Assembly: GCF_003201205.1 (NCBI RefSeq) | Contig: NZ_QICN01000010.1 | Location: 124,001-188,000, forward strand | Source of the DNA: Sinimarinibacterium flocculans | GTDB taxonomy: Bacteria > Pseudomonadota > Gammaproteobacteria > Nevskiales > Nevskiaceae | Reading direction: 5' to 3' | Length of the DNA: 64,000 nucleotides | Shown here: one piece after another, positions 1 to 64,000 of the stretch | Position numbering within the stretch: the stretch's first letter is position 1 | How the letters are laid out: every line of letters begins with the position of its first letter | Notes under the pieces: model-generated | Told to the model about the DNA's origin: nothing | Databases searched by the model: none | Seen by the model: only the letters and a program-made list of their open reading frames with translations | Translations under genes and position numbers: made by a program

Positions 1-1260
1 TTCTTTCTCGTCGTGGCTGTGCTCGCGGGGCAGTTCGCCGCGCAGTTGCGTGGCCAGATGCAGGCCTTGCGCAAGACCGCGAGCCGCACCGCGAATCTCA
101 ACGAGTTCAGCCGCCGCGTCGCCCGCGCCCGCACCGTCGAACAGGTCGCCGAGGCGACGGCGCAGCATCTGTGCGCGACGCTCGACGGCGCCGCTTTCGT
201 CGTGACGGAGCCGCCGGACACGCAGCTGCGGCCGCTGGCGCGTGCAGAGCTGGGCGCGGACTTCCAGTTTTCCGAGAGCGAGCGCGCAGCCGCGGCCTGG
301 TGCTGGCTGCACCGCAAGCCGGCCGGCGCGCACACCTCGACCTTGCCGAACTCGCGTTTCCTGCTCGTGCCGATGGCGACATCGGCGGGTCTGGTCGGCG
401 TGGCCGGCCTGAACCTGTCGGCGCGCGGGCGCCCGCTGTCGCCGGGACAGCGGCGCCTGCTCGATGCGCTTGCCGATCAGGCCGCGGTGGCGCTGGAGCG
501 CGCAGCACTGACGCAGGAGGTCGAGCAGCGCCGCGTGTCGCAGGAGACCGAGCAGATCCGCAACTCGCTGCTGGCGTCGGTGTCGCACGATCTGCGCACG
601 CCGATCGCCTCGGTGATGGGTGCGGCCTCGTCGCTGGTGGAGCAGTCGGAGCGGCTGGGCGGCGCGCAGCGCACGGAGCTGGCGCAGACCATTCTCGAGG
701 AATCGCAGCGGCTCGACCGGCACGTGCGCAACCTGCTCGACATGACGCGGCTGTCGCGGCCCGGGTTGGCGCTGCGCGAGCAGACCGTGGACCTCGACGA
801 CCTCGTGCAGGAGGTGCGCCGGTCCGTGCAGGGCCTGCGCAAGGACCTGCGCGTGACATGGGACGGGCCGCCGCAGCGCACGCGCTTGTTGCGCGGCGAC
901 GGCCCGCTGCTGCGGGCGCTGCTCGTGAACCTGTTCGAGAATGCGATCCGCCACGGTCAGGCCGCCGAGATCACGCTGCAGCTGCGGACCACGGAAGAGC
1001 ACGTCATCATCGGCGTGATCGACCAGGGCCCCGGGATCGGCGCGGCCGAGCGCACCAGGGTGTTCGAGATGTTCAACCGCTCCAGCGACAAGGATCATCG
1101 CGGCGCCGGCACCGGGCTCGGACTGAGCATCTGCAAGGCCATCGCCGAGCTGCACGGCGGGCGCATCGAGGCGACGGTGCCGCTGCGCGGCAACGGCTGC
1201 CAGATCGACGTCTACCTGCCGCGAGAGCGGCTGCTCGCCGCCGATGGCCCGACGCCATGA
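1..1260 (+). CDS. kdpD: Sensor histidine kinase KdpD, C-terminal part (5' truncated by window)
   Basis: This frame is open from base 1, so the N-terminal KdpD sensor and Usp-like domains and most membrane segments lie outside the window. About 419 residues are visible: the tail of a hydrophobic segment, a GAF-like region (about residues 40-165), a HisKA helix with SVSHDLRTP (phosphoacceptor His near residue 196 of the visible part) and an HATPase_c domain with a DQGPGIG box and GTGLGLSICKAIAELHGG. In the Kdp family the kinase senses K+ limitation and phosphorylates KdpE to induce the KdpFABC potassium ATPase. Its stop overlaps the kdpE start (ATGA), which supports the assignment. The kdpFABC genes are presumably upstream. 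Confidence 0.92.
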   Translation, partial: FFLVVAVLAGQFAAQLRGQMQALRKTASRTANLNEFSRRVARARTVEQVAEATAQHLCATLDGAAFVVTEPPDTQLRPLARAELGADFQFSESERAAAAWCWLHRKPAGAHTSTLPNSRFLLVPMATSAGLVGVAGLNLSARGRPLSPGQRRLLDALADQAAVALERAALTQEVEQRRVSQETEQIRNSLLASVSHDLRTPIASVMGAASSLVEQSERLGGAQRTELAQTILEESQRLDRHVRNLLDMTRLSRPGLALREQTVDLDDLVQEVRRSVQGLRKDLRVTWDGPPQRTRLLRGDGPLLRALLVNLFENAIRHGQAAEITLQLRTTEEHVIIGVIDQGPGIGAAERTRVFEMFNRSSDKDHRGAGTGLGLSICKAIAELHGGRIEATVPLRGNGCQIDVYLPRERLLAADGPTP

Positions 1261-1982
1261 GCGCCGCGCCGGCCCGCATCCTGGTGATCGACGACGAGCC
1301 GCAGATCCGGCGTCTTCTGCGCATCACGCTGGCGGCCGAGGGCTTCGAGGTGGTCGAGGCCGACGGCGTGGCCGAAGGGGTGCGCCTGTGCGCCGCGCGG
1401 CACCCCGCGCTGGTGCTGCTCGATCTGGGACTGGGTGACGGCGACGGCCACGAGGCCCTGGTCGCGATCCGCGGCTGGTCAACGGTGCCGGTGATCGTGC
1501 TCACGGTGCGCGACGACGAGGCGCAGAAGATCCGGCTGCTGGAAGACGGCGCCGACGACTATGTCACCAAGCCGTTCTCGGTCGGCGAGCTGCTGGCGCG
1601 GATCAAGGTCGCGCTGCGCAAGCAGGCGCGGCAGGCGGACGCCGAGCCGGTGTACGTGCACGAGGGCCTGCGCGTCGACCTCGCGGCACGCGAGGTGTCG
1701 GTCGATGGACTGCCCGTCGCCCTGACGCGCAAGGAGTACGCCCTGCTGAGCCTGCTCGCCCGCCATGCCGGGCGGGTGCTGACCCACCGGCAGCTGCTCG
1801 AGGAGATCTGGGGGGCGGTGCATCGCGATGACGTGCAGTACCTGCGCGTGCTGGTGCAGCAGCTGCGCGGCAAGCTCGGGGACCGCGGCGAACGCCAGCG
1901 GCTGATCCTGACCGAGCAGGGCGTCGGCTACCGCCTGGCGGCGCCCCGCCGCGACGACGCTGGACCGCACGATCTGCCCTAA
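1257..1982 (+). CDS. kdpE: Response regulator KdpE
   Basis: This 241-residue OmpR/PhoB-type regulator starts at an ATG overlapping the kdpD stop, the usual translational coupling of this pair. The receiver domain shows the acidic pocket (VIDDEP), phosphoacceptor Asp56 in LVLLDLGLGDGDG, the switch Thr region and Lys105 in DDYVTKPFS. The C-terminal winged helix (about 135-230) contains LTRKEYALLSLLARHAGRVL and ends in GVGYRL. The length is normal for KdpE. It is expected to activate kdpFABC transcription under low K+ or high osmolarity. Confidence 0.93.
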   Translation: MSAAPARILVIDDEPQIRRLLRITLAAEGFEVVEADGVAEGVRLCAARHPALVLLDLGLGDGDGHEALVAIRGWSTVPVIVLTVRDDEAQKIRLLEDGADDYVTKPFSVGELLARIKVALRKQARQADAEPVYVHEGLRVDLAAREVSVDGLPVALTRKEYALLSLLARHAGRVLTHRQLLEEIWGAVHRDDVQYLRVLVQQLRGKLGDRGERQRLILTEQGVGYRLAAPRRDDAGPHDLP

Positions 1983-2058
1983 CGGGTAGTGCGCCGGGCC
2001 ATCTTCGCGGTCTAGTTTCGACCTGCGCCCGCGCGGCCTGCGGGCGGAGGAGAGCGAG

Positions 2059-3678
2059 ATGAGCCAGAACGCGACGGAAGTGGCACGCGACTGCGATGCC
2101 GTGGTCATTGGCGCCGGATTCGCCGGCCTGTATGCGCTGCACCGCCTGCGCGGCATGGGGCTGGACGTGCGCGCCTTCGAGGCCGGCAGCGGCGTCGGCG
2201 GCACCTGGTACTGGAACCGGTATCCGGGCGCGCGCACCGATTCGGAGGCCGAGGTCTACCAGTACTGGTTCTCCGACGAACTGCTCGCCGAGTGGAACTG
2301 GCAGGAGCGCTTTCCGGCGCAGGCCGAGACCGAGCGCTACCTGAACTTCGTGGCCGACCGGCTCGACCTGCGCAAGGACATCGCCTTCAACACGCGCGTG
2401 ACGGCGGCGCACTGGGACGAGGCCGCCGCACGCTGGGTGGTGCAGACCGACGGCGGCGACGCCGTGCGCTGCCGCTGGCTGGTGCCCTGCCTGGGGCCGC
2501 TGTCGGAACCGGCCGAACCGCCGTTCCCCGGCCGCGAGGCCTATCGCGGCACCGTGCTGCACACGGCGCGCTGGCCGCGCGAGGGCATCGACCTGAGGGG
2601 CAAGCGCGTCGGCGTCGTCGGCACCGCGGCAACCGGCATCCAGGTGATCCAGACCATCGCGCACGAGGTCGGCGCGCTCTACGTGTTCCAGCGCACCGCC
2701 AACTACACGATCCCGATGCGCAATCCGAAGGTCGACGACGCGGCGCGCGAGCGCATGCGGGCGCGCTATCCGGAGAACCGCCAGCGCGTCTTCGATAGCT
2801 TCATCGGCTTTCACTTCGACCTCGACCCGCGCGACTGGGACCAGGTGCCGAAGGAGGAGCGGCGGCGCACGCTGGAGGCGCTGTGGGACAAGGGCTCGCT
2901 GCAGTTCTGGGGTTCGAACTTCATCAAGGTGATCATGGATGAAGCGGCCAACAGGGAAGTGTCCGACTTCGTGCGCGAGAAGATGCGCGCGCGCATCCGC
3001 AAGCCGGAGCTGGCCGAGAAGCTGCTGCCGACCACGCACGGCTTCGGCACGCGGCGCACGCCGCTGGACAGCGGCTACCTGGAAGTCTTCGACCTCGACC
3101 ATGTGCACCTCGTCGACGTGAAGGCCGATCCGATCCAGGCCTTCACCGACACCGGCCTGAAGACTGGCACCGCCGCCTACGAGCTGGACGTGATCATCCT
3201 CGCCACCGGCTTCGATGCCGGCACCGGCACGCTCGGCCGCATCGACATCCGCGGTCGCGACGGCCTGTCGCTGAAGGACGAGTGGAAGAAGGAGATCTCG
3301 ACCGCGATGGGCCTGCAGAAGCACGGCTTTCCGAATCTGTTCATGACCGCCGCGCCGCTGGCGCCGTCGGCCGCCTTCTGCAACATGCCGACCTGCCTGC
3401 AGCAGCAGGTCGACTGGATCGCCGACTGCATCGACTACGTGCGCAGGACCGGTGACCGGCAGGTGATCGAGCCGACGCCGGAGTTCGAGGCGCAGTGGGT
3501 GAAGCATCACGACCAGGTGGCCAACGCGACGCTGATCGCGAAGACGCCGTCGTGGTGGCTCGGCAGCAACGTGCCGGGCAAGCCACAGCGCCTGCTCTCG
3601 TACATCGGTGCCGGCAACTACCGACAGGCCTGCAACGACGTCGCGCAGAAGGGCTACGCCGGCTTCGTCATCTCCTGA
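2059..3678 (+). CDS. Flavin-dependent Baeyer-Villiger monooxygenase
   Basis: This 539-residue class B flavoprotein monooxygenase probably converts ketones to esters or lactones with FAD, NADPH and O2. Visible motifs are the FAD Rossmann glycines GAGFAG (18-23), the GGTWYWNRYPGARTDSE stretch (48-63), the fingerprint Y-R-G-x-x-x-H-x-x-x-W at 162-172 (Tyr in place of the usual first Phe) and the NADPH glycines GVVGTAATG (185-193). The length matches cyclohexanone- or cyclopentadecanone-type enzymes. A GGAGGAG ribosome site sits just before the ATG. It converges with the minus-strand 163-residue gene (11 bp tail overlap). The nearby MFS, DUF1302/DUF1329 and reductase genes suggest catabolism of a hydrophobic cyclic or isoprenoid substrate. 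The substrate is not predictable. Confidence 0.9.
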   Translation: MSQNATEVARDCDAVVIGAGFAGLYALHRLRGMGLDVRAFEAGSGVGGTWYWNRYPGARTDSEAEVYQYWFSDELLAEWNWQERFPAQAETERYLNFVADRLDLRKDIAFNTRVTAAHWDEAAARWVVQTDGGDAVRCRWLVPCLGPLSEPAEPPFPGREAYRGTVLHTARWPREGIDLRGKRVGVVGTAATGIQVIQTIAHEVGALYVFQRTANYTIPMRNPKVDDAARERMRARYPENRQRVFDSFIGFHFDLDPRDWDQVPKEERRRTLEALWDKGSLQFWGSNFIKVIMDEAANREVSDFVREKMRARIRKPELAEKLLPTTHGFGTRRTPLDSGYLEVFDLDHVHLVDVKADPIQAFTDTGLKTGTAAYELDVIILATGFDAGTGTLGRIDIRGRDGLSLKDEWKKEISTAMGLQKHGFPNLFMTAAPLAPSAAFCNMPTCLQQQVDWIADCIDYVRRTGDRQVIEPTPEFEAQWVKHHDQVANATLIAKTPSWWLGSNVPGKPQRLLSYIGAGNYRQACNDVAQKGYAGFVIS

Positions 3679-4159
3679 GCCGGCGCCGCGCCGCGCGCAG
3701 CAGGGCCTTGGAGTACAGCACGTGAAAGCCCAGCAGCAGGCGGAACGACGGTTTTCGCATCGCTGACGCGACCACGGCGGAGCCGAAGTAGAGCCGCGTC
3801 TGCACCGGGCCCGCGTCTGTCGCCGGCTCGACCATGAACCAGGAGCGCGTGCGGCCGTACAGGTCGCACATCAGCAACTGGTCCGGCGCACGCGCCTCGA
3901 CCGACCATGCGGCGAATCGCTCGCCCGTGCCGGCGGCCACCGCGCGCGCCTCGTCGTCGGTGGACGGTGCACGGATCGCCACGCGCAGGATCGCGCGCTC
4001 CACGCGGAACAGCCCGGTCGTGTAGAAGGCCTCGACGTAGCGTGCGAGGTCGACGGTGCCCTCGACCCGTGTCGCGTAACCGTCCACGTAGCCGCCGTCC
4101 GCGGCGTAGCGGGCATGCAGCGCCTGCGGCGGCAGCGGACGGGTTTCGATGGCGGTCAT
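3668..4159 (-). CDS. Conserved hypothetical protein, 163 aa
   Basis: I do not recognise this family. The protein is soluble, with no signal peptide or membrane segment. It has a central stretch (RSWFMVEP then TRLYFGSAV) that looks like beta strands, followed by a basic helix ending RAARRRLRR. The overall pattern recalls small lipid- or polyketide-binding alpha/beta folds, but that is a guess. Its stop lies inside the end of the monooxygenase gene (convergent overlap). The ATG directly abuts a perfect 22-bp-arm hairpin and has no visible Shine-Dalgarno sequence, so the start is uncertain. It may be co-transcribed with the MFS gene upstream if the hairpin is not a full terminator. Confidence 0.6.
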   Translation of the reverse strand: MTAIETRPLPPQALHARYAADGGYVDGYATRVEGTVDLARYVEAFYTTGLFRVERAILRVAIRAPSTDDEARAVAAGTGERFAAWSVEARAPDQLLMCDLYGRTRSWFMVEPATDAGPVQTRLYFGSAVVASAMRKPSFRLLLGFHVLYSKALLRAARRRLRR

Positions 4160-4207
4160 GCCGGCACCGCTTGCGACCGCGCCGCCGCGGTCGCAAGCGG
4201 TGCCGGC
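4160..4207. terminator. Perfect inverted repeat with 22-bp arms (probable 3' hairpin of the MFS gene)
   Basis: Bases 4160-4181 are exactly complementary to 4186-4207 around a 4-nt loop. The hairpin lies 22 nt beyond the MFS stop on the minus strand and touches the next start codon. There is no T-run, so it may be a U-less terminator, an mRNA 3'-end stabiliser or an attenuator. Confidence 0.55.
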
Positions 4208-4228
4208 TCACGCGCCGCCCTGCGAGCC

Positions 4229-5548
4229 TCAGCCCGCGTGCAACCGTGCGTGCATCGCCCGGTAGGGCTTCATGCCGCTGAGCAGAATCGCCATCGACCC
4301 GGTCAGCGAGATGCTGGCGACGATCAGCATCGACCAGCGCAGCATGCTGTCGTCGGAGAACACGTAGTCGGTGAACACGGCGATCGCGGTCGGTCCGATC
4401 CCCAGGCCGATCATGTTGGTCATGAACAGGTAGACCGCCGTGGTCTGGCCGCGCATGCGGTTGGGCACGATCTCCTGCAGCGCCGCCGGCGCGGCGCCGA
4501 AGGGCATCGCCAGCGCGAACACCGGCACGACCAGTGCGACCGCGGCGACGGTGCCGTTCGGCGCGAGCAGGTACGTGGCGCCGCCGATCATCGTGACGAT
4601 GCCGGAGAGCACGCCGACGCGCATCGCGGCGTCGCTGCGGCCCTGCCGGGTCCAGCGGTCGGCGATGCGGCCGCCGATGATGATGCCGGCGCAGGCGAAG
4701 ACCACGACCTGCAGGCCGAGGACGACGCCGATCTCGGCGGCGGTCCAGCCGTGCGAGCGGATGAAGTAGGTGGGAATCCACGCGGTGGTGCCGTAGGAGC
4801 ACATCGCCATCATCGCGAAGCCGACGTTGTGGCTGAGCACGGCGCGCCGGTTTGCCCACAGGTAGGAGACCACCTCGGAGAACGGCAGGCTGTCCTGGCC
4901 GTCGACGACACCTTGCCGCTTCGGCTCGCGCACCAGCAGGAACGCGAAGCTGAACACGATGCCGCTGGCGCCGAGGATCAGGAACACCATCTGCCACGGC
5001 CGGATCTCGCCGAGCAGCGGCAACAGCACCGTGCCCTGCGCCACGCTGTACTGCACCACCAGGCCGCCGACCAGGAAGGCGATGCCCGAGCCGAGGAAGA
5101 TGCCCATCGAGTAGACGCTCATCGCCGTCGAGCGACGCTCCGGCGGGAAGTAGTCGGCGATCATCGAGTACGCCGCCGGCGACAGCGCCGCCTCGCCGAC
5201 GCCGACGCCGATGCGGAACAGCAGCAGCTGCCAGTAGTGCTTCGCGAGGCCGCACAGCGCGGTCATCGCGCTCCAGACGACGATGCCGGCGACGATCAGG
5301 CCGCGACGGCTCTTGGCGTCGGCGATACGGGCCAGCGGGATGCCGAGGATCGTGTAGAAGATCGCGAACGAAAAGCCCATCAGCAGGCTCATCTGCGTGT
5401 CGCTGATGCCCAGGTCGGCGCGGATCGGCCCGACCAGCAGGTTCAGGATCTGCCGGTCCACGAAGGAGAACACGTAAGCGACCATCAGGATCGCCACCAC
5501 GAACCACGGATACGCCAGGGACGCCGGGCGCTCACCGGTCTGCGACAT
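4229..5548 (-). CDS. MFS transporter, spinster-like
   Basis: This 439-residue, 12-helix major facilitator protein resembles the spinster-like branch (N-terminal YPWFVVAILMVAYVFSFVDRQIL, then GISDTQMSLLMGFSFAIFY and the loop motif GIPLARIADAKSRR). The chosen ATG has a GAGGAG ribosome site 9 nt upstream. The frame stays open to 5710 but that extension reads through a dispersed repeat and is not part of the gene. It probably moves an organic acid or hydrophobic metabolite across the inner membrane. Its neighbours (monooxygenase, DUF1329, DUF1302, HMG-CoA reductase) suggest uptake or export of the substrate of this catabolic locus. Confidence 0.85.
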   Translation of the reverse strand: MSQTGERPASLAYPWFVVAILMVAYVFSFVDRQILNLLVGPIRADLGISDTQMSLLMGFSFAIFYTILGIPLARIADAKSRRGLIVAGIVVWSAMTALCGLAKHYWQLLLFRIGVGVGEAALSPAAYSMIADYFPPERRSTAMSVYSMGIFLGSGIAFLVGGLVVQYSVAQGTVLLPLLGEIRPWQMVFLILGASGIVFSFAFLLVREPKRQGVVDGQDSLPFSEVVSYLWANRRAVLSHNVGFAMMAMCSYGTTAWIPTYFIRSHGWTAAEIGVVLGLQVVVFACAGIIIGGRIADRWTRQGRSDAAMRVGVLSGIVTMIGGATYLLAPNGTVAAVALVVPVFALAMPFGAAPAALQEIVPNRMRGQTTAVYLFMTNMIGLGIGPTAIAVFTDYVFSDDSMLRWSMLIVASISLTGSMAILLSGMKPYRAMHARLHAG

Positions 5549-5660
5549 GCGCGTGTCTCCTCTCGTTATTGCGCTCCCCCCGGGGTGCGCGTTGTTGCCG
5601 GATTGTACGCAGATGCAGGCGAGCTTCCGCCAAGCGCCTCGCGTCCGAGGCCGAGCCCCG

Positions 5661-5763
5661 ATCCGTTCGCCCCGAGTGCCGCCGCGCAGCGGCGGCGTAT
5701 CGAGGGGCACTGGCCCGGCATCTCGATACGCACCGCAGGGCGGCGCTACTCGATGCGAACGGA
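5661..5763. repeat. Dispersed ~100-bp palindromic repeat, copy 1
   Basis: This imperfect inverted element lies between the MFS and DUF1329 genes. It has GTTCGCCCCGAGTGCC at one end, GTATCGAGGGGC and TCTCGATACGC internally, and CTACTCGATGCGAACGG at the other end. A clearly related copy in opposite orientation lies at 63711-63812. The pairing of the ends (CCGTTCG with CGAACGG) makes it a REP/BIME-like or non-autonomous element. Confidence 0.75.
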
Positions 5764-5773
5764 ACTGCCTGGA

Positions 5774-7123
5774 TCAGCGCACGCCCTTGTCGCGCAGCGC
5801 GGCAGGCGAGAAGTCCGCCGGCGTGCGCCGGATCGGCTGGTAGATCTTCGTCTCCTCGTTGCGGATCGACATCGCCAGATAGCGCCCGGACTGCAGGTCG
5901 TGCTTCACCTCGAGCCCCGTGGCGAGGAAGGGCACGTCGTAGAACATGGTCGTGTGCAGCTCGTCGACGCGCCACAGCTGGTCGCGGTTGTCGTACTTGT
6001 CCTGCACGTGGATGACCCAGCTGTCCTCGTCGAGGTAGAAGCGGCGCTTCTTGTAGAGGTGCGAGGTGCCCTCGCGCAGATTCGCTTCGACGACCCAGAC
6101 ACGGTGCTTCTCGTAGCGCGCATGCTCCGGATTCACGTGCCCGGCCTGCAGCACGTCGCGGATCTTCAGGTCCGGACTGCTGATGCGGTAGGCGTTGTAG
6201 GGAATGTGCAGTTCCTGCTTGCCGACGAGCTTCCAGTCGTAGCGGTCGGTGGCGCCGTTGAACATGGAGAAGTCGTCGTTGGTGCGCAGGCCGTCGGCGG
6301 CGGTACCGGGGTTGTCGTAGGCCACGCTGGGCGCCAGCCGCACGCGGCGCTGCCCCGGGTTGTAGGTCCAGGCCTGGCGCGGGTTCTTCACCTGGTTGGC
6401 GTACTCGTGCACGAGCAGGATCGAGCCCGACAGCCGCGGCGGATCGAGCACGAGCTGCAGGAAGTAGAACAGCAGGTCTTCTTGGCGCTCCTCCGGCTTG
6501 CGCTGCTGGTTGCCGTAGATGAAGTCGTACTCGTAGTCGAAGCGCACGAGGTTGTAGTTGCCGCCGGCGGTGACCGCGGCCTGGGCCCAGCGGGTGGAGT
6601 ACATGTCGCCCTTGTAGGTCGTCATGTGGTTCCAGATCGCCTCGACGCCGCTCTGCGGGAGGGGAAAGGCGATGCCGCCGGTGGCGCCGGCGAAGCCGTT
6701 GCCGCCCTCGACCAGTTGCACACGCGTGGCGTTGAGCTTCGTCTCGTCGTAGATGCCCTGCGGATAGGCGGCGCTGCGACGGCTCGGATACACCTTCATG
6801 CGCCAGGTCGGGTAGCGCTGCAGCAGCGCGATCTGCCCGGGGCTCAGCGTGTCGGCGTACTGCTCGGCATTGCCGGCGTCGATGACGTACAGCGGTTCGT
6901 CGTCGGCATAGGGGTCGGGATAGTGCCCGCCGCTCTGGAAGTCGGGGTGGACCTCGGTGAGACCGCCGGTCCAGGCCGGGATGCTGCCGTCGGCGTTCCC
7001 TGCCTGTTCGGCGCCGATCGGCGTCAGCGTCGTGCCGAGCGCCGCAGCCTGCTCCGGCGGGACCGCGGCATGAACGGCGCCGGCGAACAGCAGGCCGGCG
7101 GCGATGAAAGTCTTGCGATGCAT
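5774..7123 (-). CDS. DUF1329 family exported protein
   Basis: This 449-residue protein has an N-terminal signal peptide (MHRKTFIAAGLLFAGAVHA). It then has the family opening in which the mature part begins VPPEQAAALGTTLTPIGAE and continues with the GSIPAWTGGL box. The DUF1329 fold is thought to resemble LolB/outer-membrane lipoprotein-sorting proteins, and these proteins almost always sit beside DUF1302 beta-barrels, as here (25-bp gap). The start was chosen over two upstream in-frame ATGs because GGAGA lies about 7 nt before it and it begins the signal peptide. The function is unproven. A periplasmic role in export or surface handling of a lipophilic compound is the usual inference. Confidence 0.85.
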   Translation of the reverse strand: MHRKTFIAAGLLFAGAVHAAVPPEQAAALGTTLTPIGAEQAGNADGSIPAWTGGLTEVHPDFQSGGHYPDPYADDEPLYVIDAGNAEQYADTLSPGQIALLQRYPTWRMKVYPSRRSAAYPQGIYDETKLNATRVQLVEGGNGFAGATGGIAFPLPQSGVEAIWNHMTTYKGDMYSTRWAQAAVTAGGNYNLVRFDYEYDFIYGNQQRKPEERQEDLLFYFLQLVLDPPRLSGSILLVHEYANQVKNPRQAWTYNPGQRRVRLAPSVAYDNPGTAADGLRTNDDFSMFNGATDRYDWKLVGKQELHIPYNAYRISSPDLKIRDVLQAGHVNPEHARYEKHRVWVVEANLREGTSHLYKKRRFYLDEDSWVIHVQDKYDNRDQLWRVDELHTTMFYDVPFLATGLEVKHDLQSGRYLAMSIRNEETKIYQPIRRTPADFSPAALRDKGVR

Positions 7124-7148
7124 GAAAGTCTCCATTCGTCGGCTGCGT

Positions 7149-9107
7149 TCAGAACGCATACGAGAGGCTCACCGCGAGAAAGTCGCGGTCGCCGTTGGGG
7201 TTGGCGCTGGTGGCGTAGTCCTGCGTCTGGCCCGCCGGTGCGGGGATGAGGTCGGTGCCGGCATAGGTGCGGCCGCCGAAGAAGCTCGTGTAGCTGAGGT
7301 CGGCCTGCCAGCGCTGCAGGTAGTTCATGCCGATGCCGACGGTCAGCGACTTCGTGTCCTGGTTGAAGGTCGAGCTGACGCCGTTGACGTCGTGCGCGAA
7401 CACCAGCCGCGGCGACAGGCTCGCCGGGCCGAGCACGTTCTCGTAGGTCAGCGAGCTGACCAGCCGGTAGCCCCAGGAGCTGCGCGTGGCGAAACCCTCG
7501 GTCTGGATCGAACCGCCGGCAGCGGCGCCGTCCGGCCGCACGCCGGGGATCGGCAGACCCGAACCGGGTGCGGGGAGTGCGACGCCGGGCCCGGCGAAGA
7601 ACTGGTCGTCCGGCAGGTCCTGCCGGGTCACGCCGATCTCCGCGAGCGTGATGAACTGCTGCGCGCCGAGCTGTGGTCCGAAGGCCTTGGTCAGCGTGGC
7701 CTGCAGCTGATGTACGTCGACGCGCTCGTAGCCGGTGATCACGGTACCGGGCGGCGTCAGGATCGCCTCCGGCACCTGGGTGCTCTCGTCGATCGCCACG
7801 AAGCCCTGTCCGGTGACCGAGTTCGACACCCCCAGCGACGCCATGACCAGTTCCGGTCCGGAAATCTGCACCGGCTGGTTCGGACGGAACGAGTACTCGC
7901 CCTGTATGGCGATGCCGAACGGCCCGCTGCTGTTGAAGCTGATGCCGTACAGGTCGATGCCTTCGGGGTACTCGACGAAGTAGCTCGCGCGGCAGCCGGA
8001 TACCGTCGCGTTCTCGCTGCAGCGCGGCAGTGCGCCGTTGAGCGCGTTGGTGCCGCTGCTGCCGGGCGAGGCGTTGCTGCCCTGCACGACCGACAGCAGC
8101 GGCGTGCGGCTGTGGTAGTTCAGGTAGTAGAAGCCGAACTCGGTACCGCCGAACAGGTTGGCGAACCAGCGCAGGGCGAGGCCGTACTGGTCGGTGCCGT
8201 CGTCCGGCGTGTCATCGCGATCGCGCGGCAGCCACACCGACGCCGCCGGGTCCTCGAGCGGGCTGGTGATGGCCGAATTGTCGTCCTTGCGGCGGCCGAA
8301 GCTGACGAAGACCTTGTCGCCGTCGGTCGACACCGTGTCGTTGGTCGAAAAGAACGCGCCGCGCGGATCGATCTCGGTGCGATTGAACGAGGTCATCCAC
8401 ACCGCTTCGGCGCTCAGCGTGCTGGTGAGCTGCAGCGAGGTCCACAGCATCGGGATGGGCTTGAGCGCTTCGCGAATCTCGGCGCCGGGCGCACGGAAGC
8501 GGGCGACGTCGATCGGATTGATCGCGTTGATGCCGTTGCCGATGAAGGTGCTCTCGCCCCAGCTCACGACCTGGTTGCCGAAGCGCACCGACAGGTTGCG
8601 CCCGCCGACATCGAAGCGACCGAAGGCGAACAGGTCGAGCAGGTCGATATGCGTGGCCAGCTTGTCGCGACCGCGCGATCCCAGCTCGTAGGTCTCGGCC
8701 TCGCGGTTGCGTGTCGGCAGTCCTGCTGCGTCGAAGCGTGCCTCCCGGCGATCGGCCTCGTCGGCCGCGGCGTCGAAGAAGTAACTGAATCGCGTGAACA
8801 CGCCGAAGTCGCCGCGGCGCAGCTCAAGGTCATGTGTGGCCTTGGCGACGGCGTAGGCGACGTCGCCGCGCGCGAACCCCAGATTGCCGTCGTCCTCGTT
8901 GGCGGTGCGCGCAAGCCCGCCGTTGGAAATGCCGATGGATGCTGCGTCGGGGTCCGCCATGCGGAACGTCGCGCCCAGCGACACGGAAGTGTCGAGCCGC
9001 CCCTCGATGCCGCCCATGCTCAAGGACATGGGCGCGGCGCCCAGCGGCCACGCCGCAAGGACGCAGGCCGCCGTCAGCGGCCGCCCCCAGCTTCGGTGTT
9101 GTGTCAT
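7149..9107 (-). CDS. DUF1302 family outer-membrane beta-barrel protein
   Basis: This 652-residue protein has a signal peptide (about 25 residues, ending PLGAAP). It shows repeated alternating amphipathic strands, a GRNLSVRFGNQVVSWGESTF segment typical of DUF1302, and a C-terminal FLAVSLSYAF ending in Phe as expected for a Bam-inserted barrel. It lies immediately upstream of the DUF1329 gene, its constant partner. Two ATGs lie close together. The one at 9107 keeps the frame, while the one at 9111 does not. A GGAG site is present about 8-10 nt upstream. It is probably an outer-membrane channel or receptor for a hydrophobic substrate. Confidence 0.86.
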   Translation of the reverse strand: MTQHRSWGRPLTAACVLAAWPLGAAPMSLSMGGIEGRLDTSVSLGATFRMADPDAASIGISNGGLARTANEDDGNLGFARGDVAYAVAKATHDLELRRGDFGVFTRFSYFFDAAADEADRREARFDAAGLPTRNREAETYELGSRGRDKLATHIDLLDLFAFGRFDVGGRNLSVRFGNQVVSWGESTFIGNGINAINPIDVARFRAPGAEIREALKPIPMLWTSLQLTSTLSAEAVWMTSFNRTEIDPRGAFFSTNDTVSTDGDKVFVSFGRRKDDNSAITSPLEDPAASVWLPRDRDDTPDDGTDQYGLALRWFANLFGGTEFGFYYLNYHSRTPLLSVVQGSNASPGSSGTNALNGALPRCSENATVSGCRASYFVEYPEGIDLYGISFNSSGPFGIAIQGEYSFRPNQPVQISGPELVMASLGVSNSVTGQGFVAIDESTQVPEAILTPPGTVITGYERVDVHQLQATLTKAFGPQLGAQQFITLAEIGVTRQDLPDDQFFAGPGVALPAPGSGLPIPGVRPDGAAAGGSIQTEGFATRSSWGYRLVSSLTYENVLGPASLSPRLVFAHDVNGVSSTFNQDTKSLTVGIGMNYLQRWQADLSYTSFFGGRTYAGTDLIPAPAGQTQDYATSANPNGDRDFLAVSLSYAF

Positions 9108-9177
9108 TCATGTTCTCCTCGTTCGATGCCGAACCGCACCTGTGTGCAACCGCTGCGTGCCCGCGTCGCTGGTAGGT

Positions 9178-9215
9178 CCGGCCCCGCGCCGCCACGCAGG
9201 CGGCGCGGGTACCGG
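9178..9215. terminator. GC-rich hairpin after the HMG-CoA reductase gene
   Basis: An 11-bp perfect stem (9183-9193 with 9199-9209, 5-nt loop) is flanked by outer CCGG/CCGG pairs. It begins a few bases past the reductase stop on the minus strand and lies ahead of the DUF1302 gene. There is no T-run, so it could be a terminator or an attenuator between the two genes. Confidence 0.5.
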
Positions 9216-9221
9216 CCGCAC

Positions 9222-10421
9222 TCAGTCGCGCGCGCCTTCCTCCCCCGGCCTGTTCCGTCCGTACCGCTCGTGGCTGGTGACCCAGTCGCCGGCAATCACC
9301 GCGCTCGCCAGCGAGGTCTCGCCGGCGAGCACGGTCGCGGCGCAGATCTCGGCGAACTTGTCGGCGTACCCCGGCCCGGCGCAGCCGAGCAGTTGCAGGC
9401 ATTCGCGCTGCGTCGGCAGCCCGGTGCCGCCGCCGACGGTGGCGACGATCAGCGCCGGCAGCGTGATCGACCAGTAGTAGTCGCCGTTGTCGAGCAGGCG
9501 CACGTAGGTGATGCCGGCATGCGACTCGGCCACGTTGGCCGCGTCCTGCCCGGTGGCGATGAACAGTGCGGCCAGGCCGTTCGCCGCATGCGAACCGTTG
9601 TTGGCCGAGCCGGCGAGCGTCGCGCCGGCCATCGAGATCTGGCGCGCGGCGAACAGCGTGCGTGCGTCAACCCCCATGACTTTGCGCAGCACCTCGTCGC
9701 GGATCACCGCCTCGGCAACGACGCGGCGTCCGCGCGTCAGCAGCGTGTTGATCTGCGAGTGCTTCTTGTCGGTGTCGATATTGCCGGAGAGGATGTAGCG
9801 CGGATGGTCCGGGTGATGGGCCACGATCCACTCGCAGGCCGCGTGCGTGGCCTTGCCGCTCATGTTCTGGCCGGCGGCGTCGCCGGTGGTGTAGTTGAAG
9901 CGCAGATAGCGCAGCGGCCCGACGGCATACTGGCCGATGGACTGCAGTTTTCCGATGCGCGTCGTCGTCTCCGCGGCGGTCTTGATGTCGGAAAATCGCG
10001 CATCGACCCAGCGGCCGAAGTCTCGGGCGGCGCGCGCATCGTCGAAGACGAACACCGGTGCGCGCTGCATCGACTGTTCGACCACGGTCGTCCTCACGCC
10101 GCCGCATTCGGCGAGCAGACGCATGCCGCGGTTGTAGCTCGCGACCAGGGTGCCCTCGGTGGTCGCCAGCGGGACATAGAAATCGCCGCGGGCGTGCTCG
10201 CCGTCGATGCGGAGCGGGCCGGCGAGGCCGACCGGCACCTGGGCGACACCGGTGAAGTGCTCGATGTTGCCGGCGGTACCCGACGGGTCGATAGAGTAGC
10301 TGCCGAGATGGTCGAGCGCGGCGCCCGTCCGCTCTCCGGCGAACCTGCGCCGCCGCGCCGCTATTTCGGACGTATGATCGTGCTCCGCATCGCGTGGGAT
10401 GCGAATCCGCTGATCGCTCAC
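9222..10421 (-). CDS. Hydroxymethylglutaryl-CoA reductase, class I-like
   Basis: This 399-residue HMG-CoA reductase catalytic domain lacks any membrane anchor. The motifs are those of class I enzymes: PVGLAGPL (63-70), catalytic Glu89 in ATTEGTLVAS, NADPH-loop-like DAAGQNM (181-187, where DAMGMNM is usual), catalytic Lys in TDKK (217-220), Asp293 in GQDAANV, the GGGTGLPTQ loop, and catalytic His384 in SHERYGRN. All four catalytic residues are therefore present. It probably interconverts HMG-CoA and mevalonate. No other mevalonate-pathway gene is visible, and the gene sits with a BVMO, MFS and DUF1302/1329 locus under a divergent AraC regulator. A catabolic or specialised isoprenoid role is therefore as likely as isoprenoid supply. 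Confidence 0.88.
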   Translation of the reverse strand: MSDQRIRIPRDAEHDHTSEIAARRRRFAGERTGAALDHLGSYSIDPSGTAGNIEHFTGVAQVPVGLAGPLRIDGEHARGDFYVPLATTEGTLVASYNRGMRLLAECGGVRTTVVEQSMQRAPVFVFDDARAARDFGRWVDARFSDIKTAAETTTRIGKLQSIGQYAVGPLRYLRFNYTTGDAAGQNMSGKATHAACEWIVAHHPDHPRYILSGNIDTDKKHSQINTLLTRGRRVVAEAVIRDEVLRKVMGVDARTLFAARQISMAGATLAGSANNGSHAANGLAALFIATGQDAANVAESHAGITYVRLLDNGDYYWSITLPALIVATVGGGTGLPTQRECLQLLGCAGPGYADKFAEICAATVLAGETSLASAVIAGDWVTSHERYGRNRPGEEGARD

Positions 10422-10552
10422 CCGCTGTTCTCCTCCGCGCCGACAGGATTGCCGGCGAGGGGCTTACGCTAAGAAATCGCCGGCGCGCCGCACGCGGCCG
10501 CAGGCGCCAGAACACTGTCCGTGGGCGACAGCACGCACGACGAAGGAGACCG

Positions 10553-11563
10553 ATGGCGACATCGCTGAGCAGCTGGGCCCGCACGATCCGGCGCACGATC
10601 GACGCGGCCGGCTGCGACGGTGAATGTCTGATGCGCGAGGCGGGCATGGACCCGCGCGTGCTCGAAGATCCGCATGGGCGCTATCCGCTGGAGCAGACCA
10701 CGCGCCTGTGGCGGCTCGCGGTCGATGCGACCGGCGATCCGTGTCTGGGCCTGCGTGTTGCCAGTGGCGTCACCCACACGACCTTCCACGCGCTGAGCTA
10801 CTCGCTGCTCGCCAGCGCGACGCTGAAGGAAGCCTTCGGACGCATTGCACGCTACTTCCGCATCGCCAGCGACGCCGCGGACACCCACTTCGAGGCGCAC
10901 GGCGACGAGTACCACGTGCTGATCCGCATGCGTCCCGGCGGGCCGCAGCCGGCGCCGGAGGCGATCGACGCTTTTCTCAGCGTCTACGTGCGCATGTGCC
11001 GCTCGGTGCTCGGCCGCGACTATGCGCCGCGGCGCATCGAGATGCGCCGCAGCCGCCCGGCAGGCGGCGAATGCTTCGAGCGGATTCTGCGGGCGCCGAT
11101 CGTGTTCGGGGCGCCGGAGAACCGCCTGGTGTTCGACCGCGAAAGCTTCGAGCGTCGCCTGGACAGCGCGAACCCGGAGCTGGCCCGACACAACGATGCG
11201 ATCGTGGTCCGGCATCTCGCGCGGATCGACCGTGACCACATCGGCGCTCGCGTCGAGGCGGCGTTCATCGAGCGGCTGCCGCAGGGCGAGCCGTCACAGG
11301 AGGACATCGCCCAGCAGCTCGCGATGAGTCCGCGCAGCCTGCAGCGACGACTCGCCGACGAGGGCTGCAGCTACAAGGCGCTGCTCGACCGGACGCGGCG
11401 CGAACTCGCGCTGTCCTACCTGCGCGATGCGCGGCACAGCGTCTGCGAGATCACCTACCTGCTCGGCTTCTCGGACACCAGCAGTTTCACGCGCGCGTTC
11501 CGGCGCTGGACCGGCCGTACGCCGACGGCCTGGCGCACCGCGCAGCCCGAGTCCTCTGCGTAG
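10553..11563 (+). CDS. AraC-family transcriptional regulator
   Basis: This 336-residue protein has an N-terminal arabinose-binding-like domain (PF12625 type: LMREAGMDPRVLEDPHGRYP) and a C-terminal double HTH (DIAQQLAMSPRSLQRRLADEG, then VCEITYLLGFSDTSSFTRAF and RRWTGRTPTAWR). The ATG follows a GAAGGAG site. In-frame sequence further upstream overlaps the divergent promoter region and was excluded. It is transcribed away from the HMG-CoA reductase gene (131-bp gap), so it is the likely regulator of the reductase/DUF1302/DUF1329/MFS set. Relatives often sense lipids or fatty acids. Confidence 0.88.
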   Translation: MATSLSSWARTIRRTIDAAGCDGECLMREAGMDPRVLEDPHGRYPLEQTTRLWRLAVDATGDPCLGLRVASGVTHTTFHALSYSLLASATLKEAFGRIARYFRIASDAADTHFEAHGDEYHVLIRMRPGGPQPAPEAIDAFLSVYVRMCRSVLGRDYAPRRIEMRRSRPAGGECFERILRAPIVFGAPENRLVFDRESFERRLDSANPELARHNDAIVVRHLARIDRDHIGARVEAAFIERLPQGEPSQEDIAQQLAMSPRSLQRRLADEGCSYKALLDRTRRELALSYLRDARHSVCEITYLLGFSDTSSFTRAFRRWTGRTPTAWRTAQPESSA

Positions 11564-11566
11564 GGC

Positions 11567-11594
11567 GGGCGCCGTCCGCATCCGGACCGCGCCC
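11567..11594. terminator. Bidirectional hairpin between convergent genes
   Basis: GGGCGC...GTCCG pairs with CGGAC...GCGCCC around a 4-nt loop (one unpaired C on each side). It starts 4 bp after the AraC stop and ends 17 bp from the stop of the opposing MDR gene. That position suits a shared terminator. Confidence 0.5.
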
Positions 11595-11610
11595 GTCCCA
11601 CATGGGGGCG

Positions 11611-12609
11611 CTAGACCTTGAGCACCAGCTTGCCGGTGTTCTCGCCCTTGAACAGCTTGAGCAGGGTTTCCGGGAAGGTCTCCAGCCCTTCGACGACGTC
11701 CTCGCGCGTCTTCAGCTTGCCGCTCTGCAGCCAGCCGCCCATCTCGCGCGCCGCCTCGCCGTAGCGGTCGGCCCAGTCGAATACGACCATGCCGGCCATC
11801 GTGGCGCGGTTGACCAGCAGCGACATGTAGTTGCTCGGGCCCTTGACCGGCGTGGTGTTGTTGTACTGCGAGATGGCGCCGCAGATGACGATGCGCGCAT
11901 GCATCGCGAGCTGCGTCAGCACGATGTCGAGGATCTCGCCGCCGACGTTGTCGAAGTAGACGTTCACGCCCTGCGGGCAGTGTTGCTTGAGCCCCTTCTT
12001 CACGTCCTCGTTCTTGTAGTCGATGCAGGCGTCGAAGCCGAGCTCGTCGACCACGTAGCGGCACTTGTCGGCGCCGCCGGCAATGCCGACGACGCGGCAG
12101 CCCTTGATCTTTGCGATCTGGCCGACGACCTGGCCGACTGCGCCGGCGGCGCCGGAGACGACGACGGTGTCGCCGGCCTTCGCCTTGCCGATCTCGAGCA
12201 GGCCGAAGTACGCGGTCATACCCGGCATGCCGAGCGTGCCCAGGTACACCGGCAGCGGCGCGAGCTTCGGGTCGACCCTGGTCACGCCCTTGCCGTTGGA
12301 CACGGCGTAGTCCTGCACGCCGAACATGCCGACGACGTGTTCGCCCACGGCGAACTTGGGATGGTTGGATTTCACGATCTCGCCGACGGCGCCGGCGCGC
12401 ATCACCTCGCCGAGGCCCACCGGCGGCACGTAGGACTTGCCCTCGTTCATCCAGCCGCGCATCGCCGGGTCGAGCGACAGATAGGCGATCCTGACGAGGA
12501 ACTCGCCGTCGCCGGGTTCGGGGACATCGGCCTTCGCGAACTCGAAATCCTCGCGCTTGACCATGCCGACGGGGCGTTGCTTGAGCTTGAACTGGCGGTT
12601 TGTGGACAT
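11611..12609 (-). CDS. NADP-dependent MDR oxidoreductase (PTGR/curcumin-reductase type)
   Basis: This 332-residue medium-chain reductase is of the zinc-free leukotriene B4 dehydrogenase/curcumin reductase branch. It starts MSTNRQFKLKQRPVG and has YLSLDPAMRGWM, the nucleotide-binding VVSGAAGAVGQVVGQIAK and a YFDNVGGEILD segment. It probably reduces the C=C of enals, enones or enoyl-type substrates with NADPH. A GGAG site supports the start. The open frame upstream is only the palindromic repeat at 12630-12695. It is the last gene of the minus-strand acyl-CoA operon. Confidence 0.87.
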   Translation of the reverse strand: MSTNRQFKLKQRPVGMVKREDFEFAKADVPEPGDGEFLVRIAYLSLDPAMRGWMNEGKSYVPPVGLGEVMRAGAVGEIVKSNHPKFAVGEHVVGMFGVQDYAVSNGKGVTRVDPKLAPLPVYLGTLGMPGMTAYFGLLEIGKAKAGDTVVVSGAAGAVGQVVGQIAKIKGCRVVGIAGGADKCRYVVDELGFDACIDYKNEDVKKGLKQHCPQGVNVYFDNVGGEILDIVLTQLAMHARIVICGAISQYNNTTPVKGPSNYMSLLVNRATMAGMVVFDWADRYGEAAREMGGWLQSGKLKTREDVVEGLETFPETLLKLFKGENTGKLVLKV

Positions 12610-12629
12610 GGTGTTCTCCGTTGAAGTTG

Positions 12630-12695
12630 TTTGTAGGAGCGCCTTCAGGCGCGACCGCGGTTCGCGCAGGTCGCGCCTGAAGGCGCTCCTACAAA
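12630..12695. repeat. REP-like palindrome, GTAGGAGCGCCTTCAGGCGCGACC family, copy A
   Basis: The two 27-bp arms (12630-12656 and 12669-12695) are perfectly complementary around a 12-nt loop. The element lies between two genes of one operon. Related copies are at 21288-21358 (full) and 48611-48635 (half). Confidence 0.85.
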
Positions 12696-12703
12696 AGAAG
12701 GCC

Positions 12704-13963
<1,260 letters not shown>

Positions 13964-13982
13964 CGGTGACTCCGTGTGTGCT

Positions 13983-14094
13983 CCCCTCTCCCGCTTGCGG
14001 GAGAGGGGTTGGGGGAGAGGGCCGCGCGTTAGCGCGGAACCGCCGGCTGCGCCGGCGCCCTCTCCCTGACCCTCCCCCGCAAGCGGGGGAGGGG
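13983..14094. repeat. Palindromic repeat, CCTCTCCCGCTTGCGGGAGAGG family, copy 1
   Basis: A perfect 12-bp-arm palindrome (13983-14008) is joined through a GC-rich spacer with a GCCGGC/GCCGGC inverted pair to a second palindrome (CTCCCCCGC/GCGGGGGAG). It fills the gap between the ACAD and phosphotransferase genes. Other copies are at 16176-16325, 59652-59673 and 63241-63363. Confidence 0.85.
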
Positions 14095-14115
14095 ACTGTG
14101 GGGAGCGTCGGTCGT

Positions 14116-15174
14116 TTACCGGCGCCCGAGAATCTTCTCGACCTGCATCCACGCCAGATCGGCGAGCGGCCGCGCCGCCGCGCCCATCTGCGCGGCCTGC
14201 GCGCTCGAGGCAGTGCCGTCCTTCACGCGGCCGGCGATGCCCTGCAGGATCGCCGCGAGGCGGAACAGGTTGTAGGCCATGTAGAAATCCCAGTGATTCG
14301 GGTCGATGCCGTCGCGGCCGGTGCGTTGGCAGTACATCTGCACGTACTCCGACTCGGTCGGGATGCCGAGTTCGGCCAGCTTCGCGCCGCCCAGACCGCG
14401 GAACACGCCGGCCGGGATGTGCCAGGTCATGCAGTGATAGGCGAAGTCCGCGAGCGGATGCCCCAGCGTCGACAGCTCCCAGTCCAGCACCGCGAGCACG
14501 CGCGGTTCGGTGGGGTGGAAGATCATGTTGTCGAGGCGGTAGTCGCCGTGGACGATGGTGGTCTCGTCGCCGGGCGGGATGTGCTCCGGCAGCCAGGCGA
14601 TCAGCCGGTCCATCGCGTCGATGCGCTCGGTCTCCGAGGCACGGTACTGCTTGGTCCAGCGGCCGATCTGGCGCGCGAAATAGTTGCCGGGCTTGCCGTA
14701 GTCGGCGAGGCCGATGGCCACAGGGTCGACCTGGTGCAGCGCGGCGATGACGCGGTTCATCTCCTCGAACATCGCACGCCGCACCGCCGGCGTGTAGCCG
14801 TCTCCGGGCAGCGCCGGGTCCCAGAGGATGCGCCCCTCGACGTGCTCCATCACGTAGAACGCGGTGCCGATGACCGCGTCGTCCTCGCACAGACAGTAGG
14901 TCTTCGCGACCGGCACGTCGGTCTGCGCCAGTGCGGTGATGACGGTGTACTCGCGGTCGACCGCGTGCGCGGACGCCAGCAGCTTGCCCGGTGGCTTGCG
15001 CCGCAGCACGTAGCTGCGGCCGCCGGCGGTCAGCTTGTAGGTCGGATTGGACTGGCCGCCCTTGAACTGCTCGACGTGCAGCTCGCCGGAGTAACCCTCG
15101 ACGTGCTGCTGCAGGTAGCGCGCCAGCGCAGCCTCGTCGAAGCGGTGCTTGTCCTGGACCGGGATCGTCGACAT
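14116..15174 (-). CDS. Phosphotransferase family protein (APH/ACAD10-like kinase)
   Basis: This 352-residue aminoglycoside-phosphotransferase-fold protein has [13 protein letters not shown] (N-lobe nucleotide loop), YVLRRKPPG (ATP-binding Lys region), the catalytic loop VHGDYRLDN and the metal-binding [10 protein letters not shown]. These match the kinase half of ACAD10/11, so the substrate is more likely a hydroxyacyl-CoA than an antibiotic. It starts 3 nt after the quinone-oxidoreductase stop and precedes the ACAD gene. The two modules are separate genes of one operon here. Confidence 0.86.
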
Positions 15175-15177
15175 GCC

Positions 15178-16158
15178 TTACTCCTGCGGCGTGATGACCA
15201 GCTTGCCGGAGACCTTGCGGTCCATGAGCTGGCGGATGGCCTCGGCGCCGCGTTCGAGCGGATAGGTGCCGGCGATGTGCGGACGCAGCTTGCCGTCCTT
15301 GAGCCAGCCGAGCAGGGCGCGCAGGTCCATCAGGTTGTTCATCGGTTCGCGCTTGGCGTAGTCGCCCCAGAACACGCCGACGATGCTGCAGCCCTTGAGC
15401 AGCGCGAGGTTCAGCGGAATCTTCGGAATCTCGCCGTTGGCGAAACCGATCACCAGGAAGCGGCCGCGCCAGGCCATGCTGCGCAGCGCCGGTTCGCTGT
15501 AGTCGCCGCCGACCGGGTCGTAGACCACGTCCACGCCCTTGCCGCCGGTCAGTTCCTTGAGGCGCGCCTTGAGGTCCTCGCTGTTGTAGTTGATCAGTTC
15601 GTCGGCGCCATGGTCCTTGCACACCGCGAGCTTCTCGGCGGTCGACGCCGCGGCGATGACCCTGGCGCCGAGCGCCTTGCCGATCTCGATCGCCGCGAGG
15701 CCCACGCCGCCGGACGCGCCGAGCACCAGCAGGATCTCGCCGCTCTTGAGCGCGGCGCGGTCCTTGAGCGCGTGGTACGAGGTGGCGTAGGTCATCACGA
15801 ACGAGGCGCCGGTGACGAAATCCATCTCCGGTGGCATCGGGATCAGCGCACGCGAATCCGCCCGCACCTGGTGTGCGAACGCGCCCCAGCCGGTGAAGGC
15901 GATGACCTTGTCGCCCGGCTTGACGTTCTTGACCTTCGCGCCGACCGACTCGACCACGCCCGAGCACTCGCCGCCGGCGGAAAACGGCAGCTCCGGCTTG
16001 AACTGGTACTTGTTCTGGATGATCAGCACGTCCGGAAAGTTCACGCCGGCCGCATGCACGCGCACGATGGCGTCGTTGTCGCCGGGCGTCAGGTCCGGAG
16101 CCTCCTCGACGACGAGGTTTTCCGGCGGGCCGAAGGATTTGCAGAGCAGGGCTTTCAT
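15178..16158 (-). CDS. NADPH:quinone oxidoreductase-like MDR protein
   Basis: This 326-residue zinc-independent MDR enzyme begins [15 protein letters not shown] and has [14 protein letters not shown], the NADPH loop [22 protein letters not shown] and a [10 protein letters not shown] segment. It probably reduces a quinone, enone or enoyl substrate. It is tightly coupled to the downstream phosphotransferase gene and separated from the upstream SDR by a repeat. The frame extends further upstream only through that repeat. Confidence 0.86.
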
Positions 16159-16175
16159 TGCTGGACTCCGTTGTT

Positions 16176-16325
16176 GCCCCTCTCCCGCTTGCGGGAGAGG
16201 GCGTTTGGCTACTGGGGAATGACACTGCGTCATTCCCCAGCTTGTACAAACGCGGGAGAGGGCCGCGCGTCGCGCGGACACCCCCCTCACCCTAACCCTC
16301 TCCCCCCGCAAGCGGGTGGAGAGGG
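16176..16325. repeat. Composite palindromic repeat, copy 2, with a nested second hairpin
   Basis: The outer CCCTCTCCCGC/GCGGGAGAGGG element is interrupted by an unrelated perfect hairpin, CTGGGGAATGAC/GTCATTCCCCAG at 16212-16240 (5-nt loop). The sequence then resumes the family pattern and ends with CTCTCCCCCCGCAAGCGGG. This looks like one element inserted into another. Confidence 0.75.
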
Positions 16326-16331
16326 AATGAA

Positions 16332-17162
16332 CTAAGGCATCGGATTCGTCGGTTGCCGGCCATCGAGAATGTCGCGCATGCGCGCCTCGATGGCCGGCCG
16401 AATGTTCGAGTGGGTGAGGATGTAGAAGCGGTCGGCCTTCACGGCGGCCATCGTCGCGCGTGCGATGTCCACAGCTGTGAGCTTTCCGGACTGCACGGCC
16501 TTGCGCACGCGTGCTTCGAACGGCGCGGCCAGCGGGTTGGCATCCGCCAGCTCGGCCGGACGATGGCGCGCAGCATCGGCGATGCCGGTGCTGACGAAGG
16601 CCGGGCACAGCACCGAGACGCCGATCTTGGCGTTCGCGGTGCGCAGCTCGTGATGCAGGCATTCGCTGAGCGTGACCACGCCGTGCTTGGAGACGCAGTA
16701 GACGCTCGACGCCGGCACCGACAGCAGGCCGGCGACCGATGCGGTGTTGACCACATGGCAGGGCTCGTCCTGCTCGAGCATGCGCGGCACGAAACTCTGC
16801 ACGCCGTGGACCACGCCCATCAGGTTGACGCCCAGTACCCACTGCCAGTCGGCGCGCGTGGTGGTCCACGTCGGCCCGGCGACGGCGACGCCGGCGTTGT
16901 TGAACAGCAGGTGGGCGGCGCCGAAGCGCGCCCAGGTCTGCGTGGCGAGGTCCTCGACCGATTCGGGGCTGGACACGTCGCAGCGCTGCGTCAGCACCTG
17001 CGTGCCGGCGGGCAGCAGGGCCTGCGTGGCGTCGAGGCCGGCCATGTCGATGTCGGCGAGCACGAGGCGCATGCCCTCGGCGGCACACAGCAGTGCCAGC
17101 TCGCGGCCGAAGCCGCTGCCTGCGCCGGTGATCACGGCGACCTTGTCATGCAGCTCGTTCAT
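16332..17162 (-). CDS. Short-chain dehydrogenase/reductase
   Basis: This 276-residue classical SDR has TGAGSGFGRELA (cofactor glycines), NNAG, catalytic Ser in VVNTASVAG, and YCVSKHG (Tyr and Lys of YxxxK). It is therefore a complete NAD(P)-dependent oxidoreductase. It is the first gene of the minus-strand acyl-CoA operon and diverges from a LysR gene 85 bp away. It probably oxidises a hydroxyl group on the operon substrate. Confidence 0.87.
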   Translation of the reverse strand: MNELHDKVAVITGAGSGFGRELALLCAAEGMRLVLADIDMAGLDATQALLPAGTQVLTQRCDVSSPESVEDLATQTWARFGAAHLLFNNAGVAVAGPTWTTTRADWQWVLGVNLMGVVHGVQSFVPRMLEQDEPCHVVNTASVAGLLSVPASSVYCVSKHGVVTLSECLHHELRTANAKIGVSVLCPAFVSTGIADAARHRPAELADANPLAAPFEARVRKAVQSGKLTAVDIARATMAAVKADRFYILTHSNIRPAIEARMRDILDGRQPTNPMP

Positions 17163-17209
17163 GTCTCCTCCGGCGTCCGAGCCAGCAGACTAGGCGCGGG
17201 CGTGCAATC

Positions 17210-17230
17210 ATTCCAATGAATATTGTGAAT
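17210..17230. promoter_or_regulatory. Candidate LysR-type operator in the divergent promoter
   Basis: The AT-rich patch reads ATTC-N13-GAAT and contains a T-N11-A core. It is the only such dyad in the 85-bp space between the SDR and LysR starts, where LysR regulators usually bind. Confidence 0.45.
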
Positions 17231-17247
17231 CCCGCCGGATCAAGCGC

Positions 17248-18159
17248 GTGCATTTACATCGAATCGATCTCAACCTGCTCGTCGTGCTCGACGCGATCTT
17301 CTCCGAGGGCGGCATCACCAAGGCCGGCGAAAAGCTGCACCTGACCCAGCCGGCGATCAGCCACGCGCTGGGTCGGCTGCGCGACCTGTTCGGCGATCCG
17401 CTGTTCGTGCGCGAGGGCCGGCGCATGGTGCCGACGCCGCTGGCACGCAGCCTTATGCAGCCGGTGCGCCGGGCGCTGCACAGCCTCGAAGTCACGCTCA
17501 ACGAGTCGCAGCGCTTCGACCCGGCGACGACGCAGCGGCATTTCAACGTCGCCGTGCGCGACGTGCTCGAGGCGCTGGTGCTGCCGCCGCTGCTGGCGCG
17601 CGTCGAACAGCAGGCGCCGTCGGTGGACATCAGCGCGATCCGTGCCGACCGCCGCGGCTTCGAATCCGAACTCGCCGCCGGCAGCCTCGATGCGGTGCTC
17701 GACGTGCTGCTGCCGATGTCCGCCGAGATCCGCCACCAGCGCATCTCCGTGGATCGCCTCGTCGTCATTGCGCGCAAGCGCCACCCGGCGACGCAGAAAA
17801 AGGCGCTCGATCTCGCCGCCTACCTGCGCGCGCAGCATGTGCTGGTCAGCTCGCGCCGCATCGGCCCGGGGCTCGAGGACGTGGAACTCAGTCGTCAGGG
17901 CCTCAAGCGACGCATCCGCCTGCGCTGCCAGCACTACTTCGCCGCCTGCGGCGTGGTCGCCGACAGCGACCTGCTGCTGACGATGCCGGAACGCTATGCC
18001 CAGCTCGCCAACCGCCAGTTCGGCAACCAGATCCTGCCGTTCCCGATGGAGATGCCGTCGATGGACGCCTACCTCTACTGGCACACCAGCGTCGACAATG
18101 ATCCCGCCAACCGCTGGCTGCGCGAACAGATCGTCGCGACGGTGAAGGGCGGCGCTTAG
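17248..18159 (+). CDS. LysR-family transcriptional regulator
   Basis: This 303-residue regulator has an N-terminal winged HTH (LNLLVVLDAIFSEGGITKAGE, TQPAISHALGRLRDLFGDPL, then FVREGRRMVPTPLA) and a LysR substrate domain. The start is a GTG and no in-frame ATG exists nearby. It diverges from the SDR-led acyl-CoA operon, which it probably controls. Its stop overlaps the antitoxin stop on the other strand by 2 bases. Confidence 0.88.
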   Translation: MHLHRIDLNLLVVLDAIFSEGGITKAGEKLHLTQPAISHALGRLRDLFGDPLFVREGRRMVPTPLARSLMQPVRRALHSLEVTLNESQRFDPATTQRHFNVAVRDVLEALVLPPLLARVEQQAPSVDISAIRADRRGFESELAAGSLDAVLDVLLPMSAEIRHQRISVDRLVVIARKRHPATQKKALDLAAYLRAQHVLVSSRRIGPGLEDVELSRQGLKRRIRLRCQHYFAACGVVADSDLLLTMPERYAQLANRQFGNQILPFPMEMPSMDAYLYWHTSVDNDPANRWLREQIVATVKGGA

Positions 18160-18440
18160 CGCTTGGAGACTTTGCGTTCGGTGAGCTGCCCTTCGGCGTA
18201 CTTGTGCAGCACGCTGGAGACGAGCGTCTGGTAAGGCATGCCCTCGGACAGTGCGCGCTTCTGCAGGGCGCGCAGGTCTCGCGATGAGATACGCACGTTG
18301 ATACGGCTGTCCTTGCGGAACGTCGCCTCGGCCGCCTTCCTGTGATGGGCGATCTCGCGTGCGCGGTTCTTGACGCGCTTGATCGCGCCGGACTCGAAGG
18401 CGTCGAGGATTTCCTTCTCTTCAGCGTCAAGCTTGCTCAT
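18156..18440 (-). CDS. Antitoxin of a BrnT/BrnA-like type II module (CopG/RHH-like)
   Basis: This protein of about 94 residues has a charged N-terminal helix and a C-terminal ribbon-helix-helix-like segment (INVRISSRDLRALQKRALSEG). It overlaps the toxin gene by 14 bp. The ATG at 18440 was chosen, but a GTG at 18449 is possible. It probably neutralises the upstream toxin and represses the pair. Toxin-first order is typical of BrnTA modules. Confidence 0.75.
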   Translation of the reverse strand: MSKLDAEEKEILDAFESGAIKRVKNRAREIAHHRKAAEATFRKDSRINVRISSRDLRALQKRALSEGMPYQTLVSSVLHKYAEGQLTERKVSKR

Positions 18441-18714
18441 CGTCGTCACCCAGGTACTGCTTCGTTGCCTTGCGGCTCGGAATGATGGTCTTCAGGAAGA
18501 TCGCGTCCTTCGATTCGACGAAGGGCACCAGATAGGCGTAACCCTCGATCAGCACAACCGAAATCTTCTGGCCGGGATAGCGGCGCTGATTCGGGTGCTC
18601 GAAAAGATCGACCTCGTCACCGGCCTCGATGTGGAAGACCACGTCCTCGAAGCCGACGCCGCGCTCACGCTTGAGCCACTCATTCTTCTCCGGGCTCCAT
18701 TCGTAGCGCTTCAT
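18427..18714 (-). CDS. BrnT-family-like toxin
   Basis: This 95-residue protein opens MKRYEWSPEKNEWLKRERGV, followed by GFEDVVFHIEAG and a C-terminal FLKTIIPSRKATKQYL. This is the pattern of BrnT-like ribonuclease toxins (W-x-x-x-K near the N-terminus, then F-E-D). A TTG two codons earlier could also initiate, but the ATG is preferred. It lies directly upstream of, and overlapping, the antitoxin. mRNA cleavage is inferred from the family. Confidence 0.75.
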   Translation of the reverse strand: MKRYEWSPEKNEWLKRERGVGFEDVVFHIEAGDEVDLFEHPNQRRYPGQKISVVLIEGYAYLVPFVESKDAIFLKTIIPSRKATKQYLGDDDEQA

Positions 18715-18750
18715 GGGCAAAGCATATCAATCCATGTGTGCATTTTGTAC

Positions 18751-20439
18751 TCAGGACGCAACGGCCCTGCCATGCGCGGACTCGCGCCGGAACCGTCGCA
18801 CGGCCGATGCCGCCTCCAGCATCACCAGCAGGCTGGTCGCGAGTACGACGAGGTCGAGCGCGACCAGCAGCCACTTGCCGTCGCGCCAGAACTGCACGAG
18901 CGTGACGCAGGCGGCGGCGAACGACATCGCGATGACGAAGATCATCGGCAGCAGCGTGTAGCGCACCGGCCGGCCGAGCTTGAGCAGCATCACGCTGATC
19001 ACCAGCAGCGTCATGCCGGCGAGGATCTGGTTGGTGGAGCCGAACAGCGGCCAGATGATCATGCCGCCGCTGCCGCTCGCACCGCCGGCGCCGAAGGCCA
19101 GCAGCAGGCAGCAGGCCACGGCGACCAGCGTCGCGGCGATGCCGTTCTTCAGCCACGGCAGCCGGTAGATCTCGCCCCATTCCTGGATGATGTAGCGCTG
19201 CAGGCGCACGCCCGAGTCCATCGTCGTGCCGGCGAACAGCACGACCATCGTCGCCAGGATCGTCTGCGAGACGAGCTCCGGAATGCCCCAGCCCTGTTCG
19301 ATCAGACGGGCGCCGCCGGAAATGAACGCACCGGCGCCGGCCTTGCCGAACTCGTCGTAGATCGCGTGCCAGGCTTCGGGCGTCGCGGCGAGCGCGACGC
19401 CGGAGACGGCGACGATCGTGATCAGCGCCAGCGAGCCTTCGCCGACCGCCCCCAGGTAGCCGACGAAGCGCGCGTCGGTCTCCTTGTCGAGCTGCTTGGA
19501 GCTGGTGCCGGAGGCGACGATGCCGTGGAAGCCCGACACCGCGCCACAGGCCACGGTCACGAACAGCAGCGGGATGATCGACGGCGCCGATTCGCCGACG
19601 CGGCTGTTGAACGCCGGCGCCGAGATGTCCGGCATCACCAGGATCACCGCGCCGTAGAGCAGCGCCAGGCCGACGACGAGCTGCATGCCGTTGATGAAGT
19701 CGCGCGGCTGCAGCAGCATCCACACCGGCAGCATCGACGCAATCGCGGCATAGACGAACAGGATCAGGATCCAGTTGGCCTGCGGCGTCAGGCCGAACAT
19801 CTCCGTGGGCAGCGTCAGCGGCATCGCGCTGCCGGCCCACATCGTCCAGTACAGCACCGCGACGCCGATGACGCCGAGCGCCACGAGGTTCATGCGCCGG
19901 TGGACGAGCTGGCCGATCACCAGCGCCACCGCGATCGCCGCCCAGGCCGGGAACACCGCGCCCGGCGTGTTGACGAAGGCGTTGGCGATGACCACCCCGA
20001 ACACCGCGTTGACCATCAGCAGCACGAGGAACACGACGATCATGTACAGCGCGCGGCTGCGCGTGCCGATCACGCTTTCGGACAGGGCGCCGATCGACTT
20101 GCCCTTGTGGCGGTTGCTGGCCCACAGCGCGCCGAAGTCATGCACGCCGGCGAAGAAGATCGTGCCGAGCACGACCCAGGCCAGCGCCGGCGCCCAGCCC
20201 CAGTAGACCGCGATCGCCGGGCCGACGATCGGCGCCGCGCCGGCCACCGAGGTGAAGTGATGGCCCCACAGCACGACCCGATGCGTCGGCACGTAGTCGC
20301 GACCGTCGTTGAACTCGTGCGCCGGCGTGACGAAGTCCGGGTCGAGCCGGTAGATGCGCGTGGCGATGAAGCGCGAGTACACGAACCAGCCGAAGGCCAT
20401 GCCGGCGACGCCGAGCAGTACGAGGACGACGGATTGCAT
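18751..20439 (-). CDS. cstA: Carbon starvation protein CstA (peptide/pyruvate transporter)
   Basis: This 562-residue integral membrane protein has about 16 hydrophobic segments. The CstA signature is clear near the N-terminus: HHFTSVAGAAPIVGPAIAVYWGW and GTIFFAGVHDFGALW, and later SGFHGIVASGTSSKQL. It is shorter than E. coli CstA (about 700 residues) and resembles the short form. The family imports peptides or pyruvate during carbon limitation. An SDR lies 14 bp upstream in the same direction. Confidence 0.9.
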   Translation of the reverse strand: MQSVVLVLLGVAGMAFGWFVYSRFIATRIYRLDPDFVTPAHEFNDGRDYVPTHRVVLWGHHFTSVAGAAPIVGPAIAVYWGWAPALAWVVLGTIFFAGVHDFGALWASNRHKGKSIGALSESVIGTRSRALYMIVVFLVLLMVNAVFGVVIANAFVNTPGAVFPAWAAIAVALVIGQLVHRRMNLVALGVIGVAVLYWTMWAGSAMPLTLPTEMFGLTPQANWILILFVYAAIASMLPVWMLLQPRDFINGMQLVVGLALLYGAVILVMPDISAPAFNSRVGESAPSIIPLLFVTVACGAVSGFHGIVASGTSSKQLDKETDARFVGYLGAVGEGSLALITIVAVSGVALAATPEAWHAIYDEFGKAGAGAFISGGARLIEQGWGIPELVSQTILATMVVLFAGTTMDSGVRLQRYIIQEWGEIYRLPWLKNGIAATLVAVACCLLLAFGAGGASGSGGMIIWPLFGSTNQILAGMTLLVISVMLLKLGRPVRYTLLPMIFVIAMSFAAACVTLVQFWRDGKWLLVALDLVVLATSLLVMLEAASAVRRFRRESAHGRAVAS

Positions 20440-20453
20440 CGATCGGAGTCCTC

Positions 20454-21251
20454 TCAGCCGCCCATCAGTTTCTTCATGCCGGCACTGGATACGCTGGTGC
20501 CGCCCAGCGACCAGCCGCCGTCGACCGGGATCACCGCGCCGCTCACGTACGAGGCGTACGGACTCGCGAGCCACAGGCAGCAGTTCGCGATGTCGTCCCG
20601 GGTGCCGAAGCGCTTGAGCGGCACTGATTCGGCGACGATGTCGACGGTCTCCGGCGTCGGGGCGAGCCGCTTCATGCCCTCGGTATCGGCGATCGGTCCG
20701 GGCACGACCGAGTTCACGCGCACGCCGGCCGGTCCCCATTCGATCGCACCAACGCGCGTGAGCATGTCGACGCCGGCCTTGGCGGCGCAGACGTGCATCT
20801 GGAACTCCATCGCGTTGTAGGCCTGCGGTGCGGAGATGTTGACGATGCTCGCGCCCGGCTTGTTGAGCAACGCGAACGCCGCGCGCAGCACGTGGAAGCT
20901 GCCGAGCAGGTCGATCTCGACGACCGAGCGGAAGCCGTTCGAGGAGATGCCCAGGGCCGGTGCGGGGAAGTTGCCGGCGGCGCCCGAGATCAGCACGTCG
21001 ATGGCGCCGAACTGCGCGTGCGCGGCCTTGAGCGCGGCTTCGACGGCGGCATAGTCGCGCACGTCTGCCGCGAACCCAGCCACCTCGCCGCCGTGCGTCT
21101 TCAGTTCGCCGACGGCGGCATCGACCTTTTCCTGCTTGCGCGACAGCACGCAGACGCGGGCGCCGGCCTTCGCAAACGCATGCGCGATGCCGAGATTGAT
21201 GCCGCTGGTGCCGCCGGCGACGAACACGTGCTTGCCGGTGAAATCGAACAT
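20454..21251 (-). CDS. SDR of the 2,4-dienoyl-CoA reductase (DECR2) type
   Basis: This 265-residue SDR has AGGTSGINLGIA (cofactor glycines) and SGAAGNFPAPA, the hallmark of peroxisomal-type 2,4-dienoyl-CoA reductases. In the active-site region HVCAAKAGVD the Lys is kept but the usual Tyr is absent, as in DECR enzymes. It probably reduces 2,4-dienoyl-CoA with NADPH during breakdown of unsaturated fatty acids. It precedes cstA by 14 bp, so the two may share a transcript. Confidence 0.84.
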   Translation of the reverse strand: MFDFTGKHVFVAGGTSGINLGIAHAFAKAGARVCVLSRKQEKVDAAVGELKTHGGEVAGFAADVRDYAAVEAALKAAHAQFGAIDVLISGAAGNFPAPALGISSNGFRSVVEIDLLGSFHVLRAAFALLNKPGASIVNISAPQAYNAMEFQMHVCAAKAGVDMLTRVGAIEWGPAGVRVNSVVPGPIADTEGMKRLAPTPETVDIVAESVPLKRFGTRDDIANCCLWLASPYASYVSGAVIPVDGGWSLGGTSVSSAGMKKLMGG

Positions 21252-21287
21252 GGGAGTCTCCTGATGGGAAAGGCCTTCGATGTCTTT

Positions 21288-21358
21288 TGCAGGAGCGCCC
21301 TCAGGCGCGACCCCGCACGCGCTCAGATCGGGCCGTCGCGCCTGAAGGCGCTCCTACA
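21288..21358. repeat. REP-like palindrome, GTAGGAGCGCCTTCAGGCGCGACC family, copy B
   Basis: The 24-bp arms 21288-21311 and 21335-21358 are complementary with two mismatches. The right arm and loop encode the last 12 residues and the stop codon of the M14 peptidase gene. Confidence 0.85.
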
Positions 21359-23572
21359 GATGCCGCGGCGCCATAGCAGCGCGACGAACAGCCCCAGTGC
21401 CCCGAAAGCGCCGCCACCACTGCCACCACCATCGTCGCCGGGCGTCGGCGAGCCGTCGTCGACGATGCGCAGGCTGCGGTCGGGACCGCCGGTGTCGGTG
21501 TCGGCGCGTCCGTTGCCGTCCTCGTAGCCGGACCAGCCGGCGTTCCAGTCGACGCGTGTCGCCGGGTTCGCGTCGAGCGCCTGGCCCGACAGGTCCTGCA
21601 CGTCGACGCGCAGGTTCAGACGGCGCGCATCGGTCAGCGGCAGGTTCGCGGGCAGCGTGAAGTCGAGCGCGTAGGCGTCGTTGGCATAGCGCTGCGCGAG
21701 CCAGCCTTGCGCCTCGGTGTCCAGGTCCTGACGAAAGCTCGTCCCCTCGGCGGACAGGCCTTCGATTGCGATCGAAGGGGCCAGCGGCGCGGTCTGGCCG
21801 GCATAGGGCACGACCTCGTTCTGCTCGTCGCGCACGCGCATCGGCTTGTCGAACGCCAGCCACAGCCGATACGACGTCTGCGTGGCCAGCGGTTCGGCGA
21901 CGTCGGTCTGCAGCGCGCGTCCGTCGCCCTGTGCCTGCCAGCGCGCCGAGTAGACGACGCGATCGCCTTCGGCCTCGCGGATCTGCGCCTCGATCAGCGT
22001 CGGCGGTCCGGCCATGCGGTACAGGCCGAGCGTCAGGGCATCGGCCAGTTCGCGGCGCACGCGCGCGATCTCGCTCTCCGGCAGGATGAAGCCGTCGTGG
22101 TGATAGCCGAAGCCGCCGTATTCGCTGGCGCCGTTGCCGGTCGGTTCGATCTCCAGCGTGTACGCGGGAATCTGCAGGCCGTAGCCGAAGTATTCGTCGG
22201 TGCTGCCGATGCCGAAGCCGGGCGGCGTGGCGTCGTAGGGGTAACGGTTCGCGCCGCGGCCGGTGGCGCCGCTCATGCGCTGCACCAGCGTCGCGGTGAG
22301 CGCGTCGCGCCGGCTCGCGCCGGTGTTGACGCCGAAGAACACGCGACCGAAGGAATGCACGTCCACGTAGAGGCGCAGGCGCTCGCGGCGCGCGAGATCG
22401 GCGGCGGCGTACAGCGCCTGCGTCTCCGGCTCCGAGGCCGGCGAAGGGCCGTGATGGACGATCGACAGCGGATTGCCACTGTTCTGGTTGCCGGAGGCGA
22501 AGAACTGCGAGTCGCTGTTGCGGTTGAGGTCGACGCCGTTCATGCAGCCGGACGCCGGCGCCGGGCAGGCGTCGGCGTCGACGCTGCGCAGGTTCTTGCG
22601 TCGCAGGCGACCGTCGCGCGGATAGTTCGAATACTCCGGCGGCTGGCCCGCGGGGATCGGGTCGCCGGCCTCGCTTTCCAGCGTGACCGACGGTGTGCGC
22701 TGCGTATGCAGGAAGCCGTCGACGTTGAGCACCGGCACGACCACGAGGTTCACGTGATCGAGCAGATAGCGGTACAGGCCGCCGTCTTCCGCGTTCCCGG
22801 CAAAGCGCTCGATCAGGCCGACCACGACCTCGGGGCTGGCCCACTCGCGTGCGTGGATCGTGCCGTTGACCAGCGCCGCGGGTTCGGGCGCGCCGACCGG
22901 TGTCGTGTCGTCGGCGTCGCCGAGCGTCCACGCCGCGATGTCGCGCTGCTCGCGGCTGCGGCCGACGACAGTGGCGCGCAGATCGGCGCTGCCTTCGGCC
23001 AGCGCCGCCAGCCGCGCCTGCAGCGCCGCATAGCTGCGAAAGCCGTCGCCCGGCTCCGGCGTGTCCAGCGGGACCGGTACGGGATAGCCCAGCGGCACGA
23101 GCTGCTCGCCGAACGCGTCCTCGGTGAGGATGAGCACGCCCGGGCCCGGCGTCGGCGCGGGCGTGTCCTTGCCGGGTACCTGATCCCACTGTCGCAGCAG
23201 CGCGCGCGCGGCACCGGCCACCGCAAACGCCGGCCGTTGCAGACCGCGCTGTTCCGGGTCGACCGGATCGGTCATCGTCCGAGGCGCGTGGTCGAGAAGC
23301 GCGGCGACGACTGCACGCGTCTGCGCCTGCGGCGCGCGGACCTCGCGCAGGCGGATCAGCAGTTGCAGCAGGCGTGCCTCGGCGGCGAGTGGATCGTCCG
23401 CGCCCGACGCCTGCGCACGTTGCAGGCCGGTGACCATCGTGGACTCGTCGGCGTAGGCCTTGGCCTCGGTCGCGGCGGCGCGCATCGCCGCCTCGATCTG
23501 CTCCGGCGTCGCATGGTCGGCCCGCGCCGTCGTCGCGGCGAGCACCAGCAGCGCAGTGGCAGCCGCACGCAT
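21323..23572 (-). CDS. M14 zinc carboxypeptidase with GlyGly-CTERM-like tail
   Basis: This 749-residue secreted protein has a signal peptide (about 18 residues, TALLVLAATTARA). It has an M14 peptidase domain with zinc ligands His240 and Glu243 (HAREWASPE) and His406 (VDVHSFG), substrate Arg351 (DLNRNS) and catalytic Glu474 (YTLEIEP). After a beta-sandwich region the C-terminus has GGGSGGGAFGALGLFVALLWRR, a glycine-rich stretch, one membrane helix and an Arg pair. This resembles the GlyGly-CTERM/rhombosortase sorting signal. The last 12 residues come from a palindromic repeat. The start overlaps the pdxH stop by one base. Confidence 0.87.
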   Translation of the reverse strand: MRAAATALLVLAATTARADHATPEQIEAAMRAAATEAKAYADESTMVTGLQRAQASGADDPLAAEARLLQLLIRLREVRAPQAQTRAVVAALLDHAPRTMTDPVDPEQRGLQRPAFAVAGAARALLRQWDQVPGKDTPAPTPGPGVLILTEDAFGEQLVPLGYPVPVPLDTPEPGDGFRSYAALQARLAALAEGSADLRATVVGRSREQRDIAAWTLGDADDTTPVGAPEPAALVNGTIHAREWASPEVVVGLIERFAGNAEDGGLYRYLLDHVNLVVVPVLNVDGFLHTQRTPSVTLESEAGDPIPAGQPPEYSNYPRDGRLRRKNLRSVDADACPAPASGCMNGVDLNRNSDSQFFASGNQNSGNPLSIVHHGPSPASEPETQALYAAADLARRERLRLYVDVHSFGRVFFGVNTGASRRDALTATLVQRMSGATGRGANRYPYDATPPGFGIGSTDEYFGYGLQIPAYTLEIEPTGNGASEYGGFGYHHDGFILPESEIARVRRELADALTLGLYRMAGPPTLIEAQIREAEGDRVVYSARWQAQGDGRALQTDVAEPLATQTSYRLWLAFDKPMRVRDEQNEVVPYAGQTAPLAPSIAIEGLSAEGTSFRQDLDTEAQGWLAQRYANDAYALDFTLPANLPLTDARRLNLRVDVQDLSGQALDANPATRVDWNAGWSGYEDGNGRADTDTGGPDRSLRIVDDGSPTPGDDGGGSGGGAFGALGLFVALLWRRGICRSAFRRDGPI

Positions 23573-24192
23573 CACGGTTCCAGACGCTCGATGCGCCAGC
23601 TGTCGCCGGCACGGCGGTAGCACAGGCGGTCGTGCAGCCGTCCGCTGCGGCCCTGCCAGAATTCGACGCTCTGCGGCGTCACGCCGTAGCCACCCCACTG
23701 TTCGGGGTAGGGCACGTCTTCGCCGGCGAGACGCGCGACGGTGTCGTCGTAGCGGCGGTCGAGGGTCTCGCGGTCGGCGACGACGGCGCTCTGCAGCGAG
23801 GTGAGCGCGCCGATCTGCGATTCGCGCGGGCGCGTATAGAAATAGCGCCGCGAGACCTCCACCGGCAGCTTGTCCGCGATGCCCTCGATGCGCACCTGGC
23901 GTTCGAGCCGGTCCCACCAGAACACCAGCGCGACGTTGGGGTTGTCCGCCAGCTCGCGGCCCTTGCGGCCGGCGTAGTTCGTGTAGAACGTCAGCGCGCC
24001 GTCGTGCACGCCCTTGAACAGCACGATGCGCGCCGACGGCCGGCCCTGCGCATCGACGGTCGCCAGCGTCATTGCCGTCGGCTCCATCATGCCGGCGGCC
24101 TGTGCATCGCCGAGCCAGCGATCGAGTTGTGCCAGCGGCTGGCTTTCGAGCTCCTCTTCGAGCAGCGGCGGATTCTTCGTGTATTGCGCCAT
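23572..24192 (-). CDS. pdxH: Pyridoxamine 5'-phosphate oxidase PdxH
   Basis: This 206-residue FMN enzyme oxidises PNP or PMP to pyridoxal 5'-phosphate. Visible motifs are AMTLATVDAQGRPSARIVLFK (FMN-binding strand), FYTNYAGRKGREL, VEVSRRYFYTRPRESQIGA, and the C-terminal VEFWQGRSGRLHDR and IERLEP. The length is normal. No strong ribosome site precedes the ATG. It is coupled (TGATG) to the M14 peptidase gene and diverges from acuI. Confidence 0.94.
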   Translation of the reverse strand: MAQYTKNPPLLEEELESQPLAQLDRWLGDAQAAGMMEPTAMTLATVDAQGRPSARIVLFKGVHDGALTFYTNYAGRKGRELADNPNVALVFWWDRLERQVRIEGIADKLPVEVSRRYFYTRPRESQIGALTSLQSAVVADRETLDRRYDDTVARLAGEDVPYPEQWGGYGVTPQSVEFWQGRSGRLHDRLCYRRAGDSWRIERLEP

Positions 24193-24285
24193 GACGGGCC
24201 GACGGGAATGCGCGAAACTTCGGGTCCGCATTGTGGCGCCGCTGCGTGCGAAAAGTCGAAACCCCCGCCTCATCCAGGAGAACCC

Positions 24286-25284
24286 ATGTCCCGCTTCAAG
24301 GCCCTGCGCGTCCATCTGCAGGACAAGACCGCGACCGCCCGTCTCGAAACCATCGGCCTCGACGATCTGGGGCCGGGTGAAGTCGTGATCCGCAACGCCT
24401 GGAGCGGCATCAACTACAAGGACGCGCTCGCCGTTACCGGCAAGGGCCGGATTCTCAAGGGCTACCCGAAGGTGCCGGGCATCGACCTGGCCGGCGTCGT
24501 CGAGCACAGCGAGAGCGCGCACTACCAGCCCGGCGACAAGGTGCTGGTCACCGGCTGCAACATCGGCGAGGCACTCGACGGTGGCTACGCCGAGTTCGCC
24601 CGCCTGCCGGCAGAGGCGCTGGTGCCGCTGCCGGACGGGCTGACGCTGCGCGAGGCCATGGCGATCGGCACCGCCGGCTTCACCGCGGCGATGGCACTGC
24701 GGCGCATGCTCGAGAATCATCAGGCGCCGGAGATGGGGCCGATCGCCGTCACCGGCCCGACCGGCGGCGTCGGCTCGATCGCGATCGACCTGTTCAAGCG
24801 CGCCGGTTTCACCGTGCACGCGATCACCGGCAAGGCCGGCGCCGCCGACGCCTATCTCAAGGCGCTGGGCGCGGACGAGGTCGTCTCGCGCCAGTCGCTG
24901 ACGCTGGGCAGCAAGCCGCTGGAGAACGCGCTGTGGGGCGGTGCCGTGGACAATCTCGGCGGCGAGACCCTGGCGTGGCTGACGCGCACCGTGCGCCCCT
25001 GGGGCAACATCGGCAGCATCGGTCTGGCGCAATCCCATGAACTGCAGACCACGGTGATGCCCTTCATCCTGCGCGGCGTGTCGCTGCTCGGCATCCACTC
25101 GGTGGAGGTGCCGCGCACCTGGCGCGAGGACCTGTGGCGCAGGCTCGCCGGCGAGTGGAAGCCGCGCATCCTCGAGCGGCTGGTCACGCGCGAAGTCACG
25201 CTCGACGAACTGCCGGAAGCGTGCAAGGACCTCGTTGCCGGCACGGTCCAGGGGCGCACGCTGGTGCGCATCGCCGGTGGCTGA
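24286..25284 (+). CDS. acuI: Acrylyl-CoA reductase AcuI/YhdH family
   Basis: This 332-residue MDR reductase opens MSRFKALRVHLQDK and has RNAWSGINYKDALAVTGKG, KVPGIDLAGVVEHS and the nucleotide loop VTGPTGGVGSIAIDL. It ends DLVAGTVQGRTLVRI. This matches the YhdH/AcuI branch, which reduces acrylyl-CoA to propionyl-CoA with NADPH and protects against the toxic acrylyl thioester. A CAGGAG site supports the ATG. It converges with the cardiolipin synthase gene (6-bp gap). Confidence 0.9.
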   Translation: MSRFKALRVHLQDKTATARLETIGLDDLGPGEVVIRNAWSGINYKDALAVTGKGRILKGYPKVPGIDLAGVVEHSESAHYQPGDKVLVTGCNIGEALDGGYAEFARLPAEALVPLPDGLTLREAMAIGTAGFTAAMALRRMLENHQAPEMGPIAVTGPTGGVGSIAIDLFKRAGFTVHAITGKAGAADAYLKALGADEVVSRQSLTLGSKPLENALWGGAVDNLGGETLAWLTRTVRPWGNIGSIGLAQSHELQTTVMPFILRGVSLLGIHSVEVPRTWREDLWRRLAGEWKPRILERLVTREVTLDELPEACKDLVAGTVQGRTLVRIAGG

Positions 25285-25290
25285 GCGCCG

Positions 25291-26754
25291 TCACAGGTAG
25301 GGCGAGAACAGCCAGCACAGCGCGTCGCGCAGACGCACCGGCAGCGGACGGTTCTGGATCTCGTCGAGCGTGATCTCGCGCGAACGCGCGCGCACCGCGG
25401 TGAAGTGCGCGCCGAGCGACTGCGCGAATGCGCGTTCGTAGACTTCCACGGCGAGTTCGAAATTCAGCTCCAGGCTGCGTGCGTCGAGATTGGCGCTGCC
25501 GATCTGCGCGTAGACGCCGTCCACCGCAAACAGCTTGCTGTGGTTGAACGGCGGCGGCTGCTCGAAGATGCGCACGCCGTGCCGCAGCAGCTCGCCGAGC
25601 ATGTGACGCGATGCCCATTGCACGAACGGCAGGTTGTTGCGCGCCGGCAGGATCACGTCCACGCGCACGCCGCGCAGCGCAGCCGCTTGCAGTTCGGCGA
25701 CCATCGCCGTCGGCGGCAGGAAGTACGGCGTCATCACCATGACCTCGCGATGCGCCGCCGAGATGGCGGCCTGCAGCACCATCGACAGATGGTCGTAGTC
25801 CTCGTTCGGCCCGTCGGTGATCGCGCGGCAGGCGGCGCCGGCCTCGACCGGCAGCGCCCGCAGCGGCGGCGCCGTCCAGTTCTCGTTCGCCGACAGTCGC
25901 CAGTCCTCGGCGAAAACCTCCGCGAGCTGCGCGAGCACCGGGCCCTGCAGCTCGAAGTGCAGGTCGGCCGCCGGGCGGCGGATGCCGGCGTCACGCGTCA
26001 GGTGACGGCGGCCGATGTTGATGCCGCCGGTGAAGCCGGTCTCGCCGTCGATCAGCAGCAGCTTGCGGTGGTTGCGCAGGTTCAGGTGCAGGGACGGCGG
26101 CAGCAGGCGCGGACGGTTGAAGACCGCGGTGGCGATGCCGGCGCGCCGCAGGCGGCGGGTCATCGGCACCAGCGAGTAGTGCTGGCCGAAGCCGTCGATC
26201 AGCACCCGCACGTCGACGCCGCGTTCGGCGGCCGCGGCCAGGGCATCGACGAAGCGGTGCCCAAGATCGTCGTTGTCGAAGATGTAGGTGGCCAGCGCGA
26301 TCGACTGCCGCGCCTGCGCGATCGCCTCGAGCATGCGCGGGTAGGTCTCGTCGCCGTTGTGCAGCAGGCGCAGGCGGTTGCCGTCGAGCAGCGGCAGGCC
26401 GGTCAGCCGGTCGGCGGTGCGCGCGACTTCCTCGAGCCACATCGGGATCGCGTGCGTGCCCTTGTCGGCGCGGTTGCGCACGTCCTGTTCGTGCAGCGGT
26501 CCGCTGGCGCTGCCGAGTCGCGATTCCATGCCCAGGCGCCGCGCGCGGGTGCGGATGCGGTCGATGCCGAAGAGGAAGTACAGCGCCGGCCCGGCGAACG
26601 GGAACAGCCAGCAGACGGCGATCCAGCCCCAGGCGGCGCGCGGATCGCGACGGGTCAGCAGCGCGTGTCCGGCGGCGCCGATCGCGATGGCGAGCCACAG
26701 CGCCAGCAGTGCGCTGCGCCAGTGTTCCAGCAGCAGGACGGAGCCGGCGGTCAT
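25291..26754 (-). CDS. cls: Cardiolipin synthase / phospholipase D family protein
   Basis: This 487-residue protein has two N-terminal membrane helices with a PLDc_N pattern (WGWIAVCWLFPFAGPALYFL) and two HxKxxxxD catalytic motifs (HRKLLLID and HSKLFAVD). The family condenses phosphatidylglycerol or PE with PG to make cardiolipin at the inner membrane. Its ATG overlaps the stop of the EEP gene (ATGA). The pair resembles ybhP-clsB of enteric bacteria, but the N-terminal helices are more like ClsA. Confidence 0.88.
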   Translation of the reverse strand: MTAGSVLLLEHWRSALLALWLAIAIGAAGHALLTRRDPRAAWGWIAVCWLFPFAGPALYFLFGIDRIRTRARRLGMESRLGSASGPLHEQDVRNRADKGTHAIPMWLEEVARTADRLTGLPLLDGNRLRLLHNGDETYPRMLEAIAQARQSIALATYIFDNDDLGHRFVDALAAAAERGVDVRVLIDGFGQHYSLVPMTRRLRRAGIATAVFNRPRLLPPSLHLNLRNHRKLLLIDGETGFTGGINIGRRHLTRDAGIRRPAADLHFELQGPVLAQLAEVFAEDWRLSANENWTAPPLRALPVEAGAACRAITDGPNEDYDHLSMVLQAAISAAHREVMVMTPYFLPPTAMVAELQAAALRGVRVDVILPARNNLPFVQWASRHMLGELLRHGVRIFEQPPPFNHSKLFAVDGVYAQIGSANLDARSLELNFELAVEVYERAFAQSLGAHFTAVRARSREITLDEIQNRPLPVRLRDALCWLFSPYL

Positions 26755-27542
26755 GTCGGACGCAGGCGGATCTCGGTGGCCACCGGCAGGTGATCCGAGA
26801 GCTGCAGATCGAGTACCTGCGCCGGTGCCACCTGGGCGCTCTTCGTCGCCAGCACGTGATCGATGCTGCGCATCGGCCGCCAGCTCGGGTAGGTCGGGGT
26901 CTGGTGGATCGAGCGAAAGCCGATGCGCTGCAGATGCGGGTGGGCGTCGAGTTCCTGCGGTTCGCAGTTGAAGTCGCCCATCAGCAACGTGTCGGCCTCG
27001 GGGTCGACGAGATCCGCGGCGAAGCTCAACTGGCGCTCGCGCGTGGCGCGGCCGAGCGCGAGATGCGCCACCAGCAGGTGCAGCGGCGCGTGGCCCGGTT
27101 CGCGCAGGTGGGCCTCGAGCACGCCGCGTCCGGGAATGCGCCCGGGCAGCGGATGGTGCCGGATGTCCTGCAGCGGGTGGCGCGACAGGAAGCCCAGTGC
27201 GTGCTGCGCGAACGGGCCGAGGTTGCGGTTGATCGCGGCGTGCCAGTGCGTGAAGCCGGCGCGGCGCGCGAGATACTCGATCTGGTTGATCTGCGCGGTG
27301 CGCAGGCTGCCGGCATCGGCTTCCTGCAGCGCGACGACGTCGAAGTCGGCGATGACTTCGGCGATACGGTCGAGGTTGCGGCGTGCGCTGCGCGACGGCA
27401 GCACGTGGCGCCAGGCACCGGTCACGTAGTGCCCGTAGTTGCGGGTGGGCATCCCGACCTGGATGTTGAGGGTCAGGATGCGCAAAGCCGGCGACGGGAC
27501 TTCGATGGCGCTCACCGCTCCATTATTGCCCGGACCCGGCAT
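26751..27542 (-). CDS. Endonuclease/exonuclease/phosphatase (EEP) family protein, YbhP-like
   Basis: This protein of up to 263 residues has [21 protein letters not shown] (metal-binding Glu), [10 protein letters not shown] (Asp/Asn) and the C-terminal [10 protein letters not shown] (catalytic His). These are the conserved EEP residues. The start is uncertain: the ATG at 27542 overlaps cusA by 20 bp, while a GTG at 27515 would avoid overlap. It is translationally coupled to the cls-type gene, and the arrangement suggests phospholipid or phosphodiester metabolism, not DNA repair. Confidence 0.8.
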
Positions 27543-30500
27543 CGCGGAGCTGCCGGCGTCCGAGCAGCAGATACGCCGCCGGCAGGACCAGCATCGACAG
27601 CAGCGGCGCGCTGATCATGCCGCCGAGCATCGGCGCGGCGATGCGCTGCATGACTTCCGACCCGGTGCCGGCGCCTTCGCCCAGTGCCCAGAACAGCGGC
27701 AGCAGGCCGACGAGGATCGTCGCCACGGTCATCGCCTTGGGCCGCACGCGCATCACCGCGCCGTCGACGATCGCGGCATGCAGGGACTGCTCGTCGCGCG
27801 GGGCGTGACGCGCGATCGCCTGGCGCAGGTAGAGCAGCATGATCACGCCGAACTCGGCCGCGACGCCGGCCAGCGCGATGAAGCCCACCGCGGAGGCGAC
27901 CGACAGCGAGTGCCCGAGCAGGTAGACCAGCCATAGGCCGCCGATCAGCGACAGCGGCAGGCTGGCCATGATCAGCAGTGCCTCCTGCGCGCGGCCGAAG
28001 CTCAGGTAGAGCAGCAGGAAGATCAGCCCCAGCGTCAGCGGCACGACGAGCTGCAGCCGCTGCGCCGCGCGTTCGAGGTACTCGAACTGGCCGGACCAGG
28101 TGATCGAGTAGCCGGGCGGCAGCGTGATGTGGCTGCTCACCAGCTCTCGTGCCTCCGCGACGAAGGCGCCGAGGTCGCGGCCGCGGATGTCGACGTAGAC
28201 GGTGCCGCTGGGACGCGTGTTCTCGGTCCTGATCATCGGCGGACCGTCGGCGATGTCGATGTGCGCGATACTGCCGAGCGTCACCGTGGCGCCGCCGGCG
28301 GTGAACACCGGCAGCTCGCGCAGCTCGGCGAGCGAGTCGCGCAGCTCGCGCGGGTAGCGCAGGTTGATCGGGTAGCGCGCGAGCCCGTCGACCACCTCGC
28401 CGAGGTTGGCGCCGCCGATGCCGAAGCCGACGATGCGTTGCACGTCGGCGACCGACAGGCCGTGGCGCGCCGCTGCCAGCCGGTCCGGCACGATCTCGAC
28501 ATAGCGTCCGCCGTCGACGCGTTCCGCGAACACCGAGGCCGCGCCGGGTTGGTCGCGCAGCAGCTGCTCGATCTGCGCGCCGATGCGGGCGATCTCGTCC
28601 AGCTCGGGGCCCGATACCTTGATGCCGAGCGGCGATTTCACGCCGGTCGCGAGCATGTCGATGCGGTTGCGGATCGGCTGGACCCAGACATTGCCCATGC
28701 CGGGAATCTGCAGCGCGGCGTCCAGTTCGGCGACCAGCTTTTCGGTGGTCATGCCGGCGCGCCACTGCGCGCGCGGCTTGAGCCGGATCGTGGTCTCGAT
28801 CATCTCCAGCGGCGCCGGATCGGTGGCGGTCTCGGCGCGGCCGATCTTGCCGAAGACGCGATCGACCTCGGGAAAGGCGGCGATGATGCGGTCGGTCTGC
28901 TGCAGCAGTTCGGCGGCCTTGCCCGCCGACAGCCCGGGCAGCGCCGTCGGCATGTACAGCAGGTCGCCCTCGTCGAGCGCCGGCATGAACTCGGTGCCGA
29001 GTCGCGTCAGCGGCCAGGCACTGGCGACCAGCAGCAGCGCGGCGACCAGCAGCGTCGCGCCGGGGTGACGCAGCACGCGGTCGACCAGCGGACGGTAGGC
29101 GGCGATCAGGATGCGGTTGATCGGGTTGTCCTGTTCGGAGCGGATGCGGCCGCGGATGAACAGCGTCATCAGCACCGGCACCAGCGTCACCGACAGGCCG
29201 GCGGCTGCGGCCATCGCGTAGGTCTTGGTGTACGCCAGCGGCGCGAACAGGCGGCCCTCCTGCGCCTGCAGGGTGAACACCGGCAGGAACGAGACGGTGA
29301 TGATCAGCAGCGAGAAGAACAGCGCCGGCCCGACCTCGGTGGCGGCCTCGGCGATCAGCGCCGGCCGTCGCGCGTCGGGCGGTGCCTGCTCGATCTTCTT
29401 GTGCGCGTTCTCGACCATCACCACGGCGGCGTCGACCATCGCGCCGATCGCGATGGCGATGCCGCCCAGCGACATGATGTTCGCGTTGATGCCCTGGTGA
29501 CGCATGACGATGAAGGCCACGAGTACGCCCAGCGGCAGGGTGACGATGGCCACCAGCGCCGAGCGCAGGTGCAGCAGGAAGGCGACGCAGACCAGGCCGA
29601 CGACGACGAACTCCTCGATCAGCTTGCCGCGCAGGTTGTCGACGGCGCGCCCGATCAGCGCCGAGCGGTCGTAGGTCTCGACGATCTCCACGCCCTCGGG
29701 CAGTCCGGCGCGCAGCGCATCGAGCTTGCGCTTGACCGCCTCGATCGTCGTCGCGGCGTTGGCGCCGTAGCGCATCACGACGATGCCGCCGACGACCTCG
29801 CCCTCGCCGTCGAGTTCGGCGATGCCGCGGCGCAGCTCGGGGCCGCGCCGGATCGTCGCGACGTCGCCGAGCAGCACCGGCGTGCCGTCGGCGCCGGTCG
29901 CCAGCGGGATCAGGCGAAAGTCGTCGAGCGTGCGCAGATAGCCGCGTGCGCGCACCATGTACTCGGCCTCGGCCATCTCGATCACCGAGCCGCCGGTCTC
30001 GCCGTTGGCGGCCTCCACCGCCTCGACGATGCGGTCGAGCGCCAGGCCCCAGGCGCGCAACCGGTCGGGATCGACGACGATCTGGAACTGCGCGTTGAAG
30101 CCGCCGACGGTGGCGACCTCGGCGACATCGTCGACGCCCTGCAGCTCGTAGCGCAGGAACCAGTCCTGGATCGCGCGCAGCTCGCCCAGGTCGTGACGGC
30201 CGCTGCGATCAACCAGCGCGTACTCGTAGACCCAGCCGACACCGGTCGCGTCCGGGCCGAGCGCCGTCTTCGCGTTCGCCGGCAGGCGGCCCTGCACCTG
30301 GGACAGCGATTCCAGCACGCGCGAGCGTGCCCAGTACAGGTCGGTGCCGTCCTCGAACAGGATGTAGACCAGCGATTCGCCGAACATCGAGTAGCCGCGC
30401 ACGGTCTTCGCGTGCGGTACCGCGAGCAGGCGCGTGGTCAGCGGGTACGTGATCTGGTCCTCGACGACCTGCGGCGCCTGGCCGGGAAAGGTCGTGCGCA

Positions 30501-30645
30501 CGATCACCTGCACGTCCGACAGGTCCGGCAGCGCGTCGAGCGGCGTGGTCTTCACCGCCCAGACGCCCCAGCCGCCGACCAGCAGCGTGACCAGCAGCAC
30601 CAGCGGCCGGTTGCCGATCGACCAGTGAATCAGCCGCGCGATCAT
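27523..30645 (-). CDS. cusA: Heavy-metal RND efflux permease CusA
   Basis: This 1040-residue 12-TM RND protein belongs to the CzcA/CusA (HME) family. It opens [18 protein letters not shown] and has the TM4 stretch [20 protein letters not shown] followed by AHKKIEQ, and [22 protein letters not shown]. These are typical of Cu(I)/Ag(I) exporters. It forms a trans-envelope complex with the adaptor and outer-membrane channel genes upstream. The ATG overlaps the adaptor stop by 4 bases. Confidence 0.92.
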
Positions 30646-31889
30646 GGACCTTCCCCGGAGGAATGTGCGTGCGCGGGTGCGCTCATGCGGCCGAACGCAC
30701 CGCGAAGGCTCGCCTCGGAGTCGATCAGGAACTGTCCGGAGACGACCACACGTTCGTTCTCGGCGAGGCCGTCGAGAATCACGGTGCGGCCGTTGCGTTC
30801 GTCACCGGCGACGACCTCGGCCGGACGGAAGCGGTGGTTGTCCAGCGCGACGATCACGACACTGCGCGTGCCGGTGCGGATCAGCGCCTCGCTCGGAATC
30901 GTCAGGACGTCGTCACGCGCGCCACCGAACAGCGCGACGTCGGCATACATGCCCGGCGTGAGCCGCCAGTCCGGGTTGTCGAATACCACCCGCACCCGTG
31001 CCGTGCGCGTGACCGTGTCGACGCCGGGGTAGAGGTAGTCGATGCGTCCCTCGAAGACTTCGCCGGGCAGGGCGGCGAAGCGTGCCTCGGCCGGCCGGCC
31101 CTCGGTGATGCGGCCGAGCTGCGCCTCCGGCACCTCGGCGATGATCCACACCGACGACAGGTCGGCGATGCGCGCCAGCGGCATGCCCGGTGCGATCTGC
31201 CGCCCTTCGTGCACGTCGAGGTCGAGCACGACGCCGTCGGCCGGCGCCAGCAAGGGCAACGCTCGCTGCGCCTCGCCGCGACGCAGGATCGCATCGATCT
31301 GCGCGGCATCGGCACCGACCAGGCGCAGACGCTGGCGCGCGGCCGACTGCAGGGCCTCGTCGCCGCTGCGCCGCGCCAGCAACAGCTCCTGCTGGGCCGC
31401 GTAGAGCTCCGGCGCGTAGACGCCGGCCAGGGTCTCGCCTGCACGCACGCGCTCGCCGACGGCGTGCACGCGCTGCTGCTCGATCCAGCCGGCCGCGCGG
31501 CTCTCCAGCGTGCGGATGCGGCGTGCATCGACCTCGACGCGGCCGACGGTGTCGACGCGCTGCCAGAAGCGACCGCGCTCGACCGTCGTCGTGCGGATGC
31601 CGAGCCGTTGCACCATCTGCGCCGTGACCTCGACCGTGGGCAGGGTGTCGGCGTGGGCTGTCGCGGCCTGCGCGGCCGCGCGCTTCTGCACCAGTGTCAT
31701 GCCGCAGATCGGGCAGTTGCCGGGCGCGTCCATGCGCACCTCCGGGTGCATGGCGCAGGTCCAGTAGACCTCGCCGTCGTCGCCGGTCTGCGCGACCGGC
31801 TCGTGCACGTGCCGCTGTGCTGCCCACCACGCGCCGCCGGCGGCGCAGACGACGACCACGGTCACCGCGAGGATCGGAAGGGTTTTCAT
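30642..31889 (-). CDS. cusB: Copper/silver RND periplasmic adaptor CusB
   Basis: This 415-residue membrane-fusion protein has an N-terminal anchor. It then has a heavy-metal-binding domain ([10 protein letters not shown] through CPICGMTLV: Cys45, Met47, His48, Cys59, Cys62, Met64), followed by the hairpin, lipoyl and beta-barrel domains ([29 protein letters not shown]). The Cys/Met-rich domain indicates Cu(I)/Ag(I) as substrate. It overlaps both neighbours by ATGA junctions, so the three pump genes are translated together. Confidence 0.92.
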
Positions 31890-33124
31890 GCGTCGTCTCC
31901 GGTCAGGTAGCGAAGTTGCGTGCGCAGGCGTGCGCGGGCGGCACGCAGGTCGAGGGTCTGCAGCTCGATGTCGAGCGCCTGCAGACGGGCGTCGAAGACG
32001 GCGTCGAGCGTGCCGCGACCGCCGCCGTAGGCCGCCAGCGCCGAATCCACGCGCAGGCGCGCGGCCGGCAGCAGTCGCGTCTCGAAGTGCTCCAGGCGCT
32101 GGTCGACCAGCGTCTGCTCGCCCCAGGCGGCCTGCAGCTCGGCGAGCAAGGCGCGCCGCCCGTCTTCGGCGTCGGCCTGCGCCGCCAGCCGCTCGGCGCT
32201 TGCCGCGGCCAGCGCCGGGTCCTGCCGGCGCGCGGTGAACAGCGGCAGGTCGATGCCGACCTGCACGCTGAACATGTCGTCATAGGGTCGGCGGTGGCCG
32301 TACATGGCCTGCAGGCGCCAGTCCGGGCGATAGGCGGCGCGGGCCAGGTCGACCTCCGCGCCGCTGCGCTCGGCGGCACGTTCGAGAGCCTGCAGTTCCG
32401 GGTGTTCGCCCGCGCGCGCCAGTGCCGCCTCCAGCGACGCCGGCATCGCCGTCGGCGGATTGCCGGTGACGGCGTCGGCCTCGTGGCCGGTCCACCGGAC
32501 GAGCCGTGCGCGCGCCGAAACCAGTGCCTGCCCGAGGGCGCGGCGACGGTCGTCGACCAGTCCGTTCGCCAGCTCGGCGGCGAGCGTCGCGTCCTGGCTG
32601 CCGCGGCCGCTGCGCTGCGCGATCAGGCCGGCTTCGCGGGTGCGTGCAGTCTCGACGGCCAGACGCTCGACGACTGTCAGCGCCTCCTGTGCCTGCCAGA
32701 CGTCGATCCAGGCCAGGGACACGTCGCGCACGACGGCACGCTGCAGCAGGGCCTGCTCGGCCTCGATGCGCGCCGCATCGAGGCGCGCGCTGCGCTCGAG
32801 CTGGTGCCGCCTCGCGGCATTCGGGAACGCCTGCATGATGCCGACTTCCGTCATCGTCATGCGTTCGGCATCGGCGGCGTAGGGGTCGGGTTGTTCCACC
32901 GACAGGTTCTGCAGGCCGGCGATGAACTCCGGGTCCGGCAGCGCGCCGGCCGCGACGCTCCGCGCGTCGGCGGCCCGTGCGCGGGCGGCCTGCGCCTCGA
33001 GCCGCGGCTGCTGTGCCAGTGCGAGGCGCACGGCGGTATCCAGGTCGATCGACGCCCTCGCCGGTGCGGCGATCAACAGGGCGATGCCGGCAACGAGGCC
33101 GGGCAGGGGGGAAGACACAGGCAT
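31886..33124 (-). CDS. cusC: TolC-family outer-membrane channel of the Cus system
   Basis: This 412-residue outer-membrane factor has a signal peptide (PLPGLVAGIALLIAAPARA) and two OEP repeats rich in long coiled-coil helices. The ATG at 33124 follows GGAG. The frame upstream is open but overlaps the Cys-rich gene region and has no ribosome site. It is expected to dock with CusBA to discharge copper or silver outside the cell. Confidence 0.87.
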   Translation of the reverse strand: MPVSSPLPGLVAGIALLIAAPARASIDLDTAVRLALAQQPRLEAQAARARAADARSVAAGALPDPEFIAGLQNLSVEQPDPYAADAERMTMTEVGIMQAFPNAARRHQLERSARLDAARIEAEQALLQRAVVRDVSLAWIDVWQAQEALTVVERLAVETARTREAGLIAQRSGRGSQDATLAAELANGLVDDRRRALGQALVSARARLVRWTGHEADAVTGNPPTAMPASLEAALARAGEHPELQALERAAERSGAEVDLARAAYRPDWRLQAMYGHRRPYDDMFSVQVGIDLPLFTARRQDPALAAASAERLAAQADAEDGRRALLAELQAAWGEQTLVDQRLEHFETRLLPAARLRVDSALAAYGGGRGTLDAVFDARLQALDIELQTLDLRAARARLRTQLRYLTGDDA

Positions 33125-33186
33125 GGGCCTGACTCCGATGAAGGGAACGACAGCCGCACCGGAACGCATCCGGCGGGGCGCGGGCT

Positions 33187-33558
33187 TCAGCAGGTCAGGT
33201 CGATCGGGGGGCGCAACAATTCGTGCGGCGAGGCGTGCGGTCGCGGTGCGGACCACCGCTCCGCGCGCAGCGTTCCGGCCACGGGCACGGCGTTCGCGGG
33301 CAGGCTGGCCGCCAGCCCCGGCGCCGACATGCAGCCGGCGCTGCAATGTCCGCAATTGCCGTCGTCGCAGCAATCCATGGACGGCATGGTCGCGGTCTGC
33401 TCCGCTCCGGCCTCGGCAGTCGCGCCGTGACAGGGCATGACGGTCTCGGTGGCCGTCGCGACCGCATCGGTCGCCGCAGGCGCCATCGCCGACGCAGGTG
33501 CGAACGCCTGCGTCAGCAGGCTCAGCATCAGGGCAATGGCGGCAAGGCGGTGCAGCAT
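33187..33558 (-). CDS. Small secreted Cys/His-rich protein, CopL-like
   Basis: This 123-residue protein has a signal peptide (MLHRLAAIALMLSLLTQAFAPASA) and a cluster of metal ligands (MPCHG, then MDCCDDGNCGHCSAGCM). It is the first gene of the copper-efflux operon, 62 bp before the channel gene. The pattern is that of CopL/DUF2946-like proteins found beside copper-resistance genes. A periplasmic copper-binding or signalling role is inferred. Confidence 0.7.
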   Translation of the reverse strand: MLHRLAAIALMLSLLTQAFAPASAMAPAATDAVATATETVMPCHGATAEAGAEQTATMPSMDCCDDGNCGHCSAGCMSAPGLAASLPANAVPVAGTLRAERWSAPRPHASPHELLRPPIDLTC

Positions 33559-33596
33559 CGCGTGATCATAGCCCTTGACCGGGGTCCGGAGTTCAA

Positions 33597-33629
33597 GTGC
33601 CCCTCCCCCGGTGTGCAGGGGAGGGGCAC
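33597..33629. terminator. Hairpin after the acylase gene
   Basis: A perfect 12-bp stem (GTGCCCCTCCCC with GGGGAGGGGCAC, 9-nt loop) begins 4 nt past the acylase stop on the minus strand and is followed by only a short TT. It is a probable GC-rich terminator. Confidence 0.55.
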
Positions 33630-33633
33630 CGGC

Positions 33634-36054
33634 CTATTCGCTCAGGCGGTACTCGCGGATGCGGTCGGCCGCGATCTCTTCCGGCGTGAACGGGAACTTG
33701 TGCCAGCGCTTGGCCGAGTACTCGCGCGTGTAGTCGGCGAAGTGCGGGTTCGCCGGGTCGGTCGACTGCGAGTAGGTGACGAAGCCCTCGGCATGCACGC
33801 CGTTCTCGTCCCAGGTCACGGTGTGGATGTAGCTGTTGCCGTACTCGACCTCGTATCCGTTCGCGTCCAGCGGGTCGGAGTCGGCGATGGTGAAGGCGCC
33901 CTCGTAGAACTGGCCGCCGAAGATCGGGATGTCGTCCTCGATCGCCAGCGGGTGCTGGATGTCGCGCAGCGGCGCATCGAAATCGAAGCCCGATGCGGCG
34001 ACGGCGGCGGCACCGGCTTCGAAGGCTTCCTGCACGGCGGCCTGGCCGGCGTCGAGATCGCGCGGCGTGTTGACCGGGTCGTCCGCCGAGAACGGCGTTG
34101 CCCAGTAGTCGCCTCCGGTGCCGCCGCGGTTGCCGGACAGCACGTACCAGAACTCGCGCCAGACGTGCGCGCCGGTGGAGTCGAGCCCGGCTCGCGTGTT
34201 CCAGCCGGCGAGTGCGGCGCAGGCGCTGGCCGCGTCGCCGCCGGCATCCGGGCAGATCTCGTCGAGCACCGTCTGCTGCGCGAGCTCGCCGGACAGGATG
34301 CGCGACGACAGCACGACCTCCTGCAGCAGCGGCAGCGTGAAGCCGGTGCCGGCCAGGCCGTCGCTGCCGTCGAGCCGCTGCTGGATCTGGCGGATGCCCA
34401 GGCGCGTGCGCAGCGTGCGCTCGGTCTCCTCGTCGCCGATGATGCGCGCGTAGCCGGTGATCGGCTCGGCGGGATTGGTCAGCCAGTACGAGTCGTTGAA
34501 GTTGCCGACCCAGTCGTTGCGGGCGAGCGTCGGCAGGTTGCTCCGGCCGAAGATGCCGGGCGCCGGCGCGTCCGGGTCGGAATCCCATTCGCAGTCGGCA
34601 CGCGACCCGTCGAGCACCGGCAGGCCGGGCACGAGCGTCTGCACGACGGCGTGGATCGGAATCGCCTGGCAGACGGTGACCTTGCTGTCCGGCACGTTGG
34701 GCACGACGGTGATGTCGCCGTAGTAGGCCTGCCCGTCGGGACCGCTGGCGACGGTGTTGACCCAGGGCACGCCGAGGATCTCGCCGTGCAGCCGCACGAA
34801 CTCGTCGAGTGACTCCGCCTGGTTCCAGCGCGCGAACTGGTTGATGAGCCGGTCGTTCTCGGCATTGGCGTCACGCATCGTGTAGGCCTTCAGCGGGGTC
34901 CAGCCGAGAACCGGAATGCCGCTGACCTCGAGCACCAGCATCGGGCCGAAATGCGAGCGGTACAGGGTGCGGCTTTCCTGGCTGATCGTGCCGTCCGCTT
35001 CGAGCACGTCGATGGTGATCGGGATCTGCTCGATGTCGCGGATCTCGCCGTCATAGATGTACTGCAGCGGGTTCAGCGGGTTGAGCGTCAGCTCGTAGAG
35101 CCCGAAGCGGTACGCCGTGGAGACCGTGTGGCTCCACGCGAAGTGGTCGTTGAAGCCGATGAGGATCGCCGGCACGCCGTAGAGCGAGCTGCCCATGATG
35201 TCCAGTTCGCCCGGAATCGTCGCGTGCGCGACGTACAGCCGCTCCGGCCCGGTCCACGGGAAGTGCGGGTTGCCGAAGACCATGCTGCTGCCGTCCTGCG
35301 TGGCCTCGCGGCCGAGGGCGTACATGTTGCTGCCGAAGCGCTGGCCGCGCAGTTCGGTGAAGTAGCGCAGCGGGCCCGGATCGGCCTGCAGCGCGGCGCG
35401 CTTCTCGTCCTCGCTGGGCTCGCCGGCCTTGCCGAGCGACAGCAGCGGCCGGGCGTTGGCGATCTCGTTCATCAGCACCGTCGAGCTGGCGATGATCGCC
35501 AGGCGCAGGTAGCGCCGGTACATGTCGTCGGTCTCGATCTCGAACAGCCAGTCGGCGTCGGCGCAGGCGGCATGGCGTCCCGGGTGCGCGCCGGACTTGA
35601 GTTCGCGGATGTAGCGGTTGTAGCCGTCGACGAAGCCGGCAGTGACCTCCTTGAACTCGGGCAGCGTGTTCTCGCGCGTCGGCGCCAGGCGCTCCTCGGT
35701 CGTGGACATGCGCCAGAAGAAGTCGCTGTCGAGGTTGTTCGCGGTGACACCGCTGGGAATGATCGTGTAGCTGCCGTCGCGGCCGAAGTAGCGCGCGCGC
35801 TCGCCGCGGATCGTGACCAGGTCCTCCTGCAGCACGCAGAGGTTGTCCTCGGCGAAGGCATAGCCGTAGCCGTAGCCCATGCTGGCGTAGTCGTCGGCCT
35901 TGATGTGCGGGATGCCCAGTGTCGTGCGCGTGACGGTCACGTCGTACTTGCCGTTGCCGCCGCCCCCGCCATCGCCGATCTCGGGGACCGACGATTCGCC
36001 ACAGGCGGCGACGACCAGACCGGCGGCCACGGCCGCCCATACGTTCCTGCGCAT
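33634..36054 (-). CDS. Penicillin acylase family Ntn-hydrolase, predicted lipoprotein
   Basis: This 806-residue protein has a lipobox ending at Cys18 (VVAAC) and a Gly-rich linker, so it is probably anchored in the outer membrane. The S45 family layout is seen: an alpha chain with TTLGIPHIKADDYASMGYGYGYAFAEDN, a cleavage site before Ser242 in RFGSNMYALG (the N-terminal nucleophile of the beta chain), and FGNPHFPWTGPERLY. The family hydrolyses amide bonds, including acyl-homoserine lactones and cyclic lipopeptides. The substrate here is unknown. It diverges from a beta-helix/cytochrome lipoprotein gene. Confidence 0.87.
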   Translation of the reverse strand: MRRNVWAAVAAGLVVAACGESSVPEIGDGGGGGNGKYDVTVTRTTLGIPHIKADDYASMGYGYGYAFAEDNLCVLQEDLVTIRGERARYFGRDGSYTIIPSGVTANNLDSDFFWRMSTTEERLAPTRENTLPEFKEVTAGFVDGYNRYIRELKSGAHPGRHAACADADWLFEIETDDMYRRYLRLAIIASSTVLMNEIANARPLLSLGKAGEPSEDEKRAALQADPGPLRYFTELRGQRFGSNMYALGREATQDGSSMVFGNPHFPWTGPERLYVAHATIPGELDIMGSSLYGVPAILIGFNDHFAWSHTVSTAYRFGLYELTLNPLNPLQYIYDGEIRDIEQIPITIDVLEADGTISQESRTLYRSHFGPMLVLEVSGIPVLGWTPLKAYTMRDANAENDRLINQFARWNQAESLDEFVRLHGEILGVPWVNTVASGPDGQAYYGDITVVPNVPDSKVTVCQAIPIHAVVQTLVPGLPVLDGSRADCEWDSDPDAPAPGIFGRSNLPTLARNDWVGNFNDSYWLTNPAEPITGYARIIGDEETERTLRTRLGIRQIQQRLDGSDGLAGTGFTLPLLQEVVLSSRILSGELAQQTVLDEICPDAGGDAASACAALAGWNTRAGLDSTGAHVWREFWYVLSGNRGGTGGDYWATPFSADDPVNTPRDLDAGQAAVQEAFEAGAAAVAASGFDFDAPLRDIQHPLAIEDDIPIFGGQFYEGAFTIADSDPLDANGYEVEYGNSYIHTVTWDENGVHAEGFVTYSQSTDPANPHFADYTREYSAKRWHKFPFTPEEIAADRIREYRLSE

Positions 36055-36248
36055 GCTCTCCTCCGGTGTTTGAATGCTTCTATGCGGCGAACTATAACCG
36101 CGCCGCCGTCAGGAATCCGCTGACGCGGCTGGGTGATTTCCGCGGTCGCGTTTTTACTATTGGTGGGCGGTGACGCGGGTGCTAGCGTCGCCCCATGGGC
36201 AAGAGCCGGGATCGACGAATGCCGGCCTCCAGCAGCGGGAGAGCGCAC

Positions 36249-39176
36249 ATGGGGATGCAGACGAAAGCGGTTCGGTGGGCGGTGGTGGCGGTCGCGACGG
36301 CGCTGCTGGCCGCCTGCGGCAGCAGTTCGGTGCCGGATGTGACCGCGCCCGGTGGCGGCGGCGACGCCGGCGTCAAGACCTTCCGCATCTGTCCCGGCGC
36401 GACGGCGCGCGAGGAGATTCTGACGGCGTTCTTCGATGCGCGCGAAGGCGACACCATCGAGTTCTGTGCCGGCACCTTCGAGATGACCACCGGCCTGATT
36501 CTCAACGGCAAGCGCGGCATCACCGTGCGCGGCGCCGGCATGAATCAGACCATCCTCAACTTCAGGAACAGCGACAGCGCCGAGGGCATCAACGCCGTGC
36601 ACGCCGACGGCCTCGTGCTCGAAGGCTTCACCGTCGAGGACACGCCGGGCAACGGCATCCGCGTGTTCCGCTCCGAGTACATCACCATGCGCGACGTGCG
36701 CGCGCGCTGGCGCGACAGCGAAGGCCGCGACGAGACCGACGAGGGCTACGAGGTCAGTCCCGAGAACGGCGCCTACGGGCTCTATCCGGTAGAGACCCGC
36801 CACGTGCTGATGGAGGACTGCGAGGCCCACGGCGCCTCCGACGCCGGCATCTACGTCGGCCAGACCAGCGATGTGCTGGTGCGCAACTGCTACGCGACCT
36901 ACAACGTCGCCGGTTTCGAGTTCGAGAACACCTTCCGCGCCGTGTTCGAAGACAACGTGGCCACGAAGAATACCGGCGGCTTTCTGGTCTTCGACCTGCC
37001 GGACCTGCGCCAGTACGGCGCCAAGAACATCGTCCGCCGCAACAAGTCGTACGACAACAACACCGACAACTTCGCGCCGATCGGCAACATCGTCGGCCTG
37101 ACGCCGCGTGGCACCGGCATGCTGATCCTCGCGACCGACCAGCTCGAGATTCACGACAACGAGATCTACGACAACGACACCACCGGCATCGCGATCGTCA
37201 ACTTCGGTCTCGCGTCGCCGGAGTACCCGGACCTGCGCTACGACTTCTTCCCCGAAGGGCTGTACATCCACCACAACGTGTTCCGCAACAACGGCGGCAA
37301 CCCGCAGGAGCCCGATCCGGCCCGCGGCGAAGCGAGCCTGCTGCCGCTGCTGCTGCGCATCAAGAACCTCGGCCGCTCGGCACACATCGTCTGGGACGGT
37401 GCCGAGGACGCGCCGAACGACTGCACCTCGATTCCGAAGGACGGCGACGGCGTGCCGCTGACCGAGCCCAACGCCCACTACCCGCACGAGGAGCAGGGCG
37501 GTCGCACCGACGAACGCGGCCGGCCGAACGTCACGCGCGAGGACCAGGACCCGGAGTGCAAGTGGAACGCCTGGAAGTTCGACGACGAAGGCGAACTCAA
37601 CAAGCCGGAGAACTGGCTGTGCATCGCCGAGACCAACGAGTTCGTCAGCGGCGGATCGGTGCTCGGCACGCTGACGACGCCGTTTTTGCGCGCGAACATC
37701 ACGTCGAGCGATCCGGCGACGCTGATCGTCGACCTGCTGCGGCCGGCGTCGACGGACCTTGCGCCGCACCGCTGCGAACTGCCGGCGCACCCCGAGCCGG
37801 TGCTGGACCTGCCCTACGAGCCCGACCCGGACAGCGCCGGTGCGCGGCCCGATCCGGCTGCCGTGGCCGCGGCCTGCAGCAAGGGCCGCGCCGGGCACGT
37901 CAACATGGACGCCGTGCTGCACTACAACTGCCCGCGTCTCGCCGACTACGGGCTGTTCACCGATCCAGCCGATCCGCGCAGCGGCCCGAGCGGGCAGGGC
38001 ATGCCGTTCGAGCTCAACAGCGCGCTGTTCTCCGACTACGCGAAGAAGTACCGCTTCCTGTTCGTGCCGGACGGCACGCAGGCGGTCTACCGGGATCACG
38101 ACGACGGTGTCACGGCGACCCTGGACTTCCCCGTTGGCACCGTGATCGCGAAGACCTTCTCCTTCCCGGTCGAGGACGACAGCGGTGCGCCGCTGAGCGA
38201 AGACATCGTCGAGACGCGCCTGCTGATAAAGCGGCAGACCGAGGAGGGCGTGAACTGGGTCGGCCTGCCTTATATCTGGAAGACCGCGGACGACGGCAGC
38301 CGCTATGCCGAACTCGCGGTCGCCGGCGGCAACAAGGCGGTCGAGTACGACTATGCCGATCCGGACGACGAAGTGCGCACGACCGATGGCCAGCCGGTGC
38401 GCTACCGCGGCAGCGTGGCCAACTACGGCATTCCGGCGGCACTGAACTGCCTGACCTGTCACGCCGACGAGAACCGCGAAGCCGGTTCGGCCCCGATCGG
38501 GCCCAAGCCGCGCTTTCTCAACCGCACGAATGTCTTCGCCGACGTCGGCGAGATGAACCAGCTCGACTACATGCAGATGAAGGGGCTGCTCAGCGGCCTG
38601 CCCGGCATCGGCGTCGAGCGCTCGCCGAAGTGGAACGTCGCCGGCAGCAGCGGCGAGCTGCCGGAGTCGCCCGCCGATGTGCATGCGCGCATGCGCGCCT
38701 ATCTCGAGGTCAACTGCGCGCACTGCCATCACCCGCAGGGCGGCGGCTCCAATTCGGGGCTCTACCTCGACGCGTATCGCCGGGTCGACCAGCGCTATGG
38801 CATCTGCAAGAAACCGGTGGCCGCCGGCCGCGGTTCGGGCGGTCTGCAGTACGACATCGTGCCGGGGGCGTCCACCGACTCGATCCTGTACTTCCGCACC
38901 GCCAGCGATCAGCCGGGCGTGCGCATGCCGCCGCTGGCGCGCACGGTGGTGCACGGCGAAGCGGTCAACCTGATCGCGCGCTGGATCGACGAGGCCCTGC
39001 CCGAGCTGTCGGACCAGATCGACAACGAGGAAGTCTGCAGCGGCGGTGGCGGCCTGCTCGGCGGACTGTCCAAGCTGGACGTGCCTGCCGAACTGCAGCC
39101 CCTGTTCGCGATGGCGGGACTGCTTTCCCCCGATCAGCGCCGCGTGATCGAGGCCAGACCGGCGTCCGCCGACTGA
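36249..39176 (+). CDS. Fusion of parallel beta-helix domain and SO2930-type diheme cytochrome c, lipoprotein
   Basis: This 975-residue protein has a lipobox at Cys23 (ALLAAC) and then a right-handed beta-helix (about 40-340) with repeated short N- and G-rich turns (NGIRVFRSEYITMRDV, DAGIYVGQTSDVLVRNC). The C-terminal half resembles the SO2930-family diheme cytochrome, with haem sites CLTCH (734-738) and CAHCH (823-827) and MPPLART near the end. These two parts are usually separate adjacent genes, so this is an apparent fusion. GGGAGAG precedes the chosen ATG. It probably acts at the outer-membrane face in oxidation or electron transfer. Confidence 0.85.
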   Translation: MGMQTKAVRWAVVAVATALLAACGSSSVPDVTAPGGGGDAGVKTFRICPGATAREEILTAFFDAREGDTIEFCAGTFEMTTGLILNGKRGITVRGAGMNQTILNFRNSDSAEGINAVHADGLVLEGFTVEDTPGNGIRVFRSEYITMRDVRARWRDSEGRDETDEGYEVSPENGAYGLYPVETRHVLMEDCEAHGASDAGIYVGQTSDVLVRNCYATYNVAGFEFENTFRAVFEDNVATKNTGGFLVFDLPDLRQYGAKNIVRRNKSYDNNTDNFAPIGNIVGLTPRGTGMLILATDQLEIHDNEIYDNDTTGIAIVNFGLASPEYPDLRYDFFPEGLYIHHNVFRNNGGNPQEPDPARGEASLLPLLLRIKNLGRSAHIVWDGAEDAPNDCTSIPKDGDGVPLTEPNAHYPHEEQGGRTDERGRPNVTREDQDPECKWNAWKFDDEGELNKPENWLCIAETNEFVSGGSVLGTLTTPFLRANITSSDPATLIVDLLRPASTDLAPHRCELPAHPEPVLDLPYEPDPDSAGARPDPAAVAAACSKGRAGHVNMDAVLHYNCPRLADYGLFTDPADPRSGPSGQGMPFELNSALFSDYAKKYRFLFVPDGTQAVYRDHDDGVTATLDFPVGTVIAKTFSFPVEDDSGAPLSEDIVETRLLIKRQTEEGVNWVGLPYIWKTADDGSRYAELAVAGGNKAVEYDYADPDDEVRTTDGQPVRYRGSVANYGIPAALNCLTCHADENREAGSAPIGPKPRFLNRTNVFADVGEMNQLDYMQMKGLLSGLPGIGVERSPKWNVAGSSGELPESPADVHARMRAYLEVNCAHCHHPQGGGSNSGLYLDAYRRVDQRYGICKKPVAAGRGSGGLQYDIVPGASTDSILYFRTASDQPGVRMPPLARTVVHGEAVNLIARWIDEALPELSDQIDNEEVCSGGGGLLGGLSKLDVPAELQPLFAMAGLLSPDQRRVIEARPASAD

Positions 39177-39250
39177 CGCTGGCGGCATCGGCGGACAGCC
39201 CGCTGCGACCGATTCCGCCCGGGCAGGGGCGGCGGTTGGCGGTCGATGTC

Positions 39251-39351
39251 AAATAGAATCAAATAGATAGGAGAGTTGCGCGCGCAAAACCGCTCAAATT
39301 GAAGAGCTTGACTCCGATAATGAACCGGATTCAAAATTCGCGACCTATTCG
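39251..39351 (+). promoter_or_regulatory. Promoter/operator region upstream of the tetR-tolC-RND operon
   Basis: This is an AT-rich island with a direct repeat of AAATAGA (39251 and 39261), a perfect 12-bp palindrome TTGCGCGCGCAA (39276-39287), a TCAAATTGA dyad (39294-39302) and a possible promoter TTGACT (39308-39313) with CAAAAT (39332-39337) at 18-bp spacing. The palindromes are candidate autoregulatory sites for the TetR protein. Confidence 0.4.
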
Positions 39352-40107
39352 TTGCGCCGCAACATTTCGGGCCGGATCGTGGGGACCAAGGAACGCAAGC
39401 AGCGGGAATTCGCCGAGCGCGAGCGTCAGTTCCTGGACGCTGCCTACGAGCTCGTGAGCGCCAACGGCCTGCTCAACCTGCAGGTCAGCAAGGTTGCCGA
39501 GAAGTGCGAGTACGCTGTCGGCACGCTCTACCAGCACTTCGCGAGCAAGGAAGACCTGCTGCTGGCGCTGACCACCCTGCAGTCGCAGGCGCATACCGAG
39601 ATGTTCCGGCGCGTCGCGCAATGGGAGGCACGTCCGCGCGAGCGCATGTTCGCGATCGCCGTTGCCGACATGATTTTCGTGCGCAACTACCCCGAACACT
39701 TCCGCATCGCCCAGTACGCACTGTGCGAGGTCGTCTGGCGTGCCGCCTCGGCCGAGCGTCGCCAGGACTTCCTCGAGGCCGGGCGGCCGATCGGCGAGAT
39801 CGTGATCGGCATCGTCCGCGACGCCGTCGCGGCCGGCGATCTCGCGCTCGGCGGCATGTCGCCCGAGGAGGTCTGCACCGGCCTGTGGGCGCTGTGCAAC
39901 GGCATCCACAACCTCGTGCATGCCGAAGGCGTGCTCGAGGACTTCGCCGTCGGCGATTCCTACCTCCTGATGTGCCGGCACGTCCAGGCCATGCTCAACG
40001 GGCTCGGCTGGCAGCCGCTCGCCGATCCGGAGGACGTGCGTGCCACCGACCGGCTGATCCAACGAATCACCAACGAGGTTTTCCATGACCTGTGCCCTGC
40101 GCAGTAA
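39352..40107 (+). CDS. TetR-family regulator of an RND efflux operon
   Basis: This protein of about 251 residues has an N-terminal HTH (ERERQFLDAAYELVSANG, VSKVAEKCEYAVGTLYQHF, ASKEDLLLAL) and a helical ligand domain. No in-frame ATG exists upstream of the HTH. The start is either TTG at 39352 or GTG at 39379, neither with a clear ribosome site. It is the first gene of an operon with TolC, adaptor and RND pump and overlaps tolC by 23 bp. Drug- or lipid-responsive autorepression is the likely mode. Confidence 0.85.
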   Translation: MRRNISGRIVGTKERKQREFAERERQFLDAAYELVSANGLLNLQVSKVAEKCEYAVGTLYQHFASKEDLLLALTTLQSQAHTEMFRRVAQWEARPRERMFAIAVADMIFVRNYPEHFRIAQYALCEVVWRAASAERRQDFLEAGRPIGEIVIGIVRDAVAAGDLALGGMSPEEVCTGLWALCNGIHNLVHAEGVLEDFAVGDSYLLMCRHVQAMLNGLGWQPLADPEDVRATDRLIQRITNEVFHDLCPAQ

Positions 40108-41428
40108 GCGGACACTCGCACCCTTGCTCGGACTGCTCGCCGCGGCGGCCCTGACGCCGGCCTCGGCGATGAGCCTCAGCGAGGCCTACGAACGGGCGGC
40201 CGAGCACGATCCCTACGTCGCCGCCTCGCGCGCCCAGTACGAGGCCGACCGCGAGCAGGGTCGCCAGGAGTTCGGCAGCCTGCTGCCCAGCGTCACGCTC
40301 GGCGGCAGCTACTACTACGCCGACACGGAGTTGGAAGCGGCTTTCGGTCAGTCGCAGGACGACTACGAGGGCTGGTCCGCGCAGGTGGAGTTGCGCCAGC
40401 CGCTGTTCCGGCTCGACTGGTTCGCGCGTCGCGACCGTTCGCGTCTGTTCGACTCGCGCGCCGATGCGGCGCTGCGCGAGCGCGAACTGGCGACGTTGTT
40501 CCGCGTGGCCGAGCGGTACTTCGGCGTGCTGCTTGCCCAGGACGAACTCACCCAGGCCGAGGCCGAAGCCGAGGCCGTGCGCGAGTCGCTGGAGGACACG
40601 CGCAAGCGCTACGAGGTCGAGTTGGTCCCGGGCACCGATCTGAAGGAGGCCCAGGCGCGCGATGATCTCGCGCAGGCGCGGCTGCTGTCGGCCAGGACCG
40701 GGCTGATTACCGCGCAGGATGCGCTCGAGGAGATCACCGGCAGCGGCCACGTCGCGCTGCCCGCCTTGGATGACGACCTGGCCTTCCCGCCGCTGGCGCC
40801 CGCCAACGTCGACGAGTGGGTGGCCGCGGCGCGCGAGCAGAGTCCGAGCATTGCGCTCGCCCGACACGCGGCGCTGATCGCCGGCGCCGACCGGCGCAGC
40901 GCCCGTTCCAGTGCCTCGCCGGTCCTCGACCTGGTCGCCTCGGCGGGGCGGGTCGACAGCAGCGAATACGAGCTGGGCCAGCTCCAGGACGACGCTCGCG
41001 TGGGCGTGGAACTCAGCGTGCCGATCTATGCCGGCGGCATCAATGCCGCGCGTCTGCGCCAGGCTGAGGCCAGCGAACGGGCGGCGCAGGCCGAGCTGAC
41101 GCGGGTGACGCTGGAGGTCGAGCGGCTGACCCGGCAGAGCTACCGCCAGGCGTCGACCGCCTACTTCGAGGTCGATGCTTACCAGCGCTCGCTGGAGTCG
41201 GCGCTGGCTGCCGAGGCGGCGACGCGTGCCGGCTACGATGCCGGCACGCGCACGATCACCGACGTTCTCGACGCCAAGTCGCGCGTCGTGCAGGCGAGGC
41301 GCGAACTCAACAGCACCCGCTACAACCTGCTGCTCAAACTGCTCGAACTCAGGCAGCGCGCCGGAGAACTGTCCGCCGCGGATTTCGATCAGATCGACAC
41401 GCTTCTTCGCTACCCCCCGGCGCCGTAA
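40085..41428 (+). CDS. TolC-family outer-membrane efflux protein
   Basis: This 447-residue protein has a signal peptide (LLGLLAAAALTPASA), then SLSEAYERAAEHDPYVAASRAQYEAD and the long coiled-coil OEP repeats. It ends with GTRTITDVLDAKSRVVQARRELN, typical of TolC proteins. The gene begins inside the end of tetR and precedes the adaptor by 30 bp. It provides the exit duct of the tripartite pump. Confidence 0.9.
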   Translation: MTCALRSKRTLAPLLGLLAAAALTPASAMSLSEAYERAAEHDPYVAASRAQYEADREQGRQEFGSLLPSVTLGGSYYYADTELEAAFGQSQDDYEGWSAQVELRQPLFRLDWFARRDRSRLFDSRADAALRERELATLFRVAERYFGVLLAQDELTQAEAEAEAVRESLEDTRKRYEVELVPGTDLKEAQARDDLAQARLLSARTGLITAQDALEEITGSGHVALPALDDDLAFPPLAPANVDEWVAAAREQSPSIALARHAALIAGADRRSARSSASPVLDLVASAGRVDSSEYELGQLQDDARVGVELSVPIYAGGINAARLRQAEASERAAQAELTRVTLEVERLTRQSYRQASTAYFEVDAYQRSLESALAAEAATRAGYDAGTRTITDVLDAKSRVVQARRELNSTRYNLLLKLLELRQRAGELSAADFDQIDTLLRYPPAP

Positions 41429-41458
41429 CGCGCACACCGAACATTCAGGACACGGATT

Positions 41459-42667
41459 ATGAATCCCCGAGCCCCCAGCCCCTCGAACCACGATACCGCC
41501 GCCAGCTCCGGGCGCAGGACTGCCGTGCGCATGGTGATCATGCTCGTGCTGCTCGCCATCGTCTTCGGTGCCGTATTCGGCGCGAAGTGGTTCGGCAATT
41601 TCATGATGGCGCAATACCTCGAGAACATGCCGACGCCGCCGGCGACGATCAGTGCCAGCGAGGTGCAGTCGATGCGCTGGGACAACCGGCTCGAGGCGAT
41701 CGGCACGCTGGTGGCGGTCAACGGCGCTGACCTCACCTCCGAGGCCGGCGGCATCGTCGAGGCCATCCACTTCGAGTCGGGCGACCGGGTGGAGAAGGGC
41801 AAGCTGCTGGTCTCGCTGGACAGCGAGGAGCAGATCGGCGACCTCAAGCGCCTGCGTGCGCAGGCCGATCTGGCCGAGCTCAACCGCAAGCGGCGCGAGC
41901 AGCTCTACAAGCTCGAGGCGATCTCCAAGTCCGACTACGACGCCGCCGTGGCCGAGGCCGATGCGGCCAAGGCTGCTGCCGAGGCGCAGGCCGGTCGCGT
42001 GGCGCAGAAGCAGATCCGCGCACCGTTCGCGGGCCAGCTCGGCATCCGCCAGGTGAACGTCGGGCAGTACGTCTCGCCGGGAACGCCGATCGTCACGCTG
42101 CAGTCGCTCGATCCGATCGACGTCGATTTCAGCCTGCCGGAACAGTACACGGGTACCGTGCAGGCCGGCTTCAAGGTCAGCGTGCGCGTCGATGCCTATC
42201 CGCAGCAGCGCTTCACCGGCGAGGTGCTCGCGGTGGAGCCACGCGTCGATCCGGCCACGCGCAACTTCGGTCTGCGTGCGCGCCTGCCGAATCCGGACGG
42301 ACTGCTGCGCGCCGGTCAGTTCGGGCGCGTCGTGCTGTCGCTGCCCGGCGAGCGCGAGGTGCTGGCGATTCCCCGCACTGCCGTCGAGTACAGCTCCTAC
42401 GGCACCTCGGTGTTCGTGCTGCAGCCGCGCAAGCCGCCCGAGGGCAGCGAGGGCGGCGAGCAGCAGGGGCCGAAGGATGAGGTGGTGCAGCGCTTCGTGC
42501 GGATCGGCGACAGCCGCGGCGATTTCGTCGCTGTGATCGAGGGGCTGCAGCCGGGCGACCGCGTTGCCACCTCGGGCCTGATGAAGCTGCGCAACCAGAC
42601 ACCGGTCCATATCGACAACGGCCTGGCGCCGGACGCCAAGCTCGATCCGCAGCCGCCGCAGACCTGA
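41459..42667 (+). CDS. RND efflux periplasmic adaptor (MexE/MdtA type)
   Basis: This 402-residue protein has an N-terminal membrane helix (VIMLVLLAIVFGAVFGAKW) and then biotinyl-lipoyl halves (GGIVEAIHFESGDRVEKGKL and IRAPFAGQLGIRQVNVGQYV) around a helical hairpin. A beta-barrel (DPIDVDFSLPEQY) and a membrane-proximal domain follow. It bridges the downstream RND permease and TolC, with 9 bp to the pump gene. Confidence 0.9.
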   Translation: MNPRAPSPSNHDTAASSGRRTAVRMVIMLVLLAIVFGAVFGAKWFGNFMMAQYLENMPTPPATISASEVQSMRWDNRLEAIGTLVAVNGADLTSEAGGIVEAIHFESGDRVEKGKLLVSLDSEEQIGDLKRLRAQADLAELNRKRREQLYKLEAISKSDYDAAVAEADAAKAAAEAQAGRVAQKQIRAPFAGQLGIRQVNVGQYVSPGTPIVTLQSLDPIDVDFSLPEQYTGTVQAGFKVSVRVDAYPQQRFTGEVLAVEPRVDPATRNFGLRARLPNPDGLLRAGQFGRVVLSLPGEREVLAIPRTAVEYSSYGTSVFVLQPRKPPEGSEGGEQQGPKDEVVQRFVRIGDSRGDFVAVIEGLQPGDRVATSGLMKLRNQTPVHIDNGLAPDAKLDPQPPQT

Positions 42668-42676
42668 GGCGACCTC

Positions 42677-45600
42677 ATGCACTTCACCGACATCTTCATC
42701 AAGCGCCCGGTGCTGGCCACCGTGGTCAGCCTGGTCATCCTGCTGCTCGGCCTACGCGCCGGGGCCGACCTGACCGTGCGCGAGTACCCGGAGCTGCAGA
42801 ACGCGCAGATCAACATCAGCGTCGCGTACCCGGGTGCCGAGGCCGAGCTGATGGACGGCTTCATCACCACGCCGCTGGAGCGCGAAATCGCGACCGCCGA
42901 CGGCATCGACTTCATGACCTCGAGCACCGCGCAGGGCATCGCGACGATCACCGCGAACCTGCGCCTGGACAAGGATCCGAACGAGGCGCTGACGGAGATT
43001 TCCGCCAAGGTCAACAAGCTGCGCCGCCAGCTGCCCGAGGCCTCGGAGGACCCGGTGGTCGAGATCGGCGAGAGCGGCGGTACCGCCGCGATGTACATCT
43101 CGGTCTACTCCAAGGTGCTCGACAAGAGCCAGATCACCGATTACCTGATCCGCGTCGTCGAGCCGCAGCTGTCGACGATTCCCGGCGTCGAGAAGGCGGA
43201 AATCCAGGGTGCCCGCACCTATGCCATGCGCGTCTGGCTCAAGCCGGACCGTCTGGCGGCGCACAATCTCACCGCGAGCGAGGTCTACGGCCGCATCCGC
43301 GAGCAGAACGTGCTGTCGGCGGTTGGCGAGGCCAAGGGCAACTATGTGCGCATCGGCCTGTCTGCCCAGACCGACCTGCGTACCACGGACGAGTTCCGCC
43401 AGCTCGTGCTGCGCACCGAGGGCGACGATGTCGTGCGCCTGGGTGACGTGGCCGATATCGTGCTCGGTGCGGAGGACTACGATGGCGGCGCCGGCTGGAA
43501 CGGCGACCCGGCCCTGTTCATCGCCGTGTTCGTGCGTCCCGAGGCCAATGTGCTCGACGTCATCGAGGACGTGCTCAAGGTGTGGCCGTCGATCAAGCAG
43601 GCGCTGCCGGAAGGGCTCGAGGCGGAAATCGGCTACGACTCCACCGAGTACATCCGCGAGGCGATCGCCGAGGTGCGCACGACTCTGATCGAGGCCGTAC
43701 TGATCGTGCTCGCCGTGATCTTCCTGTTCCTCGGCTCGGTGCGCAGCTCGCTGATCCCGGCGGTCACCGTTCCGCTGTCTCTGGTCGGCGCGCTGTTCAT
43801 CATGCTGGTGATGGGCTACACCATCAATCTGCTGACGTTGCTGGCGATGGTGCTGGCCATCGGCATGGTCGTCGACGACGCCATCATCGTGCTCGAGAAC
43901 GTGCATCGGCATATCGAGGAAGGCATGAAGCCTTTCGATGCTGCGATCAAGGGTGCGCGCGAGCTGGTCGGCCCGGTGATCGCGATGACGATCACGCTGG
44001 TGGCGGTCTACGCGCCGATCGGCTTCCTGTCCGGCATCACCGGCAAGCTGTTCAGCGAGTTCGCGTTCACGCTCGCCGGCGCGGTACTGATCTCCGGCAT
44101 CATCGCCCTGACGCTCACGCCGATGATGTGCGCGCGCATTCTCAAGCCTACCCACGGCGAGGACGCCGAGCCCAACCGCCTGGCCGACTGGCTCGACGCG
44201 AAGTTCGAAAGCTGGCGCAACGGCTACAAGCAGCGTCTGCACGGCGCTCTGAACACGCGCCACGTGATCGGCGTCTTCGGCGTGATCGTGTTCGTCTCCT
44301 GCGGCTTCCTCTATGTCTCGACACCCGGCGAACTGGCGCCGCAGGAGGACTTCGGCTTCGCGTTCTCGATCAACGAGGTCGACGGCTACGCCTCGCCCGA
44401 GTACCTCGAGGAGCAGTTCCAGGCGGCGCAGAAGATCACGCTCGAAGATCCGGACGTCGACAATATCTTCACGTTCAGCATCTCCAACGGCAACGCGACG
44501 AACACCGCGTTCATGGGCATGGTGATGCGTAACTGGACCGAACGCGAGCGGCTCACGCCGACGATTCTTTCCGAGCTGCAGGGCAAGCTGAACAAGCTTC
44601 CGGGCCTGCGCTGGACCGGCATCCAGCCGCCGGCGCTGCCGACCCCCGGGCAGGGCTATCCGGTGGAGTTCGTGCTCAAGTCGACGGCGCCGCCGGAGAC
44701 CATCGCGCGTATCGGCGACCAGATCGTCGAGCGTGCCGAGGCCACCAAGCAGTTCTTCTTCATCGGCCAGCGCCTGCACATCGACAAACCGGAGACGCGC
44801 ATCCACATCGACCGCGACAAGGCGGCGATGCTCGGCGTCGACATGGGCGCATTGTCCGCCGACATGGCGGCGCTGCTGGCCGGAGGCGAGGTCAACCGCT
44901 TCTCCTACGACAGCCGTTCGTACAAGGTGATCCAGCAGGTCACGCGCGGCGAGCGCATCAACCCGCAGCAACTCGAGGGCTACTACACCCGCGCGCGCAA
45001 CGGCGAGCTGATCCCGCTGTCCACGCTGGTGAAGCTCGAGGACCGCGTCATCCCCCGCACGATCGAGCATTTCCAGCAGCTCAACTCCAACACGATCATC
45101 GCGGTGCCGCGGCCGGACATCCCGCAGGGTGAAGCGCTCAAGGTGTTCGAGGACCTGTTCGCGGAGCTGGCACCGGCCAATTTCCAGACCGACTATGCCG
45201 GCGCCTCGCGTCAGTTCAAGCAGGAGGGCACGGCGCTGGCGACGACCTTCGTGTTCGCGCTGATTCTCATCTACCTGGTGCTGGCGGCACAGTTCGAGTC
45301 GTTCCGCGATCCGATCATCATGCTGGTCACGGTGCCGATGTCGATCTGCGGCGCACTGCTGGTGCTCAACATCTTCGCGATTCTCAACAGCATGCAGATC
45401 GCGCAGTTCCCGGGCATGACGCTGAACATCTACACCCAGGTTGGCCTGGTCACGTTGATCGGCGTGATCTCCAAGCACGGCATCCTGATCGTGGAGTTTG
45501 CGAACAAGCTGCAGGAACAGGGAATGGGCAAGCGCGAGGCGATCGAGGAGGCGGCGTCGATCCGTCTGCGGCCGGTGCTGATGACCACGGCGGCACTGGT

Positions 45601-45814
45601 GATCGCGATGTTCCCGCTGCTGTTCGCGGAGGGTCCGGGCGCCGGTTCGCGCTTCTCGATCGGTCTGGTGATCGCCGCCGGCATGACCATCGGCACCTTG
45701 TTCACGCTGTACGTGGTACCGGCGATGTACCTGTATATCGGCCGGGACTACGCCGCCGTGGCGGCGAAAAAGGCAGCCAAGGCGCACGGCTCGGCACCGG
45801 CAGCCGCGCACTGA
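42677..45814 (+). CDS. RND efflux permease (HAE1 family)
   Basis: This 1045-residue, 12-TM hydrophobe/amphiphile efflux protein opens MHFTDIFIKRPVLATVVSLV. It has the proton-relay TM4 GMVVDDAIIVLENVHRHIE, APIGFLSGITGKLFSEFA and the porter/docking domains. It resembles MexF/MdtB-like pumps in layout. The regulator, channel and adaptor lie upstream in one operon, and a UUCG-loop hairpin follows the stop. Confidence 0.92.
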   Translation: MHFTDIFIKRPVLATVVSLVILLLGLRAGADLTVREYPELQNAQINISVAYPGAEAELMDGFITTPLEREIATADGIDFMTSSTAQGIATITANLRLDKDPNEALTEISAKVNKLRRQLPEASEDPVVEIGESGGTAAMYISVYSKVLDKSQITDYLIRVVEPQLSTIPGVEKAEIQGARTYAMRVWLKPDRLAAHNLTASEVYGRIREQNVLSAVGEAKGNYVRIGLSAQTDLRTTDEFRQLVLRTEGDDVVRLGDVADIVLGAEDYDGGAGWNGDPALFIAVFVRPEANVLDVIEDVLKVWPSIKQALPEGLEAEIGYDSTEYIREAIAEVRTTLIEAVLIVLAVIFLFLGSVRSSLIPAVTVPLSLVGALFIMLVMGYTINLLTLLAMVLAIGMVVDDAIIVLENVHRHIEEGMKPFDAAIKGARELVGPVIAMTITLVAVYAPIGFLSGITGKLFSEFAFTLAGAVLISGIIALTLTPMMCARILKPTHGEDAEPNRLADWLDAKFESWRNGYKQRLHGALNTRHVIGVFGVIVFVSCGFLYVSTPGELAPQEDFGFAFSINEVDGYASPEYLEEQFQAAQKITLEDPDVDNIFTFSISNGNATNTAFMGMVMRNWTERERLTPTILSELQGKLNKLPGLRWTGIQPPALPTPGQGYPVEFVLKSTAPPETIARIGDQIVERAEATKQFFFIGQRLHIDKPETRIHIDRDKAAMLGVDMGALSADMAALLAGGEVNRFSYDSRSYKVIQQVTRGERINPQQLEGYYTRARNGELIPLSTLVKLEDRVIPRTIEHFQQLNSNTIIAVPRPDIPQGEALKVFEDLFAELAPANFQTDYAGASRQFKQEGTALATTFVFALILIYLVLAAQFESFRDPIIMLVTVPMSICGALLVLNIFAILNSMQIAQFPGMTLNIYTQVGLVTLIGVISKHGILIVEFANKLQEQGMGKREAIEEAASIRLRPVLMTTAALVIAMFPLLFAEGPGAGSRFSIGLVIAAGMTIGTLFTLYVVPAMYLYIGRDYAAVAAKKAAKAHGSAPAAAH

Positions 45815-45837
45815 TCGCCGTGTCGCCGGCATTCGCT

Positions 45838-45861
45838 ACGGGCCCGTTCGCGGGCCCGTTT
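45838..45861 (+). terminator. Terminator with TTCG tetraloop after the RND operon
   Basis: ACGGGCCCG pairs perfectly with CGGGCCCGT around a TTCG loop, with a short TTT at its 3' end. It lies 24 nt past the pump stop codon. The compact stable stem and loop are typical of an intrinsic terminator. Confidence 0.75.
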
Positions 45862-45947
45862 GCGTTGCGGCGCCTGATCCGCGCGGGGGAGAACAGGCCG
45901 CTGCGCTTTCTGTGACACTCTCGCCCGAACCTTCGCGGACTCTTCGC

Positions 45948-48614
45948 ATGCGTGTGAACGCCGAAACCATCCTGCGCGTCGTCGAGCCGGCGCTCTATTC
46001 GCCGCGCGGCCGGCGCATCAGCGTCGTGTTGCTGGTGCTGATGACGGCGCTGATGGCGGTGCAGGCCCTGCGCCTGGAACCGGACGCGAGCTTCGGCAAG
46101 ACGGTGCCGACGGATCATCCGTACATGCAGGTGTTCGAGCAGTACCGCGGCGACGTCGGCGGCGCCAACGCGGTGCTGGTGGCGCTGATGCAGGACGATC
46201 CGGACGACGGCGAGATCTACAACGAGCGCTTTCTCGCCAGCCTCAAGCTGGCCACGAGCGAGGTCGAGTTCACGCGCGGCATCGACCGCACCGAGCTGTC
46301 GTCGATCTTCACGCGCAACGTGCGCTTTCTCGAGGTGGTCGAGAACGGCGGCTTCCGCTCCGAAGACGTGATTCCGGCCAGCTATGCGCCGTCGCCCGAG
46401 ATGTTCGCGCTGATCCGCGAGCACGTCGGCAAGGCCGGGGTCATTGGCCGGCTGGTCTCCAACGACCAGCGCGGCGCACTGGTCTACGCCGACGTGCTCG
46501 AGCGCGATCCGGAGACCGATGCCGGCACCGACCTGGTCCACGTCGCCGAGAACCTCGAGGACAAGGTCCGCGGCCAGCTCACCAGTCCGGACAAGTACGT
46601 GCTGCGGCTGACCCGCGACTACGCTCATCTGACAGCAGGCAGCGTCGTCGCCGAGCGCTACGGTGATCCGGGCTGGCGACGCTGGCTGCGATCCTATGAC
46701 GTGCACGATCGCGACGAGATCGGCGGCAAGCGCGTGATTGAGGTGCCGGGCCGCCTGCTGACGGTCGAGCGCGTCGACAATCCGGCCTACCACCCCGGCC
46801 TGTCGGTGCACATCATCGGCTTCGCCAAGGTGGTCGGCGACGTCTCGGCGGCGACACAGCAGGTGATGCTGTTCTTCGTGCTGACCCTGCTCGGCACCTT
46901 CGTCGCACTGTGGGTCTACCTGCGCGACCTGCGCTTGGCCTGGCTGCCGATGCTGTGCTCGATCGTCGCCGTGATCTGGGAACTGGGCCTGCTGCGCACG
47001 GCCGGTTTCGGGCTCGATCCGTTCGCGATCATGGTGCCGTTCCTGGTGTTGGCGATCTCGACCTCGCACGGCGTGCAGTACGTGAACTTCTGGGCGGACG
47101 AGATCGTGCGCGGGCGCGATCCCTTCGAGGCGTCGCGCCAGACCTTCCGGCGGCTGTTCATTCCCGGGAGCATCGCGCTGATCACCAACGTGGCCGGCTT
47201 CCTGACGATCGCGCTGGTGCCCATCGGCGTGATCCGCGAGATGTCGATCAACGCCTGTCTCGGCATGCTGGCGGTCATCGTCACCAACAAGCTGATGATG
47301 CCGATCTGGCTGTCGACGCTGCGCGTGCATGGCGTCGACGGCTTCCGCGCCCGCCGTGCGCGGCTCGCGTTGGCCGGTGAGGCCCTGTGGCAGCGCATGG
47401 CAGTGGTCACCACGCGGCCGGTGGCCGCCGGCCTGCTGACGCTGGCGGCCGTCGTGCTCGCCGCGAGCTGGCATCTGCAGGACGGGCGCATCATCGGCGA
47501 TGCGCAGACCGGTGTGCCCGAGCTGCGGCCGGACTCGGTCTACAACGTCGATTCGCGCGCCATCGCCCGCAACTTCAGCATTGCCACCGACGTGTTCACG
47601 GTCATCGCCGAGGCTGATCCGTGGTCGTGCATCGAGTACGAGGCGCTGGAGCAGATCGACCGCTTCGCCTGGCATCTGCGGAACACCGAGGGCGTGACCT
47701 CCTCGCGGGCCCTGCCTGACGTGGCGCGCAAGGTCTACTCCGGATTCTGGGAGGGGCACATCAAGCAGCGCGTGCTGCCGCGCAACCGCGATTCGCTGGT
47801 GCTCGCAACCAAGCCGGTCGAAACCCGCACCGGCCTGCTCAACGTCGATTGCAGCGCGATGCCGGTCTATCTGTACACGACCGATCACCGCGCCTCGACG
47901 ATCCACCGCATCACCGATGCCGTGCAGCGCTTCAACCAAGCCAACGCGGCCGAGTATTACGCCGCGCATCCGCAGGCCGATGCCGCCGCCTGCGCCGAAC
48001 GCCTGCAACTGCGCCGCACCGGCGAAGTGGCCGAGGAACCGCTGGCCTGTCCGGTGCACTTCGCGATGGCCTCCGGCAACGTCGGCGTGATGGCCGCGAC
48101 CAACGAGGTCATCGAGGACAACGAGCTGCGGACCGTGCTCTGGGTCTACGCCGTCATCGGCGTGCTGCTGGTGCTGTCCTACCGCTCGCTCGCCGGCGTG
48201 GCGATCATCGGCGTGCCCTTGTTCCTGGTGACGATCTTCGCCAACGCGCTGATGGCCGTGGCCGGCATCGGCCTCAAGGTCGCGACCCTGCCCGTGGTCA
48301 CGCTCGCGGTCGGCATCGGCGTGGACTACGGCATCTACGTCTACGACGTGCTGCGTCACCAGCTCGACGACGCGAAGCTGGACTTGCGCGACGCCTACGT
48401 CGCGACCCTGCGCCAGACCGGCAAGGCGGTGATCTTCACCGGCCTGTGTCTCGCCGGCGGCGTGTTCGCGTGGCTGTTCTCGGGTCTGCAGTTCCAGCGC
48501 GACATGGGCCTGCTGCTGGTCGTGATGTTCAGCGCCAACATGCTCGGCGCCGTGCTGCTGGGGCCGGCGATCGCGCGGTTCGTGTTGCGGCCGCGCGATC
48601 GAGAACCCATGTAG
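45948..48614 (+). CDS. RND-superfamily (MMPL-type) lipid exporter
   Basis: This 888-residue membrane protein has two sterol-sensing/MMPL-like 6-TM blocks, each following a periplasmic loop (PFLVLAISTSHGVQYVNFW and LPVVTLAVGIGVDYGIYVYD). The family exports hydrophobic compounds, such as hopanoids or lipids, and is often encoded with DUF1302/DUF1329 proteins, which here lie 37 kb away. The ATG at 45948 was chosen, and a GTG at 45912 is possible. The stop codon TAG is the start of a GTAGGAGC repeat. Confidence 0.84.
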   Translation: MRVNAETILRVVEPALYSPRGRRISVVLLVLMTALMAVQALRLEPDASFGKTVPTDHPYMQVFEQYRGDVGGANAVLVALMQDDPDDGEIYNERFLASLKLATSEVEFTRGIDRTELSSIFTRNVRFLEVVENGGFRSEDVIPASYAPSPEMFALIREHVGKAGVIGRLVSNDQRGALVYADVLERDPETDAGTDLVHVAENLEDKVRGQLTSPDKYVLRLTRDYAHLTAGSVVAERYGDPGWRRWLRSYDVHDRDEIGGKRVIEVPGRLLTVERVDNPAYHPGLSVHIIGFAKVVGDVSAATQQVMLFFVLTLLGTFVALWVYLRDLRLAWLPMLCSIVAVIWELGLLRTAGFGLDPFAIMVPFLVLAISTSHGVQYVNFWADEIVRGRDPFEASRQTFRRLFIPGSIALITNVAGFLTIALVPIGVIREMSINACLGMLAVIVTNKLMMPIWLSTLRVHGVDGFRARRARLALAGEALWQRMAVVTTRPVAAGLLTLAAVVLAASWHLQDGRIIGDAQTGVPELRPDSVYNVDSRAIARNFSIATDVFTVIAEADPWSCIEYEALEQIDRFAWHLRNTEGVTSSRALPDVARKVYSGFWEGHIKQRVLPRNRDSLVLATKPVETRTGLLNVDCSAMPVYLYTTDHRASTIHRITDAVQRFNQANAAEYYAAHPQADAAACAERLQLRRTGEVAEEPLACPVHFAMASGNVGVMAATNEVIEDNELRTVLWVYAVIGVLLVLSYRSLAGVAIIGVPLFLVTIFANALMAVAGIGLKVATLPVVTLAVGIGVDYGIYVYDVLRHQLDDAKLDLRDAYVATLRQTGKAVIFTGLCLAGGVFAWLFSGLQFQRDMGLLLVVMFSANMLGAVLLGPAIARFVLRPRDREPM

Positions 48615-48635
48615 GAGCGACTTCAGCCGCGACCG
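48611..48635. repeat. Half copy of the GTAGGAGCG...CGCGACC repeat, copy C
   Basis: GTAGGAGCGACTTCAGCCGC followed by GACC matches one arm of the repeats at 12630 and 21288. No complementary second arm follows. The MMPL stop codon lies within it. Confidence 0.6.
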
Positions 48636-48665
48636 GGGCGCAGGCAATCTGACCCGGCCGGCGGG

Positions 48666-49187
48666 TCACCGGGCGCCTGCGACTCCGATGCCGTCGGCGC
48701 CGTCCGGCGGCTGCCGGCAGGTCTGGCACAGGCCGGGGACTTCCACGATGGCCTTGCCCGGCTTGAAGCCGCGGCTCCTCGCCGCCTTGCTGAGCAGCTC
48801 CGCGACACGCTCGGATTCCAGCTCGTCGGCCTTGCCGCAGGACGAGCAGACGAGGTACAGGGTGTCGTGCGGATGATCCGGGTGCTCGCAGGCCACGTAG
48901 GCCTGCGCGGAAGTGAGCTTGTGCACGAGGCCGACGCGCACGAGAAAGTCGAGCTGGCGGTAGACCGTCAAGGGCGCCAGCTTGCGGCCTTCCCGCTGCT
49001 CCATCAGCGCAAGCAACTCGTAGGCGGAGATGGGGTTCTTCTGCGTCAGCAGCTCGGCGTAGGCATTGATGCGCGCCGGCGTCAGCCGCTCTCCGGCTTT
49101 TGTACAGAGCTGCTCGGCGCGGTGCAGCGCGGCCGCAGGCAGGCTGGGTGCGCGCAGGCGACGCGTGGCGGTCTTTCGAGCTTTCAT
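48666..49187 (-). CDS. zur: Fur-family regulator, probable Zur
   Basis: This 173-residue protein has the Fur winged helix (RLTPARINAYAELLTQKNPISAYELL, APLTVYRQLDFLVRVGLVHK) and a dimerisation domain with HPDHPHDTLYLVCSSCG and a C-terminal CQTC. Those Cys pairs match the structural zinc site of Zur/Fur proteins. It follows eight zinc-homeostasis genes on the same strand (49-bp gap), which supports Zur over Fur. It probably represses the zigA-led operon when zinc is replete. Confidence 0.85.
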   Translation of the reverse strand: MKARKTATRRLRAPSLPAAALHRAEQLCTKAGERLTPARINAYAELLTQKNPISAYELLALMEQREGRKLAPLTVYRQLDFLVRVGLVHKLTSAQAYVACEHPDHPHDTLYLVCSSCGKADELESERVAELLSKAARSRGFKPGKAIVEVPGLCQTCRQPPDGADGIGVAGAR

Positions 49188-49236
49188 CGGCGAAGCTTAG
49201 TCCCGTTCCGAGCAGCGGCATAGGCAACCCGAGCGT

Positions 49237-50166
49237 TCATCGCGAGACGACCCGCGCATCGTGAAGGCGATAGATCACGCCGGTTTCGCTGCCCTGGACC
49301 GTCTCGAAGCGTCCTTCGAGCAGGATTGGATCCCAGGACGCCTTGATGCCCTTTTGCGCGAACACCTCGACCGCACCCGCGGGCCCGCCGGGAATGTGAA
49401 AGAAGCAGCTCGGCGGATTGGAGGTCAGCAGGAAGTGCTTCTGCTTCTCCTCGGATTCCAGCGGCATCATGAAGCCGATGAGCTTCACCTTCTCGCCGCT
49501 CTGCTCGGCCACTGCGCCCGGGAATTCGGCGGACACCCGGTTGTCGGCGTCGAAACGCAGTCGTGCCTGCATCAGCGTGTCCCATCGCAGATCGGCCTGG
49601 TCCTCGTCGAGGCTCGCGAAGCCCACCGATTGCAGGCTGATGACGTTGATCAGCACCTCGAGCGAGCGGTCCTGGTAGGTCACGGTCAGCGTGTCCGCGC
49701 CCATCTCGCCGCCGACGACGCCGATCTCGGACCAGCCGAGGTCGTCGGTGACCGGGTCCTCGCCGATCGGCACGACCCGCGAGCTGCCGCTGATCGCGTA
49801 CTCCAGCTGCGCCCCCTGCACCGGATTGCCGTCCTGATCCGTGACCACCAGCGTCAGGTAGGCCATGTCCCGTTCGAGCAGGTCGACGACGTACTGGCGG
49901 CGCTCGTTGAGGTAGGCGGTCTCGGAGATCAGTTCGAGAATCACCGGGCCGGCATCCGCGGCATCGACCGGCGTGCGCGTGGCCGGTGGCTGCGGATAGG
50001 TGACGGCGGAAGGCGTGCCGGCGAAGGGATCGTCGGTTTTCGACGCCGGGGCTTCGGCAGCCAGTTCCTCAGCGGTCAGGCCCGTCGATTCCGGCGGTTC
50101 GGCTTTTCGGTTGCAGGCCTGCAGCGGCAGGACTGCAGCCAGTAGCGTGGCGACGAGCAGGCGCAT
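49237..50166 (-). CDS. DUF3299 lipoprotein
   Basis: This 309-residue protein has a probable lipobox (LPLQAC, Cys18), an Ig-like domain (about 100-190, TLVVTDQDGNPVQGAQLEYA) and a C-terminal DUF3299 domain (LIGFMMPLE, LLTSNPPSCFFHIPGGPAG). It sits 4 bp after a MacB-like permease gene. The order ATPase, permease, DUF3299 resembles the Zur-regulated PA4063-PA4066 locus of Pseudomonas aeruginosa (recalled, not searched). It is probably a periplasmic partner of the ABC system. Confidence 0.83.
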   Translation of the reverse strand: MRLLVATLLAAVLPLQACNRKAEPPESTGLTAEELAAEAPASKTDDPFAGTPSAVTYPQPPATRTPVDAADAGPVILELISETAYLNERRQYVVDLLERDMAYLTLVVTDQDGNPVQGAQLEYAISGSSRVVPIGEDPVTDDLGWSEIGVVGGEMGADTLTVTYQDRSLEVLINVISLQSVGFASLDEDQADLRWDTLMQARLRFDADNRVSAEFPGAVAEQSGEKVKLIGFMMPLESEEKQKHFLLTSNPPSCFFHIPGGPAGAVEVFAQKGIKASWDPILLEGRFETVQGSETGVIYRLHDARVVSR

Positions 50167-50170
50167 GCGC

Positions 50171-51436
50171 TCAGCCTGCCAGAGTCCGTGCAACATCCGC
50201 ACGGTAGGCCTGCCACGCCGGCAGGGCGGCCGCCAGCACGCCGATGACGAGCAGGCCGAGCAGCAGCCAGGACTCCGTCGGCAGCCAGACCCAGCCGGTG
50301 GCCGAGACCCCCCGGCTGGCCGCAAGCCAGCGGCCGATCAGCTCCATCGTGCCGTGCCCGAGCGCCAGCCCGAGCACCGCGCCGAGCGCTGCGAGCATCA
50401 GGCCTTCCAGCAGCAGGCTCCACAGCAGCTCGGTGCGCGTGGCACCCAGGCAGCGCAGCATCGCCAGATCGTAGCGGCGCGCCTTGAGCGCGCCATACAG
50501 TGCGGCGAAGACGCTGAATCCCGCGGTGAGAATCAGCACGCCGGCAAAGGCGCGCAGGCCATCGAGCCCGAGGCCCACGAGATTGAGCAGGCGGGTCACC
50601 TCGAATGCCGGTGCGGCAGCCTGAAGCTGCGACTCGGTATTGATCTGCCGCGGCAGCGTGGTCGCCGCGAGCGGCGAGGCGTAGCGGATCAGCATTGAGG
50701 TGTTCTCTCTCGCGTCGTCGTGTGCATCGGCATGGTCGTGTTCATGCGCTTCGCCGTGATCGTGCTCATCCTCAGGGTTCTGGTCATGGTCGTGCTCATG
50801 ATTGTCGTGCGCGCTCTCATGTTCGCCGTGCAGATTCCAGACGCTGTCGAGCGAAGTGAGGATCAGGCGATCGAGCACGGTGCCAGTAGGCTGAAGCACA
50901 CCGACGATGCGATACGGCTGTCCGGCATGTTCATGCCCGCCATCGACCAGTCCGTGCGCGCCGGCGAAGCGCCTGTCCTGAACCAGCCCCGCCTCGCGCG
51001 CCGCCGCGGCGCCGGCGACGGCCTCCATTGGCGCCTCCCAGAAACGTCCGGAGGCGAGCTGCGCGGCGTACAGCGCCGGGTAGTCGGTCGTGGTGCCGAC
51101 GATGCGAAAGCCGCGATAGCTGTCGCCGAGCGACAGCGGCACGGCATGCGCCACGCGCGGATCGGCGGCCCAGCGATCGGCATCCGCTTTCACGATGTTC
51201 CCGGTCGGAACGTCCGCGTGATACACGCTGGACAGCACCAGCTGCACCGGGCTGCCCTTGGCACCGACCACCAGATCGATGCTGCGCGCGTCGCGTGCCA
51301 GCGTCGACGAGAATTGCTCGCCAATGAGCAACAGCAGCACGATGCTCGCGGTGCCCAGCGCCAGCAGCGCCGCGTTCACCAGCGAGGTGAGCGGCGCGGC
51401 GCGCAGATTGGCGAGCGCGAGGCGCAGCCAGGTCAT
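50171..51436 (-). CDS. ABC transporter permease (FtsX/MacB-like) with His-rich loop
   Basis: This 421-residue permease has one N-terminal TM, a large periplasmic domain and three C-terminal TMs (VLILTAGFSVFAALYGALKARR, LRCLGATRTELL). Residues 203-239, in the periplasmic domain, carry 12 His plus many Asp/Glu (for example HEHDHDQ, EDEHDHGEAHEHDHADAH), an evident metal-binding stretch. Its start overlaps the ATPase stop. In this zinc operon the loop suggests Zn(II) sensing, storage or hand-over. Confidence 0.87.
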   Translation of the reverse strand: MTWLRLALANLRAAPLTSLVNAALLALGTASIVLLLLIGEQFSSTLARDARSIDLVVGAKGSPVQLVLSSVYHADVPTGNIVKADADRWAADPRVAHAVPLSLGDSYRGFRIVGTTTDYPALYAAQLASGRFWEAPMEAVAGAAAAREAGLVQDRRFAGAHGLVDGGHEHAGQPYRIVGVLQPTGTVLDRLILTSLDSVWNLHGEHESAHDNHEHDHDQNPEDEHDHGEAHEHDHADAHDDARENTSMLIRYASPLAATTLPRQINTESQLQAAAPAFEVTRLLNLVGLGLDGLRAFAGVLILTAGFSVFAALYGALKARRYDLAMLRCLGATRTELLWSLLLEGLMLAALGAVLGLALGHGTMELIGRWLAASRGVSATGWVWLPTESWLLLGLLVIGVLAAALPAWQAYRADVARTLAG

Positions 51437-52077
51437 GCCGGTGGCTCCAGCTGAACCTCGCGCGCCAGCCAGCCGCGGATGCGCCGGTCATGCGTGACGA
51501 CCAGCAAGGCCGCGCCGACGGCACGCGCTTGGTCCTGCAGCAGATCGATCGCGCGCTCGGCGTTATCGTCGTCGAGGCTGGACGTCGGTTCGTCGGCGAG
51601 CAGCAGCGCCGGCCGGTGCACGAGCGCCCGCGCGATGGCGACGCGCTGGGCCTGCCCCTGACTCAACTGCGCGGGCCGCGCTCGCGCGAACTCGCCGACG
51701 CCGAGGGCATCGAGCAGCCGACGCGCGTCCTTTGCGTCGGGTGACACGCGTGCGAGCCGCTGCGCCAGCAACAGGTTCTCCAGCACGTCGAGTGCGGGCA
51801 GCAGATGCAGCCGCTGGAACACGATGCCGAGGTGATGTCCGCGGAAGCGGTCGCGGGCACTTGCATCGAGCGCGTCGAGCCGCTGCCCGCAGACCGCGAC
51901 CGAGCCCTGCGCAGGCTGCAGCAGACCGGCGATCAGGTGCAGCAGCGTCGTCTTGCCGCAGCCGGACGGGCCGATGACGGCACAGGTGTCGCCCTCGTTC
52001 AGCGTCAGCGTGTCCAGACGCAAGACGGTGCGCTGCCCGTAGGAGAAGCCGAGATTGTCGATCTGCAGGACCGTCAT
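51433..52077 (-). CDS. ABC transporter ATP-binding protein (MacB/LolD-like)
   Basis: This 214-residue ATPase has Walker A GPSGCGKT (36-43), the signature LSQGQAQRVAIARAL, Walker B LLLADEPTSSLD and the switch His in VVTHD. It lacks fused membrane segments and pairs with the permease whose gene it overlaps by 4 bases. It is mechanotransmission-type by similarity to LolD/MacB, so true substrate transport is not certain. Confidence 0.9.
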   Translation of the reverse strand: MTVLQIDNLGFSYGQRTVLRLDTLTLNEGDTCAVIGPSGCGKTTLLHLIAGLLQPAQGSVAVCGQRLDALDASARDRFRGHHLGIVFQRLHLLPALDVLENLLLAQRLARVSPDAKDARRLLDALGVGEFARARPAQLSQGQAQRVAIARALVHRPALLLADEPTSSLDDDNAERAIDLLQDQARAVGAALLVVTHDRRIRGWLAREVQLEPPA

Positions 52078-52358
52078 AAACCCACGCCGTGACAGTAAAG
52101 CTGTCCGTCCGCCCCTTCGTGGCAGCAGCCGCCGATTCGGGGCCCGAAACCCGGACTCCAGAGCACGCCGCCATTCATCGGCCCTCGATACATCGGTGGC
52201 GCATCGGCGTCCATTGCCTTGGGGCGGCGCGATGAGTCGCCCGCCTTGTCGGCTAAGCGCGAGACTGGTGTGGCGGGCGCGTCCGTTGGTGCGGGCACCT
52301 GTGCAACCGCAGCCATGCCTCCGGCACCCAGCATCAGTGCCGCGACCGCATGCTTCAT
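52074..52358 (-). CDS. Small secreted protein with C-terminal Cys/His cluster
   Basis: This 94-residue protein has a signal peptide (MKHAVAALMLGAGGMAAVAQ), a Pro/Ala linker, and a C-terminal motif in which GGCCHEGADGQLYCHG supplies three Cys and two His. I do not recognise the family. It overlaps the ATPase start and the CobW stop by 4 bases each, so it is firmly part of the zinc operon. It probably binds zinc in the periplasm and may supply the ABC system. Confidence 0.72.
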   Translation of the reverse strand: MKHAVAALMLGAGGMAAVAQVPAPTDAPATPVSRLADKAGDSSRRPKAMDADAPPMYRGPMNGGVLWSPGFGPRIGGCCHEGADGQLYCHGVGL

Positions 52359-53488
52359 GCCGGCTGGTCCGTCACCGATCGCGGTTTGCGCGCCCGCAAC
52401 CATTCGAGCGTGGAGCCGACGATGTCCTGCCACCAGCCGCGCGTGATGAACACCAGTCGCGTGCGCCGGTCTTCGTCCGGCCAGGCTGGCAGCGTCTGCG
52501 GCGGATGAAACGTCTGCTGCACGCCGTGCAGCACTGTCGGGACATTCCTGCCCTGGATGTTCACCAGGCCCTTCATGCGCAGCAGCGTCGGGCCGCACAG
52601 CGTGCGCAGGAACGCGAGCCAGGAGTTGAAGGTGGATTCGGGCAGCGGCTCGTCGAGAATCAGGCCGAAGGTCTGGATGTCCTGCTCGGAAGGGGGTCGC
52701 GGATTGATCAGCGGCCCGGAGGGTGAAAGCCGTGCCGCCGGCGCGAAACGAATCTGACCGACCTTGGCGAACAACGACCCGAAGTCGGCGCCGCTCGTGG
52801 CGCGGCGATGCGCGCCGCTGAACAGCTGCGCCGGCTGCGCGGTGCCGGCGACGACGTGCTCGATCACCGCGTCCGGATTCATCTCGGCCAGCCTGTACTG
52901 CAGTTGCCGCGCGGCGGCGGCATCCACCAGATCGGTCTTGGTCACCAGAAGGCGGTCGGCAGCGGTGATCTGCGACACGGCGATGTCGTGATCCGCCAGC
53001 GTGGCCGCTGCATTGGAGGCATCGACCAACGTGACGACGCTGTCGACGACGAACCGCTCGCGCAGCGTCTCGTGGCGCAGCAACTGGCTGAGGATCGGGC
53101 CCGGCTCGGCCAGTCCGGTGGTCTCGATGATGATGCGGCGCAAATGGAACTGTCGTCGGCGTGCGCGTTCGAGCAGCGCCAGCAGCGACTCGGCCAGCTG
53201 GCCGCTGGCGGTACAGCACAGGCAGCCGTCGGCGATCAGCTCGGTGTCGTCGGACGCCGACTCCACGAGGTGATGGTCGATGCCCACCGATCCGTACTCG
53301 TTGATCACGACGGCTGTGCCGGCCATCTGCGGATGCCGCAGCACGAAGTTCAGCAGCGTGCTCTTGCCCGCGCCGAGAAAACCGGTGAGCAGGCACACCG
53401 GCAGCGGTGGCGCGTGTGGGGCTGGGGACTCAGGCAACGGCGGCTCCGGCCGGGGCCCATCGCCGCAAGGCGCGCAGATTGAGCACAT
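52355..53488 (-). CDS. CobW/COG0523 family metallochaperone GTPase
   Basis: This 377-residue G3E GTPase has Walker A GFLGAGKST (36-44), the metal site GCLCC (88-92), ETTGLAEPGP (Walker B region) and VTKTDL (guanine-specificity motif, T in place of N). A C-terminal CobW_C domain is also visible. The N-terminus adds a second Cys cluster (MCSICAPCGDG), unusual for the family. With zigA it is one of two COG0523 proteins in this operon, and both probably deliver Zn(II) to client enzymes in starvation. Confidence 0.88.
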   Translation of the reverse strand: MCSICAPCGDGPRPEPPLPESPAPHAPPLPVCLLTGFLGAGKSTLLNFVLRHPQMAGTAVVINEYGSVGIDHHLVESASDDTELIADGCLCCTASGQLAESLLALLERARRRQFHLRRIIIETTGLAEPGPILSQLLRHETLRERFVVDSVVTLVDASNAAATLADHDIAVSQITAADRLLVTKTDLVDAAAARQLQYRLAEMNPDAVIEHVVAGTAQPAQLFSGAHRRATSGADFGSLFAKVGQIRFAPAARLSPSGPLINPRPPSEQDIQTFGLILDEPLPESTFNSWLAFLRTLCGPTLLRMKGLVNIQGRNVPTVLHGVQQTFHPPQTLPAWPDEDRRTRLVFITRGWWQDIVGSTLEWLRARKPRSVTDQPA

Positions 53489-53837
53489 GCGTGGAGGACA
53501 GCGCGACGCTGCCCAGGAAGGTCAGTGCGGACTCCCAGGCCTCGGGCACGGATTCCCACAGCGCGGCGCCCATCAGCATGGAGATGGCTGCCACTCCGAG
53601 CCAGAGCAACGCGCGTTGACCGTGGCGCGCGCAGCCGCGGATCAGCGCGACGGCACTGACGGGGACGATGCCGATCAGCAGCCAGCGATGAACGACCGCA
53701 TCGTTGTCCACCAGCCAGACCAGCCACGGCAGCAGAGTCACCACCAGCGGAAGGAGCAGGCAATGCACGAGGCAGACTGCGGACAGGAGAATCGCGACGC
53801 GGTCACCCGAGTGTCGGAGCGGGATTGGCGTCAACAT
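53430..53837 (-). CDS. MerC-domain membrane protein
   Basis: This 135-residue protein has four predicted TM helices and the MerC-like Cys/His motif VCLVHCLLLP (Cys22, His25, Cys26). MerC proteins carry Hg(II) or other soft and borderline metals across the inner membrane. Position in a Zur-type operon points to zinc. Its 3' end overlaps the CobW gene by 59 bp. Confidence 0.8.
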   Translation of the reverse strand: MLTPIPLRHSGDRVAILLSAVCLVHCLLLPLVVTLLPWLVWLVDNDAVVHRWLLIGIVPVSAVALIRGCARHGQRALLWLGVAAISMLMGAALWESVPEAWESALTFLGSVALSSTHVLNLRALRRWAPAGAAVA

Positions 53838-53874
53838 GACGATGCTTCGCCGGCGCGTTGCTCCACAAGGACGC

Positions 53875-54615
53875 TCACCGGGATCGGCTCGCAGCAGCAG
53901 ACGAGGGAGCGACCCGGCTCGCCCAGGCGTGCAGCAGCAGGGAGTGATAGATCTCGAGGGAGCTGGCGAACCCGGCCTCGGCGAGGATGGATTCGATCCG
54001 GGCGGGAGGCACGACACTGACATCGCGCCGATACGCCGTGCGCAGTTGATGGCACTGCTCGGCGCTGGCCCCGGTGAGACGGATCAGGCGCATCCACTGC
54101 TCGAGCAGTTCGCTGCCCGGTGCGCGGTCGAGGTCGGCCGCCAGGTCTGCGCTGATCATCCGGCCGCCGGGCCGCAAGCGCGAGGCGATGTCGCGAAACA
54201 GGCTGATGCGCGCCTCGCGGTCGAGCAGGAACTGCGATACGAGCACGCAGCTCGCGGCGTCGAAGGGTTCGCCCCGAGGCAGGGACTCCAGATAGCCCTC
54301 ATGGAAACTGCAGCGATGCGCGAAGCAGGCAGCCTCGGCCTTGCGCCGGCAGATGGCCAGCATCGGTCCCGAGGGGTCCACGGCCGTGAAGTGCCAACCG
54401 GGGAAGTGCGGTGCCAGCGCCATCATCTCCGCACCGGTGCCGGCGCCGACGCAGAGAATCCGCGCCTGCTCCGGCAGTTCCTGCCAAAGGCCACGCATGA
54501 GCAGGTGCAGCGCCTGCGTCATCGCTGCCAATGGCGCGAACCGTTCGTCATAGCTCGCTGCATTCTTTTCGTCGAACGCGACCATGCGGCCGTCAGTGGG
54601 GACGGGTGCGTTCAT
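53875..54615 (-). CDS. Class I SAM-dependent methyltransferase in the zinc operon
   Basis: This 246-residue methyltransferase has motif [13 protein letters not shown] (about 53-64), [12 protein letters not shown] (acidic residue binding the ribose) and [14 protein letters not shown]. It starts 4 bases inside the zigA stop (ATGA). The substrate is unknown. It may modify a metal-responsive protein or a small metallophore-like compound, but nothing in the sequence proves this. Confidence 0.8.
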
Positions 54616-55820
54616 GCTGCCTCCGTTTCGGTGGCGTCGATGCGCCATGGGGGGAATGGGTCGGGCAAGGCTTTCCATGCGGGGTGGCCCAGTGCGATCT
54701 CGGCATCGGTGAGCAGGCAGGCGTCCAGCCGCGCGCGCAGCGCTGCCTCGTCCGCGCCGATGCCGATGAAGACCAGCTCCTGCCGGCGATCGCCGTAGGT
54801 GTCGTCCCAGACCGGTCGCAGACGCTCCATCACTGCCGGCGGGGCGCGATCGGCGCGCGGGCTGGCCCACCACAAGCCCACGGCGCCCAGGGAAAGCGTG
54901 CCTCCCGCCTGCGAGAGCTGGGCGACGAAGTCCGGACGACTGGCGAGCCAGAACCAGCCCTTGGCACGGATCACGCCCTCCCAGCTCGAATGGATGAAGT
55001 CGTGCAGGCGTTGAGGGTGAAAGGGCCGGCGTTCGCGATAGACGAAGTTGGTGATGCCGTACTGCTCGGTTTCCGGCGTGTGCTCGCCGCGCAACTCCCG
55101 GGCCCAGCCCGGATTGCGCTCGGCCTGCGCGGGATCGAAGCGAAAACCGTCGAGCAGCTCGGCGATCGGCACGCGGCCAAAGTCGGCGAGCACGACATGC
55201 GCTCCCGGGTTCAGGCCCTTGACGACGGCCAGCACGTCGCGTCGCTGCTCCGCATCGACCTCGGAGATCTTGTTGACGACGATGGTGTCGGCAAACTCGA
55301 TCTGGTCCACCAGAAGGTCGACCACGTTGCGCTCGTCTTCCTCGCCCAGCGACTCTCCGCGATCACGCAGGAAATCGGTGGAGCAGTAGTCGCGAAGCAA
55401 GTTCCTGGCGTCGACGACGGTGATCATCGAGTTGATGCGCGTAAGGTCCGACAGCGAAAAGCCGGCCTCGTCGCGCACGGCGAACGTCGCGGCCACGGGC
55501 ATCGGTTCGGAGATGCCCGTCGACTCGATCAGCAGATGATCGAAGCGGCCTTCGCGCGCCAGGCGCGTGACCTCCTTGAGCAGGTCGTCGCGCAGCGTGC
55601 AGCAGATGCAGCCGTTGCTGAACTCGACCAGTTTCTCCTCGGTGCGCGACAGCGCGGCCTGACCATCGACGATCGCCGCATCGACATTGACCTCGCTCAT
55701 GTCGTTGACGATCACGGCGACACGGCGCCCCTCGCGATTCGAAAGGACGTGATTCAGCAACGTCGTCTTGCCGGCACCGAGAAAGCCGGACAGAACCGTC
55801 ACCGGGAGCGTGGATGTCAT
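54612..55820 (-). CDS. zigA: Zinc metallochaperone GTPase ZigA
   Basis: This 402-residue COG0523 GTPase has Walker [10 protein letters not shown] (12-20), the metal motif CICC (71-74), [15 protein letters not shown] and NKISE (guanine recognition). A C-terminal CobW domain with FHPQRLHDF completes it. The strong similarity in layout to Zur-regulated ZigA proteins, and its place as first gene behind a Zur-like box, support the name. It is expected to hydrolyse GTP and donate Zn(II) during zinc starvation. Confidence 0.9.
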
Positions 55821-55924
55821 TGGGTGATCTCCGCGACGCAGGGGGTGAGTCAGGGGGCAAGGTGTTTCTACGCGAGCGCGCCGGGCACATCGAGATCGAT
55901 CTTCGATCGGATGCGTCTCGCGCC

Positions 55925-55955
55925 GTTAACAATAACGTTATAACGTAACACTATA
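55925..55955 (-). promoter_or_regulatory. Zur box and -10 element upstream of zigA
   Basis: CGTTATAACGTAACA (55936-55950) matches TGTTATAATATAACA at 12 of 15 positions and contains the perfect palindrome ACGTTATAACGT (55935-55946). A second GTTA-N4-TAAC dyad (55925-55936) abuts it. On the minus strand a TATAGT -10 hexamer (55955-55950) touches the box, so Zur binding would block RNA polymerase. No clear -35 is seen. Confidence 0.75.
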
Positions 55956-56057
55956 CAAGCCGGAGTCCCTGGCTGCTGTCCTCGTCGTGTGGTGCGGGTG
56001 ATGCCCATGCCCCGCGTGCTCGCCGTGCCGCGTCCCGGGTCGCGATGCGTCGAGCTT

Positions 56058-56090
56058 CGGGCTCCTGCCTGCGAGGCCGGCAGGAGCCCG
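56058..56090. terminator. Hairpin after the VOC gene
   Basis: CGGGCTCCTGCC (56058-56069) pairs perfectly with GGCAGGAGCCCG (56079-56090) around a 9-nt loop. It lies 12 nt past the VOC stop on the minus strand. No T-run follows. Confidence 0.55.
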
Positions 56091-56102
56091 GGCCATGCGC
56101 GA

Positions 56103-56468
56103 TCAGCCCATGAAGAAGAAGTTCAGCTTGTTGCCGTCGAGGTCGCGGAAGTAGCCGCCGTAGAAGGTCTCGCCGCGGGCGCCCGGGGCACCTTCGTCGC
56201 CTGCGCCGAGCGAGAGGGCCTTGGCGTGCATCGCATCGACCTGCGCCTTGCTGCCGACGGCGAGCGCCACCATGGTGCCGTTGCCGGCCGTCGCGGCCTG
56301 CTTGTCGAAGGGCGTGACCACCGACAGTGCCGCGCCCTGACCGTTGGACCAGGCGATGCCGTTGGCGAACTCCATCATGCGCTTGGCGCCCAGTTCGGCG
56401 AGCAGCGCGTCGTAGAACGCCGCGGCCCGCGGCATGTCGTTGGTCCCGATGGTCACGTAGCCGATCAT
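56103..56468 (-). CDS. VOC-family (glyoxalase/bleomycin-resistance fold) protein
   Basis: This 121-residue protein has the paired beta-alpha-beta-beta-beta modules of the VOC fold (MIGYVTIGTNDMPRAAAFYDALL, then ETFYGGYFRDLDGNKLNFFF). It is probably a metal-dependent lyase, isomerase or binding protein. The substrate is unknown. It lies upstream of the zinc-operon promoter and has its own terminator-like hairpin. Confidence 0.8.
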   Translation of the reverse strand: MIGYVTIGTNDMPRAAAFYDALLAELGAKRMMEFANGIAWSNGQGAALSVVTPFDKQAATAGNGTMVALAVGSKAQVDAMHAKALSLGAGDEGAPGARGETFYGGYFRDLDGNKLNFFFMG

Positions 56469-56507
56469 GAAACGTCTCCTCTCGATTGGGAGGCGTAGCC
56501 TAACGGT

Positions 56508-57362
56508 TCACTCGGTCGGCTTGGTGAACGTGAGCAGGTAGCGGTCGGACTCGCCGATGGCGAGATACCGGTCGCGATCCTGCTCGCCCAGCGCCAGGGA
56601 CGGTGGCAGCGTCCACACGCCGCGCGGGTGATCATGGGTGTCCTTGGGGTTGCGCAGCGCCTCGGAGCGTGCGGCGAACTTGAAGCCGGCCGCCTCGGCG
56701 AGACGGATCGTGCGCTCCTCCGAGATGTAACCGTTGCGATCCGCAGGATTCTCGGTCTTGGGGTCGGGCCAGCGGTGATCGACGATGCCGAGCGTGCCGC
56801 CGGGCTTGAGCGCGTCGTACATCGCCTTGAACGCGACGTTGCTCCACGACACCCCGGCCTCGTTCTCCGCGGCCCAGTTGTGCAGGTTGCGGAACGTCAG
56901 TACCAGGTCGGCGCTGGCGCGGGGCGCGATCTCCAGCGCATACGGCGGCGCGAAATGCGTGATCACCGTGCTCTTGTAGAGGTCCGGCGTCGCGGCGAGC
57001 TTGGTCAGGAAGCTGCCGAGCAGCCGCCGCTGGTAGGTCGGCACGTCGTTGAGTGCGAACTGGGCGGCATACAGGCGCCCTTGGTCCGCAAGAACCGGCC
57101 CGAGAATCTCGGTGTACCAGCCGGCGCCGGGCGACATCTCGACGACGGTCATGTCGCGGCGCAGGCCGACGAACTCCAGCACCTCGCGCGGCTTGCGATG
57201 CACGTCGCGGGCCTTGTTCTCCGCGCTGCGGTGATCGCCGGCGATGGCGGCATCCAGGGCTTTGCCGGTTGCGGCGTCCAGAGCCGCAGACGCGCCAGTG
57301 GCGTGCAGGGCAAGCAGCATTGGCGCCGCGGTCAGTGCCGCGCGCAGCGCGGAAGCGGTCAT
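56508..57362 (-). CDS. Exported class I methyltransferase-like protein
   Basis: This 284-residue protein has a signal peptide (AALTAAPMLLALHATGASA) and a Rossmann methyltransferase fold (motif I VVEMSPGAGWYTEIL, LVLTFRNLHNW, LKPGGTLGIVDHRW). A secreted SAM-dependent methyltransferase is odd because SAM is cytoplasmic. The fold may have another role, and conserved domain databases contain similar exported proteins. The second ATG was chosen because AGGAG lies 6 nt before it. It is followed by the VOC gene. Confidence 0.75.
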   Translation of the reverse strand: MTASALRAALTAAPMLLALHATGASAALDAATGKALDAAIAGDHRSAENKARDVHRKPREVLEFVGLRRDMTVVEMSPGAGWYTEILGPVLADQGRLYAAQFALNDVPTYQRRLLGSFLTKLAATPDLYKSTVITHFAPPYALEIAPRASADLVLTFRNLHNWAAENEAGVSWSNVAFKAMYDALKPGGTLGIVDHRWPDPKTENPADRNGYISEERTIRLAEAAGFKFAARSEALRNPKDTHDHPRGVWTLPPSLALGEQDRDRYLAIGESDRYLLTFTKPTE

Positions 57363-57475
57363 CGTCATCTCCTGTTGCGTCGATCCGGAAGGGCTCTACA
57401 GACCGGCATCGTAGCGCGCGGGTTCCGGAGACGGCGAAGCAGGGGGGCGAACGTGAGGCGCGAATGGATCGGCGT

Positions 57476-57508
57476 GATCCGGGGCGCGCCTGCGCACGCC
57501 CCCGGATC
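57476..57508. terminator. Hairpin after the 375-aa lipoprotein gene
   Basis: GATCCGGGGCG pairs with CGCCCC(C)GGATC (one bulged C) around a GC-rich loop. It starts 34 nt past the lipoprotein stop on the minus strand, has no T-run, and is a weak terminator candidate. Confidence 0.4.
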
Positions 57509-57542
57509 GGAGTCGTAGTCAGTGCTTGGGGACGGTGCGCGA

Positions 57543-58670
57543 TCAGCGGGTGGCGCTGGCGGTGATCAGCGCCATGTCGACGAAGCGTTCGGCACCGGTC
57601 ACGGCGGTTTCGCCGAACTGCGCCGGGTTGACGCGTACCTCGTAGCGCGTCGTGTCGTAGCTGGTCGAGCTGACGCCGCCCATCGCCGACAGTATCGCCA
57701 GGCCTTTGGTCAGCACCGCGGTGGCCTTGTCGCCGGTCGTCGTCGTGTTCTCCACGCTCTCGTAGAACGGCTCGCGCATCAGCACCGGCATCTTGCTGGA
57801 GAACATCGGCGTGTTGCCGTTCTTGACCATGCACTCGCGCTTGCCGAAGCGGTCCCAGCAGTCCAGATGCCGGGCGAGGCGGAACGACACGTCGCCGGAG
57901 ATGCTCAGTCCGACCTCGCCGCTGACCTCGGCCTTGTCGACCGCTGCCAGCTGCCAGGTCTTCGATGCGCCGCTGGACTGCAGTTGCGCGAAGTCGACGA
58001 GCAGGTTGATGCTGATGCCGTCGGCGCCGAAGCCGTCCATCACCGACGTGGCCATCTGGTCGGCGGAGGTGCCCTTGGCCGCCTTGAGCGCCTGCCCGAG
58101 ACCCGACACGGCGCCGATGTAACGCGCGTCGTAGAGCGTGGCCCCGCCGGCGGAATAGACCATGTAGCGCGCCTTGCTGTCGCCGTTCGGCGGCTTGAAG
58201 TCATACGGCGTGTCGCGTCCGGCCGCGCGCAGCGCCTGATACTGCGGGCTGGATTCGAGTTCGGCGCGCGGCACGAGCTGGAAGCCCTGCGCGACGAGCT
58301 GCTGTTCGGCCCTGGCGCAGATGGCGTCGGTCATGCGCTGGTAGTCGGCCTCGGTGAGGCCCACGAGGGTGTAGAACACCGACACCTTGGCCTCGGCCCG
58401 GGTCTTGCCGCTGTGGTCGAACAGCCCGCCGCCGGTGCCCGCATGCGCGGCGGCGCGATGCGCGAACATCACGTTGCAGGCGAGCACCGCACCGCGGCCG
58501 GCATCGCCCATCTTCTTCGCATCCTTGTTCGTCGCGATGAAGGTTGCCGCCTGCGCGCGGATGTCGGACTGCGGGTCGAAGCTGGGCGCGGGCGGTGTGC
58601 CCGCGCAGGCGCCGAGCAAGGCGGCACCGATGGCGATCACCGCAGGGCGGAAACTGACGACAGGCTTCAT
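57543..58670 (-). CDS. Hypothetical lipoprotein, 375 aa
   Basis: I do not recognise this family. A clear lipobox (LLGAC, Cys22) follows a short signal peptide, so it is predicted to be lipid-anchored in the periplasm. The mature part is mixed alpha/beta, with a segment FRLARHLDCWDRFGKRECMVKNG holding two Cys that could form a disulphide. It stands alone between the SDR gene upstream and the methyltransferase-like gene downstream, all on the minus strand. Confidence 0.65.
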   Translation of the reverse strand: MKPVVSFRPAVIAIGAALLGACAGTPPAPSFDPQSDIRAQAATFIATNKDAKKMGDAGRGAVLACNVMFAHRAAAHAGTGGGLFDHSGKTRAEAKVSVFYTLVGLTEADYQRMTDAICARAEQQLVAQGFQLVPRAELESSPQYQALRAAGRDTPYDFKPPNGDSKARYMVYSAGGATLYDARYIGAVSGLGQALKAAKGTSADQMATSVMDGFGADGISINLLVDFAQLQSSGASKTWQLAAVDKAEVSGEVGLSISGDVSFRLARHLDCWDRFGKRECMVKNGNTPMFSSKMPVLMREPFYESVENTTTTGDKATAVLTKGLAILSAMGGVSSTSYDTTRYEVRVNPAQFGETAVTGAERFVDMALITASATR

Positions 58671-58765
58671 GACGGTCCTTCTGGCTGGGGAAGGCCGCCA
58701 CTGTGGAGACGGGTACTGCGCGCCGGAACCCCGCAGATGGGTGGCAGCCCCCTATCCGGGGGGCG

Positions 58766-59635
58766 TCAGTGGCGATACCACTCCGGCCGGCCGGCGGTCC
58801 ACAGCTCGCCCCAGAGCTTGCCGCCGCCGTCGACGGTGACGACCTCGCCGGTCATGAAGCTGCCGCTCGAGGCCGAGACGTAGATGCAGGACTCGGCGAT
58901 CTCCATCGGCGTGCCTGGCCGCTTCATCGGGTTGGCGATGGGGAATTCCTTCTGCGCCTCCGGCGGGTAGACGCGCAGGCCCTCGGTGGCGATGAGCCCC
59001 GGCGCGATGCAGTTGACGCGGATGCCCAGCGGCGCCCACTCGACCGCCACCGTGCGTGTGGCGCCGATGATGCCCGCGCGTGCCGCGACGGTGTGGGCCA
59101 CGCCCGGCATGCCGCGCTCGATGACGACGACGATGTTGCAGATCGACCGCAGCATCGGCTCCGCTACGGGGCCGAGATCGCGCCAGTACTGGGCGGCGCG
59201 CTGCATCATCAGCCAGGTGCCGTTGAGGTTGTTGTTGATGACCGCGCTCCAGCCCTTGGGCGCGAAGTCGATCGCCGCCTGCGGGAACTGCCCGCCGGCG
59301 TTGTTGACCGTGCAGTCGATGCGACCGTAGTGCGCGTGCGCCTGCGCGAACAGCGCGTCCACCTGATCGGGCTCGCGCACGTTGGTCGGCACCACGAGCA
59401 CCTCGCCGCCCTTGTCGCGCACGAATTCGGCGACCGCTTCGAGCTTCTCGGGCGTGCGCCCGCAGATCACCAGCCTTGCACCGAGGCGCGCGAACAGCAG
59501 TGCGCAGGCGCGGCCGAGGCCGCTGCCGGCGCCGGAGACCAGTGCGACCTTGCCCGCGAACAGGTCCGGGCGGTAGACGGTGTCCGCCGCCCAGAGGGCC
59601 GCGGGATCGTTGAGGCGGTCGATGTCGAGGTTCAT
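58766..59635 (-). CDS. SDR of the Atu/DECR-like branch
   Basis: This 289-residue SDR has SGAGSGLGRACA (cofactor glycines), NNAGGQFPQ and GEVVTVDGGG. The catalytic YxxxK is missing: the aligned segment reads HTVAARAGI, with Arg in place of Lys and no Tyr, as in some dienoyl-CoA- and AtuB/AtuG-like SDRs. It lies 46 bp after an isovaleryl-CoA-dehydrogenase-like gene, separated by a small palindromic repeat. It is probably part of branched-chain or acyclic terpene acyl-CoA breakdown. Confidence 0.82.
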   Translation of the reverse strand: MNLDIDRLNDPAALWAADTVYRPDLFAGKVALVSGAGSGLGRACALLFARLGARLVICGRTPEKLEAVAEFVRDKGGEVLVVPTNVREPDQVDALFAQAHAHYGRIDCTVNNAGGQFPQAAIDFAPKGWSAVINNNLNGTWLMMQRAAQYWRDLGPVAEPMLRSICNIVVVIERGMPGVAHTVAARAGIIGATRTVAVEWAPLGIRVNCIAPGLIATEGLRVYPPEAQKEFPIANPMKRPGTPMEIAESCIYVSASSGSFMTGEVVTVDGGGKLWGELWTAGRPEWYRH

Positions 59636-59651
59636 GCGGCGATCCGGCTCC

Positions 59652-59673
59652 CCTCTCCCGCAAGCGGGAGAGG
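59652..59673. repeat. Palindromic repeat, CCTCTCCCGC family, copy 3 (minimal)
   Basis: CCTCTCCCGC pairs with GCGGGAGAGG around AA. It lies inside the SDR/acyl-CoA dehydrogenase operon. Confidence 0.8.
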
Positions 59674-59681
59674 CGATATGA

Positions 59682-60875
59682 CTACGCGCTCAGCATTTCC
59701 TTGCTGATGATCATCTTGCGCACCTCGGACGTGCCGGCGCCGATCTCCAGCAGCTTGATGCTGCGATACAGGCGGTTGATCTCGCTCTCCCAGATGTAGC
59801 CGCTGCCGCCATGCACCTGCACGGCATCGTTGAGCACCTTGTTCATCGTCTCGGCCACGTAGAGCACGCCGGCGGCGGTGAGCTTGTGGATCTCGCCGCG
59901 GCCGCCGTCCTCCTCGCCGATGACGTTGGCCGCACGCAGCGTCTGGTAGGTGAACAGGCGCATCGACTCGACCCAGGTGTACATGTCGGCGAGCTTGGCC
60001 TGGATCATCTGGAAATCGGCGATCGGCCGGCCGAACTGCTTGCGCTGGCGGGCGTAGTCGAGCGACAGCGCCAGCGCGCGCTCGGCGATGCCCAGACAGA
60101 TCGGCGAGATCATCGCGCGCTCGAGGTCGAGGCCGGACATCACCACCTTGACGCCGCGATTCTCCTCGCCGACGAGATTCTCCGCCGGCACCTTGCAGTC
60201 CTCGAACACCAGCTCGGCGGTCTGCGAGCCGCGGAAGCCCATCTTGATCAGCTTCTGCGCGACCTTGAAGCCGGGGAAGTCCTTCTCGACGATGAAGGCG
60301 CTGATGCCCTGCGCGCCCTTGTCCTTGTCGGTCTTGGCGTAGACCAGCAGCACGTCGGCGACCGGGCCGTTGGTGATGTAGATCTTGCTGCCGTTGAGGA
60401 CGTAGTAGCCGCCTTCGCGGCGCGCGGTCGTGCGCATGGAGCCGAGCGCGTCGGAGCCGGCGCCGGGCTCGGTGAGACCCAGCGCGCCGATGCTCGTGCC
60501 CTTGCACAGGCCCGGCACGTACCTCTGCTTCTGCGCGTCGTTGGCGTTGCGCAGGATGTTGTGCAGGCACAGGTTCTCGTGTGCGACCCAGGCCAGCGCC
60601 AGCGCATGGTTCCAGCGGCCGAGCGCCTGCAGGATCAGGCCGGAGGTGAATACGTCCATGCCCGAGCCGCCCAGTTCCTCGGGCGCGGTGACGCCGAAGT
60701 ACCCGGTGGCGCCGATCTTCGGGAAGATCTCCTCCGGCCACCATTCCTCGTCGTCCATGCGCTGTGCGAGCGGGTAGGCCTCGGCCTGTGCGAAGCGGTC
60801 GGCCTGCGTGAGGATCTCCATCTCGTCGGCGGACAGGCCGGTGAAGGCCTGCATGACGCTGGGGCGGTCGGACAT
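59682..60875 (-). CDS. Acyl-CoA dehydrogenase, isovaleryl-CoA/citronellyl-CoA (AtuD-like) type
   Basis: This 397-residue FAD enzyme has ALGLTEPGAGSDALGSMRT, YITNGPVAD and MGFRGSQTAEL. The catalytic Glu is predicted in LDLERAM (the isovaleryl-CoA dehydrogenase position), followed by IKLLEIGAGTSEVRK. This places it with dehydrogenases of branched substrates such as isovaleryl- or citronellyl-CoA. It diverges from the enoyl-CoA hydratase gene across a 212-bp region with twin operators. Confidence 0.87.
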   Translation of the reverse strand: MSDRPSVMQAFTGLSADEMEILTQADRFAQAEAYPLAQRMDDEEWWPEEIFPKIGATGYFGVTAPEELGGSGMDVFTSGLILQALGRWNHALALAWVAHENLCLHNILRNANDAQKQRYVPGLCKGTSIGALGLTEPGAGSDALGSMRTTARREGGYYVLNGSKIYITNGPVADVLLVYAKTDKDKGAQGISAFIVEKDFPGFKVAQKLIKMGFRGSQTAELVFEDCKVPAENLVGEENRGVKVVMSGLDLERAMISPICLGIAERALALSLDYARQRKQFGRPIADFQMIQAKLADMYTWVESMRLFTYQTLRAANVIGEEDGGRGEIHKLTAAGVLYVAETMNKVLNDAVQVHGGSGYIWESEINRLYRSIKLLEIGAGTSEVRKMIISKEMLSA

Positions 60876-60886
60876 GCGGATTCTCT

Positions 60887-60902
60887 GGTGAGTAAGACTT
60901 AC
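60887..60902. promoter_or_regulatory. Candidate TetR operator, site 1
   Basis: GGTGAGTAAGACTTAC contains the perfect 11-bp dyad GTAAG-A-CTTAC. It lies 12 bp before the acyl-CoA dehydrogenase start, and a near-identical site is at 61012-61027. Confidence 0.65.
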
Positions 60903-61011
60903 GTCGAGTCTATTGCGCGCGGCGCCGTGCGTCCATAGTCCATCTGCGCGATGTGACGTCGCCGTGTGCGCATCCTTGCGCGCCCGCCTCTGGACAAGTC
61001 TCCGCCGCATA

Positions 61012-61027
61012 GGTGAGTATGACTTAC
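61012..61027. promoter_or_regulatory. Candidate TetR operator, site 2
   Basis: GGTGAGTATGACTTAC differs from site 1 at one base. It lies 60 bp before the enoyl-CoA hydratase start. The pair flanks the divergent promoters and is probably bound by the TetR protein encoded from 63827. Confidence 0.65.
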
Positions 61028-61087
61028 CAATGGCGCCGGCCCCGATGCCGGACCGCTTTCGCCACACCCGTCCAGACAGGAGTTTCC

Positions 61088-61885
61088 ATGTCCGAGTCCG
61101 CCCAGCCCGAGCCGGTCCTCGTCGAGCGCCGAGGCGCCGTGCAGTGGATCACGATCAATCGCGAAGCACGCCGCAATGCGCTCAACGAGGAAGTCGTGCG
61201 CACGATCGACCGGGCGATCGCTGCCGCCGTCGAGGGGGGTGAGGTCCGCGCCATCGTCATCACCGGTGCCGGTGACAAGGCCTTCTGTGCCGGGGCCGAT
61301 CTGGCCAAGGGAACGAAGGGCTTTGCCTTCGCGGTCGACTTCGCGCGGCCGAAGCACTACATCGTCGATCTGTTCAAGCGCCTGCAGGAATGCACGCTGC
61401 CGGTGATCGCCCGCGTCAACGGCCACGTCATGGCCGGCGGCTTCGGGCTGCTGTGTGCCTGCGACATGGCGATCGCTGCCGACGACATCCGCATCGGCAC
61501 CACCGAATCGAAGATCGGCCTCACGCCGATGATGATCCTGCCGTACATGCTGCGCGTGTTGCCGCCGCGCAAGCTGCAGGAGATGTGCATCACCGGCGAA
61601 CAGTTCAGCGCCGCCGAAGCGCTGGAGTGGGGCGTACTCAACTACGTCGTGCCGCGCGCCGAACTCGACGCCAAGCTCGACTGGCTGCTGTCGCGCGTCA
61701 CCGACAAGTCGCCCACAGCGATCCGCCTCGGCAAGCAGGCCTTCGCCGCGATGCGCGACATGGGCCTGCGCGAAGCGCTGGAGTACGCGCAGGCGATGGT
61801 GCCGGTGATGTCCTCGACCGAGGACGCGAAGGAAGGCCTGTCCGCGTTCCAGGAAAAGCGCGCGCCCAACTTCACCGGGAACTGA
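61088..61885 (+). CDS. Enoyl-CoA hydratase/isomerase (AtuE/crotonase family)
   Basis: This 265-residue crotonase-fold protein has VQWITINREARRNALN, VITGAGDKAFCAGADL (oxyanion-hole region) and VNGHVMAGGFGLLCACDMAIA. A strong AGGAG lies before the chosen ATG. It probably hydrates the alpha,beta-double bond of a branched enoyl-CoA (isohexenyl-glutaconyl- or methylglutaconyl-CoA). It starts the plus-strand arm of the cluster with atuA 2 bp downstream. Confidence 0.86.
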   Translation: MSESAQPEPVLVERRGAVQWITINREARRNALNEEVVRTIDRAIAAAVEGGEVRAIVITGAGDKAFCAGADLAKGTKGFAFAVDFARPKHYIVDLFKRLQECTLPVIARVNGHVMAGGFGLLCACDMAIAADDIRIGTTESKIGLTPMMILPYMLRVLPPRKLQEMCITGEQFSAAEALEWGVLNYVVPRAELDAKLDWLLSRVTDKSPTAIRLGKQAFAAMRDMGLREALEYAQAMVPVMSSTEDAKEGLSAFQEKRAPNFTGN

Positions 61886-61887
61886 GC

Positions 61888-63699
61888 ATGCGCGAGCTCG
61901 TTCGCATCGGCTGCGGCGCCGGTTTCTGGGGCGATTCGGCCGAAGGGCCGAAGCAACTCGTCGACTCGGGCCAGATCGACTATCTGGTTCTCGACTATCT
62001 CGCCGAGATCACGATGTCGTTGCTGGCGCGTGCGCGCGCCAAGGACCCGGCTGCCGGCTACGCGACGGACTTTCCGGCGGTGCTGGCCTCGCTGGCGCCG
62101 AAGCTCAAGGCGCAGGGCATCAAGGTCGTGACCAATGCCGGCGGCGTCAATCCGTCGGCTTGCAAGGCCGCCATCGACGAGAAGCTCGCCGCGCTGGGGA
62201 TCGACCTGAAGGTGTCGATCGTCACCGGCGACGACCTGCTGCCGCGCGCAGCCGAGTTTGCCGACGTGAAGGAGATGTTCAGCGGCGCGGCCATGCCGCC
62301 GAAGCTGTGGAGCATGAATGCGTACCTGGGCGCGTTTCCGGTCGCGCAGGCGCTGGCGGGTGGCGCCGACATCGTGCTGACCGGACGCTGCGTCGACAGC
62401 GCGGTCGTGCTCGGTCCGTTGATTCACGAATTCGGCTGGCAGCCCGACGACTACGACAAGCTGTCGGCCGGCAGTCTGGCCGGTCATGTCATCGAGTGCG
62501 GTGCGCAGGCCACCGGCGGTGTCAGCACCGACTGGGAAAAGGTGGCGGGCGACTGGGATCGCATGGGGTTTCCGATCGCCGAATGCCGCGCCGACGGCAG
62601 CTTCGTGGTCACCAAGCCGGCGAACACCGGCGGACGCGTGACGCCGGAGACCGTCGCCGAGCAGATCGTCTACGAGATCGGCGATCCCGCCAGCTACCTG
62701 CTGCCGGACGTGACCTGCGACTGGCGCCAGGTGCAGCTCCGTCAGGTCGGTGACGATCGCGTCGAGGTCAGCGGTGCGAAAGGTCGCGCGCCCACCGACA
62801 GCTACAAGGTGTCGGCTACGTATCAGGACGGCTTCCGCTGCACGGCGATGATGATGATTGGCGGCGTCGACGCGGTCGCCAAGGCCGAGACGGTCGGCGC
62901 CGCGATCCTCAAGCGCACGCGCCGCATGTTCGGCGAACTCGGCCTCGGCGACTACCTGCGCACCGACATCGAGGTGCTCGGCAGCGAGGCCAACTGGGGC
63001 GCGAACGCCCGCCGGCGCGATACGCGCGAGGTGATCCTCAAGATCGCCGTGCATCACGCCGACAAGAACGCGCTGGCGCTGTTCGGCCGCGAATGCATTC
63101 CGCCGGCCACGGCCATGGCGCAGGGCATCACCGGCTTCGCCGGCGGCAGGCCGTCGCCGACGCCGCTGGTGCGGCTGTTCTCGTGCCTGGTGCCGAAGGA
63201 TGCCGTGAAGATCGAAGTGGACGGTTCTCCGTTTCTGGTCCCCTCTCCCGCTTGCGGGAGAGGGTGCCCCGAAGGGGCGGGAGAGGGCGCCGGCACAGCC
63301 GGCGTTCCGCCGCCCGCGGCAGCGGCCCTCTCCCCCGCCCCTCTCCCGCAGGCGGGAGAGGGGAGTCGCACCGTCCCACTCATCACGCTCGCCTACGGCC
63401 GTTCCGGCGACAAGGGCAATGCCGCGAACATCGGCGTACTGGCGCGCCGACCCGAGTTCCTGCCGCTGCTGCGCGAGCAGCTCACCGCCGAGGCAGTGAA
63501 GCGCTACTTCGCACACTTCGTCGAGGGCGACGTGCAGCGCTTCGAGCTGCCGGGGCTGCTCGGCTTCAACTTCCTGATGAGCGAGGCGCTGGGCGGCGGC
63601 GGTATCGCCTCGCTGCGTCACGACCCGCAGGGCAAGATGCTGGCGCAGATCCTGATGGATTTTCCGGTCGACGTGCCGGAAGCCCTACTGTCGACATGA
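61888..63699 (+). CDS. atuA: AtuA-family protein (DUF1446) with C-terminal AtuA domain
   Basis: This 603-residue protein starts MRELVRIGCGAGFWGDSAEG and has VTNAGGVNPSACKAAIDEKL and the DUF1446/AtuA core (about 1-450). It ends with an AtuA C-terminal domain (LAYGRSGDKGNAANIGVLARRPEF to the end). The two parts are joined by residues about 452-492, which are a translated copy of a palindromic repeat. AtuA is required for acyclic terpene use in Pseudomonas citronellolis-type pathways, but its reaction is unknown. It begins 2 bp after the hydratase stop. Confidence 0.87.
   Translation: MRELVRIGCGAGFWGDSAEGPKQLVDSGQIDYLVLDYLAEITMSLLARARAKDPAAGYATDFPAVLASLAPKLKAQGIKVVTNAGGVNPSACKAAIDEKLAALGIDLKVSIVTGDDLLPRAAEFADVKEMFSGAAMPPKLWSMNAYLGAFPVAQALAGGADIVLTGRCVDSAVVLGPLIHEFGWQPDDYDKLSAGSLAGHVIECGAQATGGVSTDWEKVAGDWDRMGFPIAECRADGSFVVTKPANTGGRVTPETVAEQIVYEIGDPASYLLPDVTCDWRQVQLRQVGDDRVEVSGAKGRAPTDSYKVSATYQDGFRCTAMMMIGGVDAVAKAETVGAAILKRTRRMFGELGLGDYLRTDIEVLGSEANWGANARRRDTREVILKIAVHHADKNALALFGRECIPPATAMAQGITGFAGGRPSPTPLVRLFSCLVPKDAVKIEVDGSPFLVPSPACGRGCPEGAGEGAGTAGVPPPAAAALSPAPLPQAGEGSRTVPLITLAYGRSGDKGNAANIGVLARRPEFLPLLREQLTAEAVKRYFAHFVEGDVQRFELPGLLGFNFLMSEALGGGGIASLRHDPQGKMLAQILMDFPVDVPEALLST
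63241..63363. repeat. Palindromic repeat, CCTCTCCCGC family, copy 4, inside a coding region
   Basis: Perfect palindromes at 63241-63264 and 63338-63363 flank a spacer with GGGCGCCGGC and a second inverted stretch. The copy lies in the middle of atuA, has a length of 123 bp and keeps the reading frame open. Confidence 0.9.
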
Positions 63700-63710
63700 A
63701 GCGCATGATC

Positions 63711-63812
63711 GTCCCTTTCGTGTCGAGTAGCCGCGTCGCGGCGTATCGAGACATCGCAAGCCCCTCGATACACCGCCGCGCTGCGCGCAGCGGCACTCGG
63801 GGCGAACGGACT
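63711..63812. repeat. Dispersed ~100-bp palindromic repeat, copy 2
   Basis: In reverse orientation this matches the element at 5661-5763 (shared GTTCGCCCCGAGTGCC, GTATCGAGGGGC, TCTCGATACGC and CTACTCGA blocks). It lies between atuA and the tetR gene. Confidence 0.75.
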
Positions 63813-63826
63813 GGGCTCAGGCACGC

Positions 63827-64000
63827 ATGACGCGCAAGCCGCCGAAAGTCCGAGTGCACGCGCCGCGCCTCGCGCGCGAGCAGCGCGTGGACGAGATTCT
63901 CGTGGCGGCGCGCGACGTGTTCTGCGAGAAGGGCTACGAGGGCACGGCCGTTGCCGAGATCGCCGAGCGGCTCGGCATCGTCGAGGGCACGATCTACAAG
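63827..64000 (+). CDS. TetR-family regulator, N-terminal part (cut by window end)
   Basis: 58 residues are visible: a basic leader, then a TetR HTH (RVDEILVAARDVFCEKGYE, TAVAEIAERLGIVEGTIYK). It probably regulates the adjacent Atu-like cluster, binding the twin GTAAGACTTAC sites. The C-terminal ligand domain is outside the window. The upstream ATG has no clear ribosome site, so the start is tentative. Confidence 0.8.
   Translation, partial: MTRKPPKVRVHAPRLAREQRVDEILVAARDVFCEKGYEGTAVAEIAERLGIVEGTIYK

What the first reader, a model, noticed from the sequence alone, without database searches (positions are those of the whole stretch)
63237..63365. Palindromic repeat translated in frame inside AtuA
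A 123-bp member of the CCTCTCCCGC repeat family, with palindromic ends, fills the junction between the DUF1446 and C-terminal AtuA domains and keeps the frame open. It encodes about 41 Pro/Gly/Ala-rich residues. It is a natural example of a mobile palindromic repeat becoming a protein linker.
Basis: seen in the sequence. Interest (0 to 1): 0.65.

Follow-up and report, generated by a model that had tools for sequence, protein, structure and literature searches.

The report
Palindromic repeat became a protein linker
A scattered DNA repeat in a bacterium related to Solimonas sits inside an enzyme-like gene exactly between its two domains and is read as a floppy 41-residue linker; similar repeats appear to have done the same at this spot about ten separate times, which shows where proteins tolerate invading DNA, although the general phenomenon is already known.

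Summary
Window 63239-63364 is a 126-bp, 80% GC copy of a dispersed palindromic repeat. It lies in frame in a 603-aa AtuA-family protein, between Pfam domains PF07287 (residues 5-444) and PF23544 (496-594), and encodes residues 452-492. The genome holds the hairpin at 52 places (up to 3 mismatches; reversed-pattern control 0). The genome's own second AtuA lacks the insert. Of 104 distinct homologous linkers 89 are repeat-free and 32-43 aa long, 11 carry repeat-type inserts (48-67 aa), 4 are uncertain. The window's is 50 aa, so the repeat has replaced most of the old linker rather than only added to it. AlphaFold predicts it disordered between two folded domains, which are separate chains in solved citramalate lyase.

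It is not a one-off. On a 107-row tree the insert state changes at least 10 times, and the inserts belong to clearly different repeat types, one resembling Neisseria dRS3/CGTC repeats. The same genome has in-frame copies between domains of methionyl-tRNA synthetase and of a fused CoA-transferase. In one homologous pair the linker evolves nearly neutrally.

Best reading: a passive repeat tolerated, and repeatedly fixed, at a junction that accepts soluble spacers. Protein-coding palindromes (RPE, intragenic REPs) are known: a new member of a known kind.

The parts
61888..63699 (+). AtuA-family protein gene, 603 aa, with the translated repeat inside
   Evidence: ORF and translation; Pfam PF07287 488 bits and PF23544 91.5 bits
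61900..63219 (+). AtuA (DUF1446) domain PF07287, residues 5-444
   Evidence: mostly confident in the model; the model matches chain A of citramalate lyase 9evf
63239..63364 (+). palindromic repeat copy (126 bp, two terminal hairpins, inverted overall); 63241-63363 is translated as residues 452-492 [41 protein letters not shown]
63240..63264 (+). hairpin 1 CCCCTCTCCCGC-TT-GCGGGAGAGGG (read as PSPACGRG)
63338..63363 (+). hairpin 2 CCCCTCTCCCGC-AG-GCGGGAGAGGGG (read as PLPQAGEG)
63373..63669 (+). AtuA ferredoxin-like domain PF23544, residues 496-594
   Evidence: 9evf chain B (105 aa) is a weak match, E 6.1e-3
61013..61885 (+). enoyl-CoA hydratase family gene immediately upstream (ends 2 nt before the AtuA start), probably the same operon
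   Evidence: ORF; Pfam PF00378, 198 bits; operon inferred from spacing

Best explanation
A dispersed, non-autonomous palindromic repeat of the host (a Solimonas-like gammaproteobacterium) became fixed in frame in the interdomain linker of AtuA and replaced most of the older linker. Because the element is very GC-rich and palindromic, most frames of its copies are open on either strand, and its reading here gives a Pro/Gly/Ala-rich, disordered 41-residue stretch. The AtuA and ferredoxin-like domains are separate chains in a solved relative, so the junction tolerates many soluble in-frame spacers. The repeat is kept because it is harmless (survivorship), not because of its sequence. SHOWN: repeat identity, frame, position, absence in most homologues, recurrence of repeat-type inserts at the same junction, copies between domains of methionyl-tRNA synthetase and a CoA-transferase. 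INFERRED: movement as a mobile element, disorder (predicted), neutrality, that the fused protein is made and works.
For: Repeat family in the own genome: 52 hairpins, control 0; 69 BLAST matches, both strands counted; 21 longest copies aligned. Insert v no insert: of 130 loci (104 distinct linkers) 11 distinct linkers carry a repeat-type insert, 89 do not (32-43 aa), 4 are uncertain; every length divides by 3 and none holds a stop. At least 10 changes of insert state on a 107-row tree built without the linker; uncertain rows not counted. Multi-copy in their own genomes: inserts of G024, G029, G016, G038, G194 and G019/G044; for G055 only part of the insert matched one other listed place (list cut). 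Same genome: in-frame copies in methionyl-tRNA synthetase before the tRNA_bind domain, and between two CoA_transf_3 stretches. MetG linkers with repeat inserts 5 of 30 read, one of them (G041) by motif only (copies fall inside the other four); CoA-transferase linkers 2 of 20. Disorder: residues 455-479 pLDDT below 50 in a model of mean 86.5, pTM 0.88. Separate chains: 9evf A and B, citramalate lyase; separate matches that look like split genes in G020, G061, G063, G073. Neutrality: linker pN 0.173, pS 0.178 (44 codons) v 0.102/0.313 and 0.025/0.308 in the flanking domains, L003 v L006. Stop depletion: 104 of 126 frames open in 21 copies; random window stretches 79.6 +/- 4.4, 0 of 500 reach 104.
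Against: No strain-level empty site is held (best relative in the genus 78% identical in protein), so the exact insertion event, its ends and any target duplication cannot be read. The near-neutral estimate rests on one pair and 44 codons. No expression or activity data. G030, which branches between G044 and G019, has no recognisable insert, so that clade needs a loss or a second gain. Genomes with far more palindromes, such as G036 (255), have no insert here, so copy number alone does not predict capture. Loci were gathered by similarity to the intact protein, so broken or split genes are under-sampled and the kept frame is partly a matter of selection of loci.
Confidence: 0.85

Rival explanations
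1. The repeat is kept because its DNA or RNA structure does something: for example the very stable mRNA hairpin slows ribosomes between two domains and helps each to fold, or tunes the amount of protein.
For: Fold energy -111.9 kcal/mol, z -9.58; repeat inserts recur between domains in three unrelated proteins.
Against: 89 of 104 distinct AtuA linkers do without; the genome's own AtuA paralogue lacks it; some inserts may be eroded (L005, uncertain). Survivorship alone predicts the same positions. No intrinsic-terminator pattern in 61000-64000.
Confidence: 0.08
2. The amino-acid sequence itself was co-opted: the Pro/Gly/Ala-rich stretch has a selected function such as spacing the ferredoxin-like domain.
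For: Repeat-free linkers have a narrow length range, 32-43 aa, so spacing may matter; inserts are mostly read as Pro/Gly/Ala/Glu-rich peptides.
Against: Insert-bearing linkers run from 48 to 67 aa and differ in sequence; pN about equals pS in L003 v L006.
Confidence: 0.07
3. One old insertion in an ancestor, eroded in most descendants, instead of many captures.
For: Linkers of G019 and G044 are homologous; G008 and G057 have possible remnants. Several deep branches of the tree are weakly supported.
Against: Inserts in the sister paralogues of G044 and G038 are of different repeat types; the fewest changes on the tree are 10; inserts resemble repeats of their own genomes where tested.
Confidence: 0.05
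4. Assembly or sequencing artefact at a repeat.
For: Short-read assemblies often break or misjoin at repeats (general knowledge).
Against: Frame exactly kept; the copy as a whole is unique (next best full-length match 85%, though a 50-nt part matches another place at 98%); it lies 5.8 kb inside contig C10; other assemblies show comparable inserts at the same place.
Confidence: 0.02

Closest known systems
Rickettsia palindromic elements (RPE) in protein-coding genes (Ogata et al. 2000, 2002; not read, known here through the review PMC10969869, passages read)
   Same: Multi-copy palindromic elements of about 100-150 bp, inserted in frame in unrelated genes, giving a translated extra segment thought compatible with the fold.
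   Different: Different host; no CGTC tag (PMC3733652 reports one for RPE sequences; RPE-4 and RPE-6 are its CGTC families); sequence likeness to RPE was not tested. Here one interdomain junction was hit repeatedly, with partial replacement of the old linker.
Intragenic GTAG and CGTC REPs (Di Nocera et al. 2013, PMC3733652; passages and its section 'Genome distribution of REP sequences' read; author name recalled)
   Same: Dispersed palindromes mostly intergenic, some translated inside known genes, including tRNA synthetases; different REPs at about the same site in recB of two Xanthomonas species.
   Different: This element has neither tag; that section calls the remaining intragenic REPs variably located along ORFs, while the three internal copies found in this genome lie between domains (38 sites screened by a rough rule). 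The insert in the G038 paralogue does look like the CGTC-1/dRS3 type (label by resemblance to recalled sequence).
MITEs and BIME/REPIN-type composite repeats (recalled, with PMC10969869 and PMC3733652 passages)
   Same: About 120-150 bp, hairpin at each end, inverted overall.
   Different: No target-site duplication seen; the genome's one RAYT match is flanked by a different, GTAG-tagged repeat.
Citramalate lyase subunits (PDB 9evf, 9erq)
   Same: AtuA-like chain A and a small chain B that weakly matches the ferredoxin-like part.
   Different: There two chains; here one fused polypeptide joined by the repeat-encoded linker; activity of this protein not known.

Membership tests
AtuA (PF07287 plus PF23544) | both domain models above their curated cut-offs, in order | tested here: met
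   488.1 bits (cut-off 22.8) and 91.5 bits (cut-off 27)
protein-coding palindromes (RPE-like in kind) | multi-copy palindromic element read in frame inside a known gene, absent in homologues | tested here: met
protein-coding palindromes (RPE-like in kind) | translated product actually made | not testable with these tools
   needs proteomics
CGTC-tagged repeats (RPE-4/6, dRS3) | tetranucleotide CGTC at one end of each unit | tested here: not met
   21 aligned copies with 20-nt flanks show no shared tag, by eye
GTAG REP mobilised by RAYT | GTAG at one end of each unit | tested here: not met
   by eye
GTAG REP mobilised by RAYT | cognate RAYT gene flanked by the same repeat | tested here: not met
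   only Y1_Tnp match in the genome (21 bits, below the cut-off of 23) is a RAYT by NCBIfam (NF047646, 196.6 bits) and is flanked by GTAG repeats; the nearest CCTCTCCCGC copy listed is about 6 kb away
MITE | terminal inverted repeats | tested here: met
   26-nt arms, 96% complementary
MITE | target-site duplication | tested here: inconclusive
   none evident by eye in 20-nt flanks; no close empty site held
MITE | related autonomous transposon with the same ends | not tested
   only the Y1_Tnp family was searched

The most novel reading that the evidence does not exclude
Junctions between domains that are separate subunits elsewhere act as standing sinks for whatever palindromic repeat the genome carries: the AtuA linker has been overwritten about ten times by at least two clearly different repeat types in gamma- and alphaproteobacteria, and methionyl-tRNA synthetase and CoA-transferase junctions behave alike. 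Such capture may be more than tolerance: a stable hairpin between domains could pause translation and help domains fold one after the other.
Probability: 0.15. Interest if true: 0.75.

Novelty: new member of a known kind. Interest (0 to 1): 0.5.

Why it matters
It turns an anecdote into a countable natural experiment: at one protein junction, filled and empty sites, different repeat types and different ages can be compared across genera. That makes it possible to ask what DNA a protein tolerates between domains, whether such linkers are neutral, and how selfish repeats become protein sequence. It also warns annotators that stretches like PSPAxGRG or PLPQAGEG can be repeat-derived.

Tried and rejected
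RAYT mobilisation: the only Y1_Tnp match is a RAYT flanked by a different GTAG repeat, so it is not shown to move this repeat. A guessed motif for the RAYT flank found nothing. Intrinsic terminator: none found. Rfam: three matches far below their gathering scores, taken as chance on GC-rich hairpins. Reading-frame preference of hairpins in linkers: CCCTCTCCC read in the LSR frame 1 of 17 times, but events are not independent and the purine arm did not show it (6 of 21), so not used. A first alignment of minus-strand loci without turning them gave nonsense rows and was redone. Plasmid records: 12 held repeat matches, none over 80% of the stretch; the gene itself matched one record over half its length, 72% identical. 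Literature: the repeat as text gave 16 papers, none of the 15 listed about this repeat by title; 'Solimonas' with 'repeat' and 'palindrom' gave four papers, none about such repeats by title and abstract start; the AtuA search was swamped by Portuguese words. Other repeat papers were seen as search listings only; passages were also read in PMC2267715.

Limits: whether the 38 merged repeat sites lie in genes rests on a stop-to-stop ORF and codon-position GC rule and Pfam for 7 proteins besides AtuA; 3 are internal in known proteins (AtuA, MetG, CoA-transferase), 2 more (nitronate monooxygenase C-end, COX3-like N-end) are terminal, the other 33 were not shown to lie inside a gene. Insert calls in linkers were mine, from DNA hairpins and peptide motifs. 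Copy number was then checked for 7 AtuA inserts (L003, L011, L028, L019, L161, L171, L115; G055 = L019 only in part), not for the G044 and G016 paralogue inserts, although the G016 paralogue matches the other G016 insert (86%). Four distinct linkers (L005/L075, L092/L160, L129/L167, L155) were left uncertain and not counted in the tree. L120 was dropped from the tree as too short. The tree's 10 changes count the G019/G044 insert twice (or one gain and one loss, because of G030) and the two different inserts of the G044 and G038 paralogues once. Named homologues are the best 80 of 563. MetG linkers were read in 30 of 58 genomes, CoA-transferase in 20 of 58 (loci limit).

Full report
What is there. 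The gene at 61888-63699 (+) encodes a 603-aa AtuA-family protein. Pfam places the AtuA domain at residues 5-444 and the AtuA ferredoxin-like domain at 496-594. Between them, 63239-63364 is an 80% GC repeat with 26-nt inverted arms, 96% complementary, each arm itself a hairpin. Its bases 63241-63363 are read in frame as [41 protein letters not shown], residues 452-492. As RNA the 126 nt fold at -111.9 kcal/mol, z -9.58, none of 200 shuffles as good. An enoyl-CoA hydratase family gene ends 2 nt upstream of the AtuA start.

It is a member of a genomic family. The palindrome CCCTCTCCCGCNNGCGGGAGAGGG with up to three mismatches occurs at 52 places of the 4.4-Mb genome, reversed control 0. BLAST with the copy gives 69 matches, both strands counted; the best other is 123 bp long and 85% identical. 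The 21 longest copies align as hairpin, short stem, GGGAGAGGGC...GCCCTCTCCC, hairpin, two of them shortened. By eye their ends show no GTAG or CGTC tag and no evident target duplication. Of their 126 reading frames 104 are open, against 79.6 +/- 4.4 for random stretches of the window and 73.1 +/- 5.5 for base shuffles, 0 of 500 each reaching it. Five of the 21 copies lie in genes or at gene ends; without them 75 of 96 frames are open (arithmetic).

Homologues without it. AtuA matches were found in 81 of 194 genomes searched and in all 11 held genomes of the genus, own included. The linker was read in 130 loci, 104 distinct. Eighty-nine distinct linkers show no repeat and are 32-43 aa long (median 38). 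Eleven carry repeat-type inserts and are 48-67 aa long. Four are uncertain. Every linker length divides by three and none holds a stop; but loci were gathered by likeness to the intact protein, which favours this. The window's linker (50 aa) is only 14 aa longer than that of L009 (36 aa), and few residues outside the repeat are left, so the repeat has largely replaced the older linker. The genome's own paralogue (L170) has a repeat-free linker of 36 aa.

The capture is recurrent. A tree of 107 AtuA rows, built without the linker, needs at least 10 changes of insert state; some of its branches are weakly supported. The count takes G019 and G044, which share one homologous insert but have insert-free G030 between them, as two changes, and the sister paralogues of G044 and G038, whose inserts are of different types, as one; about ten captures remain either way. 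Inserts match other places in their own genomes: G024 (up to 92% over 152 nt), G029, G016, G038 and G194, the genome of the Aquibium record L115, and G019/G044. For G055 only part matched one other listed place. The G038 insert (GTCATTCCCGCG...) resembles the CGTC-1/dRS3 type named in PMC3733652. A looser palindrome pattern gave 0 to 255 places per genome in the 44 genomes counted. Against a simple copy-number effect, G036 with 255 has no AtuA insert.

Same genome, other genes. Among 38 merged repeat sites, two further copies are internal and in frame: C5:240082-240204 in methionyl-tRNA synthetase, before the tRNA_bind domain (614-707 of the 710-aa frame), and C2:160754-160820 in a fused protein with two CoA_transf_3 stretches, just before the second (472-829). 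Both lie in the opposite orientation to the AtuA copy and still give similar peptides. Terminal cases are a nitronate monooxygenase C-end and a COX3-like N-end. In relatives, methionyl-tRNA synthetase linkers carry repeat-type inserts in 5 of 30 read (G000, G024, G044, G029, and G041 by motif only) and the CoA-transferase linker in 2 of 20 (G000, G019).

What the linker does. The AlphaFold model of AtuA (45-row alignment) has mean pLDDT 86.5, pTM 0.88, with residues 455-479 under 50 and no secondary structure from 450 to 492. The methionyl-tRNA synthetase model is weaker (mean 73.7, pTM 0.68, several other poor segments); its residues 545-600, which cover the repeat, are under 50. Foldseek matches AtuA to citramalate lyase chain A (9evf_A, E 1.2e-23, TMt 0.75) and, weakly, its small chain B (E 6.1e-3, TMt 0.66): there the two parts are separate chains. 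Four relatives (G020, G061, G063, G073) give separate neighbouring matches that look like split genes. In the one homologous pair, L003 and L006, the linker has pN 0.173 and pS 0.178 over 44 codons, while the flanking domains have 0.102/0.313 and 0.025/0.308. This fits a tolerated spacer.

How it got there. Dispersal and filled/empty orthologous sites say that the family moves or is copied, but the agent is unknown. The only Y1_Tnp match (21 bits, below its cut-off) is a RAYT by NCBIfam (NF047646, 196.6 bits) whose surroundings hold three copies of a GTAG repeat, not this repeat.

Against the literature. In-frame palindromes are known from Rickettsia (reviewed in PMC10969869, passages read), and GTAG/CGTC REPs inside ORFs from several species, tRNA synthetases among them, with different REPs at about the same site in recB of two Xanthomonas species (PMC3733652, one section and passages read). 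So the kind is known. New here, as far as the searches show, are this repeat type as coding sequence and the repeated capture at one interdomain junction. Those searches cover only the held open-access papers, seen mostly as listings.

Noticed in passing
G000:C5:240082-240204 (L192, gene 337-2433 +): Same repeat in frame in methionyl-tRNA synthetase, before the tRNA_bind domain; 5 of 30 such linkers read in the family carry repeat-type inserts (one by motif only).
   Followed up: yes
G000:C2:160754-160820 (L186): Same repeat, shortened, between the two parts of a fused CoA-transferase family III protein; G019 has a separate insert at that junction.
   Followed up: yes
L171 (G038 AtuA paralogue linker): Linker insert HSRESGNP...LDSRLRGNDE resembles a dRS3/CGTC-1 repeat dimer read in frame.
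   Followed up: partly
G000:C13:39401-40121 (L205): RAYT gene (NF047646) with GTAG-type repeats beside it; the 28-nt pattern with up to 3 mismatches was found only there (3 places).
   Followed up: partly
L129 / L167 (G046 AtuA linker): 88-aa linker with a run of Ser-Pro codons, another way of lengthening the same junction.
   Followed up: no
window 13982-14095, 16178-16306, 59651-59674: Other copies of the repeat in the window, apparently intergenic.
   Followed up: partly
G000:C2:460535-460611 (L187) and C1:324738-324879 (L182): Repeat read as C-terminal tail of a nitronate monooxygenase and possibly as N-terminal extension of a COX3-like protein; start site uncertain.
   Followed up: partly
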